Shown here: in pieces, positions 1 through 64,000 of the stretch
Layout: every line of letters starts with the position of its first letter
Position numbering within the stretch: position 1 is the stretch's first letter
DNA from: Chloroflexota bacterium
Lineage (GTDB): Bacteria; Chloroflexota; Anaerolineae; Promineifilales; Promineifilaceae
Reading direction: 5' to 3'
DNA: 64,000 bases
Assembly: GCA_022616275.1 (NCBI GenBank)
Contig: JAKEFB010000061.1
Span: 49,712-113,711 of the forward strand
Translations under genes and position numbers: made by a program
Notes under the pieces: generated by a model
Database searches by the model: none
What the model was told of the DNA's origin: nothing
Seen by the model: the letters and a program-made list of their open reading frames with translations, nothing else

Positions 1-2
1 TG

Positions 3-281
3 GAGAGTCTGCGCCAGATGAGCCACAACCCCGGACCGATGCTGCGCCTGCCGCTGGCCGCGGCCTTGCCGATGGCTCACCAGGCCAATACCATTACCTT
101 TGTGCCCCGCCGCCTGCTGAGCGCCTCCGACCTGGCCGAAGTCCACGTGCCGGAGCTATCCTTTCCCTGGGACGTGGCCCTGATGACCCGGCCGGCCCGC
201 TCCCTGACCCCGCTGGAGGAAGAGTTTGTCGCCATCGTCTCGGCCGCCTGGCAGAGCAGCCGGCCGGTAGGAGAAAGATGA
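3..281 (+). CDS. C-terminal part of a LysR-type transcriptional regulator (5' end outside window)
   Basis: The frame is open from the first bases and ends in TGA at 279-281. The last 30 or so residues (HVPELSFPWD, then ALMTRPARSL and TPLEEEFVAI) have the shape of the end of a LysR substrate-binding domain: a final beta strand, an Arg-containing loop, then a Leu-Thr/Ser-Pro helix. LysR proteins are cytoplasmic DNA-binding regulators that respond to a small ligand. The DNA-binding half is not in the window, so the target and ligand cannot be named. A strong hairpin overlaps the stop codon. An alternative is another periplasmic-binding-fold protein; I favour LysR moderately. Confidence 0.55.
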   Translation, partial: ESLRQMSHNPGPMLRLPLAAALPMAHQANTITFVPRRLLSASDLAEVHVPELSFPWDVALMTRPARSLTPLEEEFVAIVSAAWQSSRPVGER

Positions 282-321
282 AAGCGTCAGGAAGGCCAGT
301 GCTGGCCTTCCTGGCGCTTTC
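280..321 (+). terminator. Hairpin terminator overlapping the upstream stop codon
   Basis: A stem of about 19-20 bp (280-299 with 302-321, one G-T pair) closes on a very short loop and is followed by a short T-containing run, TCTTATAAT. It begins inside the TGA of the LysR-like gene, so it probably terminates that transcript. It also argues against starting the next gene at 278, where the start codon would sit in the stem. Confidence 0.65.
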
Positions 322-352
322 TCTTATAATCTGCCAGTTCCTGTTAATGTGC

Positions 353-1045
353 ATGAAGCTAACGGTCATCATTCCTATCTACAACGAGGCTTCCACTCTG
401 GCCCCGCTGCTGGCTCGTGTCGAAGCTGTCCCGGTGGACAAAGAAATCCTGGTCGTGGACGATGGTTCGGACGATGCCACCAAAGAGGTGCTCCGCCAGG
501 CCGTCACTGGCGAGACCCGGCTGATTACCCATGCCGAAAATCGGGGCAAGGGCACGGCCATCCGCACCGCTCTGGCCGAGGCCAGCGGCGACGTGGTCAT
601 TATCCAGGACGCCGACCTGGAATATTTCCCTGAGGATTACGTCCGGCTCCTGGAGATGTACGAAAAGAATCAGGCTCGGGCGGTGTACGGCGTACGCGAC
701 CTCAGCCACCGTTCCTGGCTGATGCGCTGGGGCAATAAGGCTATGACCCTGGCTACCAATCTCCTGTACGGCTATCGCCTGCGGGACATGGAGACCTGTT
801 ACAAGCTCGTTGACCGCCGGTTGTTCCAGTCGCTAGAACTGCAAAGCCGGCGCTTTGAGATTGAGGCCGAAATTACGGCCAAGCTACTGCGATTGGGGGT
901 GAAGATCCTGGAAACGCCCATCCGCTACGAGCACCGCGAAGAGGGCAAGAAGCTGACCCCCTGGGACGGTTTCCCCACCCTGGCCAAACTGCTTGAATGT
1001 CGCTTCTGGCGGCCGGGGCAAAATAGTAATTCAGTAATTGGGTAA
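353..1045 (+). CDS. Family 2 glycosyltransferase, dolichyl-phosphate-mannose synthase-like
   Basis: The 230-residue protein begins MKLTVIIPIYNEAS, the classic GT2 opening beta strand and loop that bind the nucleotide sugar. VVDDGSDD follows at about 34-41 and the metal-binding DxD (DAD) at 86-88. Helices around the RFEIEAEI segment match the DPM1/polyprenyl-phosphate glycosyltransferase group, which moves a sugar onto a lipid carrier at the cytoplasmic membrane. No C-terminal membrane helices are present, as in the soluble DPM1 type. I start at the ATG at 353 rather than 278 because the upstream frame runs through a terminator hairpin, the family N-terminus fits at 353, and a TATAAT box lies at 325-330. 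No clear Shine-Dalgarno sequence is visible. Confidence 0.85.
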   Translation: MKLTVIIPIYNEASTLAPLLARVEAVPVDKEILVVDDGSDDATKEVLRQAVTGETRLITHAENRGKGTAIRTALAEASGDVVIIQDADLEYFPEDYVRLLEMYEKNQARAVYGVRDLSHRSWLMRWGNKAMTLATNLLYGYRLRDMETCYKLVDRRLFQSLELQSRRFEIEAEITAKLLRLGVKILETPIRYEHREEGKKLTPWDGFPTLAKLLECRFWRPGQNSNSVIG

Positions 1046-1048
1046 GAG

Positions 1049-1099
1049 GAGATTAGAGATTGGAGAATTGGAGATTGCCAATCTCCAATCTCCAATCTC
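1049..1099. repeat. Inverted heptamer repeats between convergent genes
   Basis: GAGATTA, GAGATTG, GAGA(A)TTG and GAGATTG are followed by CAATCTC three times. The two halves can form a stem of about 23 bp. It sits between the convergent glycosyltransferase and vWA genes and could stop transcription from both sides. The same heptamer recurs at 3564-3591. Confidence 0.7.
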
Positions 1100-1103
1100 T
1101 GAA

Positions 1104-3476
1104 TTAAGCTTTAAACGGCCGCCGCCGGCCGGCGATTATCACCAGGCCAAAGGCCAGCAGGGGCATGACCATAGCCGAGGCGCACAGGCCGCTGCTGGGC
1201 TCGTTGGCGTTGCCCGGCTCGTTGCCGTTGCCGGAGGGGCCTTCCTGGGGAGGCTGGCCCTGGTTGTTGCCGGTGGGCACGACCTCAGTCGGCCGTATTT
1301 CGGGGAGAGTCACCGTTTCCTGGCCTTCGCCTTCCACCACCAGATAAGCCTGGCCTTCGTAGACCACCAGCACCCGCTGGCCTAGCGCCAGGTATTGGCC
1401 CAGCTCCGGCGCGGCCGAAAGCAACTCAAAGTAGGCGTCGCTGGCAAAGCCAACCTGCTGGGGGGTCATCGTGTCGGCGTTGTAGGCCGTGTCCATCCAT
1501 ATCCCGTCGCGCAGGACGAAGGTCTTGTTACCTACCAGCCGCACGACTTCGTTGACCGCTACCGCCTGCCCATTGCTGGTGACGACCGTGGTTTCTGGCG
1601 CAGCCGCCAGTGGCGCTTCGGCCGCCGCCAGTTCGCCTTCGTCGGCCGCCCGATCCACGGCCACACCGCCACTCACTTCGGCCGGGAGCCCAAACGCTTC
1701 ACCCGCTTCCTCGATGATAATTTGCTGGCCGCTCTGGGTGAAGATGTCATCCTCCTCGATCAGGTAGCTGGTGTAGGGGGTGATGATGCCGTAGCGGATA
1801 CTCAGGTTAACCACGCTTTGGACCAGCTCCGGGTTTTCCCCTTGCAGGCGGATCTGGGTCAGCAGGTGGCCGATGGCCCGCGTCGCCCACAGCCGGGGAA
1901 TGAAGTCGTCGCCGCCGCTGCTGCGGAAGAAGTTGTCTTCGTAGACGAAGGTCTGTTCCTCGCCGTTGACCTCGCCGGTGAGGGTAATGGTCGCCGGGCC
2001 GCCCTCGCGGTAGCGGCCGGTCAGGACCAGTTGCGTCCCGGCAAAAAGGTCGGGCAGCGTTTGCGGGTACTGTTGCTCGGCGATGATGTCGCCAAAGTCC
2101 AGGCTGATGTTGGCCAGGACCGGCGTGCTGACCTTGGCGTAAAAGCCGCTGACGGCCTCGTCAATCTGCTGGCCCGGCCGGACGTAGGTGGACGTGCCGC
2201 CGTGGTTTTGGACCAGGCTGTCTAACAGGAAGGTGTCCACGTCGTCGCCCACACCAAAGGCAAAGATGCGGACGTTGTCCGGCGTCTGCTGCTCGACGGC
2301 GTCCAGTAGCATGGCGCTGTCGGTGATACCTTCCGTGGCCAGGCCGTCGGTCAGGAAGAGGATGGTTGTCGGCCGTTCGCTGTCGGCCAGGACCACGCCT
2401 TCTAGCAGCGCCTGGCTGATGTTGGTGCCGCCAATCGCTTCCAGGCTGTTAATGAAGCTCTGGTAATTGCCAGGGGCTTCGGCCGGTACCAATTCTTCGG
2501 CGTAGCGCCGCACCCCGGTGCTGAAGTCTATGACGTTGAAGCGATCCTGGGGATTCAGGTTGTCCACGACGAAGAGGGCCGCCTCTTTGGCCTGGTCCAT
2601 CTTCTCGCCGTGCATGCTGCCGGAAGTATCAATGACCAGGATCACGTCTTTGGCCACGACCTGGTTCGGGTCTACTTCTACCGTGGGCGCGACCAATAGC
2701 AGGAAGAAACCATCTTCGTCCGGCTCTTTGTAGCTGAGCAGGCTCAGGCCGATCGCTTCCGGCGAGACGGAGTAATACAGCTCGAAGTCGGTATCGGCCT
2801 GGACGCTGGCCGCCTCGTAGCCGGCCACGGCCCGGAAATCGCCGTCGCGGTCAATCGCCACCTGGTGGCTGGGCGAGTAAATGGCCCGGATCTCCTCGTC
2901 GGAGACGACCTCGACGCGAATGCTCTGGTTGTCCAGGGGCGTGTTGGTATACAGCTCGGTGGACTGGGGGTAGACGTAGTGGATGAGGCCACCTTCGGCC
3001 GGCAACACCTGGCTGTACTCAATCTCGATGCGCCGCTCGTCGTGGGGCGGGATGGGGAAGACGTTGGCCTGGATGGCGCTGCTGCCGATGTATTCCAGCA
3101 GGGCGGGGTCGCGCAACTGGCGGACGATCTCGTCGTAAATCTGGCGGGCCTCGTCGGCTTCCAGGATTTTGGCTTCAATCGGCTGGCCGTTGACCCACAT
3201 CGTCAACTGGCTCACCGCCGCCCCGGCCGGCAGCGGGAACAGGTAAACGCCTTCCAGCACCCAGTCGTTGTCGTTGACGAACAACTGGTCAATGTGGGTG
3301 GTGGCGACCTGGTCTTCAATGGTTACGTCCACCCGCTGGTACTCGATGGTCAGACCCTCAAAGTTCCATTGGGGCGGGATAACAATCGGGGGTTCTGGTT
3401 CCTGGGCTGCGGCCGGCAGGGCCAGGGTCAATAGAAACAGGGTGAACAAAATGAGCCAAACGCGTCTCTTCTTCAT
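1104..3476 (-). CDS. Secreted VIT/von Willebrand A domain protein with C-terminal membrane anchor
   Basis: The 790-residue protein has a signal peptide (about 1-24, Lys/Arg then a hydrophobic run ending AAA), a VIT domain (about 35-165) and a vWA domain with a MIDAS motif DTSGS at 283-287, the order found in inter-alpha-trypsin inhibitor heavy chains and their bacterial relatives. vWA domains bind ligands through a divalent metal; VIT-vWA proteins act in surface adhesion. After a Pro/Gly/Asn-rich linker the C-terminus reads GLC, then a hydrophobic helix, then GRRRP, the tripartite layout of a protein-sorting tail with a conserved Cys. GGAGGT lies 7 bases before the ATG. It appears monocistronic. 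Confidence 0.85.
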   Translation of the reverse strand: MKKRRVWLILFTLFLLTLALPAAAQEPEPPIVIPPQWNFEGLTIEYQRVDVTIEDQVATTHIDQLFVNDNDWVLEGVYLFPLPAGAAVSQLTMWVNGQPIEAKILEADEARQIYDEIVRQLRDPALLEYIGSSAIQANVFPIPPHDERRIEIEYSQVLPAEGGLIHYVYPQSTELYTNTPLDNQSIRVEVVSDEEIRAIYSPSHQVAIDRDGDFRAVAGYEAASVQADTDFELYYSVSPEAIGLSLLSYKEPDEDGFFLLLVAPTVEVDPNQVVAKDVILVIDTSGSMHGEKMDQAKEAALFVVDNLNPQDRFNVIDFSTGVRRYAEELVPAEAPGNYQSFINSLEAIGGTNISQALLEGVVLADSERPTTILFLTDGLATEGITDSAMLLDAVEQQTPDNVRIFAFGVGDDVDTFLLDSLVQNHGGTSTYVRPGQQIDEAVSGFYAKVSTPVLANISLDFGDIIAEQQYPQTLPDLFAGTQLVLTGRYREGGPATITLTGEVNGEEQTFVYEDNFFRSSGGDDFIPRLWATRAIGHLLTQIRLQGENPELVQSVVNLSIRYGIITPYTSYLIEEDDIFTQSGQQIIIEEAGEAFGLPAEVSGGVAVDRAADEGELAAAEAPLAAAPETTVVTSNGQAVAVNEVVRLVGNKTFVLRDGIWMDTAYNADTMTPQQVGFASDAYFELLSAAPELGQYLALGQRVLVVYEGQAYLVVEGEGQETVTLPEIRPTEVVPTGNNQGQPPQEGPSGNGNEPGNANEPSSGLCASAMVMPLLAFGLVIIAGRRRPFKA

Positions 3477-3563
3477 GGTTATACCTCCAGAAATAATGGG
3501 TTGGCCGCTCTTTTCATCTTAGAGACGCGATGGGGGGGAGAAATGTTCCCGGCTGCGGTTTTG

Positions 3564-3591
3564 GAGATTGGAGATTAGAGATTGGAGATTG
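3564..3591. repeat. Heptanucleotide tandem repeat (GAGATTG)4
   Basis: Four uninterrupted 7-bp units: GAGATTG, GAGATTA, GAGATTG, GAGATTG. The unit is shared with the repeat at 1049-1099, so two copies bracket the vWA gene. Confidence 0.8.
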
Positions 3592-3676
3592 CTTTGGCAA
3601 TCACACGGGGCTCGATAGGGTTCGGTTGGTGGTCAAATTGGCAGTAAAATTGTTTACAAGGAGAATGAAATTACAG

Positions 3677-4099
3677 CTATTTTCTATCCAGGTATTCCAC
3701 GATAAAAGTTTTGTACTGGTCAAAATCGCCCAGATTGCTTTGCAGGATGCCATACAGGGTATTCATATCTACATCCCAGTACAAATGGACGAGGCGATTG
3801 CGCATACGAACCATATTATGAACAGTAGGCAGGAAGCTGGCATCAACAACCCCATTTTCTACCAGTACGCTAAAACTATCAACATAGGATTGAGGAGCAC
3901 GGAAGCCCTCATCAGCAATAATGTGATTGGCTGCGTCAATACAGCATTCAATGGCGATGTGCAAATAGTATTTGACTGCTCCCTGTTTCACCAGATCGTT
4001 AGCCAATTCTTCTATTCCAGAAGCAGCCAACAGGTGTAGCTGTTCAAGGTATATATCCAGGTTACGAAAGATGCCTTCGATTATAGTGGGATCGGCCAT
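3677..4099 (-). CDS. hepT: HepT-like HEPN ribonuclease toxin (DUF86)
   Basis: This 140-residue all-helical protein ends its catalytic helix with RNRLVHLY at 100-107. That is the Rx4HxY motif of HepT toxins: Arg and His cut RNA, and the Tyr is the residue that the partner MntA modifies with AMP. Length and motif position fit the family. It starts 3 bases after the stop of the nucleotidyltransferase gene, in the antitoxin-then-toxin order typical of mntA-hepT operons. The motif is intact, so the toxin should be active if expressed. Such pairs serve in plasmid or island stabilisation and phage defence; which applies here is not visible. Confidence 0.88.
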   Translation of the reverse strand: MADPTIIEGIFRNLDIYLEQLHLLAASGIEELANDLVKQGAVKYYLHIAIECCIDAANHIIADEGFRAPQSYVDSFSVLVENGVVDASFLPTVHNMVRMRNRLVHLYWDVDMNTLYGILQSNLGDFDQYKTFIVEYLDRK

Positions 4100-4102
4100 C
4101 GG

Positions 4103-4546
4103 TTATTGTTTCGGCAAGTTGGTTCTTTGGCGGGCGAAATAGGCTTTTCTCATCATTTCCAGTACAGGTTGGAAATCAAAGTAAAGTTTGCGAGTATATA
4201 CCTCGTATTCCACACGGAAATCATCATCTCTGGAGTATAAAAGTTTCCCCTTAGTGAGCACTTTACCCTGGACGGCCAGGGGGGCGTCGTTGAGGACGCG
4301 GACGTCCGGCTCAAGGGGTCTCAGGTGCGGTTCAAGTTCCGCTTCAATGGTCAGGGACAGCATCAGTTGCTCGTACTTGCTTAACCCGTGGTCCGGTTTC
4401 AAGACCAGGGCAATGTCCACGTCGCTAAAGGGCGTGGTCCGGCCGCTGGCCATCGAACCAAACAGGTAGGCAATCATCACCGGCCGCTCACCCAGGAGGG
4501 CCGGTAGGATTTGTTTCAACTGCCGGGTTAAATCCTCTGGATTCAT
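4103..4546 (-). CDS. mntA: MntA-like minimal nucleotidyltransferase antitoxin
   Basis: The 147-residue protein contains the MNT signature GSx10DxD, with Gly30-Ser31 and Asp42/Asp44 as nucleotide and metal ligands. In the characterised pairs this enzyme adds AMP groups to a Tyr of HepT and so silences it. I start at the ATG at 4546, with AAGG about 9 bases upstream. A longer in-frame start at 4630 would run through a palindromic repeat (4596-4638) and adds residues with no family counterpart. HepT follows after 3 bases, which suggests coupled translation. Confidence 0.88.
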   Translation of the reverse strand: MNPEDLTRQLKQILPALLGERPVMIAYLFGSMASGRTTPFSDVDIALVLKPDHGLSKYEQLMLSLTIEAELEPHLRPLEPDVRVLNDAPLAVQGKVLTKGKLLYSRDDDFRVEYEVYTRKLYFDFQPVLEMMRKAYFARQRTNLPKQ

Positions 4547-4595
4547 AACTTTCAACCTTGCCCGGATTATACAACCATTCATCCCTGTGCTAAAC

Positions 4596-4638
4596 CCCGT
4601 AGGTTTCCGAGGGCACGCTTCGTGCCCCAACCTACGGG
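4596..4638. repeat. Palindromic intergenic element upstream of mntA-hepT
   Basis: Outer arms CCCGTAGGTT (4596-4605) and AACCTACGGG (4629-4638), inner arms GGGCACG and CGTGCCC around a CTT loop. It has the two-step stem of REP-type elements. It lies about 50 bases upstream of mntA and could act on its leader, or be a neutral repeat. Confidence 0.6.
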
Positions 4639-4747
4639 ATTTCTTCCAGAGCGAATGGCGAGAAACGGCGGCCGTGGGTTAAAATAGCGACCAATCTTTT
4701 GATCCGAAAAATTCGTGGAATTCGCGTCAGAAAAAAGGACGGCATCC

Positions 4748-6772
4748 ATGCCCGATAAACGGCCGGTTGAAGCCGAAGATTTATACCGCTTGCAGATGAT
4801 TTTCGATTGCCAGCTTTCGCCCGACGGACGGCAGGTGGCCTTTGCCGTCCAGCGCATAGACCGGAAGAAGGAGAAGAAGTACGCCAACCTGTGGTTAGCC
4901 CCGGCCGATGGTAGCCCGCCCAGGCAGTTTACCTACGGCGACCAGGCCGACCGCCGGCCGCGCTGGGCGCCGGACGGCCGGCAGATTGCCTTCCTCTCCA
5001 ACCGCCGCGACGAGAAACAACCGCAGTTGTACCTGATTCCCGTGGACGGCGGCGAAGCCCGGCCGCTGACCGACCTGAAAGGGGAGTTTGGCGACTTTAC
5101 CTGGTCGCCCGATAGCCGGCAGCTCGTCTGCGCCTTCCGCAAGAAGGACCAGGAGGAGCTGGAACGGGAAGAAGACCCGGACAGGAAGGAGCTGGGCGTC
5201 GTCGCCCGCCAGATCAGCCGCGTTTTCTACAAGGCCGACGGCGGCCGTTACCACCCCAAAGAACGTTGGCACCTGTGGATCGTTGACGCCCAGAGCGGCC
5301 AGGCCCGCCAGTTGACCGACGGCCCCATTTACGACGAGTTTTCTCCCTGCTGGTCACCCGACGGCCGCTCTATTGCCTATTTCTCCAACCACAGCCCGGA
5401 CCCTGACCTGGAGCCGGACGCAGTGGACGTCTTTATCATCCCGGCCGAAGGGGGCCAGGCGCGCCGGCTGGGGCTGCCGGACGGGCAGAAGGCGCTGCTC
5501 AGTTACTCTCCCGACGGCCGCCACCTGGCCTACGTCGGCTGGCAAGGGCGCGGCGACTGGTGGAAAAACGACAGTTTGTGGCTAGTCCCGGCCGACGGCA
5601 GCAACTTTCCCCGCAACCTGACCGCCCCCTACGACCTCCAGGTGGGCGCGGGCACGTTGGGCGACCTGGCCGAACGGCCGGCAATGCCGCCGGCCTGGTC
5701 GCCGGACGGCCGGACGATTTATTTCCAGGTGGCCCGCCACGGCCAGACGACGCTCAACGCCATTGACGTTGAGAGCGCTGAGCTACGAACGATTGCCGGC
5801 GAAAACGGCGCGGTCGGGGCCTTTAGCCCGGACCAGAACGGCTCGAAAGTGGCTTATTTCTGGGAGCGGATGGCCACGCCGGGCGAATTGTGGCTGAAAG
5901 AACTGGACGGCGACCCGGCGCACCAGCAGCCGCGCCAGCTCACGCACTTCAACGACGACTTGATGGCCGGGCTGGAATTCGGCCAGATAGAAGAAGTCTG
6001 GTTCAAAGGCGGCGACGGCAACGACCTGCAAGGCTGGATTATCACCCCGCCTGGCTTTGATCCGGCCCGGCAATACCCCTCTATCCTGCAAATTCACGGC
6101 GGCCCCTGGCTGCAATACGGCCAGGCGTTTATGCACGAATTTTTCTATCTGGCCGGCCGGGGCTACGTGGTCTATTTCTGCAACCCGCGCGGCGGGCAGG
6201 GGTACGGCGAGGCCCACAGCCAGGCCATTGACGGGGTCTGGGGCACGGCCGACTACGCCGACGTCATGGCCTGGACCGACCTGGTGGCCACGCGCCCTTA
6301 CATTGACAAGGCGCGGATGGGCGTGACCGGCGGCAGCTACGGCGGCTATCTGACGACCTGGATCATCGGCCACACCGGCCGTTTCCAGGCGGCCGTCGTC
6401 CAGCGGGTGGTTAGCAACCCGGTCAGCTTCGTCGGCTCCAGCGACGTGAACTGGCTCTTTTACGACATCTGGGCCGCCGGCCGGGGGCCGTGGGCCGACC
6501 TGGAGACGTACTGGCGGCAGGCGCCCATTGCCTTTATCGGCAATACCAAGACGCCGACGCTGGTTCTGCACAGCGAGCAGGACTGGCGCACCCCCCAGGA
6601 ACAGGTCGAGCAGCTTTACGTGGCCCTCAAGAAGCTGGGCGTGGAGACGGAGCTGGTGCTCTTCCCCGAGGAAGCCCACGGCCTCTCCCGCGACGGCCGG
6701 ACCGACCGCCGCGTGGCCCGCTTGCAACACATCCTGCGCTGGTTTGACCACCATCTGAAGGGGTCATCGTAA
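4748..6772 (+). CDS. S9 family serine peptidase (acylaminoacyl/dipeptidyl peptidase-like)
   Basis: The 674-residue protein has an N-terminal beta-propeller built from repeated SPDGR-type blades (PD40-like, about 15-370) and a C-terminal alpha/beta-hydrolase domain. The nucleophile motif GGSYGG places Ser at about 530, Asp in SEQDW at about 612 and His in EEAHG at about 644, a complete triad. These enzymes trim short peptides, the propeller limiting substrate size. No signal peptide is visible, so it is probably cytoplasmic. I chose ATG 4748, preceded by AAGGA; an upstream in-frame start at 4715 has no ribosome site. Confidence 0.92.
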   Translation: MPDKRPVEAEDLYRLQMIFDCQLSPDGRQVAFAVQRIDRKKEKKYANLWLAPADGSPPRQFTYGDQADRRPRWAPDGRQIAFLSNRRDEKQPQLYLIPVDGGEARPLTDLKGEFGDFTWSPDSRQLVCAFRKKDQEELEREEDPDRKELGVVARQISRVFYKADGGRYHPKERWHLWIVDAQSGQARQLTDGPIYDEFSPCWSPDGRSIAYFSNHSPDPDLEPDAVDVFIIPAEGGQARRLGLPDGQKALLSYSPDGRHLAYVGWQGRGDWWKNDSLWLVPADGSNFPRNLTAPYDLQVGAGTLGDLAERPAMPPAWSPDGRTIYFQVARHGQTTLNAIDVESAELRTIAGENGAVGAFSPDQNGSKVAYFWERMATPGELWLKELDGDPAHQQPRQLTHFNDDLMAGLEFGQIEEVWFKGGDGNDLQGWIITPPGFDPARQYPSILQIHGGPWLQYGQAFMHEFFYLAGRGYVVYFCNPRGGQGYGEAHSQAIDGVWGTADYADVMAWTDLVATRPYIDKARMGVTGGSYGGYLTTWIIGHTGRFQAAVVQRVVSNPVSFVGSSDVNWLFYDIWAAGRGPWADLETYWRQAPIAFIGNTKTPTLVLHSEQDWRTPQEQVEQLYVALKKLGVETELVLFPEEAHGLSRDGRTDRRVARLQHILRWFDHHLKGSS

Positions 6773-6815
6773 GCGACGGCTCCCACCGTTGAAATGCCTC
6801 TCAGGTATAAGCCCC

Positions 6816-6845
6816 TTGACAGCACCAGCCGGCTTATGCTACACT
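6816..6845 (+). promoter_or_regulatory. Candidate promoter upstream of the ROK regulator
   Basis: TTGACA (6816-6821), 18 bases, then TACACT (6840-6845). A second consensus TATAAT lies at 6860-6865 without a clear -35. The distance to the ROK start is about 125 bases, leaving a long leader with no recognised element. Confidence 0.5.
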
Positions 6846-6971
6846 GTTGCTGACTTTTGTATAATTCTAACAGAAGTCGGCAAGTAACAAGCGGAAGAAA
6901 CAATTTCTACAGTCTTACCGGACCAGGCTAATACAAAAGTGCTTGCAATCAGGTAATACTCTCCAATACTC

Positions 6972-8192
6972 ATGGAGCAGAAAATGCGGGCTATCCGGGC
7001 GCCGTTGACGCTCTCCAGCCCTGAAGGAGAAACCGTGGCTGCCATACGTCGAACAGGACCTCTTTCGCGGGCCGATTTAGAGCAGCAATTGGAGCTTTCG
7101 CGGGCCAGCGTCGCGGCCGTCGTTAACACGCTGCTTTCTCTAAATATCTTGCGCGAAGTCGGCCCGGGCGAGTCACAGGGGGGACGGCCGCCACAATTAT
7201 ACGCCATCAACGGCGCGTTTGGTTACGTGGCCGGCGTTGACGTGGGCGCGACGAGCATAGACCTGGCCCTGGCCGATTTTACCGGCCGCATCCTCGAACG
7301 CCACGACGAGCCGGCCGATGTTCGCGACGATCCCGAACCAATGCTGGAGCACATCGCCGATCTGATCGCCGGGATGGTGGCCAAACAAAACGGCCGCCCG
7401 GATCAGGTCCTGGCCATCGGCATCGGCGTGCCCGGGCCGGTTAAATTTGCCGAAGGGGTCTTAATCGCTCCCCCACTCATGCCCACCTGGGAGTTCTTTC
7501 CCATCAAGGCCTTCATACGCCAGCACTTTCCGGCCGCCAACGTGGTGGTAGACAACGACGTCAACGTCATGGCCATTGGTGAAGCCAGCGCCGGGACCGG
7601 GAAGGGGCTGGACAACTTTATTTTCCTCAAGATCGGCACAGGCATCGGCGCCGGCATCATCGTCAACGGGCACATCTACCGGGGCCACGACGGCGCGGCC
7701 GGCGACGTTGGCCACATCTGCATTGACTACAACGGCCCCATTTGCCATTGCGGCAACGCCGGCTGTTTGGAGATTATGGCCGCTGGTCCAGCCATCGCTG
7801 CCAGAGGCAAAGAAGTGGCCCTGGCCGGCGGCAGCGATTTTCTGCGCAAGCGGCTGGAGGACAACAAAGGCGTTCTCACCGCCCGGGACGTGGCTGAGGC
7901 CGCCAAGGCCGGCGACCGCGCCGCCAACGAGATCGTGCGGGATAGCGGCCGGATGATTGGCGGTATGCTGGCCAGCCTGGTTAACTTTTTCAACCCCCAG
8001 ATGATTTTCATCGGCGGCGGCGTCAGCAACATCGGCTACCGCTTGCTGTCGTCCATTCGCCAGGCGGTTCTGCGCCGCTCCACCGCCTTGTCTACCAGGC
8101 ACTTGCGTATCGAGTTTTCCCAATTGGGCGCCGATGCCGGCGTGACCGGGGCCATCTGGCTGGCGCTGGAGCACGTTTTTGTCGTCGCTTAG
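6972..8192 (+). CDS. ROK-family transcriptional regulator (NagC/XylR type)
   Basis: The 406-residue protein has an N-terminal winged helix-turn-helix (about 15-75, with the recognition segment around LSRASVAAVVNTLL) followed by a sugar-kinase-like ROK domain beginning GVDVGATSIDLALAD. The zinc site CHCGNAGCLE (258-267) is intact. Regulators of this type bind operators and release or tighten on sugar binding. It is transcribed toward the sugar ABC transporter that starts about 195 bases downstream, so that locus is its likely target. The ligand cannot be read from the sequence. Confidence 0.9.
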   Translation: MEQKMRAIRAPLTLSSPEGETVAAIRRTGPLSRADLEQQLELSRASVAAVVNTLLSLNILREVGPGESQGGRPPQLYAINGAFGYVAGVDVGATSIDLALADFTGRILERHDEPADVRDDPEPMLEHIADLIAGMVAKQNGRPDQVLAIGIGVPGPVKFAEGVLIAPPLMPTWEFFPIKAFIRQHFPAANVVVDNDVNVMAIGEASAGTGKGLDNFIFLKIGTGIGAGIIVNGHIYRGHDGAAGDVGHICIDYNGPICHCGNAGCLEIMAAGPAIAARGKEVALAGGSDFLRKRLEDNKGVLTARDVAEAAKAGDRAANEIVRDSGRMIGGMLASLVNFFNPQMIFIGGGVSNIGYRLLSSIRQAVLRRSTALSTRHLRIEFSQLGADAGVTGAIWLALEHVFVVA

Positions 8193-8198
8193 TTTTTG

Positions 8199-8254
8199 AA
8201 CCTCCCGGAGGCTTCGTCCGAAGCAGTGGTCCGATGGGGAGCCGCCGGGAGGTT
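8199..8254 (+). terminator. Hairpin after the ROK gene, AACCTCCCGG arms
   Basis: Arms AACCTCCCGG (8199-8208) and CCGGGAGGTT (8245-8254) enclose a second short stem, GCTTCG/CGAAGC. There is no T-tract after it. The same arm sequence is reused in the SBP-ATPase gap at 9467-9532. It may shape mRNA ends or be a repeat. Confidence 0.5.
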
Positions 8255-8312
8255 AGGCACGAAGGAAAAGGAGGTGTGATGAAGCGAGCCTGGTCAGGTT
8301 CTTAGGAGTTAT

Positions 8313-8339
8313 ATGAGCATGGCTCACCACGATGAATGA
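8313..8339 (+). other. Possible 8-codon leader peptide ending AHHDE
   Basis: GGAGTT followed after a few bases by an ATG opens an 8-codon frame (MSMAHHDE, stop TGA) upstream of the SBP gene. A second frame of the same length and ending (MRDAHHDE) with the same ribosome site lies at 39403-39429. The two share CACCACGATGAATGAAAA. It could instead be a dispersed non-coding repeat. Confidence 0.3.
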
Positions 8340-8371
8340 AAAAGCTTATAGCTTATAGCTAACAGCTATTT
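8334..8371 (-). repeat. AGCTATA heptamer repeat element, copy 1
   Basis: Read on the minus strand it is AAATAGCTGTT, then AGCTATA twice, then AGCTTTTTCATTC. The same element of about 40 bp occurs at 52970-53013 and 61050-61087. Confidence 0.75.
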
Positions 8372-8386
8372 ACTTTGGAGGAGAAA

Positions 8387-9448
8387 ATGTCTAAACGAAT
8401 TGCTTTTCTATCGTTTCTGTTACTATTGGCAGTGGCGCTTGTCGCCTGTGGCGGTGGCGAGCAGGCCGGCGACGAGCCTTTTACCATTGGCGTTTCCAAT
8501 GGCTTCGTCGGCAGCGAGTGGCGCACGCAGATGATCCAGAATATGGAAGAAGTCAACCAGGAGTTTATGGATCAAGGGCTAACGACGGAGCTGGTCATCG
8601 AAAGCGCCGACGTGGACGTGCAGGGCCAGATTCAGCAAATTCAAAACCTGATCAACCGGGGTGTTGACGCTATCATCATCAATCCCAATGACCAGTCGGC
8701 GTTGAACCCGATTATTGAAGAGGCGGTTGAACAGGGTATTGTCGTCATTGCCGTTGATCAGGAGGTATCGGCGCCTGGGGCGATCAACGTCGTTATTGAC
8801 CAGAAAGAGTGGGCCAAGATCAGCGCCAGGTGGCTGGCCGAACAATTGGGCGGCCAGGGGAACATAGTCCTGATTGAAGGTTTTGTTGGCCACCCGGCTA
8901 ACGAAGCGCGCATGGAAGGCGTGACCGAAGTCCTGGCCGAATTTCCAGACATCGAAGTCGTCGGCCGTGACACCGGCATGTGGGACCAGGCGACCGGCCA
9001 GCAGGTGATGTCTGACTTCCTGGCCTCGTTGCCGGATATTGACGGCGTCTGGACTCAGGACGGCATGGCCCAGGGTGCGCTACAGGCGGTTATCACAGCC
9101 AACCCGGAAGAATGGCCGGTCATGGTCGGCGAAGCGCGCGCCGGCTATATACAATTGTGGAAAGAAGTGCAGGATACGACTGACCCGGACTTCAATACGA
9201 TTGGCGTGGTCAATCCCCCTGGCGTGGGCGCCAGTGGTCTGCGCGTGGCTATAGAGATCCTGCAGGGCAAGGAAGTGGACGAGTCAAAACTGGCCGGCCC
9301 CTTTGGCAACTCCCTCTACGTCCCTATTCCCGGCACGGTCACGGCCGATAACTTCACCGAGGAATGTGAGAAGGTCGCCGATCAGCCGGCCTCTTACGTC
9401 CTGGATGGCTTCATTACCCAGGAAGAAGCGGCCGCTTTTATGCAGTAG
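8387..9448 (+). CDS. Sugar ABC transporter substrate-binding lipoprotein
   Basis: The 353-residue protein starts with a lipoprotein signal peptide whose lipobox LVAC places the lipidated Cys at 21. The mature part is a type I periplasmic-binding fold of the RbsB/XylF group: an opening strand TIGVSNGFVGSEW, IINPNDQSALNP, and the ligand loop VIAVDQEV. It captures a monosaccharide outside the membrane and passes it to the permeases encoded downstream. GGAGG lies 5 bases before the ATG. Being first in the cluster and followed by two palindromes fits the usual excess of binding protein over the other subunits. The sugar is unknown. Confidence 0.9.
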   Translation: MSKRIAFLSFLLLLAVALVACGGGEQAGDEPFTIGVSNGFVGSEWRTQMIQNMEEVNQEFMDQGLTTELVIESADVDVQGQIQQIQNLINRGVDAIIINPNDQSALNPIIEEAVEQGIVVIAVDQEVSAPGAINVVIDQKEWAKISARWLAEQLGGQGNIVLIEGFVGHPANEARMEGVTEVLAEFPDIEVVGRDTGMWDQATGQQVMSDFLASLPDIDGVWTQDGMAQGALQAVITANPEEWPVMVGEARAGYIQLWKEVQDTTDPDFNTIGVVNPPGVGASGLRVAIEILQGKEVDESKLAGPFGNSLYVPIPGTVTADNFTEECEKVADQPASYVLDGFITQEEAAAFMQ

Positions 9449-9466
9449 TTGAGAAACCCTGAAGAA

Positions 9467-9532
9467 AACCTCCCGGAGGTTGGCGATCACGTCGGGCCGC
9501 CCGACGGCCACCGCTTGAACCTCCGGGAGGTT
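9467..9532 (+). promoter_or_regulatory. Paired palindromes in the SBP-ATPase gap
   Basis: Two near-identical 15-bp palindromes, AACCTCCCGGAGGTT (9467-9481) and AACCTCCGGGAGGTT (9518-9532), flank a third stem GTCGGGC/GCCCGAC. The second ends shortly before the ATPase start and includes its only ribosome-site-like GGAGG. Such structures commonly protect the SBP message or damp downstream expression. Confidence 0.55.
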
Positions 9533-9544
9533 GAGTATACCACG

Positions 9545-11089
9545 ATGAACGTCTCCCTTTCTGCCCGGAACGTCGTCAAGCGGTACGGTGGGGTCGTCGC
9601 CCTGGCCGACGGCAACCTGGACGTTGCTTCAGGTGAGGTTGTGGCCCTCATTGGGGCCAACGGCAGCGGCAAGAGCACGTTGAGCAAGATTATTACCGGC
9701 GTGGTGGCCCCGAACGAGGGGCAACTGTTCCTGGATGACCGGCCGGTGAGCTTCGCCTCCCCCCAGGAGGCGCGGCGCGTGGGGATTACGGCCGTCTACC
9801 AGGAACTCAGCCTCATTCCCGACCTGACCGTCGCCGACAATATCTGGCTGGGCCACGAACCGTTGCAATTTGGCGGGCGTATTGACCGGCAAGAAGTCAC
9901 AAGGCGTACCCGCGCCCTTCTTGACCTGTTTGCCGGTACGGTGCGGCAGTCACTGCAACCGGACGAGCCTGTGTCGGCCCTGCCGCCTGACGAGCGCCAG
10001 ATCGTGGAAATTCTCAAGGCCCTAAGCCTGGACCCCCGCCTCATTATCCTCGACGAGGCGACGGCCAGCCTGGACAGCCAGCAGGTCGGCCGTCTCTTCG
10101 AGCTGGTGGCCGCCTGGAAAGAACAGGGTAAAGCCATCGTCTTCGTCTCCCACCGCATGGAGGAGATTTTCCGGGTAGCCGACCGGGCTGTCGTGCTCAG
10201 AAACGGCCGGACCCAGGGAACGGCCGCCATTGGCGAGACGACGGAGCAGGCGCTGATTAACCTGATGATTGGCGACGTACCGGCCGTACTGCGCCAGCTT
10301 GCCCACGACCCCGTCCCGGCCGGGGCGCCCGTGCGTCTGCAATTAGAAAACATCCATTCCAACGTGCTACGTGGCGTTAGCCTGGCGGTCCGTGATGGTG
10401 AATTATTGGGCCTGGGGGGGCTGCAAGGGCAGGGACAGGCCAGCCTGCTGCGGACCATTTTCGGCGACATTCCTTTTACCGGTGATATGAGGCTTTCCGG
10501 CGAACCGGTTCATTTCACCCATCCACGCCAGGCGATGAAACGGGGCGTGGCCCTCGTGCCTGGTGACCGGAGCACGGAAGGTTTGCTGTTGATTCGCTCT
10601 ATCCTGGAGAATTTGCATTTGCCCTCCTGGCATCGCTACGGCTTTCCGCTGAAAATGAACGAAGCCCGCCGCGACGCGGCTAAAATCGCCAATAACTTGA
10701 ACCTGGTACGTGAATCGCTGGCTGCTCCTGTCAGTAGCCTGAGCGGGGGCAATGCCCAGAAAGTGGTCATTGGCAAGTGGTTGTTGCGCCAGCCAGAGCT
10801 GTTCTTGCTCAACGATCCCACCAAAGGGGTAGACGTCGGTACCAAGCGAGAGTTTTATAATCTGCTGGCCGAACTGCGCCGTAGCGGCGCGACGATTTTG
10901 TTCTATAGCAGCGACGACGAGGAGCTGCTGGGGTTGTGTGACCGGGTGCTGGTGTTGCACGACGGCCGGATCAGCGCCGAGCTGGCCGGTGATGGGTTGA
11001 CGCGCTCTAACCTGGTAGCGGCCAGCCTGGGCACGACCCATCGCCAGAGCGCGGCAATCAAGGATTGCTCGGAGGAGAACGGCGGGTGA
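9545..11089 (+). CDS. Sugar ABC transporter ATPase, tandem-domain (RbsA/MglA type)
   Basis: The 514-residue protein contains two fused ABC domains. The first has a full Walker A, GANGSGKST (37-45), but a degenerate signature (VSALPPDERQ). The second has a degraded Walker A (GLQGQGQAS) and an intact LSGGN signature near 399. This split is normal for carbohydrate importers of the CUT2 group. It powers uptake at the cytoplasmic face of the permease dimer. ATG 9545 is chosen because homology begins just after it and the earlier frame from 9449 runs through intergenic palindromes. Its stop overlaps the next gene by 4 bases. Confidence 0.92.
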   Translation: MNVSLSARNVVKRYGGVVALADGNLDVASGEVVALIGANGSGKSTLSKIITGVVAPNEGQLFLDDRPVSFASPQEARRVGITAVYQELSLIPDLTVADNIWLGHEPLQFGGRIDRQEVTRRTRALLDLFAGTVRQSLQPDEPVSALPPDERQIVEILKALSLDPRLIILDEATASLDSQQVGRLFELVAAWKEQGKAIVFVSHRMEEIFRVADRAVVLRNGRTQGTAAIGETTEQALINLMIGDVPAVLRQLAHDPVPAGAPVRLQLENIHSNVLRGVSLAVRDGELLGLGGLQGQGQASLLRTIFGDIPFTGDMRLSGEPVHFTHPRQAMKRGVALVPGDRSTEGLLLIRSILENLHLPSWHRYGFPLKMNEARRDAAKIANNLNLVRESLAAPVSSLSGGNAQKVVIGKWLLRQPELFLLNDPTKGVDVGTKREFYNLLAELRRSGATILFYSSDDEELLGLCDRVLVLHDGRISAELAGDGLTRSNLVAASLGTTHRQSAAIKDCSEENGG

Positions 11090-12069
11090 AAGAGAGAGTC
11101 CAGCTCAAATACATTTCCCTGCGCTACCCTTACCTGTTTGCTCTGGCGCTGCTGGTCGTTGCCGTACTGGTCAATTTTGTCCTGCAGCCCAACCTGTTTG
11201 AAACGCGGGTGCTGAACGGCAATATGCGCTCCTTTTTGCCGCTCATGCTGGTGACGGTGGGGCAGGCGGTCGTTATCATCGGCGGCGGCATTGATCTCTC
11301 GGTGGGGGCTATCCTGTCACTGGTAACAGCCGTGCTCGTCACCAACATGGCCACCGATTCACCGGCCGGGCACGTCATCCTGGTAATCGCCATGGCCGCC
11401 GGCGCCGGTATGGCAGCCGGTACGCTGAACGGTCTTAGCGTGGCCTTCCTCCGTCTGCCGCCCATTGTCACGACTTACGCGACCACCTTCATCTTTTCCG
11501 GGCTGGCGCTGTGGATTTTGCCTCGCCCGGGGGGCAGCATGCCGGAACAACTGGCCCGTCTGTACCGGCAGGCGACGCCTTTAGGCATTCCTTTTGGCGT
11601 CTGGGTGGCCGTTTTGCTGGTGCTGCTCTGGTCGTGGGCCCGCAACAGCCGCTACGGCAATTTTTTGTACGCAGTGGGAGGTAAAGCAGAGGCGGCTTAT
11701 GCCACGGCCGTGCCCGTCAACCGGATTCGTTTTAGCACCTACGTCTTTGCCGGCCTGATGTCTGCCCTGGGGGCGCTCGTCCTGACCCTGGGTACCGGCT
11801 CCGGCGATCCCCGGATTGGCGTCGGCCTGACCACGACCGGGGGTATGACCCTGGACTCGATTGTCGCCGTCGTCTTGGGCGGTACCAGGTTAAGCGGCGG
11901 GCAGGGCGGCGTCGCCGGCTCTATCATGGGCGTTACTATCCTGGGGCTGATCCGCAATATCATCTCTTTTGCCGACGTGCCCAGTTGGTACCAGACGTTG
12001 GTTGACGCCTTGATCATCATCGTTGCCCTGGCAGCCCCTGGCCTGCTGCAACTGGTGAGGAGGGCATGA
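11086..12069 (+). CDS. Sugar ABC transporter permease 1 (RbsC-like)
   Basis: The roughly 327-residue membrane protein has about 8-10 hydrophobic helices and the CUT2 permease hallmark GGGIDLSVGAILSL near residue 65. GTG 11086 is the likely start: GGAGGAG lies 8 bases upstream and GTGA overlaps the ATPase stop. It forms half of the membrane channel, pairing with the product of the next gene. Two different permeases rather than one suggest a heterodimer, as in YtfT-YjfF or LsrC-LsrD systems. Confidence 0.9.
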   Translation: MKERVQLKYISLRYPYLFALALLVVAVLVNFVLQPNLFETRVLNGNMRSFLPLMLVTVGQAVVIIGGGIDLSVGAILSLVTAVLVTNMATDSPAGHVILVIAMAAGAGMAAGTLNGLSVAFLRLPPIVTTYATTFIFSGLALWILPRPGGSMPEQLARLYRQATPLGIPFGVWVAVLLVLLWSWARNSRYGNFLYAVGGKAEAAYATAVPVNRIRFSTYVFAGLMSALGALVLTLGTGSGDPRIGVGLTTTGGMTLDSIVAVVLGGTRLSGGQGGVAGSIMGVTILGLIRNIISFADVPSWYQTLVDALIIIVALAAPGLLQLVRRA

Positions 12070-13022
12070 AGACAGTTAAATCCATCCCTTTTACTCCTCC
12101 CGTCGTCGCCGTGTTGCTGGCCATTGGCCTTTTTTTTCTGGGAGGAATTCTGAACCCTGGTTTCGTCAACCCTGACCAGGCGATTAATATTGTGCGCCTG
12201 TCGGCCTTTTTGGGCATCATTGCCGCCGGGCAAACGCTGGTGATCCTCAGCGGCGGTGAGGGGATTGACCTGTCTATCGGCGCCGTGGTGACCCTGGCCG
12301 CTATCCTGACGTTTCGGATCAACGATGGCCAGAATAGCCTGGTGCTGTGGGCGCTGGCCGTGGTCCTGGCCGTTGGCGCCGCCATTGGTTTTAGCAACGG
12401 CCTGGGTATCGCCCTCTTAAAAATCCCGCCGTTGGTCATGACCCTGGGAATGGCCGGTGTGGTCCAGGGGCTCCTCCTGGCCATTACCCAGGGTATCCTG
12501 GAAGGGGATACGGCGCCCATCATGTCCAGGTTGATTGCCCGGCCGCTCTTTTTGGGCATCCCTGGCGTAATCTTTATCTGGCTGGTTCTGGCTGCTCTTA
12601 TCTGGCTGCTGCTGGAGCGGACCACTTACGGGAAACAACTATTCGGCATCGGCGTCAATCGCGTGACCTCTCGATTGTCCGGGGTGCGCGTGCCGGTCGT
12701 CGTCGTCCTCACCTATACGTTGAGCGGCCTCCTGGCTGCGTTTGGCGGCTTCATGCTGCTGGGGTTTACGGGAACGGTCTTTTTGAACCTGGGCGGCCCG
12801 TTCCTGTTCCCGACGGTAGCCGCGGTCGTCGTCGGCGGCACGGCGCTGGCCGGGGGGAAGGGCAGTTACTTTGGCACGATGGCGGGGGCGTTGGTGTTGA
12901 CGTTGCTCACCAGCCTGTTGACAACCATGCAGTTGCCGGAAGCGTTCAGCCAGATTATCTTAGGGGTGACGCTGCTGGTTTTGATTTCGGTCTACGGCCG
13001 CCAGCGCGGTTTGCGCCAGTAG
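12066..13022 (+). CDS. Sugar ABC transporter permease 2 (RbsC-like)
   Basis: A 318-residue membrane protein with the same fold as its neighbour and the motif GGEGIDLSIGAVVTLA. Its ATG overlaps the stop of permease 1 (ATGA), with GGAGG just upstream, so the two are translationally coupled. It completes a four-gene importer: SBP, ATPase and two permeases. A palindrome follows the stop codon. Confidence 0.9.
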   Translation: MKTVKSIPFTPPVVAVLLAIGLFFLGGILNPGFVNPDQAINIVRLSAFLGIIAAGQTLVILSGGEGIDLSIGAVVTLAAILTFRINDGQNSLVLWALAVVLAVGAAIGFSNGLGIALLKIPPLVMTLGMAGVVQGLLLAITQGILEGDTAPIMSRLIARPLFLGIPGVIFIWLVLAALIWLLLERTTYGKQLFGIGVNRVTSRLSGVRVPVVVVLTYTLSGLLAAFGGFMLLGFTGTVFLNLGGPFLFPTVAAVVVGGTALAGGKGSYFGTMAGALVLTLLTSLLTTMQLPEAFSQIILGVTLLVLISVYGRQRGLRQ

Positions 13023-13023
13023 G

Positions 13024-13059
13024 GGCATGGTAGTTGGCAAGGCCAACTTCCATCATGCC
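13024..13059 (+). terminator. Hairpin after the transporter operon with AGTTGGCAAGGCCAACTT core
   Basis: Outer arms GGCATG and CATGCC, inner arms AGTTGGC and GCCAACT. The inner core recurs as GAGTTGGC/GCCAACTC at 44858-44876. No T-tract follows, so terminator function is uncertain. Confidence 0.5.
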
Positions 13060-13146
13060 TCTACCGCTTACCTGTTTTCTGACACGAATGACACGAATTT
13101 CACTAATTTTCGCGCCATTCGGTGTTAAAAAGGAAGGAAGAGTATC

Positions 13147-14403
13147 ATGGAAACAATCAAGCTGGGTATTATCGGCGCCGGGTTTGTGGCCCATTTCCAG
13201 GCCCGGGCCATCAGGCAAATCCGCAACGTAGAAATCGCGGGCATCACCTCGCGGACTAAAGCGCGGGCCGAGGCTTTAGCCCGAATCGTCCGGGACGACG
13301 GTATTGGGGCCGGGGTGGTCTACGACAGCGTCGGCGAGATGGCCCCGCACGTGGACGCCATTGCTATTTTTTCGCCCAACTTCACCCGGATTGAGATCAT
13401 GGAGCAGATTGTTGCGGCCGTGAAGCAAGGGGCCGCGCTCAAGGGGGCCATCTGCGAGAAGCCGCTGGGCCGCAACGTGGCCGAGGCGCGCGGCCTGGTC
13501 GAGCTGGCCGACGAAGCCAATTTGCGGACGGCCTACTTTGAGAACCAGATTTTCATGAAACCGGTCCGGGCCCAGTTGGCGCAACTGGCGCCGCAGCAAA
13601 AGACGATGGGGCCACTGGTGCTCACCCGCTCGGCCGAGGAACACGGCGGCCCGCACGAGCCGTGGTTCTGGGACCCCACGCGGCAGGGCGGCGGCGTCCT
13701 GTCAGATATGGGTTGCCACAGCATCGCCGTGGGCTGGTACGTGCTGACCCCGCCGGGCAAAGCGCCGACGTTTCTGGAGCCTGTCTCTGTTTCGGCCGAC
13801 TGCGCCCTGCTCAAGTGGGGGTTGCCAGCCTGGCGAGAGAAGCTGTTGCACAACACCGGCGTGGACTACGGCAAGACGCCGGCCGAGGATTTCGCCACCG
13901 GCATGGTCACTTACCGCAACCCGGAAACGGGGCAACTGGTCAAGGCCCAATTCACCGACTCGTGGATGTTCGAGAAACAGGGGTTGCGCCTGTTTATGGA
14001 CGGCATGGGGCCTGGTTACGCCTTTGAAGTCAACACGTTGCGCTCGACGCTGGAGCTGTTCATTGGCGACGTGGCCGCCGAAGCAATTGCCAACGCCGAA
14101 ATGGCCCTGGAGAAGGCTACCGCCTCGCGCGGCCTGCTGGCCGTGCAGTACAACGAGGCTGACCTGTACGGCTACACCGACGAGAACGAAGACGCCGCCA
14201 GCGCCTTCCTGGCCGGCCGGGACGGCTTCCTCTCCTGGCGCTACGGGCTGGAGATCACCAAACTGGTCATGGCCGCCTACCTCTCTGCCGAGCGCCAGCA
14301 GACGGTGGACTTAATGGATCCGGCCGTCCAGCAAGAATTGGAGAGCTACGTACCGCTCATCCAGCAAGGCCGCGGCGGCGAGGTGCTTCTCAACATAACA
14401 TAG
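13147..14403 (+). CDS. Gfo/Idh/MocA-family NAD(P)-dependent oxidoreductase
   Basis: The 418-residue protein opens with the Rossmann motif LGIIGAGFVAHF and carries CEKPLGRN near 100, the conserved EKP of the family that places the nicotinamide ring. The C-terminal half is the alpha/beta substrate domain. Enzymes of this type oxidise or reduce sugars, inositols and their derivatives. AGGAAGAG precedes the ATG. It follows the sugar transporter after about 125 bases and probably handles the imported compound, perhaps with the isomerase and kinase genes at 21.7-24.8 kb. Confidence 0.88.
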   Translation: METIKLGIIGAGFVAHFQARAIRQIRNVEIAGITSRTKARAEALARIVRDDGIGAGVVYDSVGEMAPHVDAIAIFSPNFTRIEIMEQIVAAVKQGAALKGAICEKPLGRNVAEARGLVELADEANLRTAYFENQIFMKPVRAQLAQLAPQQKTMGPLVLTRSAEEHGGPHEPWFWDPTRQGGGVLSDMGCHSIAVGWYVLTPPGKAPTFLEPVSVSADCALLKWGLPAWREKLLHNTGVDYGKTPAEDFATGMVTYRNPETGQLVKAQFTDSWMFEKQGLRLFMDGMGPGYAFEVNTLRSTLELFIGDVAAEAIANAEMALEKATASRGLLAVQYNEADLYGYTDENEDAASAFLAGRDGFLSWRYGLEITKLVMAAYLSAERQQTVDLMDPAVQQELESYVPLIQQGRGGEVLLNIT

Positions 14404-14465
14404 TGCCTGGCACGGGGCAGAACCACTCAGAATAATCCAAGGCCCTTTGCCCCGTGCCAGGCACT
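14402..14465 (+). repeat. 64-bp palindromic repeat, copy A
   Basis: Arms AGTGCCTGGCACGGGGC and GCCCCGTGCCAGGCACT surround about 30 bases that keep AGAA, CACTC and ATCCAAGGCC. Copies B (26144-26205), C (28639-28702) and D (29622-29685) share arms and core, C and D in reverse orientation. It overlaps the end of the oxidoreductase gene by two bases. Confidence 0.85.
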
Positions 14466-14488
14466 GCTTCGCGCGGAAATAGTGGACT

Positions 14489-14644
14489 ATGTTCAACGTT
14501 GATTGGCAGGCCCTGGAGCGTGTTTTTACCGCCCGGCCGAACGTCATCGCGGCCTGGGTTTTTGGCTCTGCTCAAAAAGGGCAGGTCGCCGGGGGAAGCG
14601 ATCTGGACGTTGGCGTTTTGTTTATCCGGCGGCCGTGGCTTTAA
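14489..14644 (+). pseudogene. Truncated MNT-type nucleotidyltransferase
   Basis: A 51-codon frame begins MFNVDWQALERVF and contains WVFGSAQKG followed by GGSDLDVGVLF, a complete GSx10DxD active-site signature of the MntA family. It then ends in RRPWL and a stop, about 90 residues short of normal. No HepT partner follows. It sits directly behind palindrome copy A. I read it as the remnant of a toxin-antitoxin gene pair, with the lost 3' part replaced by the helicase promoter region. Confidence 0.65.
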
Positions 14645-14655
14645 AATCTAATTTG

Positions 14656-14723
14656 TGATATAATTTACAATTCAATCTTAATTAGCGAGCTGAGGGTGCG
14701 ACTTGGCTCTGTGTTTAGCCAAG
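14656..14723 (+). promoter_or_regulatory. Extended -10 promoter and leader hairpin of the RNA helicase gene
   Basis: TGATATAAT (14656-14664) is a perfect extended -10 element. About 40 bases downstream, CTTGGCT (14702-14708) and AGCCAAG (14717-14723) form a hairpin whose right arm touches the AGAGGA ribosome site of the GTG start, so folding could limit translation, for example as a temperature-dependent structure. Confidence 0.55.
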
Positions 14724-14733
14724 AGGACTTTCA

Positions 14734-15942
14734 GTGAGTTTCGAATCGTTTAATCTTCATCCGCGCATTGCGGCCGGTGTCCGGGCGCTTGACTATGAAG
14801 CGCCGACCCCTATTCAAGCCAAAGCTATCCCCCACGTGCTCCAGGGCCGTGACGTGCTCGGCCTGGCCCAGACCGGGACGGGCAAGACGGCCGCTTTTGT
14901 GCTGCCTATCTTACAGCGCCTGATGGAAGGACCGCGCGGCCGCGTCCGCGCCCTGGTCGTCGCCCCCACCCGCGAGCTGGCCGAGCAAATCCACAAGGCT
15001 ATCGGCGATTTCGGCCGGCAGACCAGGACCCGCAGCGCCACCATTTACGGCGGCGTGGCCATGGGTCCCCAAATTCACAAGTTGCGCCAGGGGGTAGAAA
15101 TTGTCGTCGCCTGCCCCGGCCGGTTACTCGACCACCTGGGCCAGGGGACGATCACCCTGGAGCATGTGGAAGTGCTGGTCCTGGACGAGGCCGACCGCAT
15201 GTGCGACATGGGCTTTTTGCCCGACGTGCGCAAAATCCTCAAGCACGTCCCGGCCCGCCGGCAGACGCTCTTTTTCTCGGCGACGATGCCCGACGACACC
15301 CGGCAACTGGCCCACGACATTCTGCATAACCCGGTCACCGTGCAAATTGGCCACACAGCACCGGTGAATACGGTCAGCCATGCCCTGTACCCGGTCGCCC
15401 AACACCTCAAGACGGCCTTGCTGATGGAGTTGCTGCGCCACACCGACACCGAATCGGTGCTTGTTTTCACCCGCACCAAGCACCGCGCCCGGCGCGTGGC
15501 CGAACAACTGAAAAAGGCCGGCTACCGGGCCACGTCATTGCAGGGGAATCTCTCCCAAAACCAGCGCCAGGCGGCGCTGGACGGCTTCCGCAAAGGCTCC
15601 TTTCAAATCCTGGTGGCGACGGACATCGCCGCTCGCGGCCTGGACGTGTCGCGCATCTCCCACGTCATCAACTACGACATGCCCGACACGGCCGACGCCT
15701 ACACCCACCGCATCGGCCGCACCGGCCGGATGGCCCGGACCGGGGACGCCTTTACCCTGGTGACCGACGACGATACGGCCATGGTGCGGACCATCGAGCG
15801 CGTGCTGGGGGCCAGGCTGGAGCGCCGTACGCTGCCGGAATTCAATTACACCGCGCCAGCCCCGGAACGCCCGGCCCAGCCGGCCCGGCGAGGACAAGGG
15901 CGCCAACCTGCGACGGCCGCCAAAGCGCCCCGTTGGCGTTGA
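14734..15942 (+). CDS. DEAD-box RNA helicase
   Basis: The 402-residue protein has the full motif set: Q motif with PTPIQAKAIP, motif I AQTGTGKT (about 45-52), PTRELAEQ, DEAD at 151-154, SAT, and HRIGRTGR in the second RecA domain. It ends in a short basic, Gln/Arg-rich tail typical of RhlE/CshA-type helicases. It unwinds RNA in ribosome assembly, mRNA decay or cold adaptation. The start is GTG with AAGAGGAC upstream; the longer alternatives contain the leader hairpin. Confidence 0.93.
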   Translation: MSFESFNLHPRIAAGVRALDYEAPTPIQAKAIPHVLQGRDVLGLAQTGTGKTAAFVLPILQRLMEGPRGRVRALVVAPTRELAEQIHKAIGDFGRQTRTRSATIYGGVAMGPQIHKLRQGVEIVVACPGRLLDHLGQGTITLEHVEVLVLDEADRMCDMGFLPDVRKILKHVPARRQTLFFSATMPDDTRQLAHDILHNPVTVQIGHTAPVNTVSHALYPVAQHLKTALLMELLRHTDTESVLVFTRTKHRARRVAEQLKKAGYRATSLQGNLSQNQRQAALDGFRKGSFQILVATDIAARGLDVSRISHVINYDMPDTADAYTHRIGRTGRMARTGDAFTLVTDDDTAMVRTIERVLGARLERRTLPEFNYTAPAPERPAQPARRGQGRQPATAAKAPRWR

Positions 15943-15978
15943 TCGGCAACTTCCTGTTAACAGATCCAGCTTAAAAGG

Positions 15979-17799
15979 TCATGGCGTGTATTCGTAAGCG
16001 CCTATATCGCAAACGACAGTAGTATCGCCGTTGCCGTCAACCGGCCGGGGAAAACCTCTTTGGTCGGTTGACGGGCAGGGTCCATTATCGGCGGTGTCAA
16101 TTGCTGGGCTACTTGGTTGAAGCGCGTGAGTTGGGGTGGGGCCGCCATTGTTCAGCAATGGCCCCAAGAGAGGGTTCGTATTGCTCAAATCTCCTGGCGC
16201 TGACAAATTGCAGGAAGTTTTATCTTCCAGGTTGTTCCCGCTAGAGACGACAACACCGTCACAGTTGTCACCACCTAACGGGTCGGTGGCGTTATTCAGG
16301 GCGATGATACTGTTTTTCAAGGAAATAGTACCGCCAGAGGTATAAATACCGCCACCAAGTCTGGCCTCATTGGCTGTGATCGTGCTATTTAGAACTGACA
16401 GGTTGTAACTCGCCTGGTAGATAGCGCCGCCCCACTTATTGCCAATACCAATTGCCTGGTTACCACTAAGAGTGGCGTTGGTTAGCGACATATTTCCGCG
16501 ATTGTAAATAGCAGCCCCGAAAAACTCAGCCTGATTTTGCGTAAAGGTGGTGTTGTTTATAAACAACTGGCCGATTATAAACATCGGCTCATAATAAAGG
16601 CCACCACCCGCGCTGCCTGCATAGTTGTTCTGAATAATACTGTTATTGATCGTAAAGTTTCCATGCCCATCGTAGAAAATACCACCCCCATTTGATGCTG
16701 TCGTGGTATTGTCCATAGCGCTATTATTGGCGATCAGACAGTTATTAATCGTAATGTTGCCGTTGCTGCTGCCGTAGATACCACCGCCTTCACTTCTCGT
16801 TGTAGAGTTTCCTACAATGGAACACCCTTGCAAGGTCGCATTACCGCCAGAAATGGTAATGCCGCCACCACCTATCGGGTTAAGGAGGGTTGAGGGTACT
16901 ATTGTATTGTTTTCAATAACGACGTTCGTTAGCAAAAGGTTAGTGTCTCCAATCGAAAGCCCACCACCTTCAGTTCCACTATTGACAACGTTATTACTGA
17001 TACTGCTGTTGGTGATGGATACAGTTCCACTGGAGCTAGTAATACCACCACCACTACCACCATAGCTTAAGTTAGTGAGCACATTGTTCACAATCGCACT
17101 GTTATTGATTGTCAGTGAACCCCTGTTATAAATACCTCCCCCGTAAAGACTACCACTGCTGCCAGAACCAATCGCTTCATTGTTTGATACGGTAAGGCGT
17201 TCCAGAGTAAGCACACTACCAGGTTCGTTGTATATTCCTCCACCACCTTGGTCAGTCGTATCAACCCGCCCGTTCGTAATGGTCAGGTCACTTATCAACA
17301 CGGAAGCTGAAATAACGTGAAATACACGATCAATGTCATTACCGTTTACGATTGTGTTGCTGCTATTCGTGCCTCTCAGGTTGAGTGCATCGGTAACGTC
17401 TAAATCACCGGCGGTTGCTCCATCTTCATTCGAGCCTGCCAGGGTCAACACATAGGTATTTGCCGGCAACAAAATGGTGTCAGTTCCCGGTAGGGCATTT
17501 GTTTCCTGGATAGCAGCGCGCAAGGTACATATCCTATTGCCTGGCGCTGTTTCGCATCGGCCGTCCCCAGGGCTGTTGTCAACTGCGTCAACGGTGCTAT
17601 TGACGGTAAACGGTGTGACAACGAAAGGTAAAAAGGCTAGGACGTTACCCTTAGAGTGAGCGCTGCTAAGAGGATTGCGACCTGTATCCCAAAAAGGCGC
17701 ACCTGGACCGGCTAGCGTGTCCGGCGCCTCCAAAACGATAGTGACAACAAGTAATACCACCATGCAGGCAGCAAGGGCGATGGCTCGCTTTATCTTCAT
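15979..17799 (-). CDS. Secreted right-handed beta-helix protein with CSLREA-type and choice-of-anchor Q-type regions
   Basis: The 606-residue protein has a signal peptide, then VNSTVDAVDNSPGDGRCE and CTLRAAIQETN, the pattern of the CSLREA domain (about 65-105). A long series of Asn-rich repeats (NNSAI, GGGIY, NNTF) follows, typical of a parallel beta-helix, and the end (SPAIDTADNGPCP, DQRGFPRPVDG, CDIGAYEY) matches the choice-of-anchor Q segment. Such proteins are exported and are thought to be surface adhesins or polymer-binding proteins. No catalytic residues can be assigned. AGGAG lies just upstream of the ATG. Confidence 0.85.
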   Translation of the reverse strand: MKIKRAIALAACMVVLLVVTIVLEAPDTLAGPGAPFWDTGRNPLSSAHSKGNVLAFLPFVVTPFTVNSTVDAVDNSPGDGRCETAPGNRICTLRAAIQETNALPGTDTILLPANTYVLTLAGSNEDGATAGDLDVTDALNLRGTNSSNTIVNGNDIDRVFHVISASVLISDLTITNGRVDTTDQGGGGIYNEPGSVLTLERLTVSNNEAIGSGSSGSLYGGGIYNRGSLTINNSAIVNNVLTNLSYGGSGGGITSSSGTVSITNSSISNNVVNSGTEGGGLSIGDTNLLLTNVVIENNTIVPSTLLNPIGGGGITISGGNATLQGCSIVGNSTTRSEGGGIYGSSNGNITINNCLIANNSAMDNTTTASNGGGIFYDGHGNFTINNSIIQNNYAGSAGGGLYYEPMFIIGQLFINNTTFTQNQAEFFGAAIYNRGNMSLTNATLSGNQAIGIGNKWGGAIYQASYNLSVLNSTITANEARLGGGIYTSGGTISLKNSIIALNNATDPLGGDNCDGVVVSSGNNLEDKTSCNLSAPGDLSNTNPLLGPLLNNGGPTPTHALQPSSPAIDTADNGPCPSTDQRGFPRPVDGNGDTTVVCDIGAYEYTP

Positions 17800-17865
17800 A
17801 ACAGGCTCCTTTCTTTGAATAGTGGCGCCCCTATCATGCTGGGCGCTGTAGCTTGAATCGAGGTG

Positions 17866-18984
17866 TTACGAACTGTCAGGCAAATCATTCGTTTCGGCAA
17901 TCAACTGGTTGACCACCGCCTTCAAATCGCCGGTCTGCTTGAAGGTGGCCAGTTGGCGGTCGGCGCTGCTGCCGTGCTTCATAATGTGGTAGGCATATTC
18001 CACATGCTGGCGGCTGCCCAGCTCGTCCACCACGTCGTCAATGAACCAGCTCACCAGCTCGCCAATCAGCTCACGGGCCGGGAGTTCCTCCTGCTTGCCG
18101 AAATCAATCAGCTTGCCGTCCAGGCCGTAACGCACCGCCCGCCACTTGTTTTCCTCGATAACCTCGGCCGGGTAGACGCGGAAGGTCATGTTGTCGCGGC
18201 GCAGCTTCCACAGCTTGGCAATGACGGCCTGGAAGATGGCGGCAATGCAAATAGCCTCTTCCACGCGAGTGCAAACGTCGCAAATACGGAACTCCAGGGT
18301 GGGGTAGCTCCAGTTCGGCCGCAGGTCCCACCAGATCTTGCTGCCGTCAGGGATGCAGTTGGTCTTGACCAGCGTATCAATCAGGTAGGTGTAGTCGGCC
18401 CAGGAGTTGAGAACACGAGGGATGCCGGTGCGGGGGAAGTTGCGGAAGATGATGCTGCGGTAGGACTTCAGCCCGGTGTTGCGCCCCATCCAGAACGGCG
18501 AGCTGGTGGACAAACAGAGGATGTGGGGCACCAGGTAGCGGGCCACGTTCAAGGCGTCAATCAGGAATTCGCGGTCCTCAATACCGATGTGGACGTGAGT
18601 GCCGAAGATGAGCAGTTTCTGGGCCAGCTCTTGCATGTCCTGCTTGACGCCCATGTAGCGCTCGAAGGGGGTGATTTCCTGTGTCAACCAGGACGAATAG
18701 GGGTGGGTGCCGGCCGCGGCAATACGCAGGCCGTTTTTGGCTGCCAGCTCGGCCACCCCGCGCCGCAGCTTGATCAACTCGTCGCGCAGCTCGGTCGTGG
18801 TCCGGCAGACGTTCGTGCCGATTTCGACGATAGACTGGTGCAGCTCCGGCTTGATGTTGTACTCTCGCAGCACCAGGTTGTCTTCCTCCAGCATCTGGGT
18901 GATGTAGGAGCGCAGTTCACCCGTCGCCGGGTCAATAATCTGGTATTCTTCCTCAATGCCGATGGTTAGGGATGGGGGTTTCAT
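17866..18984 (-). CDS. GCS2-like carboxylate-amine ligase (YbdK family)
   Basis: The 372-residue protein starts [18 protein letters not shown]. The EEE segment near 12 and [10 protein letters not shown] further on carry the metal-binding acid and His residues of the glutamate-cysteine ligase type 2 fold, related to glutamine synthetase. The fold joins an amine to a carboxylate using ATP. The substrates of YbdK-type enzymes remain poorly defined. ATG 18984 is chosen, with GGAGAA just upstream; a start at 19068 would run through a heptamer repeat. It lies downstream of the two ATP-grasp genes on the same strand. Confidence 0.85.
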
Positions 18985-19002
18985 AGTTTCTCCAAAAGTG
19001 CT

Positions 19003-19088
19003 GAGGACTGAGGACTGAGGACTGAGCTGTCCATGCTCAGTCCCTGGTTCAGGCTTCACCCTGAACACGTCCTCATCACTCAGTCCTG
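19003..19088. repeat. Heptamer repeat (GAGGACT)3 with inverted partner
   Basis: GTGCTGA is followed by GAGGACT three times (19003-19023), and inverted AGTCC-type units lie at about 19037-19088. The block AAAAGTGCTGAGGACTGAGG recurs at 45361-45382. Confidence 0.75.
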
Positions 19089-19097
19089 GTAACTCGA

Positions 19098-20450
19098 TTA
19101 TCGCTTCTGGACTACAAAAGTGGGTACCGACGAGCCGCCGCCGGCCGTCACGTTGAGCAGGGAGTCGGTGCCCAGGCGGGTGAGGCAGCCGTCCATGAAC
19201 TCGCCGTAAAAGGCGAAGGGGGCGGTGTCTAACATGCGGTTGATGAGCTGCACCCGGCCGTTGACCAGGCTGGGATACGGTTCCACCGGCAGCTCAACCC
19301 GCTCCTGGACGATGTAGTCGCCTTGCAACGCCTGGCGGACGGCCTCTTCCCACTCGCTGCTGTCCACCAGCCAGCCCAGGACAATGCCTTTGCCGCCGTA
19401 TTCGTCAATCGGCTTGAGGACCAGGTTTTCCCGATACTTGGCAATGTAGGGCACCAGGTCCACCGGCTGGCCGTTGTGGATGGTGTGTCGCTCCTCGACC
19501 GTGCGCGTCCAGGGAATGTGATCGTCAATGGCCCGTTGCTCGTCGGCGTCGAAGAGGTGGCGGTTGCGCTCGTCGCTGAGCGCGGCCAGGCTGGTCTTCT
19601 TGTACAGAATTTTGCAGCGGAACGGGTTGACCATGCAAACGTCGTTATTGAGCACGGCCCGGATAACCGGGTGGTCCATGCCGCCGCGTAGTACCAGCTC
19701 GGTAATCAGCACCCGCTTGTAAATGATGTCAATGTGGAAGTCGCCGACGGTTAGTTTGCCATTGCGGTACTCCACCTCGCGCGGGTCAGCAATGATGCAC
19801 TGCAGGCCCTGGGAATGGAAATAATCCAGGAAAAGGCGGAATTCACTGTAGGTAGGCACTTCGCGCCAGTCCAGGATGGCGACGCTGGGAATCTCCCGCC
19901 GGCCGAGCCACTGCTGGTAACAGTCAACCAGGGCGTGCAAGACGTTGTGGCGGGTCGGCAGGTTGCGCACCTCGTACTGGCGCAAAAATTCGCGCATCAC
20001 CGGCAGGCCGTAAAAGAGATCGGAGAAGGCGTCGCTGTAGGCCGAGGCGGCCGGCACTTCGGCGTTGTACTCGGTGAAACGCAATTCGTCCCGGCTGGTG
20101 ACGAAGAAAGCATCTAGCCGGGAGACGGGCGTTGGACCACGGTAACCAGGCTCGTGCTTGATTAACTCCTTTTCCCAATCGGCCAGGCGAAATTGCTCCA
20201 GGAACTTTTCGTCGGCAATGGCCGCCTGGTACGCTTTATTAAAGGCGCTCAACAACACCCGCACCCGGCCGCGCAGAAAGCGGTACTGGCGGGGCGTAAA
20301 AAAGCGCGGCCGGAGCACCGTACATAGCGGCCGGTCGCCAAAATAAAGGCCTCGCCGCTGCAACTGATCGTCAAGCTGGACCTGCGAATCCTGGGCCAAC
20401 TCGTCGGTCAACAAATCATGGTACGTTTCAATCGCTTCCCGCAAAAGCAT
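19098..20450 (-). CDS. Circularly permuted ATP-grasp ligase
   Basis: The 450-residue protein matches the CP-ATP-grasp group found in amide-ligase clusters. Features seen are [19 protein letters not shown] in the first third, [14 protein letters not shown] mid-way, then [16 protein letters not shown] as the nucleotide-binding loop and [16 protein letters not shown] near the end. It lacks the glutathionylspermidine amidase part. Enzymes of this fold activate a carboxylate as acyl phosphate and join it to an amine. It sits between two other ligases on the same strand, which suggests successive couplings on one product. The substrate is unknown. Confidence 0.8.
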
Positions 20451-20467
20451 GGCAACTCTCCTTGAGG

Positions 20468-20590
20468 GTGTCAGGTGTCAGGTGTCAAGTGCCAGGTGTC
20501 AAGTGCCAGGTGAGAAGATCACTTGACGCTTGACACCCAAGCACATGATACCGAACCACTTGACACTTGACACGGAACCGCTTGACACTT
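20468..20590. repeat. Heptamer repeats (GTGTCAG type) with inverted units
   Basis: Six 7-bp units from 20468 to 20509 alternate GTGTCAG, GTGTCAA and GTGCCAG. From about 20520 the inverted forms CTTGACG and CTTGACAC recur five or more times up to the stop of the ATP-grasp gene. The region can fold into a long imperfect stem between the two ligase genes. Confidence 0.8.
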
Positions 20591-21517
20591 CTACACCCCA
20601 AACATGGTGCTCCACTTCAGCTCTTTGACCTGCGGCCGGGGTTCTTGGGCCAGGCGAATAGCCATGTCGGCCATGTGCTTCACCGCCCAGCCGAAATAGA
20701 ACGGCGTCAGCGAGTAGATGTCCATGTCCGGCGCCGGGTTCATGAAGTCAATGGCGTAAGGCACGCCGTCACGCACGGCCCACTCGACGGTGTTCATATC
20801 GTAGCCCAGGGCGCGCACCAGCTTGAGCGAATCCTCGACCACACGCTGGCCCAGTTCTGGGCTCATGTGTTCGTGTTCCACGTGGTAACGCCGCTCCTTG
20901 GGATCATACTTGATCGGCAAAATCTCTTCCTGGCCCAGGCACAGGCAGCGGATATAGTGATCCCACTCAATAAACTCCTGAACAATCATGGTCAGCAGGC
21001 CGGAGCGGTCGTAGTTGCGAATCAGTTCTTCAATAGTATGGCAAATGTACACTTCCTTCCAGCCGCCGCCGTGGGCGTCTTTCAGGACACAAGGCAGACC
21101 CAGGTAATCTATGAGGCCCTGCCAGTCCAAAGGGGCAATGAGGTTGCGCAGGCTGTCCGGGTGAACGATGCCGGGGACGTAGTCCTTGTTGGGCAGGACG
21201 ACTGTCTTGGGGCTGGCAACGCCCAGTTCGGTGGCCAGGGAAGCGTCGAAGAATTTGTCGTCGGCCGTCCACATGAAGGGATTATTAATGACCGTTACGC
21301 CCTGCAAGACGGCATTTTTCAAATAAGACCGGTAATAAGGAACCTCGTGGGAAATCCGATCAATAATAACGGCGTACTCGTTAGGCTCGGCCATCCGTGT
21401 GCCGCCCAGCTTGACGTACTCGGCGATAACCCCCTCGTCACGGCTGTTGACTTCCTCAATAAACGCCGGAGGAAAAGACCACTCCCGGCCGACCAGCAGG
21501 CCAACTTTTAATGTCAT
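20591..21517 (-). CDS. ATP-grasp ligase, RimK/D-Ala-D-Ala ligase-like
   Basis: The 308-residue protein has an N-terminal strand (KVGLLVGREWSFP), an ATP-grasp core with PCVLKDAHGGGWKEVY (nucleotide loop), MIVQEFIEWDHYIRC, and a metal site near WAVRDGVPYAIDFMNPAPD, where Asp and Asn would hold magnesium. It is the first gene of a three-ligase set transcribed leftward. GGAGATAGTCT lies just before the ATG. The family is known for peptide-like bond formation; the acceptor cannot be inferred. Confidence 0.83.
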   Translation of the reverse strand: MTLKVGLLVGREWSFPPAFIEEVNSRDEGVIAEYVKLGGTRMAEPNEYAVIIDRISHEVPYYRSYLKNAVLQGVTVINNPFMWTADDKFFDASLATELGVASPKTVVLPNKDYVPGIVHPDSLRNLIAPLDWQGLIDYLGLPCVLKDAHGGGWKEVYICHTIEELIRNYDRSGLLTMIVQEFIEWDHYIRCLCLGQEEILPIKYDPKERRYHVEHEHMSPELGQRVVEDSLKLVRALGYDMNTVEWAVRDGVPYAIDFMNPAPDMDIYSLTPFYFGWAVKHMADMAIRLAQEPRPQVKELKWSTMFGV

Positions 21518-21686
21518 AGACTATCTCCTTTTATTCAATTTACCTGTGCTCTGGTGGTTGTGACGTAAGGCCACGTTATTGTAGCGGGCAAATTCTACCG
21601 GGCAATATCTCCAGGAGAGTGAGGCTCACGCCACCCAGCAGCAAGAAGGGCTGCGCCAGGTCATCCCGAAACGTTCGCGGTAAATC

Positions 21687-22430
<744 letters not shown>

Positions 22431-22453
<23 letters not shown>

Positions 22454-23933
22454 CGGAACAACCCACTGTAAGGTCGGTCTGTTCGCCGAAGACGGGACGG
22501 CTTTACACATCACCAGCCGGCCGACACAGGCGCGCCAGGCAGCCACAGGTTACGCCTATTACGACCCTGAAGCGTTATGGGAAACGGTGGCGACACTTAT
22601 CCAGGAAGTTACTACGGCCGCTGGAGCCGGGACAGTTGCCGCCGTGGGTATTGCCAGCATGGCCGAAACGGGCCTGCTGTTGGACCGCCAATCAGGCGCT
22701 CCCCGCTCAGCTCTCATTCCCTGGTTTGACGCCGGCGCCACCGCCCAGGCAGCGCAACTCGGTCGCCAGGCCGATCTCCAGGAACGCTTTTGCCAGAGGG
22801 GCATTTATCCCAGTTTCAAATGCAGCTTGGCCAAAGTGTTGTGGCTTCGGGAGCAGCATCAGGCGGTAACGAATGGGGCAGTCTGGTTGTCGGCCGCCGA
22901 TTACGTGGCCTATCGCCTGACGGGCGTGATGGCGACCGATTATTCTCTGGCCGGCCGCACCTACGCTTTTGATCTTAACGAAAAGAAATGGGACGAGGAT
23001 TGGCTGGTCCACCTTGGCCTGGAGCCGGGCCTGTTTCCAACGGCCGTGCCAAGCGGGACGCCATTGGGCAAAGGCGTTGCCGGCGAAACCGGCTGGTCTG
23101 GTTTAGCCAGGGGAACGGCCGTCTCGATTACTGGCCACGATCATGTCTGCGCCGCCCTGGCCGCTGGGGTCCTTGAACCAGGACAGGTCTTCGATTCAAT
23201 GGGCACGGCCGAGGCGTTCATGGGGGCGCTGCCCGAGCGAAAATTAGGTGAAGCTGAATTTCGCTCCGGCCTCAGTTATGGCTGCCACGTCACCAGGGGA
23301 CGCGCTTATTGGATGGGCGGGCTATCCGCCTCCGGCGGCTCGATTGAATGGTTGCGTTCACTATTAGGCCAGCCACCGCTCTTGTATGAGGAACTGAAAG
23401 CGCTGTTAAGCGAACTCTCGGATGGTCCCGGCGACATTCTCTATTTTCCCTACCTGTTAGGTAGCGGCTCTCCCCATACAGACATAGGGGCAAGAGGGGC
23501 GTTCGTCGGCCTGAGCGCCTCTCACGGCCGGGCCGATCTCTTGAAGGCCGTCCTCGAAGGGACGGCTTATGAGATGGAGGCCATCCGGCGAGCGGCCGAG
23601 CAGGCAACCGGGACGAAGATAGGGCGGATCATGGCCGTTGGTGGGGGAACGCGGAACCGGCCGTGGCTGCAGATTAAGGCGGACGTGACCGGTTGCCCAT
23701 TTGAGCTGCCGGCCATGTCTGAAGCGACGTTGCTGGGCGCGGCGCTTGGCGCAGGGATTGGTAGCGGTGTTTACGCCGGCGAGCTTGAGGCGGTTGCGGC
23801 CGTGGTCCGGCCGGCGGCCGAAACGATATGGCCTGACGCCGGCCGGCACGCCATCTATCAGCGCCTGTATGAGCAGGGCTACCTGGCGCTCCAGGAGCCA
23901 TTGAGACAGTACTATCAGCGTGCGCTTCACTAG
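22431..23933 (+). CDS. FGGY-family carbohydrate kinase
   Basis: The 500-residue protein opens with LLGVDIGTTHCKVGLF, the phosphate-1 loop of the actin-like sugar kinases, and has SITGHDHVCAALAAG and AVGGGTRNRPWLQIKADV, the adenosine loop, in the C-terminal half. It would phosphorylate a pentulose, hexulose or polyol. ATG 22431 follows AAGGTCAGG. The stop codon lies at the first base of a 57-bp repeat that recurs inverted at 25578. It lies with an aldose isomerase and a TIM-barrel isomerase, completing an uptake-isomerise-phosphorylate pathway. Confidence 0.88.
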
Positions 23934-23987
23934 TAGTCTGACGAACATCTTTTGTGGAGTTCGCATCCTCAAATGCGAACAGCAGGC
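23931..23987 (+). repeat. 57-bp inverted repeat, left copy
   Basis: It matches the reverse complement of 25578-25634 at about 50 of 57 positions. It contains its own small stem TTCGCAT/ATGCGAA. Between the copies lie the TIM-barrel isomerase and the dihydrofolate-reductase-like gene. Confidence 0.75.
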
Positions 23988-24003
23988 ATAAAAGGATGAA
24001 AGG

Positions 24004-24819
24004 ATGAACCAAATATCGTTTATGAGCGCGAACTACGTCGCCCGGCCGTTGGGTTACCGGATGACACGTGGTTGGGGAGAGGGAGACAAGGCGACCAATG
24101 AAGCTTTTCGGCCGTTGGAGACATTTGGCCAACGCTTTATCGGGATGCTCCAGGATATTCGGGCGCTGGGCTTTAAGGCGATTGACCTCTGGCTGGCGCA
24201 CCTGAACCCACTCTGGGCTACCAGCGAGCACGTCGCTACTGCCCGTGCTGCGCTGGAGCAGCACGGCCTGCCGGTGGTTAGCCTGGCCGGTGGGTTTGGC
24301 TCTACGCCAGAAGAGTTTGAGGCGAGCTGTAGGCTGGCCGTGGCCCTGAATACCAATATTCTAGCCGGCTCCACGGCCATGCTGGACAAGGATCGCCCTT
24401 TTGTCGTGGCCACTTTGCAAGCGTATGGCTTAAAGTTGGGCCTGGAAAATCACCCGGAGAAGCGGCCGGAGGAAATGCTGGCTAAAATTGGGGATAGTGG
24501 CGATGGCGTGCTGGGGACAACCATTGACACCGGCTGGTATGGCACCCAGGGTTATGATGCGGCCGAAGCCATTGACAAGTTGAAAGCACACCTCGTTCAC
24601 GTCCACCTGAAGGACGTTTTGGCGCCTGGGGCACACGAGACGTGTCGCTACGGCCGGGGCTGTGTACCCATTGAGGGCTGCGTCCAGATGCTGCAACGCC
24701 TTGGTTACCAGGGTGGCATCAGCGTTGAGCACGAACCAGAGCATTTTGACCCCAGCGAAGATTGCCGGGCCAACCTGGCAATGCTCCAGGAGTGGCTGCG
24801 GGCGATGGAAAGACTCTAG
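24004..24819 (+). CDS. Sugar phosphate isomerase/epimerase (xylose isomerase-like TIM barrel)
   Basis: The 271-residue protein has the AP-endonuclease-2-like barrel layout. Metal-binding residues are visible in LGLENHPEK (Glu), TTIDTGWYG (Asp), LVHVHLKDV (His) and GGISVEHEPEH (Glu). Members isomerise or epimerise ketoses and inosose derivatives. It follows the FGGY kinase after about 70 bases and probably belongs to the same pathway. Its stop overlaps that of the convergent reductase-like gene by 4 bases. Confidence 0.85.
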   Translation: MNQISFMSANYVARPLGYRMTRGWGEGDKATNEAFRPLETFGQRFIGMLQDIRALGFKAIDLWLAHLNPLWATSEHVATARAALEQHGLPVVSLAGGFGSTPEEFEASCRLAVALNTNILAGSTAMLDKDRPFVVATLQAYGLKLGLENHPEKRPEEMLAKIGDSGDGVLGTTIDTGWYGTQGYDAAEAIDKLKAHLVHVHLKDVLAPGAHETCRYGRGCVPIEGCVQMLQRLGYQGGISVEHEPEHFDPSEDCRANLAMLQEWLRAMERL

Positions 24820-25415
24820 GTCAAAAAGGTGCCAAGCTTGACTTCGCCGTCCCTTTGGTAAGAAGCAACAATCACGCCGCTCGGTGATACCGTTGATTCT
24901 ATTAGTTTGAAGGCTGCCGGTATCGTTCCCTCGCCAAACAACCGTTTGCCCTTACCAAGCGTAACGGGGAATACCTTTAACCATAACTCGTCAACTAAAT
25001 CATTTGCCAATAAACTCTGAATAAGCTGGCTGCTTCCATGTACCTGCAGCATTGGGCCATCTTGCTGCTTTAACTTCTCTATTTCCGCAACCACATCGCC
25101 ACTTATTTGAATCGTCTCTTCCCACTCCGTTTGAATGGCTTCACTCGAGACGACATACTTTTTGGCTTGATTAATCGGCTCATCGCTGCTTTGGTGGGGC
25201 CAATACGAGGCAAATATTTCATAAGTCTTTCGGCCCAGCAGCAAATCGAAAGGCTGGCTCATTTGCTCCGTCATTTCATCGCCCATCGCTTCGTCGAAGT
25301 AGTGTACCGTCCATCCTTCAAGATTAAAGCCGCCTGAAGGGTCCTCACCTTTGCCCCCGGGAGCTTGCATAACGCCATCAAGTGATACAAACGTTAAAAC
25401 GACTAATTTCCTCAT
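24816..25415 (-). CDS. Dihydrofolate reductase-fold protein (RibD C-terminal type)
   Basis: The 199-residue protein starts MRKLVVLTFVSLDGVMQAPG, the opening strand of the YyaP/YwjB group, and contains FDLLLGRKTYEIFASYW, QVHGSSQLIQSLL and DELWLKVFPVTLGKGKRLF, all conserved in the RibD-C/DHFR fold that binds NADPH. The physiological substrate of this group is not established. I prefer ATG 25415, 10 bases after GGAGG, over an upstream TTG that overlaps the ribosome site. It reads toward the isomerase gene. Confidence 0.85.
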   Translation of the reverse strand: MRKLVVLTFVSLDGVMQAPGGKGEDPSGGFNLEGWTVHYFDEAMGDEMTEQMSQPFDLLLGRKTYEIFASYWPHQSSDEPINQAKKYVVSSEAIQTEWEETIQISGDVVAEIEKLKQQDGPMLQVHGSSQLIQSLLANDLVDELWLKVFPVTLGKGKRLFGEGTIPAAFKLIESTVSPSGVIVASYQRDGEVKLGTFLT

Positions 25416-25420
25416 GCTGA

Positions 25421-25486
25421 TCAAGCCTCCTCTAGCCGGTCAAGTTGGTACCATCGGTTATTAAGGATTCTTTCTTTAGCAGTCAT
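25421..25486 (-). pseudogene. N-terminal remnant of a small antitoxin-like gene, copy 1
   Basis: The frame MTAKERILNNRWYQLDRLEEA shares its first 8 codons and about 60 bases of upstream DNA (including a TATACTC promoter-like box) with the remnant at 28711-28791. After codon 8 the sequence diverges abruptly, which marks a deletion or recombination point. Confidence 0.4.
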
Positions 25487-25577
25487 TTCTCGCCCACCTC
25501 AGGCATGTTGCTCTGAGTATACCACAGACCAATGCTAGTAGACTGACAAAGTTGATTTGACGGATGAGGACTCAGAT

Positions 25578-25634
25578 GCCCGCCGTTCGCATCTGAGGAT
25601 GCAAACTCCACAAAAGATGTTTGTTGGACTACTA
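25578..25634 (+). repeat. 57-bp inverted repeat, right copy
   Basis: Inverted partner of 23931-23987. It supplies the first codons of the DUF4279 frame that follows, so that gene's natural 5' end has probably been replaced. Confidence 0.75.
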
Positions 25635-26111
25635 ATTGCTGCCAAATATATCTCTGTTGGTGGCGCACCGTCTGATTCAAAAGCAACCTTGTGTATTTAT
25701 GCCGACGATATTGACCTGGTGGCCTTGACTAACAGCATCGGCCGCCAGCCAACGAAAGCGCGTCGCAAGGGGGAAACGGATGTAGAGCGACCCAAGATTC
25801 GACCTGCGCCTATCGGCCAATGGTTTCTAGAAGCGCCGAAAGGATTACCGTTTACAGAAAAAATCGAATTTCTGCTTGAAGCCACTGAATCCAATCCAGA
25901 GGTGTGGCGCCAGCTTCGCCAGTCACACGACATTCAATTACGGTGCGCTATTTTTCTTCATTCCTGGACAGAAGGGTTTTCGTTTCCACCAGAAATCATT
26001 GCCGAGCTGGCAAACCGATATTGGGAATTCTCTCTGTCCATGTACAGTGCCGAAGGTGATGAAATCGTTGAAGCATTCTTAAATAAAGGAAAGGATTCGG
26101 AGCAGATTTAA
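25599..26111 (+). CDS. DUF4279-like protein, copy 1 (5' end altered)
   Basis: From AAKYISVGG onward the sequence matches the DUF4279 layout: a first strand ATLCIYADDID, LTNSIGRQPTKARRKGE, then a Trp motif (IGQWF) and LHSWTEGFSFPPEIIAEL. The function of DUF4279 is unknown; its genes are often found in accessory DNA near toxin immunity loci. A paralogue about 80-85% identical lies at 29059-29583. Here the residues before AAKY come from a 57-bp repeat, so the start (ATG 25599 or 25617, TTG 25557) is uncertain and expression doubtful. Confidence 0.6.
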   Translation: MQTPQKMFVGLLIAAKYISVGGAPSDSKATLCIYADDIDLVALTNSIGRQPTKARRKGETDVERPKIRPAPIGQWFLEAPKGLPFTEKIEFLLEATESNPEVWRQLRQSHDIQLRCAIFLHSWTEGFSFPPEIIAELANRYWEFSLSMYSAEGDEIVEAFLNKGKDSEQI

Positions 26112-26143
26112 CGATCTCGCCTGGGTGCAAGCCATTACCCGGC

Positions 26144-26205
26144 AGTGCCTGGCACGGGGCAGAATCACTCTGGTTATCCAAGGCCGTTTGCCCCGTGCCA
26201 GGCAT
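26144..26205 (+). repeat. 64-bp palindromic repeat, copy B
   Basis: Same orientation as copy A. It follows the DUF4279 copy 1 stop by about 30 bases, just as copy D follows copy 2, and the bases before both (CTCGCCTGGG.GCAAGC..TTACCCGGC) also match. Confidence 0.85.
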
Positions 26206-26242
26206 TATCCATATTGAACCACATCCGCGACGCTAGTGCAGG

Positions 26243-26413
26243 GTTGAAACAGATAGGCTGGCGGAACTAGCGGCCCGCGAAGGGTACGCGCCCAAGGAGC
26301 TCGACCGGACGACGATGAGCCGGCTGTTGCAGCGCTTGGGTATTGACTGGCGGCGGGCCAAACACTGGATCACCAGCCCCGACCGCCAGTATGGGGCAAA
26401 AAAAGCGGCGTGA
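26243..26413 (+). pseudogene. Fragment of an IS630-type transposase
   Basis: A 56-codon frame reads VETDRLAELAAREGYAP, LDRTTMSRLLQRLGIDWRR and AKHWITSPD, the helix-turn-helix and linker that precede the DDE domain in IS630/Tc1-like transposases. It has no start codon, and the DDE domain is absent. It marks an old insertion in this repeat-rich region. Confidence 0.6.
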
Positions 26414-26568
26414 CTGCCTGTGAGTTGCAACGCCGCCTGTACTGTCATTTTGCGACTGAACCGATTGTTCATTAAAAGGTCAATGGTGACCACGCGGATA
26501 CGGTTGAGAGAAACGCGGAGGCGGGGATAGACAACCGCCCGCCGGGTCCGGCGGGCGGTTGGTTGGGC

Positions 26569-27108
26569 TCAGGATTTTCCTTGAGCGCGCTCGTTCAGGA
26601 ACATGCCGAAGTCGAAATCGCCCGGCGACTGGCCGTAGCCGGTCAGCAGCACAGCGGCCTCGCTGCGATGCTGTGTGGCATGGTTAATGGTATCCAGCAG
26701 GAGGTGCCACACGACGTGCTCGCGCACCGCACCGGGGATGACATAGCGGATCATGCCGTTCAGCGTCTCCTCGGTCAAGGTGTCGATATAAGCCCACATC
26801 TCCCGTTGTTCCGTCACCCAGCGCTCTTGTAGCGCGGCGAGTGTCGGAAAGGCGTCTTCGTGAAGCTCGGTCGCGTCATAGGCCGCCTCGTCTGCCAGAG
26901 GTTTCTCGTAGTACCCCTGGAGGGCGATCCGCGACTGCCAGGTGCTGTCCAGCAGGTGGACCATCGTGGCGCGCAGCCCCCCGCGCCCGGTCCCGATAGT
27001 GGCCGGCGCGGCGTACTGCTCCGGGCTGACCCTGGCGCAGGCCGCCAGGATGCGCGCATCGGCCCAGTCATTGAACTCATACAGCAGCTTGATTTCATCA
27101 ATTTTCAT
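26569..27108 (-). CDS. DinB-family four-helix protein
   Basis: The 179-residue protein has the DinB/YfiT fold: a first helix LLYEFNDWADARILAAC, a His in TMVHLLDSTW and a pair in TINHATQHR, the three metal ligands. Family members include metal-dependent thiol S-transferases, though most are uncharacterised. GGAGATAC precedes the ATG. It is the first of four DinB-fold genes in the window; the others are at 38.8-40.6 kb. Confidence 0.88.
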   Translation of the reverse strand: MKIDEIKLLYEFNDWADARILAACARVSPEQYAAPATIGTGRGGLRATMVHLLDSTWQSRIALQGYYEKPLADEAAYDATELHEDAFPTLAALQERWVTEQREMWAYIDTLTEETLNGMIRYVIPGAVREHVVWHLLLDTINHATQHRSEAAVLLTGYGQSPGDFDFGMFLNERAQGKS

Positions 27109-27130
27109 CGTAGTATCTCCGCCTGATTAG

Positions 27131-27472
27131 TCGTCGCAGCGCCCGCCGATGGTAACCGGCAAGCGCGATGCAAATACGATAGAGCTGGTTTCGGATGGAG
27201 GAATCTGCTCAACATGGCATAACTGGTCTGCAGGCGCAAAACACCAGCGAACCGCCCCGAATCAATCTCGGGTGGTTCTTACGCTATGCCAATGATGAGC
27301 TGATTCGTCCATGAGCCTGAACAAACCAACCGGTTGGACAGGTGCCAGCTCACGCGGCGCCTGTGCACATCCATCGGAGATACTAGAAAGCAGGCATGAA
27401 AGTCACCCCAGTCGAGACCATTTCCGCCAGTCTCGGAAATCTGCACAGCAGATTATAAGCTTATCCCGTTAA
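27131..27472. other. Gene-free stretch, nothing recognised
   Basis: About 340 bases without a convincing frame, promoter or repeat. A 20-codon frame beginning MKVTPVETIS at about 27396 shares AGCAGGCATGAAAGT with the start of the GrpB-like gene at 28251, possibly a duplicated start region. Confidence 0.4.
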
Positions 27473-27697
27473 TCCCGCAATCTGGCCTTTTTTGTATATC
27501 CCCTCGATAAACCTGTCGGCTACGTACTGGTGGTCAACCTGCAGCCTGACTTCTCATCGGCGCCAAACGCTAGCGGTTGTCTCAATATTGACAGCGCTTT
27601 GGCTCACGACATTCAAAGAAATCCGGCTCAATACTATTTACTGGTAACGGATTCAACCCATCCAAACGGTGCAGCCCGCGCTCAACTAACCAGATAA
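27473..27697 (+). pseudogene. C-terminal fragment of a CHRD-like domain protein
   Basis: A 74-codon open frame with no good start contains VGYVLVVNLQPDF and NPAQYYLLVTDSTHP followed by NGAARAQL. The last block has the shape of the CHRD domain end (NP..YY.....P.GA.R.QL). CHRD domains are extracellular beta-sandwiches. The upstream part of the gene is missing. Call based on one short motif. Confidence 0.4.
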
Positions 27698-27741
27698 TAG
27701 GCTCAAGGTCCGGGAAGGTGTAACCTTAACCATCGCCTGGC

Positions 27742-28251
27742 TCACAACGACTCCAGAATGTCAGCGATGAAGTTATTTTTCCACCAGTAATATTCCCGCT
27801 TTGAGTGAGCATACTGGTATTTCGCCTGTTCATACGCCTTCAAAGCATCCGGATGAGTGCGCCAGAACTTCATCACCGCCTGATTCTGCTCGGCCGCCTC
27901 GCCCCGCATCGGGATGATCTCAATATTCGTCCCGTTGTCGCTATCCTCAAACAGAGCAAAGTCATCCGAAAGCGTATAAATTGACCCGAAATGGTTGATC
28001 AATCCGATCAGTACCGGATACCATTGCTGGTCGGTCAGCCAAACGGCGAACTCCCACTCCCCCTTGCCCGCGATTTCCAATTCCACTGAACCAAAAAGCT
28101 CGGCCGCTACCCCAAACGGCGCCAGAATATCATTGAGCCTCGCCAGGTAATGAAACGCTTGCCGCTTACTTTGGGGATCGAACGGCCGGATTTCAACGGG
28201 TTTGTCGGAAAGGATATTGAACTGTTCTCTCGGTATTCTCTCAACTTTCAT
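27742..28251 (-). CDS. GrpB-like nucleotidyltransferase-fold protein
   Basis: The 169-residue protein has AAELFGSVELEI, a variant of the nucleotidyltransferase GS motif, then TNIEIIPM where metal ligands would sit, and ends RTHPDALKAYEQAKYQYAHS, YYWWKNNFI, the C-terminal helix pattern of GrpB (UPF0157) proteins. The active-site acids are not clearly conserved, so activity is uncertain. ATG 28251 is favoured because the longer form from 28314 adds poorly conserved residues. No strong ribosome site is visible. Confidence 0.5.
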   Translation of the reverse strand: MKVERIPREQFNILSDKPVEIRPFDPQSKRQAFHYLARLNDILAPFGVAAELFGSVELEIAGKGEWEFAVWLTDQQWYPVLIGLINHFGSIYTLSDDFALFEDSDNGTNIEIIPMRGEAAEQNQAVMKFWRTHPDALKAYEQAKYQYAHSKREYYWWKNNFIADILESL

Positions 28252-28392
28252 GCCTGCTTGCCTCGTTTTCTCATCGTTCTCACCCACTTCTACGGCCGTT
28301 GACAAGGCCTGCATTATAAACCATCTGCAAAAAGGTCATGTAAGATTCCGCCCAAGGATCATTCTGAGCGTCCCCACGGCCGCCGTTCCCTG

Positions 28393-28480
28393 AGCAAAGA
28401 ACCCTTCCCCGGTCATGCTGAAAGCCCCCAAGCCCAGAGGCCATTCCATCAGCAAAGCACCCTTCCCCGGTCATGCTGAA
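28393..28480. repeat. Two 30-bp direct repeats with GGTCATGCTGAA end
   Basis: AGCAAAGAACCC and AGCAAAGCACCC each run on through TTCCCCGGTCATGCTGAA (28393-28422 and 28451-28480). The second is followed by CGGAGTGAAGCATCC, resembling dispersed GTCATNCTGA repeats of many genomes. Confidence 0.65.
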
Positions 28481-28549
28481 CGGAGTGAAGCATCCCTATA
28501 GCCGCACACTAATCAGAACAATCAGTTTCTGAATAGTCACGCAGGGATT

Positions 28550-28600
28550 CATCGCCATCGCCATCGCCATCGTAATCGTAATCGAAACTCGATTGCGCAC
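28550..28600. repeat. Hexamer repeat CATCGC/AATCGT with inverted tail
   Basis: Three CATCGC-type units, two AATCGT units, then AATCGAAACTCGATT. The block GCAATCGTAATCG with CGATTGCGCAC recurs inverted at 42076-42104. Confidence 0.65.
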
Positions 28601-28638
28601 CTTGTTTCTAAGTAGCGGACTCTTCGCCATTACCCGGC

Positions 28639-28702
28639 AGTGCCTGGCACGGGGCGAATGGCCTTGGATTAACCAGATTATTTCTGCCCCGTGCCAGGCA
28701 CT
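28639..28702 (-). repeat. 64-bp palindromic repeat, copy C
   Basis: Same arms as copies A and B, with the core in reverse orientation (GAATGGCCTTGGATTAACCAG). It ends 9 bases before the stop of the truncated antitoxin-like frame. Confidence 0.85.
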
Positions 28703-28710
28703 TAGCCCGC

Positions 28711-28791
28711 TCAACCCAATTCGTAAAACGCCTCTAGTTCCGCTTCGTCGAGCCTATCAAGTTCAAGAAGGATTCTTTCTTTAGCAGTCAT
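28711..28791 (-). pseudogene. N-terminal remnant of a small antitoxin-like gene, copy 2
   Basis: The frame MTAKERILLELDRLDEAELE ends 6 codons later. The pattern RILxELDxLxExELExxYE is that of short addiction-module proteins (DUF2281-like). It stops close to palindrome copy C, so the repeat or its insertion may have cut the gene. The upstream DNA matches copy 1. Confidence 0.45.
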
Positions 28792-28882
28792 TTTTCACCT
28801 GCCTCAAGCATATTGCGCTGAGTATACCACCGGCCAATACCATCCTGACACCGCCGGTTGGGTCTATGGTATACTTTCACAC

Positions 28883-29037
28883 TCAGCAAATCCAAAGTCT
28901 GCTCATAGGAGATTGGCAAATCCCCGGCTGTAACGAGCCAAAACTGGATCTACTGAGACTCAGTAGATCCAAAATCTGCTCATAGGGGATTTGCCAATCC
29001 CCGGCTGTAACGAGCCAAAATTGGATCTACTGAGACT
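28883..29037. repeat. 77-bp tandem duplication with internal palindrome
   Basis: Two units (28883-28959, 28960-29037) share ATCTGCTCATAGG, CCCCGGCTGTAACGAGCC and GGATCTACTGAGAC. At the junction GGATCTACTGA (28946-28956) pairs with TCAGTAGATCC (28960-28970). A TATACT box lies just upstream at about 28870. Confidence 0.7.
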
Positions 29038-29058
29038 TCGAGAGAAACAACCCTGTGA

Positions 29059-29583
29059 GTGATTACCAAAATAAAGGTAGATGTGAAAAAAGGAAAATTA
29101 GATAAAAGGCTGGCGGCTGCCAAATATATTTCTGTTGGTGGCTCGCCGTCTGATTCAACAGCAACCTTGTGTATTTACGCCGACGATATTGACCTGCTGG
29201 CCTTGACTAACAGCGTCGGCTGCCAGCCAACGAAAGCGCGCCGCAAGGGAGAAAAGGACGTCGAGCGATCCAGGGTTCGACCTGCGCCTATAGGCCAATG
29301 GTTTCTAGCAGCGCCGGAAGGATTACCATTTACCGAAAAAATCGAATTCCTGCTTGAAGCCACTGCATCTAATCCCGAAGTATGGCGCCAGATTCGCCAG
29401 TCACACGACATTCAATTACGGTGCTCTATTTCTCTTCATTCCTGGACAGAAGGATTTACTTTTCCGGTAGAAATGACGGCCGAACTGGCCAACCGGCATT
29501 GGGAATTCTCGCTCTCAATGTACAGCGCCGAAGGCGAGGAAATCGTTGAAGCCTTCTTAAACAAAGGAAAGGATTTGCACTAA
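29059..29583 (+). CDS. DUF4279-like protein, copy 2
   Basis: The 174-residue paralogue of the 25.6-kb gene has the same layout: TLCIYADDID, CQPTKARRKGEKD, IGQWF, LHSWTEGFTFP and SAEGEEIVEAFLNKGKD. It keeps a plausible N-terminus, MKKGKLDKRL from GTG 29083 with AAAGG 4 bases upstream; GTG 29059 is the longer option. Function unknown. The gene plus its downstream palindrome form one duplicated unit with copy 1. Confidence 0.65.
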   Translation: MITKIKVDVKKGKLDKRLAAAKYISVGGSPSDSTATLCIYADDIDLLALTNSVGCQPTKARRKGEKDVERSRVRPAPIGQWFLAAPEGLPFTEKIEFLLEATASNPEVWRQIRQSHDIQLRCSISLHSWTEGFTFPVEMTAELANRHWEFSLSMYSAEGEEIVEAFLNKGKDLH

Positions 29584-29621
29584 ATTGAACGCTCTCGCCT
29601 GGGCGCAAGCTGTTACCCGGC

Positions 29622-29685
29622 AGTGCCTGGCACGGGGCGAACGGCCTCAGATTAACCAGAGTAGCTCTGCCCCGTGCCAGGCACT
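29622..29685 (-). repeat. 64-bp palindromic repeat, copy D
   Basis: Same orientation as copy C and the same distance behind a DUF4279 gene as copy B. Confidence 0.85.
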
Positions 29686-29759
29686 CAGCCCTACCTCACC
29701 ACCATCAGGTAAGATTCTGACCGTTTTGGGCATATATATAGTTGATGAACTACTTCGCT

Positions 29760-29788
29760 TTGGTCACTCTCCTGGAGTCGAATATACT
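29760..29788 (+). promoter_or_regulatory. Promoter of the DUF262-HEPN operon
   Basis: TTGGTC (29760-29765), 17 bases, TATACT (29783-29788). Transcription from here gives a leader of about 145 bases containing the terminator switch. Confidence 0.55.
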
Positions 29789-29848
29789 TACCCAAAATAA
29801 ATAACGCTCCAAGGCGCGTCAACACCTTGAGATAATTACCTAGCCGAG

Positions 29849-29920
29849 TCAGCGGCCAGGTCAAATCCAGATTAGCACCATCGGCCGCTGACAACATACT
29901 ATCAGCGGCCTATTTTTCTT
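29849..29920 (+). promoter_or_regulatory. Terminator/antiterminator switch in the DUF262 leader
   Basis: Three segments: A TCAGCGGCC (29849-29857), B GGCCGCTGA (29883-29891) and C TCAGCGGCC (29902-29910), then TATTTTTCTT (29911-29920). B can pair perfectly with either A or C. B:C plus the T-run is a textbook intrinsic terminator; A:B would prevent it. It ends 21 bases before the DUF262 start, between the promoter and AAGGAG. No known riboswitch class was recognised. Confidence 0.7.
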
Positions 29921-29941
29921 AGCCAGCAAGGAGTTTATCAA

Positions 29942-31057
29942 ATGTCACTGCCCTTTGACGTCGCACCTTACACAATTAGCGATTTCTTGGAATGGGATGC
30001 CAGCCGTCAACTTATCCTTACACCTAAATTCCAACGACGTGATGTTTGGAGCCCAAAGGCGAAATCTTACTTGATTGACACAATACTCCGCGAACTGCCC
30101 ATCCCTCCTCTTTTCATCAGAGTGAGGATTGACACAAGCCTAAGGCGAGCAGTCCGTGAAGTAGTTGATGGCCAGCAACGGCTACGGACGGTACTAGGTT
30201 ATATCCATGGCGATTTTCCCGTAATGGAAGTCCACAATTCCCGATTTGCTGGTTTGCATTATGCGGAGCTACCTGAAGACATACAAGAACAATTTCTTGG
30301 TTATCCGTTCACAGTAAATCTTTTGCGTGATGTTAGCGACGCAGATGTTCTAAATATCTTTGCTCGAATGAATACTTACACTTATCCGCTAACGGCTCAA
30401 GAGCTTCGCAATGCCGAATTCTTCGGTGTATTCAAACAGACAATTTACAGACTTGCTCATCAGCACTACGCATTTTGGCTAAACAACAACATCTTAACCA
30501 ATCTCAAAATTGCCCGAATGGCGGATGCTGAATTGGTGTCTGAACTAGTGGTGTCAATGCTTGATGGAATACGACAAACTAAATCAGCGGATCTCAGAAA
30601 CTTCTATGAAGGTTACGATGACAGCTTCCCCCAGTCACAAAGGGTTGAGGAAGAATTCGGGGAAACTATAAACATCATCGGAAATCTTTTCCCTAATTCC
30701 TTGAGGGGGACACAATTTAGCAGGGGTCCCCTCTTTTACAGCCTATTTTGTGCAGTATACGATGCTAAATTCGGGCTTCCAAATTCAAAGCAATCTCGCC
30801 TTTCGTTTTCGTCGAGACAGAGTGAGGTCGTAATACGAGGACTTAATAGGCTAGACGAAATCGTAACGCGAATCTTAGCGGCAGCACCGACGGCCAGGGC
30901 TGCCACCATAGCGGCCCTCATTGAAGAAAAACCAACCCAGAACGAATATCTTGCATTTATAGATGCTACCCGCCTAAGCACAGCAGACGTCGGAAAACGT
31001 CGATTGCGACATGACTTTCTATGGAACTACGTGCTCGAGGCTGCGATCAAAGCTTGA
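29942..31057 (+). CDS. DUF262-domain protein (ParB-like nuclease fold)
   Basis: The 371-residue protein has ILTPKFQRRDVWSPKAKSYL and REVVDGQQRLRT (DGQQR at 76-80), the nucleotide-handling motifs of DUF262, found in GmrSD-type restriction enzymes and many defence proteins. The all-helical remainder lacks the DUF1524 His-Asn-His nuclease, so it is the DUF262-only form. AAGGAG sits 8 bases before the ATG. The gene is AT-richer than the surrounding core genome, a sign of transfer. It is followed after 31 bases by a HEPN gene, its likely effector partner. Confidence 0.82.
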   Translation: MSLPFDVAPYTISDFLEWDASRQLILTPKFQRRDVWSPKAKSYLIDTILRELPIPPLFIRVRIDTSLRRAVREVVDGQQRLRTVLGYIHGDFPVMEVHNSRFAGLHYAELPEDIQEQFLGYPFTVNLLRDVSDADVLNIFARMNTYTYPLTAQELRNAEFFGVFKQTIYRLAHQHYAFWLNNNILTNLKIARMADAELVSELVVSMLDGIRQTKSADLRNFYEGYDDSFPQSQRVEEEFGETINIIGNLFPNSLRGTQFSRGPLFYSLFCAVYDAKFGLPNSKQSRLSFSSRQSEVVIRGLNRLDEIVTRILAAAPTARAATIAALIEEKPTQNEYLAFIDATRLSTADVGKRRLRHDFLWNYVLEAAIKA

Positions 31058-31088
31058 AGTAGATAACCAACTTGAGGAAGCCTAATTA

Positions 31089-31727
31089 ATGCCTGCGATA
31101 GGAGTTGAACACTGCCTCAGAGATTTTGAAAGGAGTGTACAAACCTCCCTCAACCTCGTAAATGATGCCCATAGCTTCAAAATGCCACAAACGAATGGCC
31201 GTTGCCACCACATTGGAATTCGTCGGGTTGAACTATTTGCCGGTTTAGCCCTAATAAGAATCCACCTGTCCTGGGAAACCTTTCTGGAGTCCGTATTTGT
31301 GCGGTATCAATGCGGAGCTATATCACCATCGGGTTTCACTCCCAGACTTCTTTTCGCTCCTGAACACTCTATTGAGAAAGCGATGTCTACACTTTTGGGG
31401 GCAAAAGATTATCTAAGTTGGACACATTCCAGTGCAATAGTTCGTGCAACGCGTCATTTTCACCGTGGTGAACCGTTTCAAACAAGTCTCTACGCAGTGG
31501 AACTAACACTCCAAGATATTGTGGCAGTTCGTAATCGTTTTGTGCATAGATCCGATTACTCTGCACAGCAATTCCACTCCGTTGTAAAACGTGTTTTTGG
31601 TTTCACGCCACGAGGAATAAACCCAGGTCGCTTTCTGTTAAAGAAAGACCCAACAGGTAGTGGGCTGACTTTCCTGGAGATTTACGCTAACACTTTACTG
31701 GGCGCTGCTAATTTGATTGTGCCTTAG
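31089..31727 (+). CDS. HEPN-like putative ribonuclease partnered with DUF262
   Basis: The 212-residue, mainly helical protein carries RNRFVH at 148-153, the Rx4H catalytic motif of HEPN RNases, in the expected position near the C-terminal third. The rest resembles the large HEPN families found beside DUF262 or other HEPN genes in defence islands. It would act as a translation-blocking RNase once freed from control. AGGAAG lies a few bases upstream of the ATG. Family assignment rests on the motif and context. Confidence 0.6.
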   Translation: MPAIGVEHCLRDFERSVQTSLNLVNDAHSFKMPQTNGRCHHIGIRRVELFAGLALIRIHLSWETFLESVFVRYQCGAISPSGFTPRLLFAPEHSIEKAMSTLLGAKDYLSWTHSSAIVRATRHFHRGEPFQTSLYAVELTLQDIVAVRNRFVHRSDYSAQQFHSVVKRVFGFTPRGINPGRFLLKKDPTGSGLTFLEIYANTLLGAANLIVP

Positions 31728-31893
31728 TACACCTATCCAAGAGCACTTGCTGAGCGCAGATTAATGACGGTTAAGCACCCATGCAAGGTTCAATACCTGC
31801 CATCTCAAACCCCTCCCCGGCCGTCCTGGCCTGTGCCCTTCACCTGGCGGCCGGCCACATAAGCTTCCACCCGTCTTCACTAACGTACCTACA

Positions 31894-33509
31894 GTGGACA
31901 ACGACCTCACCCACCTGCGCAACTTCATCACCACCCACTACACCCTCGAAGAACTCAACACCCTCTGCTTCGACCTCGGCCTCCGCCACGACGCCCTGCC
32001 CGGCCAGGACATTCAGACCAAGACCCGCGAACTGCTCCTCCACCTCGGCCGCCACCACCGCTTCCTTGACCTCCTAGCTACCCTCGAACGCGACCGGCCG
32101 GACCCCTTCCACCAGGCCGGTCTCTGCGCCGGCCCGGCTGCGGCCGGCGCCTTGCAGGCCGCTCTGCCTGCCCTCGACGGCGACGCCCAAACCGCCGAAC
32201 AGTTGGCTCGCAACCAACGCATCAGCCAGCACCTCCTTCAGAAAGTCCGGGCCATCTGGATTCGCGGCGTCCTGGACAACAACCTCCACCAGGCCGCCCG
32301 GCTGGAGCTTGGTCTGGCCGAAAAAACCGGCGCGGTCGAGCGGCCCTGGGCCATGGCCCTCGAACGGCCGGGCCGGGCGGAGCGCCCCCTGCCCCCCGGG
32401 ACAAAAATCGCCACCGTTTTCCGCGAGCTGCTGGGCGCCATGCTCATCCTCGGCGACCCCGGCAGCGGCAAGACCATCACCCTCCTGGAGCTGGCCGAGA
32501 CCCACTTGCAAGAAGCCGAGGACCACCCCGGCCGGCCGGTCCCCCTCGTTTTTAACCTCTCCTCCTGGGCCAGAGAGCGGCCGCCCCTGGCCGAGTGGCT
32601 AGTGGAGGAGTTGTTCCTGGTCTACGGCGTCAGCCGCAAAGTCGCCCCCGCCTGGCTGCAATCCGCCAACTACGCCCTCCTACTGGACGGCCTGGACGAG
32701 GTCCAGCAGGAACACCGTGACGCCTGCGTCGCAGCCATCAACGCCTTCCACGCCGACAACGGCCTCACCCACCTGGCCGTCTGCAGCCGCACGGCCGATT
32801 ACGAGCAGTTGGCCGGCCGGCTCCGCCTCATGGGCGCCGTCGCCATCCGGCCCCTCACCCCCCACCAGGTAGACGCCTACCTGGCCGCCGGTGGCCTGCC
32901 CTTGGCCGCCGCCCGCGCCGAGGTCACCGCCGACCCCGACCTGCTGGCCCTGGCCCAGTCCCCGCTCATGCTCAACGTCATCGCCCTGGCTTATCACGGC
33001 CGCCCCCTGGACGAGCTGGCCGGGGGGACGCCGGCCGAACGCCGCCGCCAGCTTTTGGCCGCCTACGTCGAGCGCATGTTCGAGCGCCGGGTCCCGCCGG
33101 CGAAGTCGAACGCTCCCAGGCCATCCACTACCTCTCCTGGCTGGCCGGCCGGATGCAGGAAAGGTCGCAAACTGTTTACTACATCGAAAAAATGCAGCCG
33201 GCCTGGCTGGGAAAATACGAGCGCCGTTACCGGCTGGTTTTCGGGCTGGTTTTCGGGCTGGGTGTCGGGTTGGTTTTCGGGCTGGTTCTCGGGCTGCTTG
33301 TCGGACTGCTGTGGTTTGGCGGCCTTGGTGTCGTCCAGCACATCAGCTTGTGCTGGTTCCTCGCCCGCTACAACTATTTACCGCGGCGCCCCACAGAATT
33401 CCTCGACGCCATGGCCGGCCGCATCCTCCTCCGCAAGGTCGGCGGTGGCTACATCTTCATCCACCGCCTCCTCCTCGAATACTTCGCCAGCCTGGAAGAG
33501 GGCGCTTAG
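31894..33509 (+). pseudogene. NACHT NTPase with N-terminal effector-associated domain, single frameshift
   Basis: Residues 1-70 (LRNFITTHYTLEELNTLCFD, HHRFLDLLATLERDRP) look like effector-associated domain 7. A NACHT NTPase follows, with Walker A GDPGSGKT (about 187-194) and Walker B LLLDGLDEV (about 262-270). Near 33095-33101 one base appears missing: the frame shifts from VPPAKSNAP to GEVERSQAIHYLSWL. The second frame encodes a Gly-Leu-rich membrane segment and ends YIFIHRLLLEYFASLEEGA. Restored, the protein has about 538 residues, likely a membrane-linked STAND sensor in phage defence or programmed death. The GTG start lacks a ribosome site. The shift may be real or a sequencing error. Confidence 0.75.
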
Positions 33510-33750
33510 GCGGACAACGGCCTCGCCCACCTCCCTCCTGGGGCAAAAATCGCCACCGGCTTCCGCGAACTGCTGGGGGCCATGCTCATCCTCGGCGACC
33601 CCGGTAGCGGCAAGACCATCACCCTCCTGGAGCCGGCCGAGACCCTCCTGCAAGAGGCCGAGCGCCACCCCGGCCGGCCCGTTCCCCTCGTTTTCAACCT
33701 CTCCTCCTGGGCCAGAGAGCGGCCGGCCGCCCTTTCTCCCTCTGGCAACG
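33510..33750 (+). pseudogene. Second NACHT copy, P-loop fragment
   Basis: Directly after the first copy's TAG, in the same frame, the sequence reads LPPGAKIATGFRELLGAM, then GDPGSGKTITLLEPAET and FNLSSWARERPA. This nearly repeats the P-loop region at 32390-32580 of copy 1. Similarity stops at about 33750, where an unrelated gene in reverse orientation begins. Confidence 0.7.
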
Positions 33751-33773
33751 CCACCAGTCAGGTGTACGCTGTC

Positions 33774-34469
33774 TTAGGCGGCATCCTCCCGGTCTTTCGG
33801 CCATGATGCGCCTGTTTGCAGTGCTGTTGCATATTCCTGAAGCCGCTGGTCATCATGCCCACGGATCTGCATCAAGAAAGGAAAATCCTCTGGTGTGACC
33901 ATGAGTTTCGCCAATGGTTGAACAGGCGCGAGGCTTGCCAACTGTGCGAAATGGACTTCATTGGGGCCAAATGTGATCGGTGGCTGAAAAGTGAAGGTGC
34001 TGCGTGGCAAGAGATAGACTGTGCCCGTTCGCCAGGGTTGATTTGGAAGAGCCGCTTGGCTGACGGAGAAGACATAATATGGCCCGTGGAAGTTACCGGT
34101 CTCGTCGGCAAGGCGAACACAGGCATTGGTGATTGACGTCACACGCTCGCGATCGACGATGGCAAAGAACATGGCCCACAGCCCATCCGATGCAGCATAG
34201 ACGGCTTTCTGATTACCAAATTCGTTGAGGTCATTGGATTGGCGTGGCTCGAATAGGGTGATATTGGGATTACCGGAACCGTGCAAAGCGATGTCACGAT
34301 GATCGGCGATATGGCAGAGGAACTGCCACTTGGGCCAGGGCAAAGTGAACTGAATAGTGGGGCATCCGCCGGTGCTGAGAGTTGTATTGAGCAACTCATC
34401 AAAAGCAATCCGAGTTCCTTCGTCGAAGTTCTCGTTTGGGCGTGTCAGCCAATAATCCGGTAGCATCAT
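33774..34469 (-). CDS. Conserved-looking protein of unknown function, possible ADP-ribosyltransferase-like fold
   Basis: The 231-residue protein contains HGSGNPNITLFEPRQSND, FGNQKAVYAASDGLWAMFFA and GTVYLLPRSTF. The arrangement His-Gly, a loop, then a Tyr-Ala-Ala/Ser strand vaguely resembles the NAD-binding core of ADP-ribosyltransferase-like proteins; I give this only as a guess. No signal peptide or membrane helix. It lies in cargo DNA between NACHT fragments and shares a strand with the next two small genes. Confidence 0.55.
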   Translation of the reverse strand: MMLPDYWLTRPNENFDEGTRIAFDELLNTTLSTGGCPTIQFTLPWPKWQFLCHIADHRDIALHGSGNPNITLFEPRQSNDLNEFGNQKAVYAASDGLWAMFFAIVDRERVTSITNACVRLADETGNFHGPYYVFSVSQAALPNQPWRTGTVYLLPRSTFTFQPPITFGPNEVHFAQLASLAPVQPLAKLMVTPEDFPFLMQIRGHDDQRLQEYATALQTGASWPKDREDAA

Positions 34470-34575
34470 GTGTGTGACTCCATTACTTCAGCCGCCTAAC
34501 GGCTTGCGTTACCCGCTGGTGGGCGAGAGGAGAGAACGCCATTTTGACGGAACCAGCACAGACACCTTCCGCTGC

Positions 34576-35040
34576 CTACCTGACCTTCGTATATGTTACG
34601 TCGAAGTCGTGTTCCCAGGTCGAGTCGTTGCTGGATTTCTCCCAGTGGGCTGCGATGGTGTTCTCGTCGTGGCTGAATTTTCCTTCAAATCGTTGTGAAA
34701 AGCCTGGTGAGTTCCTCCACATCTTCCATGTACCATCCGAGAAACTCATCTCATACACTCTTGAAACTTTTCGAGCGTCATAGTAGAGCACTATGTAGTT
34801 GGGTGTTGATTCATCTCGGCTGATTAGCCAAATAGCATCCGGTGTGCCCGGCGGTTTGTTGCCCATGTACATAACGAGAAAGGCTCCGCCCTCCAACCAC
34901 TCAAATGTGACATGTCCCGTTGCGGTAGCTGAGGAACTAGGAAGGAAAGATGCATTTGACAACTCCATATCCCAATCACCGACTAATATTTCAAGGTCTT
35001 GGAGTGCAGGGTTTGGTGTTTGTGAAATACTCTTTTTCAT
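34576..35040 (-). CDS. DUF1579-like beta-barrel protein
   Basis: The 154-residue protein begins with LEILVGDWDMELSNASF and alternates strands (GHVTFEWLEGGAFLVMYM, YIVLYYDARKVSRVYEMSF, TWKMWRNSPGFSQRFEGKF), the pattern of DUF1579 and related lipocalin-like barrels. These may bind small hydrophobic molecules; no function is established. Start ATG 35040. Confidence 0.6.
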   Translation of the reverse strand: MKKSISQTPNPALQDLEILVGDWDMELSNASFLPSSSATATGHVTFEWLEGGAFLVMYMGNKPPGTPDAIWLISRDESTPNYIVLYYDARKVSRVYEMSFSDGTWKMWRNSPGFSQRFEGKFSHDENTIAAHWEKSSNDSTWEHDFDVTYTKVR

Positions 35041-35133
35041 TTTGTCTTTCTTTTTCGCGAATCAACGCCGGTAGATTGGGTGTGAGGGAGTACAGGAACA
35101 GTTCGTAATCCTCAGAGGTGCGGAAAGGCGCAC

Positions 35134-35403
35134 TCACACTGTCGCCTGAATCAGTCCTGCGAGGCTGGGCGCATTGCGCTGGAGCTGTTGAATCTCGTTA
35201 CGGTATTCGGCCTGTCGGGCGAGCCAGGTACGGTATACGCTGGCCCATTCTCCGAAGTCAAGTACCCAACTGTCATCTCCGGGTTCTTCGCCGCTCATAT
35301 AGGCAGGATAGAATGTTTCGGAACGCAGGCCATATTTGCGCTCGAAAGCCAGAAGCTCCTCCTCAAGGGCGTGAATATCCGCCAAGATCTCGCGAAGCAT
35401 CAT
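35134..35403 (-). CDS. Small helical protein, unrecognised
   Basis: An 89-residue protein starting MMLREILADIHALEEELLAF, mostly helical with probable coiled-coil, with a central FYPAYMSGEEPGDD loop. Size and composition resemble antitoxin-like or regulatory small proteins, but no toxin gene is adjacent. GAGAGGTG lies just before the ATG. Confidence 0.5.
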   Translation of the reverse strand: MMLREILADIHALEEELLAFERKYGLRSETFYPAYMSGEEPGDDSWVLDFGEWASVYRTWLARQAEYRNEIQQLQRNAPSLAGLIQATV

Positions 35404-35464
35404 GGTTCACCTCTCAACAAGTTTACAATGAAAGCTGAAGAATACACAACGGTTTATTTTCCGA

Positions 35465-35518
35465 TTCATCCACCGCCTCCTCCTCGAATACTTCGCCGGC
35501 CAGTCGGCCAACGGGTGA
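35465..35518 (+). pseudogene. NACHT C-terminal fragment (FIHRLLLEYFAG)
   Basis: Eighteen codons identical in pattern to the end of NACHT copy 1 at 33459-33507, then a stop. The fragment stands alone between two unrelated genes and marks a recombination joint. Confidence 0.65.
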
Positions 35519-35520
35519 CC

Positions 35521-36366
35521 TTACGTCACGGCCGCCGCGTTCAGCCGCCGCAGCGCCGTGTCCGTGGCCTCGTCCGCCGGGAAGAAGCTCTCGATGCGTA
35601 GCTCGTGAAGCGTAATGTCGTAGGGTGTCCCCAGGGTCGTCAGCGTTGTAAAGAACCTGAAGCGCCTGTCACCCTTTTGCATGTCAATAGCCAGAAACGG
35701 TGCGGCCGGCGCATCAAGATCGAGCGTTCGCCAGTTGCGAGGTACGCCAGGATACGCCAGCAGCTCGTCCAGGAGACGCCGGATCCCGGCGTCGGCGCTC
35801 CGCAGAAGATCGCGGTGGACCCACTGAATGAGAGCCGCCGCCGTCGCCTCCCAATTGGCGATGCAGGGCCGAAGCGCCTGAGGATGGCAGATGAGTCGAA
35901 GAGCATTCGGACCCAGCCTGTCGGCCGCCCCCGGCTCCAACAGTAACCCCATGAGCCGGCCAGCGCCCTCATTGGCGAGCAGAATGTTCCAGTAGCGGTC
36001 GAGCACGATGGCCGGATAAGGCTCCTGCTGCCGCAAGATGAAGTCCAGCGCCCGGCGGAATTGCGCCATCTCCGGGGCGTCGAGGCCGCTCTCGCGATAG
36101 ATTGGCGTGTACCCCGCGGCAGCGAGAAGGTCGTTGCGAGCGCGCGGCGGCACGTCCAAGACTTCGGCCAGGAGGAGCACCATCTCGCGGCTTGGGTGGC
36201 TCCGGCCCGTTTCCACGAAGCTGAGGTGGCGCGAGGAAATCTCGGCCTCCATCGCCAGGGTTAACTGGCTCATCCGGCGACGCTCTCGCCACTGCCTGAG
36301 TAACCGGCCCACCGAGCCGGGCGGTGATTCGTATACCACTTCTGTTATCCTCCGACTGAAGCTCAT
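35521..36366 (-). CDS. XRE-family regulator with MmyB-like ligand-binding domain
   Basis: The 281-residue protein has a helix-turn-helix at about 18-75 (LLRQWRERRRMSQLTLAMEA, SSRHLSFVETGRSHPSREMV), then the MmyB-type domain with YPAIVLDRYWNILLAN and NALRLICHP, a PAS-like pocket thought to bind fatty-acyl-type ligands. It is divergent from the MFS transporter gene with about 85 bases between the starts, so it probably represses or activates that gene. Confidence 0.88.
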   Translation of the reverse strand: MSFSRRITEVVYESPPGSVGRLLRQWRERRRMSQLTLAMEAEISSRHLSFVETGRSHPSREMVLLLAEVLDVPPRARNDLLAAAGYTPIYRESGLDAPEMAQFRRALDFILRQQEPYPAIVLDRYWNILLANEGAGRLMGLLLEPGAADRLGPNALRLICHPQALRPCIANWEATAAALIQWVHRDLLRSADAGIRRLLDELLAYPGVPRNWRTLDLDAPAAPFLAIDMQKGDRRFRFFTTLTTLGTPYDITLHELRIESFFPADEATDTALRRLNAAAVT

Positions 36367-36416
36367 CGCATCAAGTATATGTCATGATAACCCATCCGCC
36401 ATTACCTGGCTGGTAA

Positions 36417-36445
36417 TTGAGATGCTCCGCGGCGGCATCTATAAT
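36417..36445 (+). promoter_or_regulatory. Promoter giving a leaderless MFS mRNA
   Basis: TTGAGA (36417-36422), 17 bases, TATAAT (36440-36445). Initiation 7 bases after the -10 would fall on the A of ATG 36452, so the transcript would have no leader. This fits the lack of any ribosome site and decides the start codon. Confidence 0.7.
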
Positions 36446-36451
36446 CACAAC

Positions 36452-37699
36452 ATGGCCCACCGCCTCGGCTTTGGTCTCTCCCGCGAACTGTGGCTTGTCG
36501 TGTTCGGGATCTTCTTGAACTACCTTGGGTACGGCGCTGTCCTCCCCTTCGAGATCATCTACCTGCACGATGGCCGCGGCTTCAGTCTGGGCGTCGCCGG
36601 TCTCGTGATCGGCCTGATCACCGGTGTTGCCGTGGTCATTTCCCCGCTCGCCGGCCCGCTGATTGACCGCTTCGGGGCGCGTGCCACCGCGACCGGCGCC
36701 GGCGTTGCCCTGGCCGCCGGCTATGCCGGCCTGGCCTTTGCTCACTCGCCTGCTCAGGCTTTCCTGGCCGCTGCCCTGGCGGGCGCCGGAAACGGCGCCC
36801 TGAATCCGAGCCAGTCAACGCTGCTGGCGACGCTTGCCTCGTCGGACGTGCGTCATCGGGCCACCGCACTCTCCCGGGTTGCCAGCAACGCCGGCATCGG
36901 GCTTGGTGGCGCCCTCGGCGGCCTCGTCGTCGGTTACGGTTTGACCGGGTTCGTTGTCCTGTTCCTGGCCAACGCCCTCACTTACCTCGTCTATGTGTTC
37001 GTTTTGGTCGCCGTCGTGCGCGACGATGTGCGGCCGGAGCCGATCAGAGGCGGATACCGGCTCGTTGCTCGTGACCGGGCCTTCATGCATCTCGCCTTCA
37101 CCAACGTGGCGATGATTGCCGTCGGCTGGGGTGTGTTCACCTGGCTCATACCGCCCTACGCCAAGGACGAGATCGGCCTCAGCGAGCGGCTGATCGGCTT
37201 GCTGCTGCTGGCCAACGCCGCCACGGTCGTCGTCGCCCAGGTACCGATCGCCAGGCTCGCTGAGGGCCGCCGGCGGGTCGTGCTGATGGCGCTGGCGGCG
37301 TTGATCTTCGTTGGCGCTTGCCTGCTCGCGGTCGCCGCCGGCGTCAGCGCCGGCCTGGCGTACGCGGCATTGGTCGCGGCCGTGATCGCTGTTGGCGTCG
37401 GCGAGTGCCTCCATACGACGGTGCTCATGCCGCTCGTCGCCGATCTCGCGCCAGCGAACCTGCGTGGCCGCTACATGGCCTCAATCGGTCTGTCGTGGTG
37501 GGTCGGGCTGGCGCTCGCGCCGACGCTGGGCACGCAAGTGCTGAGCCTCTCGCCGGCGGCGGTCTTCCTGGCTGCTGCCGCTGTTGCCATGGCCGCCGCC
37601 GCCTCGGCGCTGGCGCTGGAGGGGCGGTTGCCTGAGGCCTCTCGGATGACGCCGCGTCCACGCGGTGCGGCCGCGACCGCACCGGCGGCGCCTCGTTAG
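36452..37699 (+). CDS. Major facilitator superfamily drug/metabolite exporter
   Basis: The 415-residue protein has about 12 membrane segments. The signature between helices 2 and 3, AGPLIDRFGARATA, and the motif GGALGGLVVGYGL in helix 5 match the proton-driven drug-efflux (DHA) branch. It would export a small compound across the cytoplasmic membrane. The frame is open upstream to 36107, but the upstream part overlaps the regulator gene and is a shadow. The divergent XRE/MmyB regulator is its probable controller. Confidence 0.88.
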   Translation: MAHRLGFGLSRELWLVVFGIFLNYLGYGAVLPFEIIYLHDGRGFSLGVAGLVIGLITGVAVVISPLAGPLIDRFGARATATGAGVALAAGYAGLAFAHSPAQAFLAAALAGAGNGALNPSQSTLLATLASSDVRHRATALSRVASNAGIGLGGALGGLVVGYGLTGFVVLFLANALTYLVYVFVLVAVVRDDVRPEPIRGGYRLVARDRAFMHLAFTNVAMIAVGWGVFTWLIPPYAKDEIGLSERLIGLLLLANAATVVVAQVPIARLAEGRRRVVLMALAALIFVGACLLAVAAGVSAGLAYAALVAAVIAVGVGECLHTTVLMPLVADLAPANLRGRYMASIGLSWWVGLALAPTLGTQVLSLSPAAVFLAAAAVAMAAAASALALEGRLPEASRMTPRPRGAAATAPAAPR

Positions 37700-37773
37700 C
37701 CCATCACGTCGAGCACCCCACCCCCGCCCTCTCACTCCCAGACTCACCCACCCGCCCACCTTCACTCAGTCCC

Positions 37774-38034
37774 TTTGCCGGGCTGGTGGTCGGGTTGGTT
37801 TCCCAGTTGGTGGTCGGGCTGGTAAGATTTGGCGGCGTGACCGTCATCCAACACGCCATCTTGCGCTGGTTCCTCCACCGCTACGATTATTTACCGCTGC
37901 GCCTCATAGACTTCCTCGACGCCATGGCCGGCCGCATCCTCCTCCGCAAAGTCGGCGGCGGCTACATCTTCATCCACCGCCTGCTGCTGGAATACTTCGC
38001 CGGGCTGGAAGAAGGCGCCCAACCGCCTCGTTGA
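37774..38034 (+). pseudogene. NACHT C-terminal half, third copy
   Basis: The frame reads FAGLVVGLVSQLVVGLV, FGGVTVIQHAILRWFLHRYD and GRILLRKVGGGYIFIHRLLL, aligned along its whole length with the end of copy 1 (33232-33509). The P-loop half is missing. With fragment 33510-33750 it could be the two ends of one gene split by about 4 kb of cargo. Confidence 0.75.
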
Positions 38035-38087
38035 CCCTGCCCATGCTGCGCCCCACCCGGCCGGCCGCATAAGCGCTTAAAAATCAC

Positions 38088-38116
38088 TTGACATAGAACA
38101 TGCGTTCTTGTACACT
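38088..38116 (+). promoter_or_regulatory. SigA-type promoter with a LexA-like box in the spacer
   Basis: TTGACA (38088-38093), 17 bases, TACACT (38111-38116). The spacer holds AGAACATGCGTTCT (38095-38108), a perfect inverted repeat with the GAAC-N4-GTTC core of LexA/DinR boxes of Gram-positive-type bacteria. A protein bound there would block the promoter. It drives the hydrolase-ClbS-like pair and possibly the DinB and YcaQ genes. Confidence 0.7.
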
Positions 38117-38163
38117 CTGTTAGGCAGCAGCGCGATCCACTACAACCACTATAAGGAGTCCAC

Positions 38164-38823
38164 ATGACACATTCTCAACCTCAAGGCTTTCTCGTCGTCC
38201 CGCCCATTGGCCAGGGCCCCGGTGTATTGGTTCTTCATGCCTGGTGGGGGTTGAACGACGCCATGAAGGCTTTCTGCACGCGACTGGCCGAATCCGGTTT
38301 CGTCACCTTCGCCCCAGACCTCTATCATGGCAAGGTCGCCGACAACATTGCCGATGCGGAAACCCTGGGCAAAGCGCTCGACACCAACCACCTCCAAGCC
38401 AGGGCCGAGATCGCCGAGGCAACCATGTTTCTCAACGAACGTGCTGGCCAGGCCGGCCGCGGCCTGGCAGTGATTGGCTTCTCGCTCGGCGCCTATTATG
38501 CGCTGGACCTCGCCGCCGCCGCTCCCGAACACATCCGTTCCGTCGTCCTCTTTTACGGGACCGGGGGCGGCGACTTCAGCAGCTCGAGAGCCGCCTACCT
38601 CGGCCACTTTGCCGAGAATGATGAGTTTGAGCCGCCATCCAACGTTGACGACCTGGAGGAATCCCTACAGCGTGCCGGCCGCCCGGTGACTTTCTATCGT
38701 TACAGGGACACCGGACACTGGTTCTTTGAACCTGACCGCTCGGCATACAACCAGGCGGCCGCGAGCCTGGCCTGGGATCGAACCCTGGCCTTCCTGAAAG
38801 GAGTTATTGATGAAGAAATCTGA
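38164..38823 (+). CDS. Dienelactone hydrolase-family alpha/beta hydrolase
   Basis: The 219-residue protein has the compact DLH fold. The nucleophile elbow is GFSLGA with Ser107 where classic dienelactone hydrolases have Cys; HAWWGLND, LYHGKVAD and DTGHWFFE carry the other conserved segments, including the catalytic His. It would hydrolyse an ester or lactone in the cytoplasm. AAGGAG lies 8 bases upstream. It is first behind the LexA-like promoter, and its end overlaps the next gene by 14 bases. Confidence 0.85.
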   Translation: MTHSQPQGFLVVPPIGQGPGVLVLHAWWGLNDAMKAFCTRLAESGFVTFAPDLYHGKVADNIADAETLGKALDTNHLQARAEIAEATMFLNERAGQAGRGLAVIGFSLGAYYALDLAAAAPEHIRSVVLFYGTGGGDFSSSRAAYLGHFAENDEFEPPSNVDDLEESLQRAGRPVTFYRYRDTGHWFFEPDRSAYNQAAASLAWDRTLAFLKGVIDEEI

Positions 38824-39328
38824 ACTTTTGAATTGGTTGCAGGAAGAGTATCAGCAATGGCAAGCATTTCTCGATCAGATTGGCCCGGCGCGTATGGATC
38901 AACCTGGCGTGGCCGGCCACTGGTCCATCAAAGATATCGTCGCTCACTTGAATGGCTGGCAGCCCAGACTTATCGCCAGCCTACAGGCTGCTCAACGCGG
39001 TGAACCAGAGCCACCCCCACCCTGGCCGGCGCACCTACAAGCTGACGATGAACTCAATGCCTGGTTCTACGAGTCCAATCGCGGCCGCTCGGTGCAAGAA
39101 GTCCTGGATGAATCGCATCAACTGTTTCAGCAGCTCCTCGCCGTCATTGAAGGCTTACCCGATGATGTCCGAATCGAGCAAGTGCACCAGGGGGAAAGAG
39201 TTTTTCATCTTGTCTGGTTGGGCGATAAACGCTTCCTCGCCGGTGAATTCTTTGACCATTTCCATGATGACCATGAGCCAGATATACGTGCCTGGCTTGC
39301 CCGTGTAGACGAGGGGCAGCCGGGATGA
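38810..39328 (+). CDS. ClbS/DfsB-like four-helix protein
   Basis: The 172-residue DinB-superfamily protein starts MKKSELLNWLQEEYQQW and has WSIKDIVAHLNGWQ and FFDHFHDDHEPDIRAWL, the conserved blocks of the ClbS/DfsB group. ClbS protects colibactin producers by opening the reactive cyclopropane of that genotoxin. The gene overlaps the hydrolase gene by 14 bases and has AAAGGAG upstream, so both are translated from one message. Family assignment is fairly firm; the natural target here is unknown. Confidence 0.75.
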   Translation: MKKSELLNWLQEEYQQWQAFLDQIGPARMDQPGVAGHWSIKDIVAHLNGWQPRLIASLQAAQRGEPEPPPPWPAHLQADDELNAWFYESNRGRSVQEVLDESHQLFQQLLAVIEGLPDDVRIEQVHQGERVFHLVWLGDKRFLAGEFFDHFHDDHEPDIRAWLARVDEGQPG

Positions 39329-39402
39329 GGTGGGCCTGTCACCTTGCCTGGTCCACCACGCGCAAGCGCAAACAACACAGCATCTATGCCCAAGGAGTTC
39401 AC

Positions 39403-39429
39403 ATGCGCGACGCGCACCACGATGAATGA
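39403..39429 (+). other. Possible 8-codon leader peptide MRDAHHDE
   Basis: AAGGAGTT, 4 bases, then ATG and eight codons ending AHHDE before TGA. It matches the frame at 8313-8339 in length, ending and ribosome site. It lies 55 bases before the DinB gene at 39484. Confidence 0.3.
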
Positions 39430-39432
39430 AAA

Positions 39433-39461
39433 TTAATTCGTCTAATTCGTGCAATTCGTGG
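39433..39461. repeat. 9-bp repeat AATTCGTNN
   Basis: AATTCGTCT, AATTCGTGC and AATTCGTGG in tandem. Related ATTCGTG-type units occur near 13080, 51640 and 53050. Confidence 0.6.
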
Positions 39462-39483
39462 CTATTTTTGCAGGAGAATTATT

Positions 39484-40065
39484 GTGTACGATACATCACG
39501 TACCATTGAGCAGATTCTGACCATGCTTGCAGCCGCACCCTCGCGCCTCGCCGACTTCACCGAAGGTCTGCCGCCGGCTCAATTGCTGGCCCCTCCCGCG
39601 CCCGATGAATGGTCCGCCAGAGATGTGCTTGCCCATATGCGCGCCTGTGCTGACATGTGGGGCAAGTACATCGCACAGATACTTAGCGAGGACAGGCCGA
39701 CGATTAAGGCTGTCAATCCCACTACCTGGATCAAGCAGACGAACTATCGCCAACAGGAATTTCGACCCTCGCTGCAGGCTTTTACTGCCCAACGTGCCGG
39801 ACTGTTGGCGGTGTTGAAGCCGTTGGCGCCCGAAGCCTGGTCCCGTATGGCGACGGTGACGGGGGCGGGAAAGCCACGCGTACGGACCGTGTACACGTAT
39901 GCCCAGTGGCTGGCAAACCATGAACGGCCGCACCTTAAGCAGATTGAACGCATCGTGAACACGATGCGCATGGTGCAACGACCACCGCTTGAGCAGGCGG
40001 CCCAACACGGCGGTGTAGCCGACGCCGCTTTTCTTGGAGGTTCGTTTTATGGATGCACTCTCTGA
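39484..40065 (+). CDS. DinB-family protein
   Basis: The 193-residue protein has DEWSARDVLAHMRACADMW with the first metal His, and WLANHERPHLKQIERI with the C-terminal His residues, the DinB pattern. The start is GTG with GGAGAA 9 bases upstream. It overlaps the next DinB gene by 17 bases. Biochemical role unknown; the family includes thiol transferases and self-resistance factors. Confidence 0.82.
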   Translation: MYDTSRTIEQILTMLAAAPSRLADFTEGLPPAQLLAPPAPDEWSARDVLAHMRACADMWGKYIAQILSEDRPTIKAVNPTTWIKQTNYRQQEFRPSLQAFTAQRAGLLAVLKPLAPEAWSRMATVTGAGKPRVRTVYTYAQWLANHERPHLKQIERIVNTMRMVQRPPLEQAAQHGGVADAAFLGGSFYGCTL

Positions 40066-40558
40066 ATCAACGTTTATGGAATTCATCCTGTACAACAACT
40101 GGGCCAATCAACAGGTGTTGCAGGCGTGTCAGAATTTGAGCGAGGATCAGCTCGCAACTATGATCCCAGGTGCCTATGGCACGATCCGCGACACCTTGGA
40201 ACACATTATCCAGGGCGAGGCCTTTTATCTGGGGCTATTGACTGGCAACCGTCCGCAGCCACCTTTCCAATGGGAGGCGAGGCCAGGTTTGGCCGAAATG
40301 ACAGCCTACGCCACTCAAGTTGGAAAGGCACTGGTGGATATGGCTCAGCGTATCCTCCCAACCGATCAAGTCGTTGAAGAAGCCGAAGGCAAGCAGTTTC
40401 ACTATCAAGCTCTGGCTGTGTTCATCCAAATTATTAACCACGGCGTTGAGCATCGCACAAACATCACGACAATTCTCAATCAAGGCCTGCAAACACCGCC
40501 CAATGTGGACGGCTGGGGTTACTTGGATGCTCATCCTGATCGGTTTGGGCTAAAGTGA
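40049..40558 (+). CDS. DinB-family protein
   Basis: The 169-residue protein starts MDALSESTFMEFILYNNWAN and has GTIRDTLEHIIQGEAFYL and INHGVEHRTNITTILNQG. The His residues of EHIIQ and NHGVEHR make a complete DinB metal site. GGAGG lies 8 bases before ATG 40049, inside the preceding gene, so expression is coupled. A longer start (40034) lacks a ribosome site. Confidence 0.88.
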   Translation: MDALSESTFMEFILYNNWANQQVLQACQNLSEDQLATMIPGAYGTIRDTLEHIIQGEAFYLGLLTGNRPQPPFQWEARPGLAEMTAYATQVGKALVDMAQRILPTDQVVEEAEGKQFHYQALAVFIQIINHGVEHRTNITTILNQGLQTPPNVDGWGYLDAHPDRFGLK

Positions 40559-40621
40559 GCATATGAACCTTACGCCAGCATTTCAGACATGTCTGGCTGC
40601 CCGTCTCTACAACAAGCCATC

Positions 40622-41896
40622 ATGCTGACCCTCAACCTCGACACAGCCCGTCGCTTTATCCTCGGCAAGCAGGGCTTGTGGCCCGGCCGGCGCTGGCGCG
40701 GCATCCAGGGCACGGAGCAGGCCATGCGCGCCATGGAGTACTTGCAACTCGACCCGCTGCAAATCATCGCTCGCAGCCATGACATCGCTCTGCACAGCCG
40801 CGTACTCGATTACACGCCTGGCCTGTGGGAGGACGTGGCCTACCGGCAGCGCAACTTCTTTGACTGGGGTGGCTGGCTGGCCGCCCGGCCGATGGACGAG
40901 CTGCCACACTGGCGCGTGGTCATGCGCCGTGAGCGCGATGGCGACCCCGATTGCGACTCGCAAGTTCGCAAAATGGGCCGCGACCACGCCGACGCCATCG
41001 TCGAAATGCGGGCCATATTGCACGAGCGCGGCGCCGTGAACAACCGCGACTTCGAGATGGCGTCGCGGACACGAACGCAAAGTTATCGCGGCCGCAAGGA
41101 CAGCGCGTTGGCTTTGTATTATTTGTGGCGCACCGGCGAAGTGATGACGCACCATCGCGAGAACTTTGAGCGCGTCTACGCCCTCACTGAAACGGTCGCG
41201 CCTGCGCACCTCATTTGCGAAAGCGACGAAGCTGAGGCTGACCGCTTCTTGATCAAAAAGGAAGTCAGCTTCTCCGGCCTGTCGCGGCTCAACCGTACGA
41301 GTGATTCGTTTCGACGCGGCGTGCCGTTTAGTAAAGCGAAGCAGATACTCGAGGCGATGTTGGCTGACGGCGACCTCATCGCGGTGCAGGTTGAAGGCTG
41401 GAAGGTGGTACACTACGCGCTCGGTAGCAACGTCGAGGTGCTGCGCGATTTGAGCGCAGGGCGTGTGCCGGAGGAGTGGACGCCGTTGGAGACGACCACG
41501 ACTGAAGAGGTCGTCTTCCTCGCACCACTCGATCACGTCAGCGCCCGCGGGCGAGCCAAAGTTTTATTCGGCTTCGACTACGTCTGGGAGGTATACAAGC
41601 CTGAGCACCAGCGTAGGTTCGGCTACTACACCTTGCCGATTTTGTGGGGCGACCGGCTCGTCGCGCGCTTCGACAGCAAACTCGACCGGACGGCCAACAC
41701 CTTCGTCATCCTGGGCTTGTGGTTGGAGGATGAGGCCCTCGGCAAAGATGAGGCCTTTGCGGAGGCATTGGCTTGTGGGTTTGCCCGATTCGTCACTTTT
41801 CTCGGCGCGAGCAAGCTGGATGCAAAGGCGATTCGCGAGCCGCTGCTGCGCCGACGCGCATGCTCTTCAAAAGAAGCAAATTCAAGCTGGGTTTGA
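40622..41896 (+). CDS. YcaQ-family winged-helix DNA glycosylase (HTH_42)
   Basis: The 424-residue protein has three winged-helix-like domains. EYLQLDPLQIIARSHDIAL carries the QxD catalytic motif (Gln42, Asp44) of the YcaQ branch, followed by RQRNFFDWGGW and a C-terminal beta region (VVFLAPLDHVSARGRAKVLF). E. coli YcaQ unhooks interstrand DNA crosslinks made by nitrogen mustards; the related AlkZ gives azinomycin producers self-resistance. ATG 40622 starts the conserved part; ATG 40589 is possible, and neither has a good ribosome site. Context with ClbS/DinB genes supports a role in genotoxin damage repair. Confidence 0.85.
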   Translation: MLTLNLDTARRFILGKQGLWPGRRWRGIQGTEQAMRAMEYLQLDPLQIIARSHDIALHSRVLDYTPGLWEDVAYRQRNFFDWGGWLAARPMDELPHWRVVMRRERDGDPDCDSQVRKMGRDHADAIVEMRAILHERGAVNNRDFEMASRTRTQSYRGRKDSALALYYLWRTGEVMTHHRENFERVYALTETVAPAHLICESDEAEADRFLIKKEVSFSGLSRLNRTSDSFRRGVPFSKAKQILEAMLADGDLIAVQVEGWKVVHYALGSNVEVLRDLSAGRVPEEWTPLETTTTEEVVFLAPLDHVSARGRAKVLFGFDYVWEVYKPEHQRRFGYYTLPILWGDRLVARFDSKLDRTANTFVILGLWLEDEALGKDEAFAEALACGFARFVTFLGASKLDAKAIREPLLRRRACSSKEANSSWV

Positions 41897-41972
41897 TGGC
41901 GACGCTCAGCCGCCCCACACCCTTGTCTCTATCTAGGGTACAATCACGACCTGCCTTTACTAAGTTAGCGTC

Positions 41973-42086
41973 ATGAACGAGCAACTGTTGGGCTATTTGT
42001 TTGACGATAAACCACATATCCTGGCCGGGCCAATGAGCCGGCGGATGGGCTTATCGCCGCGCTTCAAAGCGAGGGTGCGCAATCGA
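41973..42086 (+). pseudogene. Possible truncated short gene (MNEQLLGYLFDD)
   Basis: A frame starting MNEQLLGYLFDDKPHILAG and SRRMGLSPRFKA runs into a dispersed repeat coding VRNRVSITI and then into the 3' end of xylB on the other strand. Only the first 30 or so codons look protein-like. I do not recognise the family. Confidence 0.3.
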
Positions 42087-42104
42087 GTTTCGATTACGAT
42101 TGCT
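42076..42104 (-). repeat. Dispersed repeat with AATCGAGTTTCGATT palindrome
   Basis: GTGCGCAATCGAGTTTCGATTACGATT is present here and inverted at 28574-28600. Confidence 0.65.
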
Positions 42105-43590
42105 GGCCAATGGCCTGAAAAGCCGGCCGCAAGGCGGGATAAAGGTCGCAGAAAATGGGGTAGAGCTGGGCATAGGCCAGGCGGTCGGGGCCGGGGGAGG
42201 TGCGGCCGGTGATCTGCACCGTGGCCTGGCAGGCGGCCGGCACGTTGGCAAAGCGGCCGGCGCCGGTAGCGGCCAGCAGGGCCGCGCCGTAGGCGGCCCC
42301 TTCGGTGGTGTTGACCATGACCAGCTCCACGTCCAGCACGTCGGCCAGGATCTGCCGCCACAGGGCGCTTTTGGCCCCGCCGCCGGAGAGGCGCACCTGG
42401 CGGATCTGGCCCAGACCGGCGGTCTGGATCAGCCGGAAGCTGTCCTTGAGGCCGTAGGCCACACCCTCCAACACCGAACGGGTCAGATGGGGCCGGGTGT
42501 GACGCCGCGTCAGGCCGATCCAGCCGGCGCGGGCCTGGGGGTCGGGGTGGGGCGTGCGCTCGCCGGTCAGGTAGGGTAAGAAGAATAGCCCCTCGCTGCC
42601 GGCCGGCACGGCCGCGGCTTCATTTGTCAGGTCGTCGAAACTGGTCGCGGGGGCCAGCGTGTCGCGGTACCATTGCAGGCTGCCGGCCGCGCTGAGCATG
42701 ACGCCCATGAAATGCCAGCGGCCGGGCAGGGCGTGGCAGAAAGTGTGCAGCCGTCCTTCCGGCTCGACCAGCGGCGCATCGGTCGGGGCAAAGACCACAC
42801 CCGATGTGCCCAGGGTCAGGGCGACGATGCCCGGCTCGACGGCCCCAACGCCCACCGCCTGGGCCGCCTGGTCGCCGCCGCCGGCCACAACCGGCGTGCC
42901 GGGGGCCAGGCCGGTCAGGCCGGCCGCCTGGCCGTTAATGACGCCGGTGACCTCCGGCCCTTCGTAGGGCTGGGGCAGCCACGGCCGGGGAATGTCCAGG
43001 GCGGCCAGCATTTCGTCCGACCAGGTCCGTGCTTTCAGGTCGAAAAGCAGCGTCCCGGCCCCATCGGCGCAGTCCACGGCGTAGTCGCCGGTCAGGCGGT
43101 AGCGGACGTAATCTTTGGGCAGCAAGAGGTGGCGCACCCGGGCGTACACCTCCGGCTCGTGCTCGCGGACCCACAGAATCTTGGGGGCAGTAAAGCCAGT
43201 CAGGGCGTCGTTGCCCGTAAGCTGGATGAGGCGCTCCGGGGTCAGGCGCGCCCGGATCTCGTCGCATTGGGCGGCCGTGCGTTGATCGTTCCAGAGGATG
43301 GCCGGCCGCAGCACCTCGTTCTTTTCGTCCAGCAGCACCAGGCCATGCATCTGCCCGGTGAGGCCAATGGCTGCCACCTGGCCGCCGGCCGCGCCGCTCT
43401 GGGCCAACACCTGGCGGATGCTGCTCACCGTGCCCTCCCACCACAGGGCCGGCTCTTGCTCGCTCCACAGCGGGCGCGGGCTGGCAAAGTCGTAACCGCT
43501 GCCGGCCGTGGCGACCACCGCGCCCTCTTCGTCAATGAGCACTGTCTTTGTCGCCGTCGTCGAGACGTCAATACCCAACAAGTAAGCCAT
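42094..43590 (-). CDS. xylB: Xylulokinase
   Basis: The 498-residue FGGY kinase starts MAYLLGIDVSTTATKTVLID and has AIGLTGQMHGLVLLD, ILWNDQRTAAQ, DYVRYRLTGDYAVDCADGAG, LTLGTSGVVF and RLSGGGAKSALWRQI, all at family positions. GQMHG and the Asp of DGAG are typical of xylulokinase. It phosphorylates D-xylulose for entry to the pentose phosphate pathway. It stands alone, separate from the sugar locus at 7-13 kb, but could use xylulose made by the lyxose isomerase-like enzyme. Confidence 0.92.
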   Translation of the reverse strand: MAYLLGIDVSTTATKTVLIDEEGAVVATAGSGYDFASPRPLWSEQEPALWWEGTVSSIRQVLAQSGAAGGQVAAIGLTGQMHGLVLLDEKNEVLRPAILWNDQRTAAQCDEIRARLTPERLIQLTGNDALTGFTAPKILWVREHEPEVYARVRHLLLPKDYVRYRLTGDYAVDCADGAGTLLFDLKARTWSDEMLAALDIPRPWLPQPYEGPEVTGVINGQAAGLTGLAPGTPVVAGGGDQAAQAVGVGAVEPGIVALTLGTSGVVFAPTDAPLVEPEGRLHTFCHALPGRWHFMGVMLSAAGSLQWYRDTLAPATSFDDLTNEAAAVPAGSEGLFFLPYLTGERTPHPDPQARAGWIGLTRRHTRPHLTRSVLEGVAYGLKDSFRLIQTAGLGQIRQVRLSGGGAKSALWRQILADVLDVELVMVNTTEGAAYGAALLAATGAGRFANVPAACQATVQITGRTSPGPDRLAYAQLYPIFCDLYPALRPAFQAIGQQS

Positions 43591-43670
43591 TACGGGCCTA
43601 TTCTAGCACTTTCAAGGCCATACCGCAGAAATAAAGACCCAGATGGCCCAGCTATGGACATTTCGCTTGC

Positions 43671-43698
43671 TTGACGCTCCATACCTGACCGCTATAAT
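43671..43698 (+). promoter_or_regulatory. prfA promoter, near-leaderless
   Basis: TTGACG (43671-43676), 16 bases, TATAAT (43693-43698). The ATG lies at 43708, so a start 6-7 bases after the -10 leaves a leader of only about 3 bases. No ribosome site is present, as expected. Confidence 0.7.
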
Positions 43699-43707
43699 CC
43701 ACCTGAT

Positions 43708-44799
43708 ATGTTAGAGAAAATTGCCAAAATCGTAGCGCGCTATAATGAAATTGAGCGCCGCATGGCCGACCCGGAGGTATTGGCAGACTATCAAAAAATC
43801 GCCGAGCTGGCCCAGGAGCGGTCTGACCTGGAGCCGCTGGTCGAAGCCTACCGCCGGCACGAGACGGCCGTCCGCGAATTGGCTGAGGCGCGCGAACTGC
43901 TGGAAACGGCCGACGATGAAGATATGACCGTGATGGCCCGTGAGGAAATTGAGCGGCTGGAAGCTTTACAGCAGCAACTGGAAAAGCAGATGCGCTCCTT
44001 CCTGGTTCCCAAAGACCCTCGCGACGAGAAGAACGTCTTTATTGAAATTCGAGCCGGGGCCGGCGGGGATGAAGCCGGCATCTTTGCCGCCGATTTGCTG
44101 CGCCTGTACATGCGTTACGCCGAAACGCGTGGCTGGAAAACGGAAATTGTAGACGAGAACAGCACCGGCGTGGGTGGCTACAAGGAAGTGATCCTGGCCG
44201 TCAAGGGCAAGGGCGCCTATTCCCGCTTTAAATATGAAAGCGGCGTCCATCGCGTCCAGCGTGTGCCCGTGACCGAGTCCCAGGGACGCATCCACACCAG
44301 CACGGCCACCGTGGCCGTGATGCCGGAGGTGCAGGACGTGGACATTGACCTGGACGAAAGGGAACTGGAAATTACCAGCACCTTTTCTTCCGGGCCGGGC
44401 GGCCAGCACATGCAAAAGAACGCCACCGCCATCCGCATTGTCCACAAGCCGACGGGAATAACCGTCAAGGTCCAGTCGGAGCGCAGCCAGACGCAAAACA
44501 AGCGCCTGGCGATGGGCATTATTCAGGCCCGCCTGCAGGAGATGGAAGAGGAAAAACAGCACGCCGCCGTGGCCGCCGACCGGCGGGCCCAGGTCGGCAC
44601 AGGGGACCGGAGCGAAAAAATTCGCACCTACAATTACCCCCAGGGGCGCGTGACGGATCATCGGGTTGGCTTCACCAGCTACAACCTGCCGGTGGTCATG
44701 GGCGGCGACCTCGACCCGTTTATTGACGCCCTGACCATTGCCGACGAGGCGGCCAGGCTGGCGGCGGCCAGCGAGAATGGGACCGGGAAGCAAAAGTAG
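43708..44799 (+). CDS. prfA: Peptide chain release factor 1
   Basis: The 363-residue protein is full length. HRVQRVPVTESQGRIHTS holds the PVT tripeptide that reads UAA/UAG, and SSGPGGQHMQKNATAIRI holds GGQ, which triggers peptide release at the ribosome. The motif uses Gly-Pro-Gly-Gly-Gln where many bacteria have Gly-Ala-Gly-Gly-Gln, and MQKN in place of VNTT, as seen in some deep-branching groups. The methyltransferase gene prmC, often next, is absent. Confidence 0.95.
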   Translation: MLEKIAKIVARYNEIERRMADPEVLADYQKIAELAQERSDLEPLVEAYRRHETAVRELAEARELLETADDEDMTVMAREEIERLEALQQQLEKQMRSFLVPKDPRDEKNVFIEIRAGAGGDEAGIFAADLLRLYMRYAETRGWKTEIVDENSTGVGGYKEVILAVKGKGAYSRFKYESGVHRVQRVPVTESQGRIHTSTATVAVMPEVQDVDIDLDERELEITSTFSSGPGGQHMQKNATAIRIVHKPTGITVKVQSERSQTQNKRLAMGIIQARLQEMEEEKQHAAVAADRRAQVGTGDRSEKIRTYNYPQGRVTDHRVGFTSYNLPVVMGGDLDPFIDALTIADEAARLAAASENGTGKQK

Positions 44800-44876
44800 G
44801 CGAGTGGCAAGTGGCGAGTGAACGAGTAGGCGAGTGGGCGAGTGGCGGTAGAGACGAGAGTTGGCGAGGCCAACTC
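44800..44876. repeat. GCGAGTG heptamers and AGTTGGC palindrome
   Basis: GCGAGTG, GCAAGTG, GCGAGTG (44800-44820), then further units to 44844, followed by GAGTTGGC/GCCAACTC (44858-44876), the same core as the hairpin at 13032-13049. Confidence 0.75.
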
Positions 44877-44909
44877 CAATCTTGCGTCTGTAGGTGGTAG
44901 GAGATAGTT

Positions 44910-45377
44910 ATGGCGAAAGGGTCTTACCAGCCACGCGGCCGGTACTTTGAACAGTTTACGGTGGGAGATAGCCTGGCTACGGCCGGCCGGACGGTGACAG
45001 AAGGTGACATTGTCGCCTTTGCCGGCCTATCCGGCGACTTTAACCAGATTCACACCGACGCAGAGTACGCCGCCAGAGAGTTCTTCGGCCAGCGAGTTGC
45101 CCACGGCCTGCTGGTCCTGTCCATCGCCAGTGGCCTGGCCACGCAATCCGGCATTATCGAGGGCACGGTGCTTGCTTTCCGGGAGTTGGAGTGGAAGTTC
45201 AGCCGGCCGGTGATGATCGGCGACACCATTCACGTAGAACTGGAAATTATGGAGACGAGACCCCTGGCCCGCCTGGGTGGCGGCGCAGTCACCATGAAGG
45301 TAGACGTGCGCAACCAGCGCGACGAAGTCGTTCATCGCGGCAGTTGGGTCATGTTAGTGAAAAGTGCTGAGGACTGA
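44910..45377 (+). CDS. MaoC-family hot-dog dehydratase
   Basis: The 155-residue protein has [19 protein letters not shown] and the hydratase motif [19 protein letters not shown], where Asp and His are catalytic, then [20 protein letters not shown]. Such enzymes hydrate enoyl-CoA. The ATG has AGGAGA 8 bases upstream. No fatty-acid genes lie adjacent; it may be a stand-alone (R)-specific enoyl-CoA hydratase. Confidence 0.88.
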
Positions 45378-45424
45378 GGACTGAGTCCTGTATCACTCAG
45401 TCCTCAGCACTCAGTCCTCAGTCC
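45362..45424. repeat. GAGGACT heptamers with inverted copy
   Basis: AAGTGCTGAGGACTGAGGAC on one side and CTCAGTCCTCAGCACTCAG on the other form a stem across a short loop. It overlaps the last codons of the MaoC gene and ends just before the PBP start. It shares its unit with 19003-19088. Confidence 0.75.
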
Positions 45425-45430
45425 TGCTTT

Positions 45431-48400
45431 ATGGATGAAAAAGACAGGCCAGAGCAGATTCCACCGGAGAGCCGGCCGCAGCCTGCTGAAGACGACAACA
45501 CGATCTCGCTGCTGGACCTGATGCGCGAAGCATCTGGCCAGCCGGCGGGAAAAGAGCCACCACCGCCGCCGCTGACCCCTGCGCCCTTACTGGCTGACGA
45601 CGAAGCTACGCCCACCGGGCCGGCCGCGCCTTCTCGCCTGCCGCGCGCCACACCAACCCCACTGCCCCTGGCGGCCGACGACCTGGCCCCGGTTGAACCG
45701 CCACCGGAAAAAGACGACATGGCCACCCGGGTCCAGCCGCGCAGCGCCTTCCCTGGCCAGACCCGCCTGGATCAGCCCCGGCCGCCTGTCTCCGAGCTAC
45801 CGACGCAGCCACCCCAGCCACGCCCGCAGGCGCCGCCCCGCCGCCAGCCGCCACCCCGGGAGCGGCCGCAGCGGTTACAACAGACCCAGCCACCTGTAGC
45901 CCCGGCCGGCCGGACCCGGCTCCAGCCATCCCGTGATGCAGCCACCCGGCCGCGCCGGCCAGCGCCACCCGGCGCGTACCCTCCACCTGCCCGGCCTCCT
46001 GCTCGCGGCCGGCCGGCCCCCCGGCAAGTAGTCATTCACGAACCGGAACCAAGCTGGCCACCCGCCCGCCGGCGCAACTGGCTGGGCTGCCTGGGCCGGG
46101 CCATCACCATTAGCGTGATTCTGGCCGTGATTGGCCTGGTCCTGTCCATTGCTACAGTGAGCGTGGGTTACATCGTCATTGCCAGCCAGTTACCCCGGCC
46201 GAGTGAACTGCGGGCCAGGGCCAGCACCTTTGAAACGGCCCAAATCCTGGACCGCAACGGCCAGTTGCTCTACTCCCTGGCCGATCCAACGACCGGCAAC
46301 CGTATCTACGTGCCGCTGAGCCAGATTGACCAGGACTTAATAGACGCCACCATTGCCACCGAAGACGCCCGCTTCTACACCAACCCCGGCTTTGACCCGA
46401 TTGCCATCGGCCGGGCCATTTTGCAGGCAGCCCAGGAGGGGCAAGCGGTCTCCGGAGCCAGCACTATCACCCAGCAACTGGCGCGGGCCTTGCTGCTGGA
46501 CGAAGAAGAGCGCACGCAGCGGACCTTTAGCCGTAAGGTCAAAGAAATCATCCTGGCTGCCGAACTGTACCGGACCTATCCCAAGGACGAAATCCTGGAA
46601 CTGTACCTGAATGAAATTAACTACGGCAACCGGGCTTACGGCATTGAAGCGGCCGCCCGGACCTACTTTAACAAGTCGGCCGCCGACCTGACGCTGGCTG
46701 AAGCGTCGCTGCTGGCCGGGCTGCCCCAGGCCCCGGCGCTATGGGACCCTTACAGCGCGCCGGAAAAGGCCCTCGGCCGCCAGTCGGAGGTGTTGGGATT
46801 GATGGCCGCCCACGGCTACATTACCCAGGCCGAGGCCCAGGAGGCCATCCAGATCTCGGCCCCGATCGTGCGCAATTTGCAACCGCCGGACGTGACCATT
46901 CGTTATCCTCATTTTACCTTTACTGTGCTCCAGCAACTGGAGGCCGAAATTGGCGCCCAGGCCATCTACCGGGGCGGGTTGCACGTCTTTACCACCCTCG
47001 ACCCGGCCGCCCAACAACTGGCCGAAGAGACCGTAGCCACTCACCGGGAGCGGATCAACCTGGCCGGGGCCAACAACGTCGCCCTGGTCACTATCCAGCC
47101 GCAGACGGGCGAAATCCTGGCCCTGGTGGGTAGCATGGACTTTAACGATGAGACCATCAGCGGCCAGGTCAACATGGCCCTCGTCCCGCGCCAGCCAGGC
47201 TCCAGCATTAAGCCGCTGGTCTACCTGATGGCCATGGAGCAGGGCTGGACGCCGGCCACGCTGCTTTGGGACGTCCAGACGAGCTTTGACGACGGGGCGA
47301 ACCCGGACTACGTACCCAAGAACTTTGACGACGAATTTCACGGGCCGCTGCGCATCCGGCCGGCGCTGGGCAATTCCTATAACATCCCGGCGGTCAAGAC
47401 GCTGGAGTTTGTCGGCGTATGTAACTTTATTGCCGGCGTGCCCCGGCTGGGGATTACCTCGTTGCAAGACCCCGGCTGCGCCGAAGTAGGCAGCCCGCGC
47501 AACTACGGCCTATCGCTGACGCTGGGTGGTGGCGCGGTCTCGCCGCTGGAGATGGCCGGCGCTTATGCCGTCCTGGCCAATCGCGGCCAGTACGTCCCGC
47601 CCTTTGCCATTAGCCGCATCGAAAACCGGGCCGGCGAGATCATTTTTGAGCACGTGCCCCCCGACGCAGCCGCCAGCCAGGTGGCCCGGCCGGAACACGC
47701 CTATCTGCTTAGCCACATTTTATCTGACAACAACGCTCGCCAGCCGGAGTTCGGGCCGGACAACGCCCTGGTCATTCCCGGCTATACGGTCGCCGCCAAG
47801 ACCGGCACCTCCGGCACCAGCCGGGTAGACGTGCGCGACGGCTGGACGATTGGCTACACGCCGGAAGTGGTCACGGCCGTCTGGGTGGGCAACACCGACA
47901 ACGAGCCGGTGGGTGAGGGGGAATCTGGCTCGCGGACGGCCGTGCCCGTCTGGCACGACTTTATGGCCGGCTACCTGGGCAGCCGCCAGCCGGTCGAGTT
48001 TCCCCGGCCGGAAAACATTATTGAAGTAGAGATTTGCGCCGATTCGGGGGCCCGGCCGGGGCCGGGTTGCCTGAACCGGATCACGGAGCTGTTTGCCGGC
48101 GACCAATTGCCGCCGGAGAGCAACCAGGACTTCCTCCGGCCGCAGTTTGTGGACCTGTGGACTAACCAGTTGGCCAACGAATTTTGCACTGAGTCGATCT
48201 ACGAAACGACGTTCTTCAACCTGGTGGTCAACGGCCGGGAAGAGGTATTGGCCCGAGAACGGGCGCTGGCCCAGCAGTGGCTGGAACAGGCGCCGGCCGG
48301 CCAGGCTTGGGCCGCCCAGCGCAACATCAGCCTGCCGCTGCGCCTGCCGCCGGCCGGCGCGTGCAACCAGGACACGCCCCGGCCGGTGGTGGCCATCACC

Positions 48401-48889
48401 CAGCCCCAACCCCAGGCCGAAATCTCCGGCGAAGTAGAAATCCGGGGCACAGTTATGGGACCTAACTTTGCCGGCTACCTGGTGGAATTTGGCCTGACTC
48501 ACGACCCCCAGGGCTGGGGCCAGGTCCAGGGGTTGCAGACCCACCAGGTGGAGGATGGCTTACTGGCCCTCTGGGATGCCAGTGCCGTCAGCGGCGGCGC
48601 ACTCACGATTCGGGTTCTCATCTTTGGCCCCGATAACCCCTACACGGCCGAGCCGGACCCGGTCAGCCTGGAAGCGCGAGCGCCGGTGTTCCTGCTGGAG
48701 CCGACGGCCACGCCGACGACGACGCCGACCGTGACCGCCACCCCCAGCCAGACGCCCACGGCCACCGCCACGGGCACGACGGCCCCAACCGCTACGCCGA
48801 CCATCGAGATCATCCCGCCCACGGCCACGGCGACGCCCACTTCTCCGCTGCCGGAAGAACCGACGGCGACGCCTACGGATATGCCGTAA
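45431..48889 (+). CDS. Class A penicillin-binding protein (PBP1A/2c type)
   Basis: The 1152-residue protein has a Pro-rich cytoplasmic tail (1-210), one membrane helix (about 217-250), a GT51 transglycosylase domain (EDARFYTNPGFDPIAI with catalytic Glu near 310, GASTITQQLARALLLDE, LNEINYGNRAYGIEAAA) and a transpeptidase domain with SSIK (nucleophile Ser near 591), GNSYNIPA as SxN, and KTGTSG near 790. It polymerises and crosslinks peptidoglycan. After the transpeptidase comes a beta-sandwich-like region and a Thr/Pro/Ala tail of about 60 residues. This argues for a peptidoglycan wall. It is longer than most PBP1A proteins because of both tails. Confidence 0.93.
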   Translation: MDEKDRPEQIPPESRPQPAEDDNTISLLDLMREASGQPAGKEPPPPPLTPAPLLADDEATPTGPAAPSRLPRATPTPLPLAADDLAPVEPPPEKDDMATRVQPRSAFPGQTRLDQPRPPVSELPTQPPQPRPQAPPRRQPPPRERPQRLQQTQPPVAPAGRTRLQPSRDAATRPRRPAPPGAYPPPARPPARGRPAPRQVVIHEPEPSWPPARRRNWLGCLGRAITISVILAVIGLVLSIATVSVGYIVIASQLPRPSELRARASTFETAQILDRNGQLLYSLADPTTGNRIYVPLSQIDQDLIDATIATEDARFYTNPGFDPIAIGRAILQAAQEGQAVSGASTITQQLARALLLDEEERTQRTFSRKVKEIILAAELYRTYPKDEILELYLNEINYGNRAYGIEAAARTYFNKSAADLTLAEASLLAGLPQAPALWDPYSAPEKALGRQSEVLGLMAAHGYITQAEAQEAIQISAPIVRNLQPPDVTIRYPHFTFTVLQQLEAEIGAQAIYRGGLHVFTTLDPAAQQLAEETVATHRERINLAGANNVALVTIQPQTGEILALVGSMDFNDETISGQVNMALVPRQPGSSIKPLVYLMAMEQGWTPATLLWDVQTSFDDGANPDYVPKNFDDEFHGPLRIRPALGNSYNIPAVKTLEFVGVCNFIAGVPRLGITSLQDPGCAEVGSPRNYGLSLTLGGGAVSPLEMAGAYAVLANRGQYVPPFAISRIENRAGEIIFEHVPPDAAASQVARPEHAYLLSHILSDNNARQPEFGPDNALVIPGYTVAAKTGTSGTSRVDVRDGWTIGYTPEVVTAVWVGNTDNEPVGEGESGSRTAVPVWHDFMAGYLGSRQPVEFPRPENIIEVEICADSGARPGPGCLNRITELFAGDQLPPESNQDFLRPQFVDLWTNQLANEFCTESIYETTFFNLVVNGREEVLARERALAQQWLEQAPAGQAWAAQRNISLPLRLPPAGACNQDTPRPVVAITQPQPQAEISGEVEIRGTVMGPNFAGYLVEFGLTHDPQGWGQVQGLQTHQVEDGLLALWDASAVSGGALTIRVLIFGPDNPYTAEPDPVSLEARAPVFLLEPTATPTTTPTVTATPSQTPTATATGTTAPTATPTIEIIPPTATATPTSPLPEEPTATPTDMP

Positions 48890-48912
48890 GCTTGAGTTGC
48901 CTTAAGACGACG

Positions 48913-49036
48913 ACACCTTGTAGAGCAGGCTGTTAGCCTGCGCCGAACCGCACAGACTAACAGTCTGGGCTACACCTTGTAACGCAGGCTGTTAGCCTGC
49001 CTGCGCCGAAGCCCGCAGACTGACAGTCTGGGCTAC
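48913..49036. repeat. Tandem pair of double-hairpin repeats
   Basis: Two units (48913-48971, 48972-49036) each contain GCAGGCT-GTT-AGCCTGC and CAGACT-AAC-AGTCTG-type stems, joined by GGGCTACACC. Confidence 0.75.
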
Positions 49037-49058
49037 ACCCTACAGCACAGCACCTCCT

Positions 49059-50219
49059 ATGCGCATTGCCATGGTCGGCCCCTTTGGCTTCCATCCCAAC
49101 AAGACCATGCGCCACCGCGCCCTGCCGTTGGCCAGGGCGCTGGTCCGGCGTGGCCACCAGGTCAAGCTGTTCATGCTCCCCTGGCAGACGCCCCAGGAGG
49201 CCGGCCGGGAGTGGCCGGAGGATGGTGTGGCCGTGCGTTACGTCTCCCTGGGGGGCGGCGTCCCGGGCACGGCCGCCCGCCTGGCGCGCGAAACCCTGGC
49301 CTGGCGGCCGGAGGTCGTCCACACCTTCAAGCCCAAAGCCTACAGTGGCCTGGTTGCCTGGTGGTTGTGGCGCTTTCACCGCGACCGGTTGCGGCTGGTG
49401 ACCGATACGGACGACTGGGAGGGCTGGGGGGGCTGGAACGACCGGGCGGCCTACACGCCGCTACAGAAGCGCTTTTTTGCCTGGCAGGAACGGTGGGGGC
49501 TGGCCCACTGCCACGCCCTGACCGTGGCCAGCCGCGCCTTGCAGACCCTGGCCTGGGCCGGCCGGATCCCGCCGGAACGGGTCGTCTACCTGCCCAACGG
49601 CCCGGGGATTGGTACGGACACCAGCGCCGCGCCCGATAAGCGGGCCGAGATGGGACTGGCCGGCCGGCCGGTCCTGCTGCTCTATAGCCGCTTGTTTGAG
49701 TTCGATACCGGCCGGCTGGTGGACGTCTTGCAGCGGGTGCAGGCAGCCGTGCCTGAGCTGGCCATCCTGGCCGTGGGCCTCAGCCTGTTTGCCGCCGACG
49801 CCGCCACCCTGAGCCGGCGGCTGGCCGAGGCCGGCCTGCAGGAAGCGGTGGTCGAGGCCGGCTGGGTAGAGGAATCAATCCTGCCGGGCGTGCTGGCCGC
49901 GGCCGACGTGGGCCTGTACCTGATGGACGACACCCTGCTCAACCGGACCAAGTGCCCCGTCAAGCTGGCCGACATGCTGGCCGTCGGGCTGCCGGTGGTT
50001 GGCGAGGCAGTCGGCCAGGTGACGGAGTACGTCCGCCACCAACAGACCGGCCTGCTCTACGCCAGTGGCGACACGGCCGGCCTGGCCAAAGGGATCGTGG
50101 ACCTGCTGACTGACCCGGCCGAACGGCAGCGGCTGGCGGCCGGGGCCAGGGAGCATCTGGCGACCCACTTTAACTGGGATAGGTTGGCTGAGCGGGTGAT
50201 GGAGGCGTATGAGTGGTGA
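49059..50219 (+). CDS. Family 4 glycosyltransferase
   Basis: The 386-residue GT-B protein starts MRIAMVGPFGFHPNKTMRHR and has VYLPNGPGIGTD after the linker, LLYSRLFEFDTG, and in the C-terminal domain LNRTKCPVKLADMLAVGLPVV, equivalent to the donor-binding E-x7-E region, with Lys-Asp in place of the first Glu. It transfers a sugar from a nucleotide donor to a glycan, lipid or small molecule. No signal peptide; it is probably a peripheral membrane or cytoplasmic enzyme. It may share a message with the next two genes. Confidence 0.85.
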   Translation: MRIAMVGPFGFHPNKTMRHRALPLARALVRRGHQVKLFMLPWQTPQEAGREWPEDGVAVRYVSLGGGVPGTAARLARETLAWRPEVVHTFKPKAYSGLVAWWLWRFHRDRLRLVTDTDDWEGWGGWNDRAAYTPLQKRFFAWQERWGLAHCHALTVASRALQTLAWAGRIPPERVVYLPNGPGIGTDTSAAPDKRAEMGLAGRPVLLLYSRLFEFDTGRLVDVLQRVQAAVPELAILAVGLSLFAADAATLSRRLAEAGLQEAVVEAGWVEESILPGVLAAADVGLYLMDDTLLNRTKCPVKLADMLAVGLPVVGEAVGQVTEYVRHQQTGLLYASGDTAGLAKGIVDLLTDPAERQRLAAGAREHLATHFNWDRLAERVMEAYEW

Positions 50220-50251
50220 GCAATGAGTGGGGAGTGATGAGTGAGGAGGAG
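50210..50251. repeat. TGAGTGG heptamer repeat
   Basis: TGAGTGG, TGAGCAA, TGAGTGG, GGAGTGA, TGAGTGA, GGAGGAG in register. It begins inside the glycosyltransferase stop region and supplies the purine-rich ribosome site of the next gene. Confidence 0.75.
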
Positions 50252-50259
50252 GGATAGGA

Positions 50260-51219
50260 GTGGATAGCTGGCCGGGGTTGGTGGTTCATGCGGATTGGGG
50301 AACGCCGGAGAATAAGCGGTGGATGGCCCGGGCTGTACTGGGGGCGAGCGGCCGTTACCTGGTTTATGCCCCGGAGCCGGTCGGCGAGCCGATTACCTGG
50401 CTGGCCCGTCTGCGGGCGGCGGCCGGACCGGACGGCGTGGTCTTGCTGGGCCTTGACTTCCCCATTGGCCTGCCCCTGGCTTACGCCCGGCTGGTGGAGG
50501 TAGCGGATTTCCTGGCCGTTTTGCCTGAGCTGGGCCAGGGCCGGTGGGCCTCTTTTTACGAGGTGGCTACCCGGCCGGATGAGATTAGCCTCTACCGTCC
50601 CTTTTATCCGCAGCGGCCGGGTGGCACGCGGCAGGCGCACCTGCTGGCCGGGCTGGGGCTGGCGACCATAGACGAGCTGCGGCGGCAATGTGAGCGGGCC
50701 AGGCCGGGCCGGCGGGCGGCCGCTCCCCTGTTCTGGACGCTGGGCGGCCAGCAGGTGGGTAAGGCGGCGATTGCCGGGTGGCGGGAGGTACTGGCCCCGG
50801 CCCTGCGCCGGCCGGAATTAGACCTGGCTATGTGGCCCTTTGCCGGTCCGCTGGCCGATCTGCTCCGGCCGGGGCGTGTCGTCGTGGCCGAGTGTTACCC
50901 GGCCGAGTTCTACGATCACCTGGGAGTCCTCTTTTCGCATCGCAGTGGCGGGAAGCGTGCGCCAGCGGCGCGGGCAGCCAACGCCCGGCCGCTGCTGAAT
51001 TGGGCAGAGGAGGCCGGCGTAGCGCTCCACCCGGCGCTGGTTGCTCAATTGTTGGCTGGCTTTGGGCCGGCCCCGGCCGGCGAGGACACTTTTGACGCCG
51101 TGATCGGGCTGCTGGGGATGCTCAATGTGCTCCTCGGCCGCCGCCCTCCAGGTGAGTTGCCGGCCGGCCCGGCGCGCCAGGTGGAAGGGTGGATTTTAGG
51201 CCAGTCTCTGGCACTGTAA
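50260..51219 (+). CDS. DUF429-like predicted nuclease-fold protein
   Basis: The 319-residue protein starts at GTG with GGAGGAGGG upstream. VVHADWGTPENKRWMARAV and LLGLDFPIGLPLAYA give an Asp-containing first strand and a second conserved strand, VVAECYPAEFYDHLGV a third, and TFDAVIGLLGMLNVL a C-terminal Asp helix. This is the RNase H-like layout of DUF429 proteins, whose substrate is unknown. The assignment rests on this pattern only. Confidence 0.5.
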   Translation: MDSWPGLVVHADWGTPENKRWMARAVLGASGRYLVYAPEPVGEPITWLARLRAAAGPDGVVLLGLDFPIGLPLAYARLVEVADFLAVLPELGQGRWASFYEVATRPDEISLYRPFYPQRPGGTRQAHLLAGLGLATIDELRRQCERARPGRRAAAPLFWTLGGQQVGKAAIAGWREVLAPALRRPELDLAMWPFAGPLADLLRPGRVVVAECYPAEFYDHLGVLFSHRSGGKRAPAARAANARPLLNWAEEAGVALHPALVAQLLAGFGPAPAGEDTFDAVIGLLGMLNVLLGRRPPGELPAGPARQVEGWILGQSLAL

Positions 51220-51234
51220 CCAGCGGATTTCTCC

Positions 51235-51615
51235 ATGATCGGGCGGCTAGCGCAATTTAGCGGCTCCTTCTTTGCTACCCTGGAAACGTACCGCCGGGAC
51301 GGGACGGCCGTGCGGACGCCCCTCTTTTTCGTCGAGCGGGACGAGGTCCTATACCTGCGCTCGGCCGCCCAGACCCATAAGGTCCGCCGGATAGCGCGCG
51401 ACCCCCGAGTGCGGATTGTTCCTTCTGCCTGGCGGGGCCGGCCGTTGGGGGTGTGGCTGGAGGGGGAAGCCAGGCTCTACGACGCCGGTGAGCTGCCCTG
51501 GGTCAATGAGCTGGTCAAGCAGAAATACGGCCTGGCCAAACGGCTGATTGACCTGCGTAGCCGCCTGCGGGGATACCGTTTTGTAGTGATCGCTGTTGTT
51601 GTAGGACACAGGTAG
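51235..51615 (+). CDS. PPOX-class F420/FMN-dependent oxidoreductase
   Basis: The 126-residue split-barrel protein has FATLETYRRDGTAVRTPLFFV, YLRSAAQTHKVRRIARDPRV and VWLEGEARLYD, which match the small Rv2061/F420-binding branch of the pyridoxamine-phosphate-oxidase superfamily. Such enzymes reduce or oxidise unknown small molecules. It starts 15 bases after the DUF429-like gene, so the two are likely co-transcribed. Confidence 0.82.
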   Translation: MIGRLAQFSGSFFATLETYRRDGTAVRTPLFFVERDEVLYLRSAAQTHKVRRIARDPRVRIVPSAWRGRPLGVWLEGEARLYDAGELPWVNELVKQKYGLAKRLIDLRSRLRGYRFVVIAVVVGHR

Positions 51616-51685
51616 ACGCTGATTAACGCTGATAGGGCTTAATCGCGAATGACGCGAATGGACGAATGAAGCGAATGTGTTTTTA

Positions 51686-52957
51686 TTAACGCTGGCAGAT
51701 GTCTTCGATTTCCTCGATTTCTTTGGGGGCGTCCGGCAATAGTTCGGGGCCGTTGTCGGTGATCAGCACGCCGCTTTCGATGCGAATGCCGATGCCTTCT
51801 TCAGGAATGGACAGCCACGGCTCGATGACCAGGACCACGCCTGGTTCCAGGAGGCGGGAATCAATCACCCCGTTGGCGTCGTGGATGTTCAGCCCCACCG
51901 GATGGCCGCAGGTGCCGTAACCGTATTGGGCCAGGCCGTGCTTGTCGAAGCAGTCGTAGACTGCCTTGTGGGCGTCAAATTCCCTGGCCCCCGGCCGCAT
52001 CTTTTCGATGGCCCGTTTTTGCGCTTCCAGGACGATGGCGTACAGCTCCCGCTGCCGGGGCGTGAAGCGGCCGTTGGCCGGGAAGGTGGTGGTGATGTCG
52101 GAAGAGTAGCCGTTGTAGACTACCCCGGCGTCAATGAGCACCAGGTCGCCGTCCTTAATCTCCTGGTTGTTGTCCATGTAGTGGCCGATGGTGGCGTTTT
52201 TGCCGGCGGCGACGATGATACTACTGCCATACAGGTCCAGGCCGGCGCTGACCTCTTTAGGCCGGATGCGGACCTCGTAGTCAAAAATAGCCTGGCCCAA
52301 CGACTCATTTTCCCCTGGCTTCAGGGCGCGCATGATCTTCTTGTAAATCTCGGCGTGATTGGCGAACGCCTGGCGCAGGCACTCAATCTCGTACTCGTCT
52401 TTGACCCAGCGCAGGGCGTGGATTTTGGGCGCAATGTTTTTGAGCCGCAGCCAGTAGTAGCGGTCGTGGATGTCGTGAACGAAGGCGACTTCGGTCGGCA
52501 CCGGCTTGCCCAGCCCAGGGTTGCTGGGGGTGTTGAGCCACAGCACTTCCTCCTGCATCAGCGCCCGGCCGAGGATGTCGTTGAGTTGGGAGAGGGGGTA
52601 GACCTTGGCCACGCCGCTCTTGGCCTGGACGTCGGCATAGGACGGCCCTTCGCCGTCTAGCGTTTTCTCAGCCTCCGTCCGCTCTTCCACAAACAAGAGT
52701 TCGTTGACGCGCCGGCCGCGGCCGACCTCTGGCCCGTGTTGGGTCTCCCAACGGTCCACGACGATGCCCCGGGGCGCCAGCACCAGGATCGCCTTCCGCG
52801 ACTCCAGCCCGGTGAGGTAATGCAGGTTCCTGTCAAATAACAACGGGTCGGGGGCCACGCCCGGCGAAGAAATCAGGGCAATCCCCTCGTCAATTTGTTC
52901 GGCCAGCCGCTGCCGCCGGCCGGCGTACAAAGCGACGACATTCACTTCACCTTCCAT
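51686..52957 (-). CDS. M24 family Xaa-Pro aminopeptidase-like metallopeptidase
   Basis: The 423-residue protein has an N-terminal creatinase-type domain and a C-terminal pita-bread domain. Metal ligands can be read: Asp in LIDAGVVYN, Asp in GYSSDITTTF, His in GTCGHPVGLNIHD, Glu in VIEPWLSI and Glu in IRIESGVL. It removes an N-terminal residue before proline. No signal peptide. GGAGTAACTC lies upstream of the ATG, next to an AGCTATA repeat element. Confidence 0.92.
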   Translation of the reverse strand: MEGEVNVVALYAGRRQRLAEQIDEGIALISSPGVAPDPLLFDRNLHYLTGLESRKAILVLAPRGIVVDRWETQHGPEVGRGRRVNELLFVEERTEAEKTLDGEGPSYADVQAKSGVAKVYPLSQLNDILGRALMQEEVLWLNTPSNPGLGKPVPTEVAFVHDIHDRYYWLRLKNIAPKIHALRWVKDEYEIECLRQAFANHAEIYKKIMRALKPGENESLGQAIFDYEVRIRPKEVSAGLDLYGSSIIVAAGKNATIGHYMDNNQEIKDGDLVLIDAGVVYNGYSSDITTTFPANGRFTPRQRELYAIVLEAQKRAIEKMRPGAREFDAHKAVYDCFDKHGLAQYGYGTCGHPVGLNIHDANGVIDSRLLEPGVVLVIEPWLSIPEEGIGIRIESGVLITDNGPELLPDAPKEIEEIEDICQR

Positions 52958-52969
52958 GAGTTACTCCTC

Positions 52970-53013
52970 AGTTATAAGCTCTCAGCTATAAGCTATAAGC
53001 TTTTTCTTTCATT
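52970..53013 (+). repeat. AGCTATA heptamer repeat element, copy 2
   Basis: AGTTATA, AGCTCTC, AGCTATA, AGCTATA, AGCTTTTTCTTTCATTC. It lies directly upstream of the M24 gene, as copy 3 lies upstream of the second NACHT gene. Confidence 0.8.
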
Positions 53014-53175
53014 CTAGAACTCTGCTAGAAATCGCGGATCATGCCAATAGACGAATGGCGCGAATTATTAAGCAGCTATTCGTGAAGCGTTCTACGCTCA
53101 TTCGCGGTTCTTCGTCTGGACCACCGAACTGTAGCAGAAAACGGCCGGGAAGGGTAGGCAAAAGGCGTGAATTTT

Positions 53176-53184
53176 TGTTATACT
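53176..53184 (+). promoter_or_regulatory. Extended -10 promoter upstream of the AGPS-like gene
   Basis: TGTTATACT, an extended -10 element, about 85 bases before the ATG. The 310-base gap before it holds only repeat-like ATTCGTG units. Confidence 0.5.
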
Positions 53185-53270
53185 GTCTGCTTTTCCCTGG
53201 CCGAGGCGCGTGCCCACTCCAGGGCCACTATTCGCTCATTCGCGAGATTCGCGTTTGACGAGGAAAGAAG

Positions 53271-54875
53271 ATGAAGCGCTGGAACGGTTGGGGTGACGAG
53301 AAGGCGACCTATCCGCTGCCGGAGCCGGCCGCATACTACCTGGCTGGCCTGATCGGCGAAGGAGAATGGCTGCCCGACGCCACGCTGGCGCAGGCCCTGG
53401 CCGCCGTGCCGGAGTCGCGCCTGCCGGAGCACCTGATGGTGACGCGAGAGCCGCTGGAGCGGCTGCGCCACGCCCGGGGCCAGAGCTTGCCCGACTGGAT
53501 TGCCCTGCGCTCCGGCCGGATAGGCGTTTTCCCCGATGGCGTCGCTTATCCCTCTTCCGAGGGCGACGTGCGCGAGCTGCTGCGTTACGCCCGACAGGTG
53601 GAAGCGCGCCTCATTCCGTACGGTGGCGGCACCAGCGTCGTCGGCCACGTCAACCCCTTGCCTGGCCCGGAACCGGTGCTGACCCTGGACCTGAGCTTCC
53701 TCAACCAACTGCACCGCCTGGACGAGACCAGCCACCTGGCGACCTTTGGCGCGGGCGTCCTTGGGCCGGAGCTGGAAGCCCAGTTGCAGGCCCAGGGCTA
53801 CACCTTGGGCCACTATCCCCAGTCCTTTGAATATTCCTCCCTGGGCGGCTGGATTGCTACCCGCTCCAGCGGCCAACAGTCTTACTATTACGGCCGCATT
53901 GAGGAGCTTTTTGCCGGGGGGCAGGTGGAGACGCCGCTGGGGTCGCTGGAATTGCCGCCGCTGCCGGCCAGCGCCGCCGGGCCGGACCTGCGCCAACTGG
54001 TCCTGGGTTCGGAAGGGCGGCTGGGCATCATCACCCGGGCCACGGTCCGCATCCGGCCGCGGCCGGAGCACGAGGCCTTTTACGGCTTCTTCTTCCACGA
54101 TTGGGAATCGGGGGCGGCCGCCGTCCGCCAGATGGCCCAGGAGCGTGTTCCGGTTTCGATGGTGCGGCTGAGCGACGCCCAGGAGACGGAGACGACGCTG
54201 GCCCTGGCCGGCCACTCGCCCTTGCTGGCCTGGGGCGACTGGGCCTTGCGCCTCGTCCGCTATGGCTCGGAGCGCTGCCTGCTGCTGGTGGGCGTAACCG
54301 GCGACGGCCAGGCAACCCGGCTGGCCCGCCGCCAGGCGGCCGGCGTGGCCCGGGCCTATGGTGGCCTGTTCACCGGCAACGTCATCGGCCGGACCTGGGC
54401 CAGGAACCGCTTCCTGGCCCCTTACCTGCGCAACACGCTGTGGGAGTTGGGCTACGCCGTGGATACCCTGGAGACGGCCGTGCCCTGGGCCAGGGTCATA
54501 GCAGCAGCGGCGGCGATCAAGACGGCTATTCGAGATGGTCTGAATGAAAATGGAGAACGGGTGTTAGTCTTTGCCCACCTCTCCCACGTTTACGCCGACG
54601 GGGCCAGCATTTACGTAACTTACCTGTTCCGCCGGGCGGCCGGCCCGGAGGAGACGTTGCAGCGCTGGCAGGTGTTGAAGGCGGTCGCCAGCCAGGCTAT
54701 CGTCGCCCACCAGGGCACCATCAGCCACCAACATGGCGTCGGCCTGGACCACGCTCCCTACCTGGCGGCCGAGAAGGGGGAAGTTGGGATGCGCTGGCTG
54801 GCGGCCGTGGCCCAGGCGGCCGACCCGCATGGGTTGATGAATCCGGAGAAGCTGGTGGAAGCTGTAAAGGTGTAG
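53271..54875 (+). CDS. FAD-binding oxidase, alkyl-dihydroxyacetonephosphate synthase-like
   Basis: The 534-residue protein has the VAO-type FAD domain with LIPYGGGTSVVGHVNPL near 116 and FEYSSLGGWIATRSSGQQS, and a C-terminal domain ending in TISHQHGVGLDHAPYL, the His-rich active-site motif of AGPS. AGPS swaps an acyl for an alkyl chain on dihydroxyacetone phosphate, the first step to ether lipids. The neighbouring glycerol-3-phosphate dehydrogenase acts on the same triose/glycerol phosphate pool, which supports a lipid-precursor role. Other VAO-family functions are possible. Confidence 0.85.
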   Translation: MKRWNGWGDEKATYPLPEPAAYYLAGLIGEGEWLPDATLAQALAAVPESRLPEHLMVTREPLERLRHARGQSLPDWIALRSGRIGVFPDGVAYPSSEGDVRELLRYARQVEARLIPYGGGTSVVGHVNPLPGPEPVLTLDLSFLNQLHRLDETSHLATFGAGVLGPELEAQLQAQGYTLGHYPQSFEYSSLGGWIATRSSGQQSYYYGRIEELFAGGQVETPLGSLELPPLPASAAGPDLRQLVLGSEGRLGIITRATVRIRPRPEHEAFYGFFFHDWESGAAAVRQMAQERVPVSMVRLSDAQETETTLALAGHSPLLAWGDWALRLVRYGSERCLLLVGVTGDGQATRLARRQAAGVARAYGGLFTGNVIGRTWARNRFLAPYLRNTLWELGYAVDTLETAVPWARVIAAAAAIKTAIRDGLNENGERVLVFAHLSHVYADGASIYVTYLFRRAAGPEETLQRWQVLKAVASQAIVAHQGTISHQHGVGLDHAPYLAAEKGEVGMRWLAAVAQAADPHGLMNPEKLVEAVKV

Positions 54876-54889
54876 GGCAACCTTCGGTT

Positions 54890-54955
54890 GCTTAGTGGTT
54901 GTGTGGTTGTGTAGCGCCAGACATAACCACCCAACCACATAACCACATAACCACA
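54890..54955. repeat. 8-bp repeats TGGTTGTG / CATAACCA
   Basis: TGGTTGTG repeated twice, a short loop, then CATAACCA-type units four times in inverse sense. The two halves can pair between the AGPS-like and glpD genes. Confidence 0.7.
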
Positions 54956-54972
54956 AAAATCAGGAGAACAGT

Positions 54973-56547
54973 GTGTGGACAGTAAATTGGCGTGACCGGG
55001 CCTGGGGCCAGTTGGACCGGCCGTGGGATATGATTGTCATTGGCGGAGGGATTACCGGAGCCGGCGTTTTGCGGGAGGCGACGCGGGCCGGGCTGCGAAC
55101 GTTGCTAGTCGAGGCGGGCGACTTTGCCAGCGGCACTTCCAGCCGGTCGTCGAAGGTGGTGCATGGCGGCCTGCGCTACCTGCGCAACGGCCAGGTCCAC
55201 ACCACCCTGGCTTCCGTGCATGAGCGGGAACGGCTGTTGCGTGAGGGCAAAGGACTGGTAACACCCCTGGGCTTTGTTTACGCCACGTTTCAGGGCGACC
55301 ACACGCCGCTGTGGCTCGTTGGCCTGGCTCTGACGATCTATGGCTTGTTGGGGCGACGGTGGGGCCACAAGCGTTACGGTGCGGCCGACCTGCGCCGCCT
55401 CTGCCCTCACCTGGCCGAGGCCGGGCTGAAAGGCGGTTACCGCTACTTTGACGCCCAGACGGACGACGCCCGGCTGGTGTTGCGGCTGGTTCGCGAAGGG
55501 GTGCGCAGCGGCGGCCTGGCGCTTAATTACGCTCGGGCTGAAGGATTGTTGCGCCGGAACGACGGGCAGGTGTGCGGCGTGGCCCTGCGCGACCTGGCGC
55601 CGGGCGGCTGCGGCCGGACAGTTGAGATCCAGGCGGCGGTGGTGGTCAATGCGACCGGGGCCTACGCCGACGAGCTGCGCCGGCAGGTGGGCGCGCCGCC
55701 CCGGCTGCGCCGCCTGCGTGGCAGCCACCTGGTCTTTCCGGCCGGCCGGCTGCCTGTCGTACGGTCAATTAACTTTGCCCACCCGGCCGACGGGCGGCCG
55801 GTCTTTGCCCTGCCCTGGGAAGGGGTGACGCTGTTCGGCACGACCGACGTGGACCACGACCAGCCCGGCGACGCCGAGCCGGCCATGAGCCCGGCCGAGG
55901 CGGAATACCTGTTAGAGGCCGCCCGCTACGCTTTCCCCGGCCTGGCGTTGACTCCGGCCGACGTCCAGGCGAGCTTTGCCGGGGTGCGGGCGGTGGTGGG
56001 CACGGGCAAGGCCGACCCCTCTAAAGAGTCTCGCGAGCACGTCTTGTGGCAGGAGAAGGGCTTGCTGACGATAAGCGGCGGCAAGCTGACGACCTTCCGG
56101 GCTATGGCCCACGACGCCTTGCAGGCCATCCGCCTGCCCGGCCGGCCCTCGCTTCAGGAGGGACGGGTGTTAGACGAGCCGGGCGAGCTGGTCGCGCCGG
56201 CCGGCGTGGGGCCGGCCCGCTGGCTGCGGCTGCTGGGCCGTTATGGGGCGGAGACAGGCGAGGTAGTCGCTGCGGCCGGGCCGGGCGAGCTGGCCCCGGC
56301 CGGCCAGAGCATGGCCTTGTGGGCCGAGCTGCGTTGGGCGGCCCGGGCGGAGGGGGTGGTCCACCTGGACGACTTACTACTACGCCGGGTGCGGCTAGGG
56401 CTGCTGCTGCCCCAGGGTGGGCTGCCCTGGCTGGAGGAGATCCGGGCCATCGTCCAGCCGGAGCTGGGTTGGGACGATGCCAGGTGGGAGGAGGAAGCGG
56501 CCGCTTACGCCGGCCGGTGGCAGTCGGCTTATTCATTAGGAATTTGA
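54973..56547 (+). CDS. glpD: FAD-dependent glycerol-3-phosphate dehydrogenase
   Basis: The 524-residue protein starts at GTG with AGGAG 6 bases upstream. MIVIGGGITGAGVLREATR (20-38) binds FAD, followed by GTSSRSSKVVHGGLRYL, VVNATGAYAD, LFGTTDVDHD and LTISGGKLTTFR, all GlpD landmarks. It oxidises glycerol-3-phosphate to dihydroxyacetone phosphate at the membrane and feeds electrons to quinone. Likely co-transcribed with the AGPS-like gene 97 bases upstream. Confidence 0.93.
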   Translation: MWTVNWRDRAWGQLDRPWDMIVIGGGITGAGVLREATRAGLRTLLVEAGDFASGTSSRSSKVVHGGLRYLRNGQVHTTLASVHERERLLREGKGLVTPLGFVYATFQGDHTPLWLVGLALTIYGLLGRRWGHKRYGAADLRRLCPHLAEAGLKGGYRYFDAQTDDARLVLRLVREGVRSGGLALNYARAEGLLRRNDGQVCGVALRDLAPGGCGRTVEIQAAVVVNATGAYADELRRQVGAPPRLRRLRGSHLVFPAGRLPVVRSINFAHPADGRPVFALPWEGVTLFGTTDVDHDQPGDAEPAMSPAEAEYLLEAARYAFPGLALTPADVQASFAGVRAVVGTGKADPSKESREHVLWQEKGLLTISGGKLTTFRAMAHDALQAIRLPGRPSLQEGRVLDEPGELVAPAGVGPARWLRLLGRYGAETGEVVAAAGPGELAPAGQSMALWAELRWAARAEGVVHLDDLLLRRVRLGLLLPQGGLPWLEEIRAIVQPELGWDDARWEEEAAAYAGRWQSAYSLGI

Positions 56548-56652
56548 CGCAAAGGCGCAAAGACGCCAAGGCTCTTTTTATTTGAGCAAAATCATTCCGC
56601 GCTTTGAGGCGAATGGGTGTCACTTTGAGCGGATAGAGTGCAATGATATTGA

Positions 56653-56742
56653 TTAACGAACTACCACGCCCGTCGTCGGATTAGAGCCAATGACAATAAT
56701 GAACTCCTCGCCCGCCTCTACCTCTATCGGTATCGGATAAGG
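56653..56742 (-). pseudogene. Possible remnant of a chagasin-like (I42) peptidase inhibitor
   Basis: A 29-codon frame reads PYPIPIEVEAGEEFIIVIGS then NPTTGVVVR and stop. SNPTTG after a GxxFIIxI strand is the L2-loop signature of I42 cysteine-peptidase inhibitors. No start codon, and the rest of the domain is gone. The remaining 56548-56823 gap holds CGCAAAGG repeats and nothing else I recognise. Confidence 0.35.
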
Positions 56743-56823
56743 CTAATGATAGCACATCCGATAGCCAGTTGCCCGCTTAGCTGTTTTTATTGACGGCCGG
56801 TTTTCACGCCGGGGGATTGGCGC

Positions 56824-57426
56824 TCACCTGGGCCTGGCCGGGCGTGTCAACGAGGGGATGGTCCGGCCGTGCTCGGAGTCTTCGATGAGCCTAGTCAGTC
56901 GCTTGCGCCGGGTCTCTTCTCTTTTGGCGCTGACGACCCACCAGACGGCCGCCCGGCGATACCAGGCCGGCTGGGCCTGGAAGAAGTCCCAGGCTTTGGC
57001 GTTGGCGCGGAATTGCTGTTCGCCGGCGGCGTCCAGGGCGACGTTGTCCTTTTGCTCGTAGGAGTAGATGCCTGACCGCTCCGGAGCGCGTTCTTCAAAG
57101 GCCTGGAGACCGGCCGGGCGCATCAGCCCCAGGGCGGTGAGTTCCTGGACCCGTTTGACGTTGACGGCGCTCCAGGTGCTGCGCGGCTTGCGGGGGGTGA
57201 AGCGGATCATGTAGCTGGCCTCGTCAATGCTTTTACGCAGGCCGTCAATCCAACCAAAGCAGAGGGCTTGGTCTACCGATTCGGGCCAGGTGATGCTGGG
57301 CCGGCCTAACCCCTTTTTGTAATACCCCACCCACAATTCCTGGGCTTTATCGTGGTACACCTCCAGCCAGGCGCGGAATTCGGAGGGGGTGGCGAAGAAG
57401 GTAGGGTTCATCTTATCCGCTTTCAT
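56824..57426 (-). CDS. YdeI/OmpD-associated family protein
   Basis: The 200-residue protein has FATPSEFRAWLEVYHDKAQE, LWVGYYKKGLGRPSITWPES, QALCFGWIDGLRKSID and YMIRFTPRKPRSTWSAVN, the conserved core of the YdeI group, with an extended C-terminal basic helix (AKREETRRKRLTRLI). Members are linked to peptide and stress resistance, but the reaction is unknown. Its ATG overlaps the stop of the acetyltransferase gene (ATGA). Confidence 0.88.
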   Translation of the reverse strand: MKADKMNPTFFATPSEFRAWLEVYHDKAQELWVGYYKKGLGRPSITWPESVDQALCFGWIDGLRKSIDEASYMIRFTPRKPRSTWSAVNVKRVQELTALGLMRPAGLQAFEERAPERSGIYSYEQKDNVALDAAGEQQFRANAKAWDFFQAQPAWYRRAAVWWVVSAKREETRRKRLTRLIEDSEHGRTIPSLTRPARPR

Positions 57427-57896
57427 CCGCTGCCCCTGGCTCTAGCTCTAACCTCAACTTCTCGTCTCATCTCGTAGTGGGTGTTTGTCTCGCCGCTGAT
57501 GAAAAACCCGAGTCTTTCGTACAGGCGGCGGGCCGGGCGGTTGGCTTTGAGCACCTGGAGCGTGACCGGCCGGCCGCTTTGTTCTGCCTGGACGATAATT
57601 TCTCGAATCAAAGCCGACCCCAGACCCCGATTCTGGTATTCGGGTAAGAGGTAGATAGCGGCGAGGAACAGTTCTTCTCCCCGCTCGACGACCGTTCGCT
57701 GGCCGGCCGGGCGGCCGTCTACCAGGATGATCTGGCAGCCGGTGACGTCGAAGTGTTGGGCGAAGTGCCGTTGTTGGAAATCGTCGTCCCAGCCCCAGGT
57801 GGCTGCGACGTATTCTTTCAAGCAAACTTCGATCAGGTGGTACAGGAAGTGGTAGTCTTCGGATGTAGCCGGCCGGAGGGTGTATTGGGTCATCAT
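57423..57896 (-). CDS. GNAT-family N-acetyltransferase
   Basis: The 157-residue protein has the GNAT fold with LFLAAIYLLPEYQNRGLGSALI, which contains the acetyl-CoA pyrophosphate loop (Q/RxxGxG/A), and RLYERLGFFISGETNTHYEM at the end. It transfers an acetyl group to an amine on a small molecule or protein. It is first in a two-gene operon with the YdeI-like gene and lies 48 bases downstream of the second NACHT gene on the same strand. Confidence 0.88.
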   Translation of the reverse strand: MMTQYTLRPATSEDYHFLYHLIEVCLKEYVAATWGWDDDFQQRHFAQHFDVTGCQIILVDGRPAGQRTVVERGEELFLAAIYLLPEYQNRGLGSALIREIIVQAEQSGRPVTLQVLKANRPARRLYERLGFFISGETNTHYEMRREVEVRARARGSG

Positions 57897-57944
57897 GGTT
57901 TATTCCTCAGTTGACCTGAGAGCCACAATTGAACCATCCGCTTA

Positions 57945-60900
57945 TCAGCTTGCATCCGTTGCCCGCCGCTCCTTGACCACCCGGATCCCCTCAAAGGCCG
58001 GCAAATTCCCCCGGATGCGCTCTTCCAGGATAACCAGGTCAACGTACAGGTCCAGGTAGGGATTCTCCTGTTCCGTAACCGGCCCCTCGCCGCCCATCCC
58101 CAGCCGCTCCCGCCAGCCGGGCGGTTTGGGGGATGGCCTGTATGGCTCAAATAACTGTGCCGCCAGGAGCATAAAGGCGCGGGCCTCCGCTCGTTGCGGA
58201 CTATCCCATCGCCGGCCGGACAGGATGTCTGCCAGACGGTCGGCTCCTTCCAGGAAGGCGACGAGCGTATAAGCACTTTCGACAAAACGGATGAGGGCGC
58301 GGTCGAGGTCGAAGGCGCGGTCGAGGTCGAGGGCGCGCTCGAGAGCGCGGTCGCGGGCGCGGTCGCGGTCGCGGTCGAGGTCGAAGGCGCGGTCGAGGTC
58401 GAAGGCGAGGGCGCGGGCGCGGTCGAAGGCGCGGTCGCGGTCGCGGTCAAGGTCGAGGGCGCGGTCGCGGTCGCGGTTGAGGTCGAAGGCGAGGGCGCGG
58501 TCGCGGTCGAAGGCGCGGTCCAGGGCGCGGTCGAGGGCGAGGGCGCGGGCAAGGTCGAGGTCGAAGGCGAGGGCGCGGGCGGAATCGCTTTCCGCCTGGG
58601 AGCGCAGAACGGCGGCCGGCAAAACCACCCGCTCGCCAACCGCCATCTCGCACACCCAGCCCGCTGCCGCCCTGGCCCAGTAGCCCAGGCTGGCCCCGGC
58701 CGGCAGCTTTTCGTTCTGGACCAGGGCGACGTCGCCTCGTTCATGTATCTCCGGCAGCCGGTAGCGCCAGGCCGGGTCGCCTTCGCGAGCGGTCAGCCAG
58801 GCGCAAAAAGCCTGGGCGTCGGCCGGACGCACGCCGGTGACGGGCAGCGCCCCCTGGCCCGGGGCAAAATGGTCACCCGGCCAGTGGTCCGGCCGGTACT
58901 CCTTACCGGCCGCCCGCTGCTCCTCCAGGAACAACTGGTACTCGGCCTGGCTGATGAAGGCCGGGTCTATGAAGCGGTTGTCGTCCACCGGGGCCAGCCG
59001 GCGCAGCCGGCGCAGCAGCAGGGCTTCGGCCACCGGCTGCCAGCGGTCCGGGTCGTCCAACCCACTGGAGATGATGGTCTGCAGCCGTTGTCGCACCGCC
59101 GGCGCCACTTCTCGGGCTTCTTCGTCACATTCCAGGGCCAGGAGGAGGGCAGTGACCGGTGGCGGGTCGCCGGCCAGGCAGGCCCGGATGACGGCCGTGG
59201 CCCTGACCTGGGCGGCGTAGAGGCGGATCGTCTCGTGCCACCATGGCTCGGCCACGTGGGTAACTAACTCGCTCTCCAACTGCTGGTCCTGGACGTAGAC
59301 GGCGGCCAGGTACTCCTGGAAGGTCAGGTGGGCAAAGCTGTACAGGCCGTTTTCCTTCTCCAGCAGCAGCCCGCTGCGGTCTTCAATGCCCTGCAAAAAG
59401 GCCGGGCCGGCTGTCTGCGGGCTGACCGCCCGGAGGGCCTCGCCAATAGCCGCCACGGTCGCCTCGCGGGACAACTCCCGCTTTTCCTGGACCATCATGG
59501 CGTAGGCCAACGGCTGAAGGACGCGCTGCCGCTGGGCCGGGGTCAGGTCCGGGGTAAGTCCCCTAGCCTGCTCCCGTTTGCCCAGGAAGACCTCGCAAAT
59601 CTGGGCGTACAGCTCCACCCGCCGGCCTGGCAGCGAGCTGTGGAAGCGGTGGACGGTGGCAATCATCGTCAGCAGCAGGGGGTTGGCAGCCAGGGCGGCC
59701 AGGTTGGGACTCTGGCGCAGCCGGCGCAGTAAATCCTCGGCCCCCTCCTCGGCGCGAATATGCACGCTGCGGTCATCCTTCTGCGAGCTCATGATTTCAT
59801 TGGCCAAATACCAACTAGCTACGAAGTGCTTGACCTGACCGCTGGTAAAGGGCCGGACTTCGAAAACGGCCGCTCCAGCCAGGGGGTTGGCCCGGTAGCC
59901 GTGCGGCCGGGAGGTGACGACGAAGCGGTTGCGGGCGTAAGCCACCACCTGGCGCTCGACCCAGGCGACGACCTGCTGCCGCTGCTGCGGGTCGGCCACC
60001 TCGTCCAGCCCATCCAGCAGCACCAGGCAGTGCCCCCGGCCCAGTTGCCGGTCCAGCCAGCCGGGCGGCGGCGCCGGCCCCCAACGGGCCAGGCCGATGG
60101 CAATGGCCTGGGGCAGGTTGTACGCACCACCGCCACCCAGGGCGCTCCCGGCCGGGGCCGCCGCCCGCAGCGCCCGCTCCAACTCCTCCCAGCCAATGTC
60201 CGACCGTGTTCGGCGGCCGCGCTCAATCAGCGCCAGAATACGCCGGCGATCTTCCAGGTGTTCCACTAATGCCCGGGCCTTGCCCTGTTTTCCTTTGCCA
60301 GCCAGGTCGTCGTATTCTACACCCAACTCCAGGCATAACAGGCGCAGTTCGTCCAACTTCATTCGCTCGGCCAGTGTCCGGGCCAGCTCACCCAGTACAG
60401 CCCCGCGCCGCGCTTGGTGTGACTCCTTATCAGCCGGCGTGGTGACCCCTTCTGCCAGGATGGCCTGGACGTGTTCGCGCAGGAAGAGCAAGACTGGCAG
60501 CTTATCTGGAGCGTTGGTCTGGCGACGCCCTTTCCGGCCGCCGGCCAGGGCCAGGGCGACATGCTTGAGCAGCGTCGTCTTGCCGCTGCCCGGCGGGCCG
60601 ACGAGCACCAGCGGCCGGCCGGCCATCTGTTCGGCGGCCAGCAAGGCCCAGATGGTATGTCGCCCCTGGCGCAGTTCGGCCGGCACGGTGGCCACGGCCG
60701 CCTGCTGCGGCGCCCGGGCGTCCAGACTCAGCTCGACAAAGACCTGGGCCAGGGCCAGGTTGTACGGTCCCTGGACGCTGAGCCCCTTGACGTCGAAATA
60801 TTGGTGGCGGTCTATGATGTATTGGCGGTAGTGGCGACCGTAGCCCCAGCCCCACGCCGGCCGGCGAAAGCGAACCACAATGTTGGACTTCTCGTCGCCG

Positions 60901-61031
60901 ATGAACGTGCCCAGGAAAGCCAGTGTTGCTCCCAGCAGGGCCAGCAGTGGCTCAAAACCAGGATCGTAGATGAGCCAGCCCAGGGCAATGGGCCAGGCAA
61001 TAAGGGTAATGGCACGGCCGATAAGACGCAT
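57945..61031 (-). CDS. Membrane-anchored NACHT NTPase with inserted effector-associated-like segment, FGE-like domain and Asp-Arg repeat
   Basis: This 1028-residue protein has one or two N-terminal membrane helices (about 6-45). Walker A GPPGSGKTT lies at 145-153 and Walker B LVLLDGLDEV at 337-346. Between them sits KLDELRLLCLELGVEYDDLA to about 272, an effector-associated-domain-7-like segment like the N-terminus of the 31.9-kb NACHT protein. A helical arm and a formylglycine-enzyme-like domain (ISQAEYQLFLEEQRAAG, LPVTGVRPADAQAFCAWL) follow, then about 100 residues of RALDLDRA/FDRDRA repeats (about 813-913). STAND proteins of this type sense infection and trigger an effector. No frameshift is seen. 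Confidence 0.85.
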   Translation of the reverse strand: MRLIGRAITLIAWPIALGWLIYDPGFEPLLALLGATLAFLGTFIGDEKSNIVVRFRRPAWGWGYGRHYRQYIIDRHQYFDVKGLSVQGPYNLALAQVFVELSLDARAPQQAAVATVPAELRQGRHTIWALLAAEQMAGRPLVLVGPPGSGKTTLLKHVALALAGGRKGRRQTNAPDKLPVLLFLREHVQAILAEGVTTPADKESHQARRGAVLGELARTLAERMKLDELRLLCLELGVEYDDLAGKGKQGKARALVEHLEDRRRILALIERGRRTRSDIGWEELERALRAAAPAGSALGGGGAYNLPQAIAIGLARWGPAPPPGWLDRQLGRGHCLVLLDGLDEVADPQQRQQVVAWVERQVVAYARNRFVVTSRPHGYRANPLAGAAVFEVRPFTSGQVKHFVASWYLANEIMSSQKDDRSVHIRAEEGAEDLLRRLRQSPNLAALAANPLLLTMIATVHRFHSSLPGRRVELYAQICEVFLGKREQARGLTPDLTPAQRQRVLQPLAYAMMVQEKRELSREATVAAIGEALRAVSPQTAGPAFLQGIEDRSGLLLEKENGLYSFAHLTFQEYLAAVYVQDQQLESELVTHVAEPWWHETIRLYAAQVRATAVIRACLAGDPPPVTALLLALECDEEAREVAPAVRQRLQTIISSGLDDPDRWQPVAEALLLRRLRRLAPVDDNRFIDPAFISQAEYQLFLEEQRAAGKEYRPDHWPGDHFAPGQGALPVTGVRPADAQAFCAWLTAREGDPAWRYRLPEIHERGDVALVQNEKLPAGASLGYWARAAAGWVCEMAVGERVVLPAAVLRSQAESDSARALAFDLDLARALALDRALDRAFDRDRALAFDLNRDRDRALDLDRDRDRAFDRARALAFDLDRAFDLDRDRDRARDRALERALDLDRAFDLDRALIRFVESAYTLVAFLEGADRLADILSGRRWDSPQRAEARAFMLLAAQLFEPYRPSPKPPGWRERLGMGGEGPVTEQENPYLDLYVDLVILEERIRGNLPAFEGIRVVKERRATDAS
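58291..58590 (-). repeat. In-frame 6-bp repeat encoding an Asp-Arg-rich tract
   Basis: About 300 bases built from GGTCGA, GGTCGC, AGGCGC and GGGCGC hexamers (plus-strand reading). Unit length is a multiple of three, so expansion or contraction changes protein length without shifting the frame. Confidence 0.85.
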
Positions 61032-61049
61032 GCTTCCCTCCTTAAGTAA

Positions 61050-61087
61050 ATAGCTGTCAGCTATAAGCTATAAGCCCTTTCATTCAT
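61050..61087 (+). repeat. AGCTATA heptamer repeat element, copy 3
   Basis: AGCTGTC, AGCTATA, AGCTATA, AGCCCTTTCATTCATTC directly upstream of the NACHT gene. Confidence 0.8.
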
Positions 61088-61261
61088 TCATGCCGCCATA
61101 TACCGGCCGTCCTCCCCCACCCTTGCTTGCCCCAGCATCTCCAGCATTTCCAGGATTTCGTCGTCCCGCTCGACTCGTTGTATAGTCCAGTAGCTTTTAT
61201 GAAAGAAAAGTGTAATAACTCGGGTCCCCGACACGAAGATTGCAACTTCAGCGACGAAATA
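61088..61261 (-). pseudogene. C-terminal fragment of a protein, possibly YqaJ-type exonuclease-like
   Basis: A 57-codon open frame reads FVAEVAIFVSGTRVITLFFH, KSYWTIQRVERDDEILEMLE and MLGQARVGEDGRYMAA before its stop. The IQRVERDDEILEMLE helix looks like the end of a YqaJ-family nuclease, but the motif is short. The upstream DNA has lost coding character and lies in an AT-rich stretch. It suggests a gene cut away when the right-hand island inserted. Confidence 0.35.
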
Positions 61262-61470
61262 TTAGTTGAAATTGGGTGTTACTTTCTCTATACTGTTCTG
61301 ACAGGAACGGGACTCTATGTGTTGCAGAGCAGTGGGGAAAATCTAGTTTATTCTGTAGATGATTCAGAAGAAACATAAGACTGACAAGTATCATAGCATC
61401 TATAAAATTGGTGACATATCAGTGTGCGAATCTATGAAGGAGTAAAAACCGAAGGCTTTTTAACCCCGCC

Positions 61471-61499
61471 GTGCGCCCGCACTTATGATGCGGGCGCAC
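61471..61499. ncRNA. Strong GC-rich hairpin in the AT-rich gap, possible structured RNA
   Basis: GTGCGCCCGCA (61471-61481) and TGCGGGCGCAC (61489-61499) form a perfect 11-bp stem with loop CTTATGA. A second stem, CCCC/GGGG around GTATATAAA, follows at about 61518-61535. No T-tract follows, so a terminator is not obvious. The rest of 61262-61580 shows no convincing gene. Confidence 0.35.
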
Positions 61500-61580
61500 A
61501 GGTCCTCGACCGTCGCCCCCGTATATAAAGGGGACCGGGGAGTTGCCAAATAAGAAAACGAGTATTTTGGATTATAGCAT

Positions 61581-62405
61581 ATGACTTCGTTAGTAGCATG
61601 GGTTGGTGTTGACTCTCGTGGCCCGGCATCAATTTACCTTGTGAGTGATAGCAGAATCTCGTGGGGGAGTGGCCAAGTCTGGGATTACGGGCGTAAACTA
61701 TTCACTTCTACAAAATATCCAGATATCTTGGGATATTATGGTGATGTCCTGTTTCCCTCACAAGCGTTAGGACGGGTTATTGACTTCATAGATGCAGATC
61801 TACTATTAGATACGGGCGACTTACCTAGAGTCCGGCACGAGAAAATCGCAACAGTAATTAAGAGTTCATTGAAAGACTATCCCCTAAATCAAGTTACAGC
61901 AAAAACTTTCACTATAGTATACTGTACGCGTGAAAACGAGGGAATGGCGGCAAATTTTCATCTTTCGTCGCTAAAATGGAGCAGTGCAGATGGTTGGAGG
62001 GAGGAATGGTTACCTATTCCCTCAAAATCAGGCATAATCCGAAGTTTCGGAAGTGGCGAAAAACCATTCGCAAAATGGTATTCTCGGTGGAACAACACTA
62101 AAGAAGGTCGAACCAGTCGCAGCGTTTTCAGTGCTTTCTGCGATGCTCTTCATAGTAGTGAGGATAAGCTGAGTGGAGGAGCACCTCAACTGGTAGGAAT
62201 TTACCGGAAAGACATCGGTAAGACTTTCGGTATTATCTACAATAATGAACGGTATATTTTTGGTCTTCCCGTTACAGAATCAGACAAGCTTCAAACACTA
62301 GAATGGCGGAACAGTCTGTTTGAACGGTGTGACTGGCACACGAAAGAACCTTTGCAAGACGTGCAACGTCATAAACGCCCAAGAGGGCTTGGCAACACTT
62401 TGTAA
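61581..62405 (+). CDS. Putative Ntn-hydrolase with N-terminal Thr (proteasome/HslV-like)
   Basis: The 274-residue protein starts MTSLVAWVGVDSRG, then SIYLVSDSRISWGSG. Thr2 after the initiator Met, a first strand, and an Asp in VSDSR match the start of HslV and proteasome beta subunits, where Thr is the nucleophile and Asp supports it. GYYGDVLFPSQALG and FTIVYCTRENEGMAANF continue the sandwich fold. It could be a peptidase or amidase activated by removal of Met1. AT-rich, unlike the core genome. It lies 81 bases upstream of the Met-Gly gene. Confidence 0.5.
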   Translation: MTSLVAWVGVDSRGPASIYLVSDSRISWGSGQVWDYGRKLFTSTKYPDILGYYGDVLFPSQALGRVIDFIDADLLLDTGDLPRVRHEKIATVIKSSLKDYPLNQVTAKTFTIVYCTRENEGMAANFHLSSLKWSSADGWREEWLPIPSKSGIIRSFGSGEKPFAKWYSRWNNTKEGRTSRSVFSAFCDALHSSEDKLSGGAPQLVGIYRKDIGKTFGIIYNNERYIFGLPVTESDKLQTLEWRNSLFERCDWHTKEPLQDVQRHKRPRGLGNTL

Positions 62406-62486
62406 GCAGATTTAGTGCGTCAAAGTTGATAATCGGCCTTAGTGAGAGTAGTGAACTCCTGAAAACCAGAAATAAAGGGGGTTAAT

Positions 62487-63290
62487 ATGGGTCATATTAA
62501 ACTTGGAACCATACCAAAATCCAAGAAATGGAGTGTCGTAGTCTCTGAGGTAATGGGGGAGGGTGGAGCCGGAAGTTCCAAATTGCTTACCGATGATGTA
62601 GAGCACATCGCTTCTAAAACTATTGAGGCAGCTCAAGGGGGGTTAAAGCAAGCTATTAACGACGCGGGGCTCCAATACACTTTCTACTTGCTCACTCAGA
62701 TTGTTTTGTTGGCTCGAGAAAAAGACTGGTATGAAAGTTTGCCACGCCTCGGTATACGAATTTCAGGTCATAATACACTGTTTGACTTAACTGCAGAAAT
62801 GCAGGCAGCTATAGACGACTACCTATCAAGTCAAAACGCTCAAACTGATATAAGCGAAATTGCCCAAAAAGCAGCTGGGGAGGCTGTGTTTGCCCTTGCT
62901 ATACCAAAGGCCTTTACCCTGTTTGGTGGTAGTGGGGAGGAGTTGAGACTTGCAATTAAGTCTCTGTCTACCAAAGCGGGCTTTGCACAACTAACTCAGG
63001 TTTTCTTTGGCCGATTTATCGCTCGTTTTCTCAACTTCTACCTGAGCCGTATTACGGCAGCAGAAGTTGACAGCACACGTCTACCGCAGGCAAGTGATAT
63101 TTCAGAGTTTAATAAAACATTGGAAAAACACTGCGAGCAAAGTGCGAGAATAGTCAAGGATTTTGGTGGGGAGTGGTATTCAAAAACAGAATACTTAGAG
63201 GGCATTAATCTTGACAATACAGCACGATTTGTTGCTGTTGCTCTGAAAAAACTACAAGCGGAACTAGAACAACAGAGGCAGAGGCAATGA
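62487..63290 (+). CDS. Met-Gly-starting protein of unknown function next to a QueC-like enzyme
   Basis: The 267-residue, mostly helical protein begins MGHIKLGTIPKSKKWSVVVS and contains GEGGAGSSKLLTDDVEHIAS, GLQYTFYLLTQIVLLAREKD and FFGRFIARFLNFYLSRITA. AAAGGGGG lies a few bases before the ATG. Its stop overlaps the start of the QueC-like gene (ATGA), so both are made together. I do not recognise a named family. The Met-Gly start is notable because QueC-like defence enzymes have been linked to modification of N-terminal Gly in partner proteins; whether this is a substrate is inference. Confidence 0.6.
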   Translation: MGHIKLGTIPKSKKWSVVVSEVMGEGGAGSSKLLTDDVEHIASKTIEAAQGGLKQAINDAGLQYTFYLLTQIVLLAREKDWYESLPRLGIRISGHNTLFDLTAEMQAAIDDYLSSQNAQTDISEIAQKAAGEAVFALAIPKAFTLFGGSGEELRLAIKSLSTKAGFAQLTQVFFGRFIARFLNFYLSRITAAEVDSTRLPQASDISEFNKTLEKHCEQSARIVKDFGGEWYSKTEYLEGINLDNTARFVAVALKKLQAELEQQRQRQ

Positions 63291-63952
63291 TTCAACCGCG
63301 CCTATTCCTCTGTAATGGGATTAGCTCCACAGATTATAACTTGCCACACGAGGGGTATCGTCTGGTAGAACTAGATTCAAACCATGAAAGCCATAACCTT
63401 AATGTCTTCATCCAGCTTGAAAATTTGACAAAGGTTTTTCAAAAACACCTTTCTCCACGCCTTACAGATTTGCTTGAGATCGCTGCTTATATATACACGG
63501 GTGACTGCGCCACACCACGTGGCACTCAATGGACTGATCAAGATTCTACTGAAGCATGGGAGCGCGAGTTTAGGTTCGTTATTCCAGTACGGGATCCGAA
63601 TTTTTGGTCTAAGGATGAGGTTAAGAAACTCCTCCTTCAGCTCTTATCTTTCCTATCCAATGACAAGTACAGTTTTGAATTTCCAGAATTAACCCAGAGG
63701 CGTTCCAAGCAGCTCTATCTCCAATTCTCTGATAGGGAAGACTGGCCTTTCTACGGGGTTGACCGAATACTGATGTTCTCTGGTGGTCTGGATTCACTAG
63801 CCGGCGCTGTTGAGACGGCTTCTAAAGATGAAAAATTAGTGCTTGTCAGCCACAGATCATCTGCGGTAATGGACAAAAGGCAACGTCAATTATTTGACAA
63901 GTATACTGAACCCCAGAAACTGGACCACAGGCTAAGGTGGATAGTTGTATAA
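63287..63952 (+). pseudogene. QueC-like (QatC/Cap9-type) enzyme gene, truncated by an insertion sequence
   Basis: Residues 1-155 form an N-terminal region without known motifs. RILMFSGGLDSLAGAVE (161-177) is the PP-loop ATP site of QueC-type 7-cyano-deazaguanine synthases, in the variant used by phage-defence systems such as Qat and type IV CBASS. The natural protein should continue some 150-200 residues, with a Cys-rich zinc site. Here gene sequence ends at about residue 206 (DKY); the last 15 codons come from the end of an IS3-like element. The protein is probably inactive in this strain. Confidence 0.7.
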
Positions 63953-64000
63953 TCAACCAATTCTGTGGAGGTTAAAAATGTCGCAAAAACGGACACGGCA
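63907..64000 (+). mobile_element. Left end of an IS3-family-like insertion sequence
   Basis: From 63907 the sequence TGAACCCCAGAAACTGGACC has the look of an IS3-group terminal repeat (TG start, CCC..A..TGGACC). About 70 bases inside lies TGGAGG and an ORF beginning MSQKRTR, a typical IS3 OrfA start. The element runs out of the window. Confidence 0.6.
63978..64000 (+). CDS. Start of a probable IS3 OrfA transposase (partial)
   Basis: Only MSQKRTR is visible, behind TGGAGG with 6 bases spacing. Basic, Arg/Lys-rich openings of this kind are usual for the HTH-bearing OrfA of IS3 elements. The rest lies outside the window. Confidence 0.5.

Follow-up and report, generated by a model that had tools for sequence, protein, structure and literature searches.

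Near the end of a 64,000-nucleotide stretch of a Chloroflexota genome (the window), three genes lie close together on the forward strand. Do they form one system? The first-pass annotation proposed that a QueC-like enzyme modifies a protein that begins with Met-Gly, and that an Ntn hydrolase may process the modified protein or act as the effector. We think that the locus is most probably what is left of a broken anti-phage module, a gene pair of the QatBC type, and that the Ntn-hydrolase-like gene next to it in the same low-GC stretch is unrelated. The features are:

61581..62405, + strand: P0001, candidate proteasome/HslV/Anbu-like Ntn hydrolase with a Met-Thr start, 274 aa
62487..63290, + strand: P0002, QatB-like Met-Gly-His (MGH) protein, putative N-terminally modified partner, 267 aa
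63287..63901, + strand: P0003, 5' part of a QatC-like gene, with SGGLDS (from PADLOC's QatC and alignment with intact relatives)
63902..64000, + strand: end of an insertion-sequence-like repeat, with an ORF start at 63979 (from its match to other contig ends)

The coordinates of the same-strand trio were borne out, including the 4-base overlap between P0002 and the P0003 ORF, which as read spans 63287-63952 (221 aa). The Met-Thr of P0001, the Met-Gly of P0002, and the SGGLDS of P0003 are all present. The trio is AT-rich, as reported: the GC content is 0.44-0.45 over 61201-63600, versus 0.58-0.73 in the preceding 7.2 kb. The low-GC stretch that carries the pair and P0001 is probably acquired DNA. 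Upstream, at 57945-61031 on the - strand, is a 1028-aa ORF that by eye resembles a NACHT-type NTPase, with a Walker-A motif (GPPGSGKTT), LLDGLDE, and a long run of short Ala/Leu/Asp/Arg repeat units near the C-terminus.

The third ORF is real, but it covers just a part of the gene. A repeat takes over at about 63902: 89-91 bases are 100% identical to the ends of five other contigs in the same assembly, and the three of these ends that we read match it all the way to where their contigs stop. The end of the window is also the end of its contig. So, the last ~16 codons of the 221-aa ORF and its stop codon (63952), which lie in the repeat, are not QatC's own. The QatC-like gene is broken about 35 codons past the SGGLDS ATP motif, while most intact relatives have ~590-645 aa (in stop-to-stop frames). 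The lost 3' half turned up in neither a profile search nor a half-protein search of the assembly, for which completeness is given as 98.25% and contamination as 5.5%; it may have been deleted or may lie in an assembly gap. A Moraxella plasmid has a Qat locus (L092, 3339-5897) whose qatC-type gene is also split, around an annotated IS3 family transposase.

What was the broken gene? P0003 matches the QatC models of PADLOC (E = 2.1e-28) and NCBIfam (E = 1.6e-27); being a fragment, it scores 96.5 bits with the latter, where the cut-off is 280. By these matches, the first-pass assignment as QueC-like can be narrowed to the Qat type. PMC13329287 gives a motif set for QatC (QueC cluster 2), and across 52 relatives, most of that set shows no variation or is conserved to 90% or more. 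The T/S-R-T arrangement is kept as well (54 relatives); we matched it to the threonines of QatC in PMC13279940. The fragment retains D..R..W.R, SGGLDS, and a slightly different D-Y-F, with Asn before the Asp in the usual place of Gly; the 3' motifs are lost. The zinc motif of the relatives is HCGxCSQCxDRR, versus the reported CGxCxPCxxRR. On a Roseomonas plasmid (L091, 2845-4799), a QatC-like enzyme with SNGLDS for SGGLDS follows a different small protein, and its locus adjoins ImmA/IrrE and Shedu genes. This is perhaps another QatC-type variant.

Relatives were found stepwise: a plasmid search with P0003 led to a pair on a Leptospira plasmid, an alignment of P0002 with the first protein of that pair led to two loci in a viral collection, and the alignment enlarged by these led to 65 loci in bacterial genomes. 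An HMM found the MGH protein in 66 of 67 loci (L084 had no match), and in 63 of those 66 (all but L070, L078, and L085), a QatC-like frame begins within 600 bases after the MGH gene. Thus, the proposed pairing of the QueC-like enzyme with a Met-Gly protein is conserved. Among 400 Chloroflexota genomes, 6 encode the MGH protein, including the window's own; the other five loci are four intact pairs and one that is frameshifted. The QatC tree contains nine phyla and candidate division KSB1, and the spirochaete plasmid and the Chloroflexota come on top of these.

The hydrolase was not seen with the pair elsewhere. We looked for it in 73 MGH loci (65 from genomes, 2 viral, 1 plasmid, and 5 Chloroflexota), and at HMM E ≤ 1e-3 it was found in none of them, although the flanks are short in some. 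Conversely, QatC-like and MGH genes are absent from all seven loci with relatives of P0001 (five of six plasmid records and two viral-collection contigs). Homologous pair loci without the hydrolase are what the first-pass annotation had named as evidence against its proposal, so the three-gene system is largely refuted, and we rejected it. The genes are adjacent, on the same strand, and similarly low in GC, and the hydrolase family does adjoin candidate defence genes elsewhere (SIR2-HerA and HEPN-Toprim). But with no co-occurrence in these loci, and with 81 bases between P0001 and P0002, it is very improbable that the hydrolase processes, or executes for, a modified Met-Gly protein. Judging from gene content, P0001 looks like an unrelated neighbour rather than a conserved part of the pair.

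Is P0001 an Ntn hydrolase at all? It has no match in Pfam, PADLOC, or NCBIfam at E ≤ 1. At position 2, all 7 aligned members of the family have Thr or Ser (with start codons that we chose), which fits an N-terminal nucleophile that is exposed once Met is removed. The structure model is of low confidence (pLDDT 50.8, pTM 0.48), although its order of strands and helices resembles the alpha-beta-beta-alpha Ntn fold. The six top rows from Foldseek are proteasome or Anbu proteins, and these are not significant (best E = 0.044, TM-scores 0.19-0.28). Similarly, hhalign against HslV and Anbu gives a best E of 0.08, also not significant, in an alignment that stays in register over residues 1-61. P0001 resembles HslV, Anbu, and proteasome β subunits in its Met-Thr/Ser start, in the spacing of SDSR and Lys (by eye), and in the suggested strand and helix order; it differs in that no sequence or structure match is significant, and in that its relatives are on plasmids and viral-collection contigs. 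Given the model, an Ntn fold is plausible. Among 301 genomes of the phylum, P0001 occurs only in its own. Its relatives are in six plasmid records and two viral-collection contigs (a second viral scan gave the same two loci), and their neighbours include a SIR2-HerA operon (24.7% identity), HEPN-Toprim, and DUF3800. On a Paracoccus plasmid (L012, 2538-6822), the P0001-family gene directly follows the SIR2 and HerA genes. In three loci (L008, 6001-7559; L009, 6001-7673; and L010, 6001-7513), a gene for a protein of 175-218 aa with no Pfam or PADLOC family lies about 200 bases downstream of the P0001-family gene. Several defence systems may have P0001-family genes as accessories.

The partner protein is more constant. 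P0002 starts with MGHIKLG and its homologue on the Leptospira plasmid with MGHERLG, and M-G-H is invariant in all 35 aligned members, which are full-length proteins picked from 68 loci. By this protein, the closest relative of the window's locus is L021 (53% identity). As sole query against the genome contigs, P0002 gave no confirmed relative. The predicted structure is small and all-helical, with a conserved Trp in an N-terminus that lacks predicted structure, and VIA-align shows a QatB-like fold for it. Sequence comparison gave no link to QatB, and Foldseek gave no significant match, with QatB missing from the best 50 rows.

How close is the pair to known Qat? Both have the catalytic and zinc motifs of QatC, adjoining genes in the same order, and, going by the models, a helical QatB-like partner with a conserved Trp in its unstructured Met-Gly N-terminus. 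One could therefore take the pair for a standard qatABCD locus whose remaining genes were lost or missed, which we consider highly unlikely. Canonical QatB starts with MGTS (8/8), instead of MGH (35/35), and the tail of the MGH protein is much shorter. In the tree, 54 variant enzymes and 7 canonical QatC are on opposite sides of one branch with support of 97/97 (in a tree with few canonical sequences, some long branches, and an unresolved root). Some members of the variant also have nuclease or DNA-binding domains fused to QatC. In Qat, the KAP-family ATPase QatA is encoded directly upstream of QatB, where the window has P0001 instead; by eye, we recognised no QatA-type gene upstream of the pair in 21 gene tables. 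The 25 neighbour families listed, out of 52, include neither KAP nor the TatD nuclease family of QatD. In the window, the contig ends inside the QatC-like gene, before the downstream position where QatD would lie. The pair is a divergent two-gene variant of QatBC, and in the window it is broken. According to PMC13279940 and PMC13329287, type IV CBASS also combines a QueC-family enzyme (Cap9) with a substrate protein that begins with Met-Gly. The pair lacks a CD-NTase (P0002 matches no such family in Pfam, PADLOC, or NCBIfam) and its partner is QatB-like. Cap9 is also short, in contrast to the pair's long QatC-type enzyme (mostly 590-645 aa frames), and where Cap9 has the Tyr and Asp that read deazaguanine, the pair's enzyme has two Thr.

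The C-termini of the QatC-like proteins are diverse. A DpnII/MboI-type restriction endonuclease domain (PF18742), here fused to a QueC-family enzyme, is found in 10 of 52, including L021; PADLOC's helical-REase models (from the Ago Class II set) match it weakly. Trans_reg_C (PF00486) is found in 2 of 52. Another 29 have a GYRL-type tail, by a pattern of our own, with a resemblance to OmpR winged helices that is not a test, and the remaining 11 fit none of these. L021 matches PF18742, and three of the four intact Chloroflexota pairs have the same tail by pattern, so the window's QatC-like gene, when intact, probably carried it too. The GYRL-type tails and the two Trans_reg_C matches would fit a metabolic or regulatory module, in which an enzyme with a transcription-factor-type domain modifies its partner to control genes. 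We think that this is unlikely: other members have an endonuclease domain instead, and the pair is spread patchily over many phyla, beside integrases and on one contig that by eye reads as a prophage. Among 109 nearest flanking genes (crude calls), there are 21 Phage_integrase, 9 D5_N, 8 N6_N4_Mtase, and 5 DAP_epimerase. From these families, the pair is mobile-element cargo. In many Rhodobacteraceae (L031, L035, L037, L043, L044, L048, and others), a convergent gene of ~350 aa lies downstream of the pair; this may be a very small integrative element, with little beyond the pair and the integrase.

If the pair is a defence module, as its family suggests, what would the enzyme attach to its partner? 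The analogous systems, type IV CBASS and Qat, point naturally to modification of the N-terminal Gly of the MGH protein. PMC13279940 states the chemistry of QatC as an open question, and PMC13329287 proposes carboxydeazaguanylation. We searched 24 genomes that host the pair, and the window's own, for the synthesis of deazaguanine. QueD (PF01242) is in 13 of the 25 and QueE (TIGR04508) in 10; a second QueE model (TIGR03365) matches 5 of 18 (four at ≤ 1e-101 and one weakly, below the cut-off). These QueE models match 8 and 9 of 14 control genomes. A QueE-like gene is present in 11 of the 24 hosts, which fits the use of deazaguanine there. None of PF01242, TIGR04508, or TIGR03365 was found in eight hosts whose pairs are intact (L031, L034, L037, L042, L043, L055, L063, and L065, all draft assemblies of unlisted completeness). 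Six of these eight were searched for QueC, and a canonical QueC of full length was seen in none: one shows a weak match over part of the protein, and the others have only the QatC-like gene or nothing. For these eight hosts, the carboxydeazaguanylation proposed for QatC is hard to base on synthesis by the host; they may take up deazaguanine from outside. The window's own genome (L093) has a canonical QueC and no match to QueD or QueE.

We can sketch how an intact pair might work. The MGH protein would bind the QatC-like enzyme; once Met1 is removed, Gly2 would enter the active site and be joined to an ATP-activated carboxylate. The enzyme's own C-terminal domain (a DpnII/MboI-type nuclease, an OmpR-type winged helix, or others) would be the output, which might make separate QatA and QatD genes dispensable, and modification or infection would license this domain to act on DNA. 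As a tentative proposal, which we hold at somewhat less than even odds, the pair is a self-contained QatBC-type immune module of many phyla, whose QueC-family enzyme brings along, as a fusion, an output domain that cuts or binds DNA, and in at least some hosts, a group other than host-made 7-deazaguanine is put on the N-terminal Gly of the partner. That would be a new N-terminal modification.

In the titles and abstract openings among the matches listed, no such two-gene variant is described; PMC13279940 cites concurrent reports on E. coli QatBC. PMC13329287 names two QueC-based immune systems, and the variant would be a third architecture beside them. The fused nuclease or winged helix is a pointer to the output step of Qat. 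The main interest is the variant itself, together with the finding that deazaguanine synthesis was not detected in some of its hosts. Where an intact pair sits in a bacterium in which neither QueD nor QueE was detected, its co-substrate could be studied in cells free of deazaguanine.
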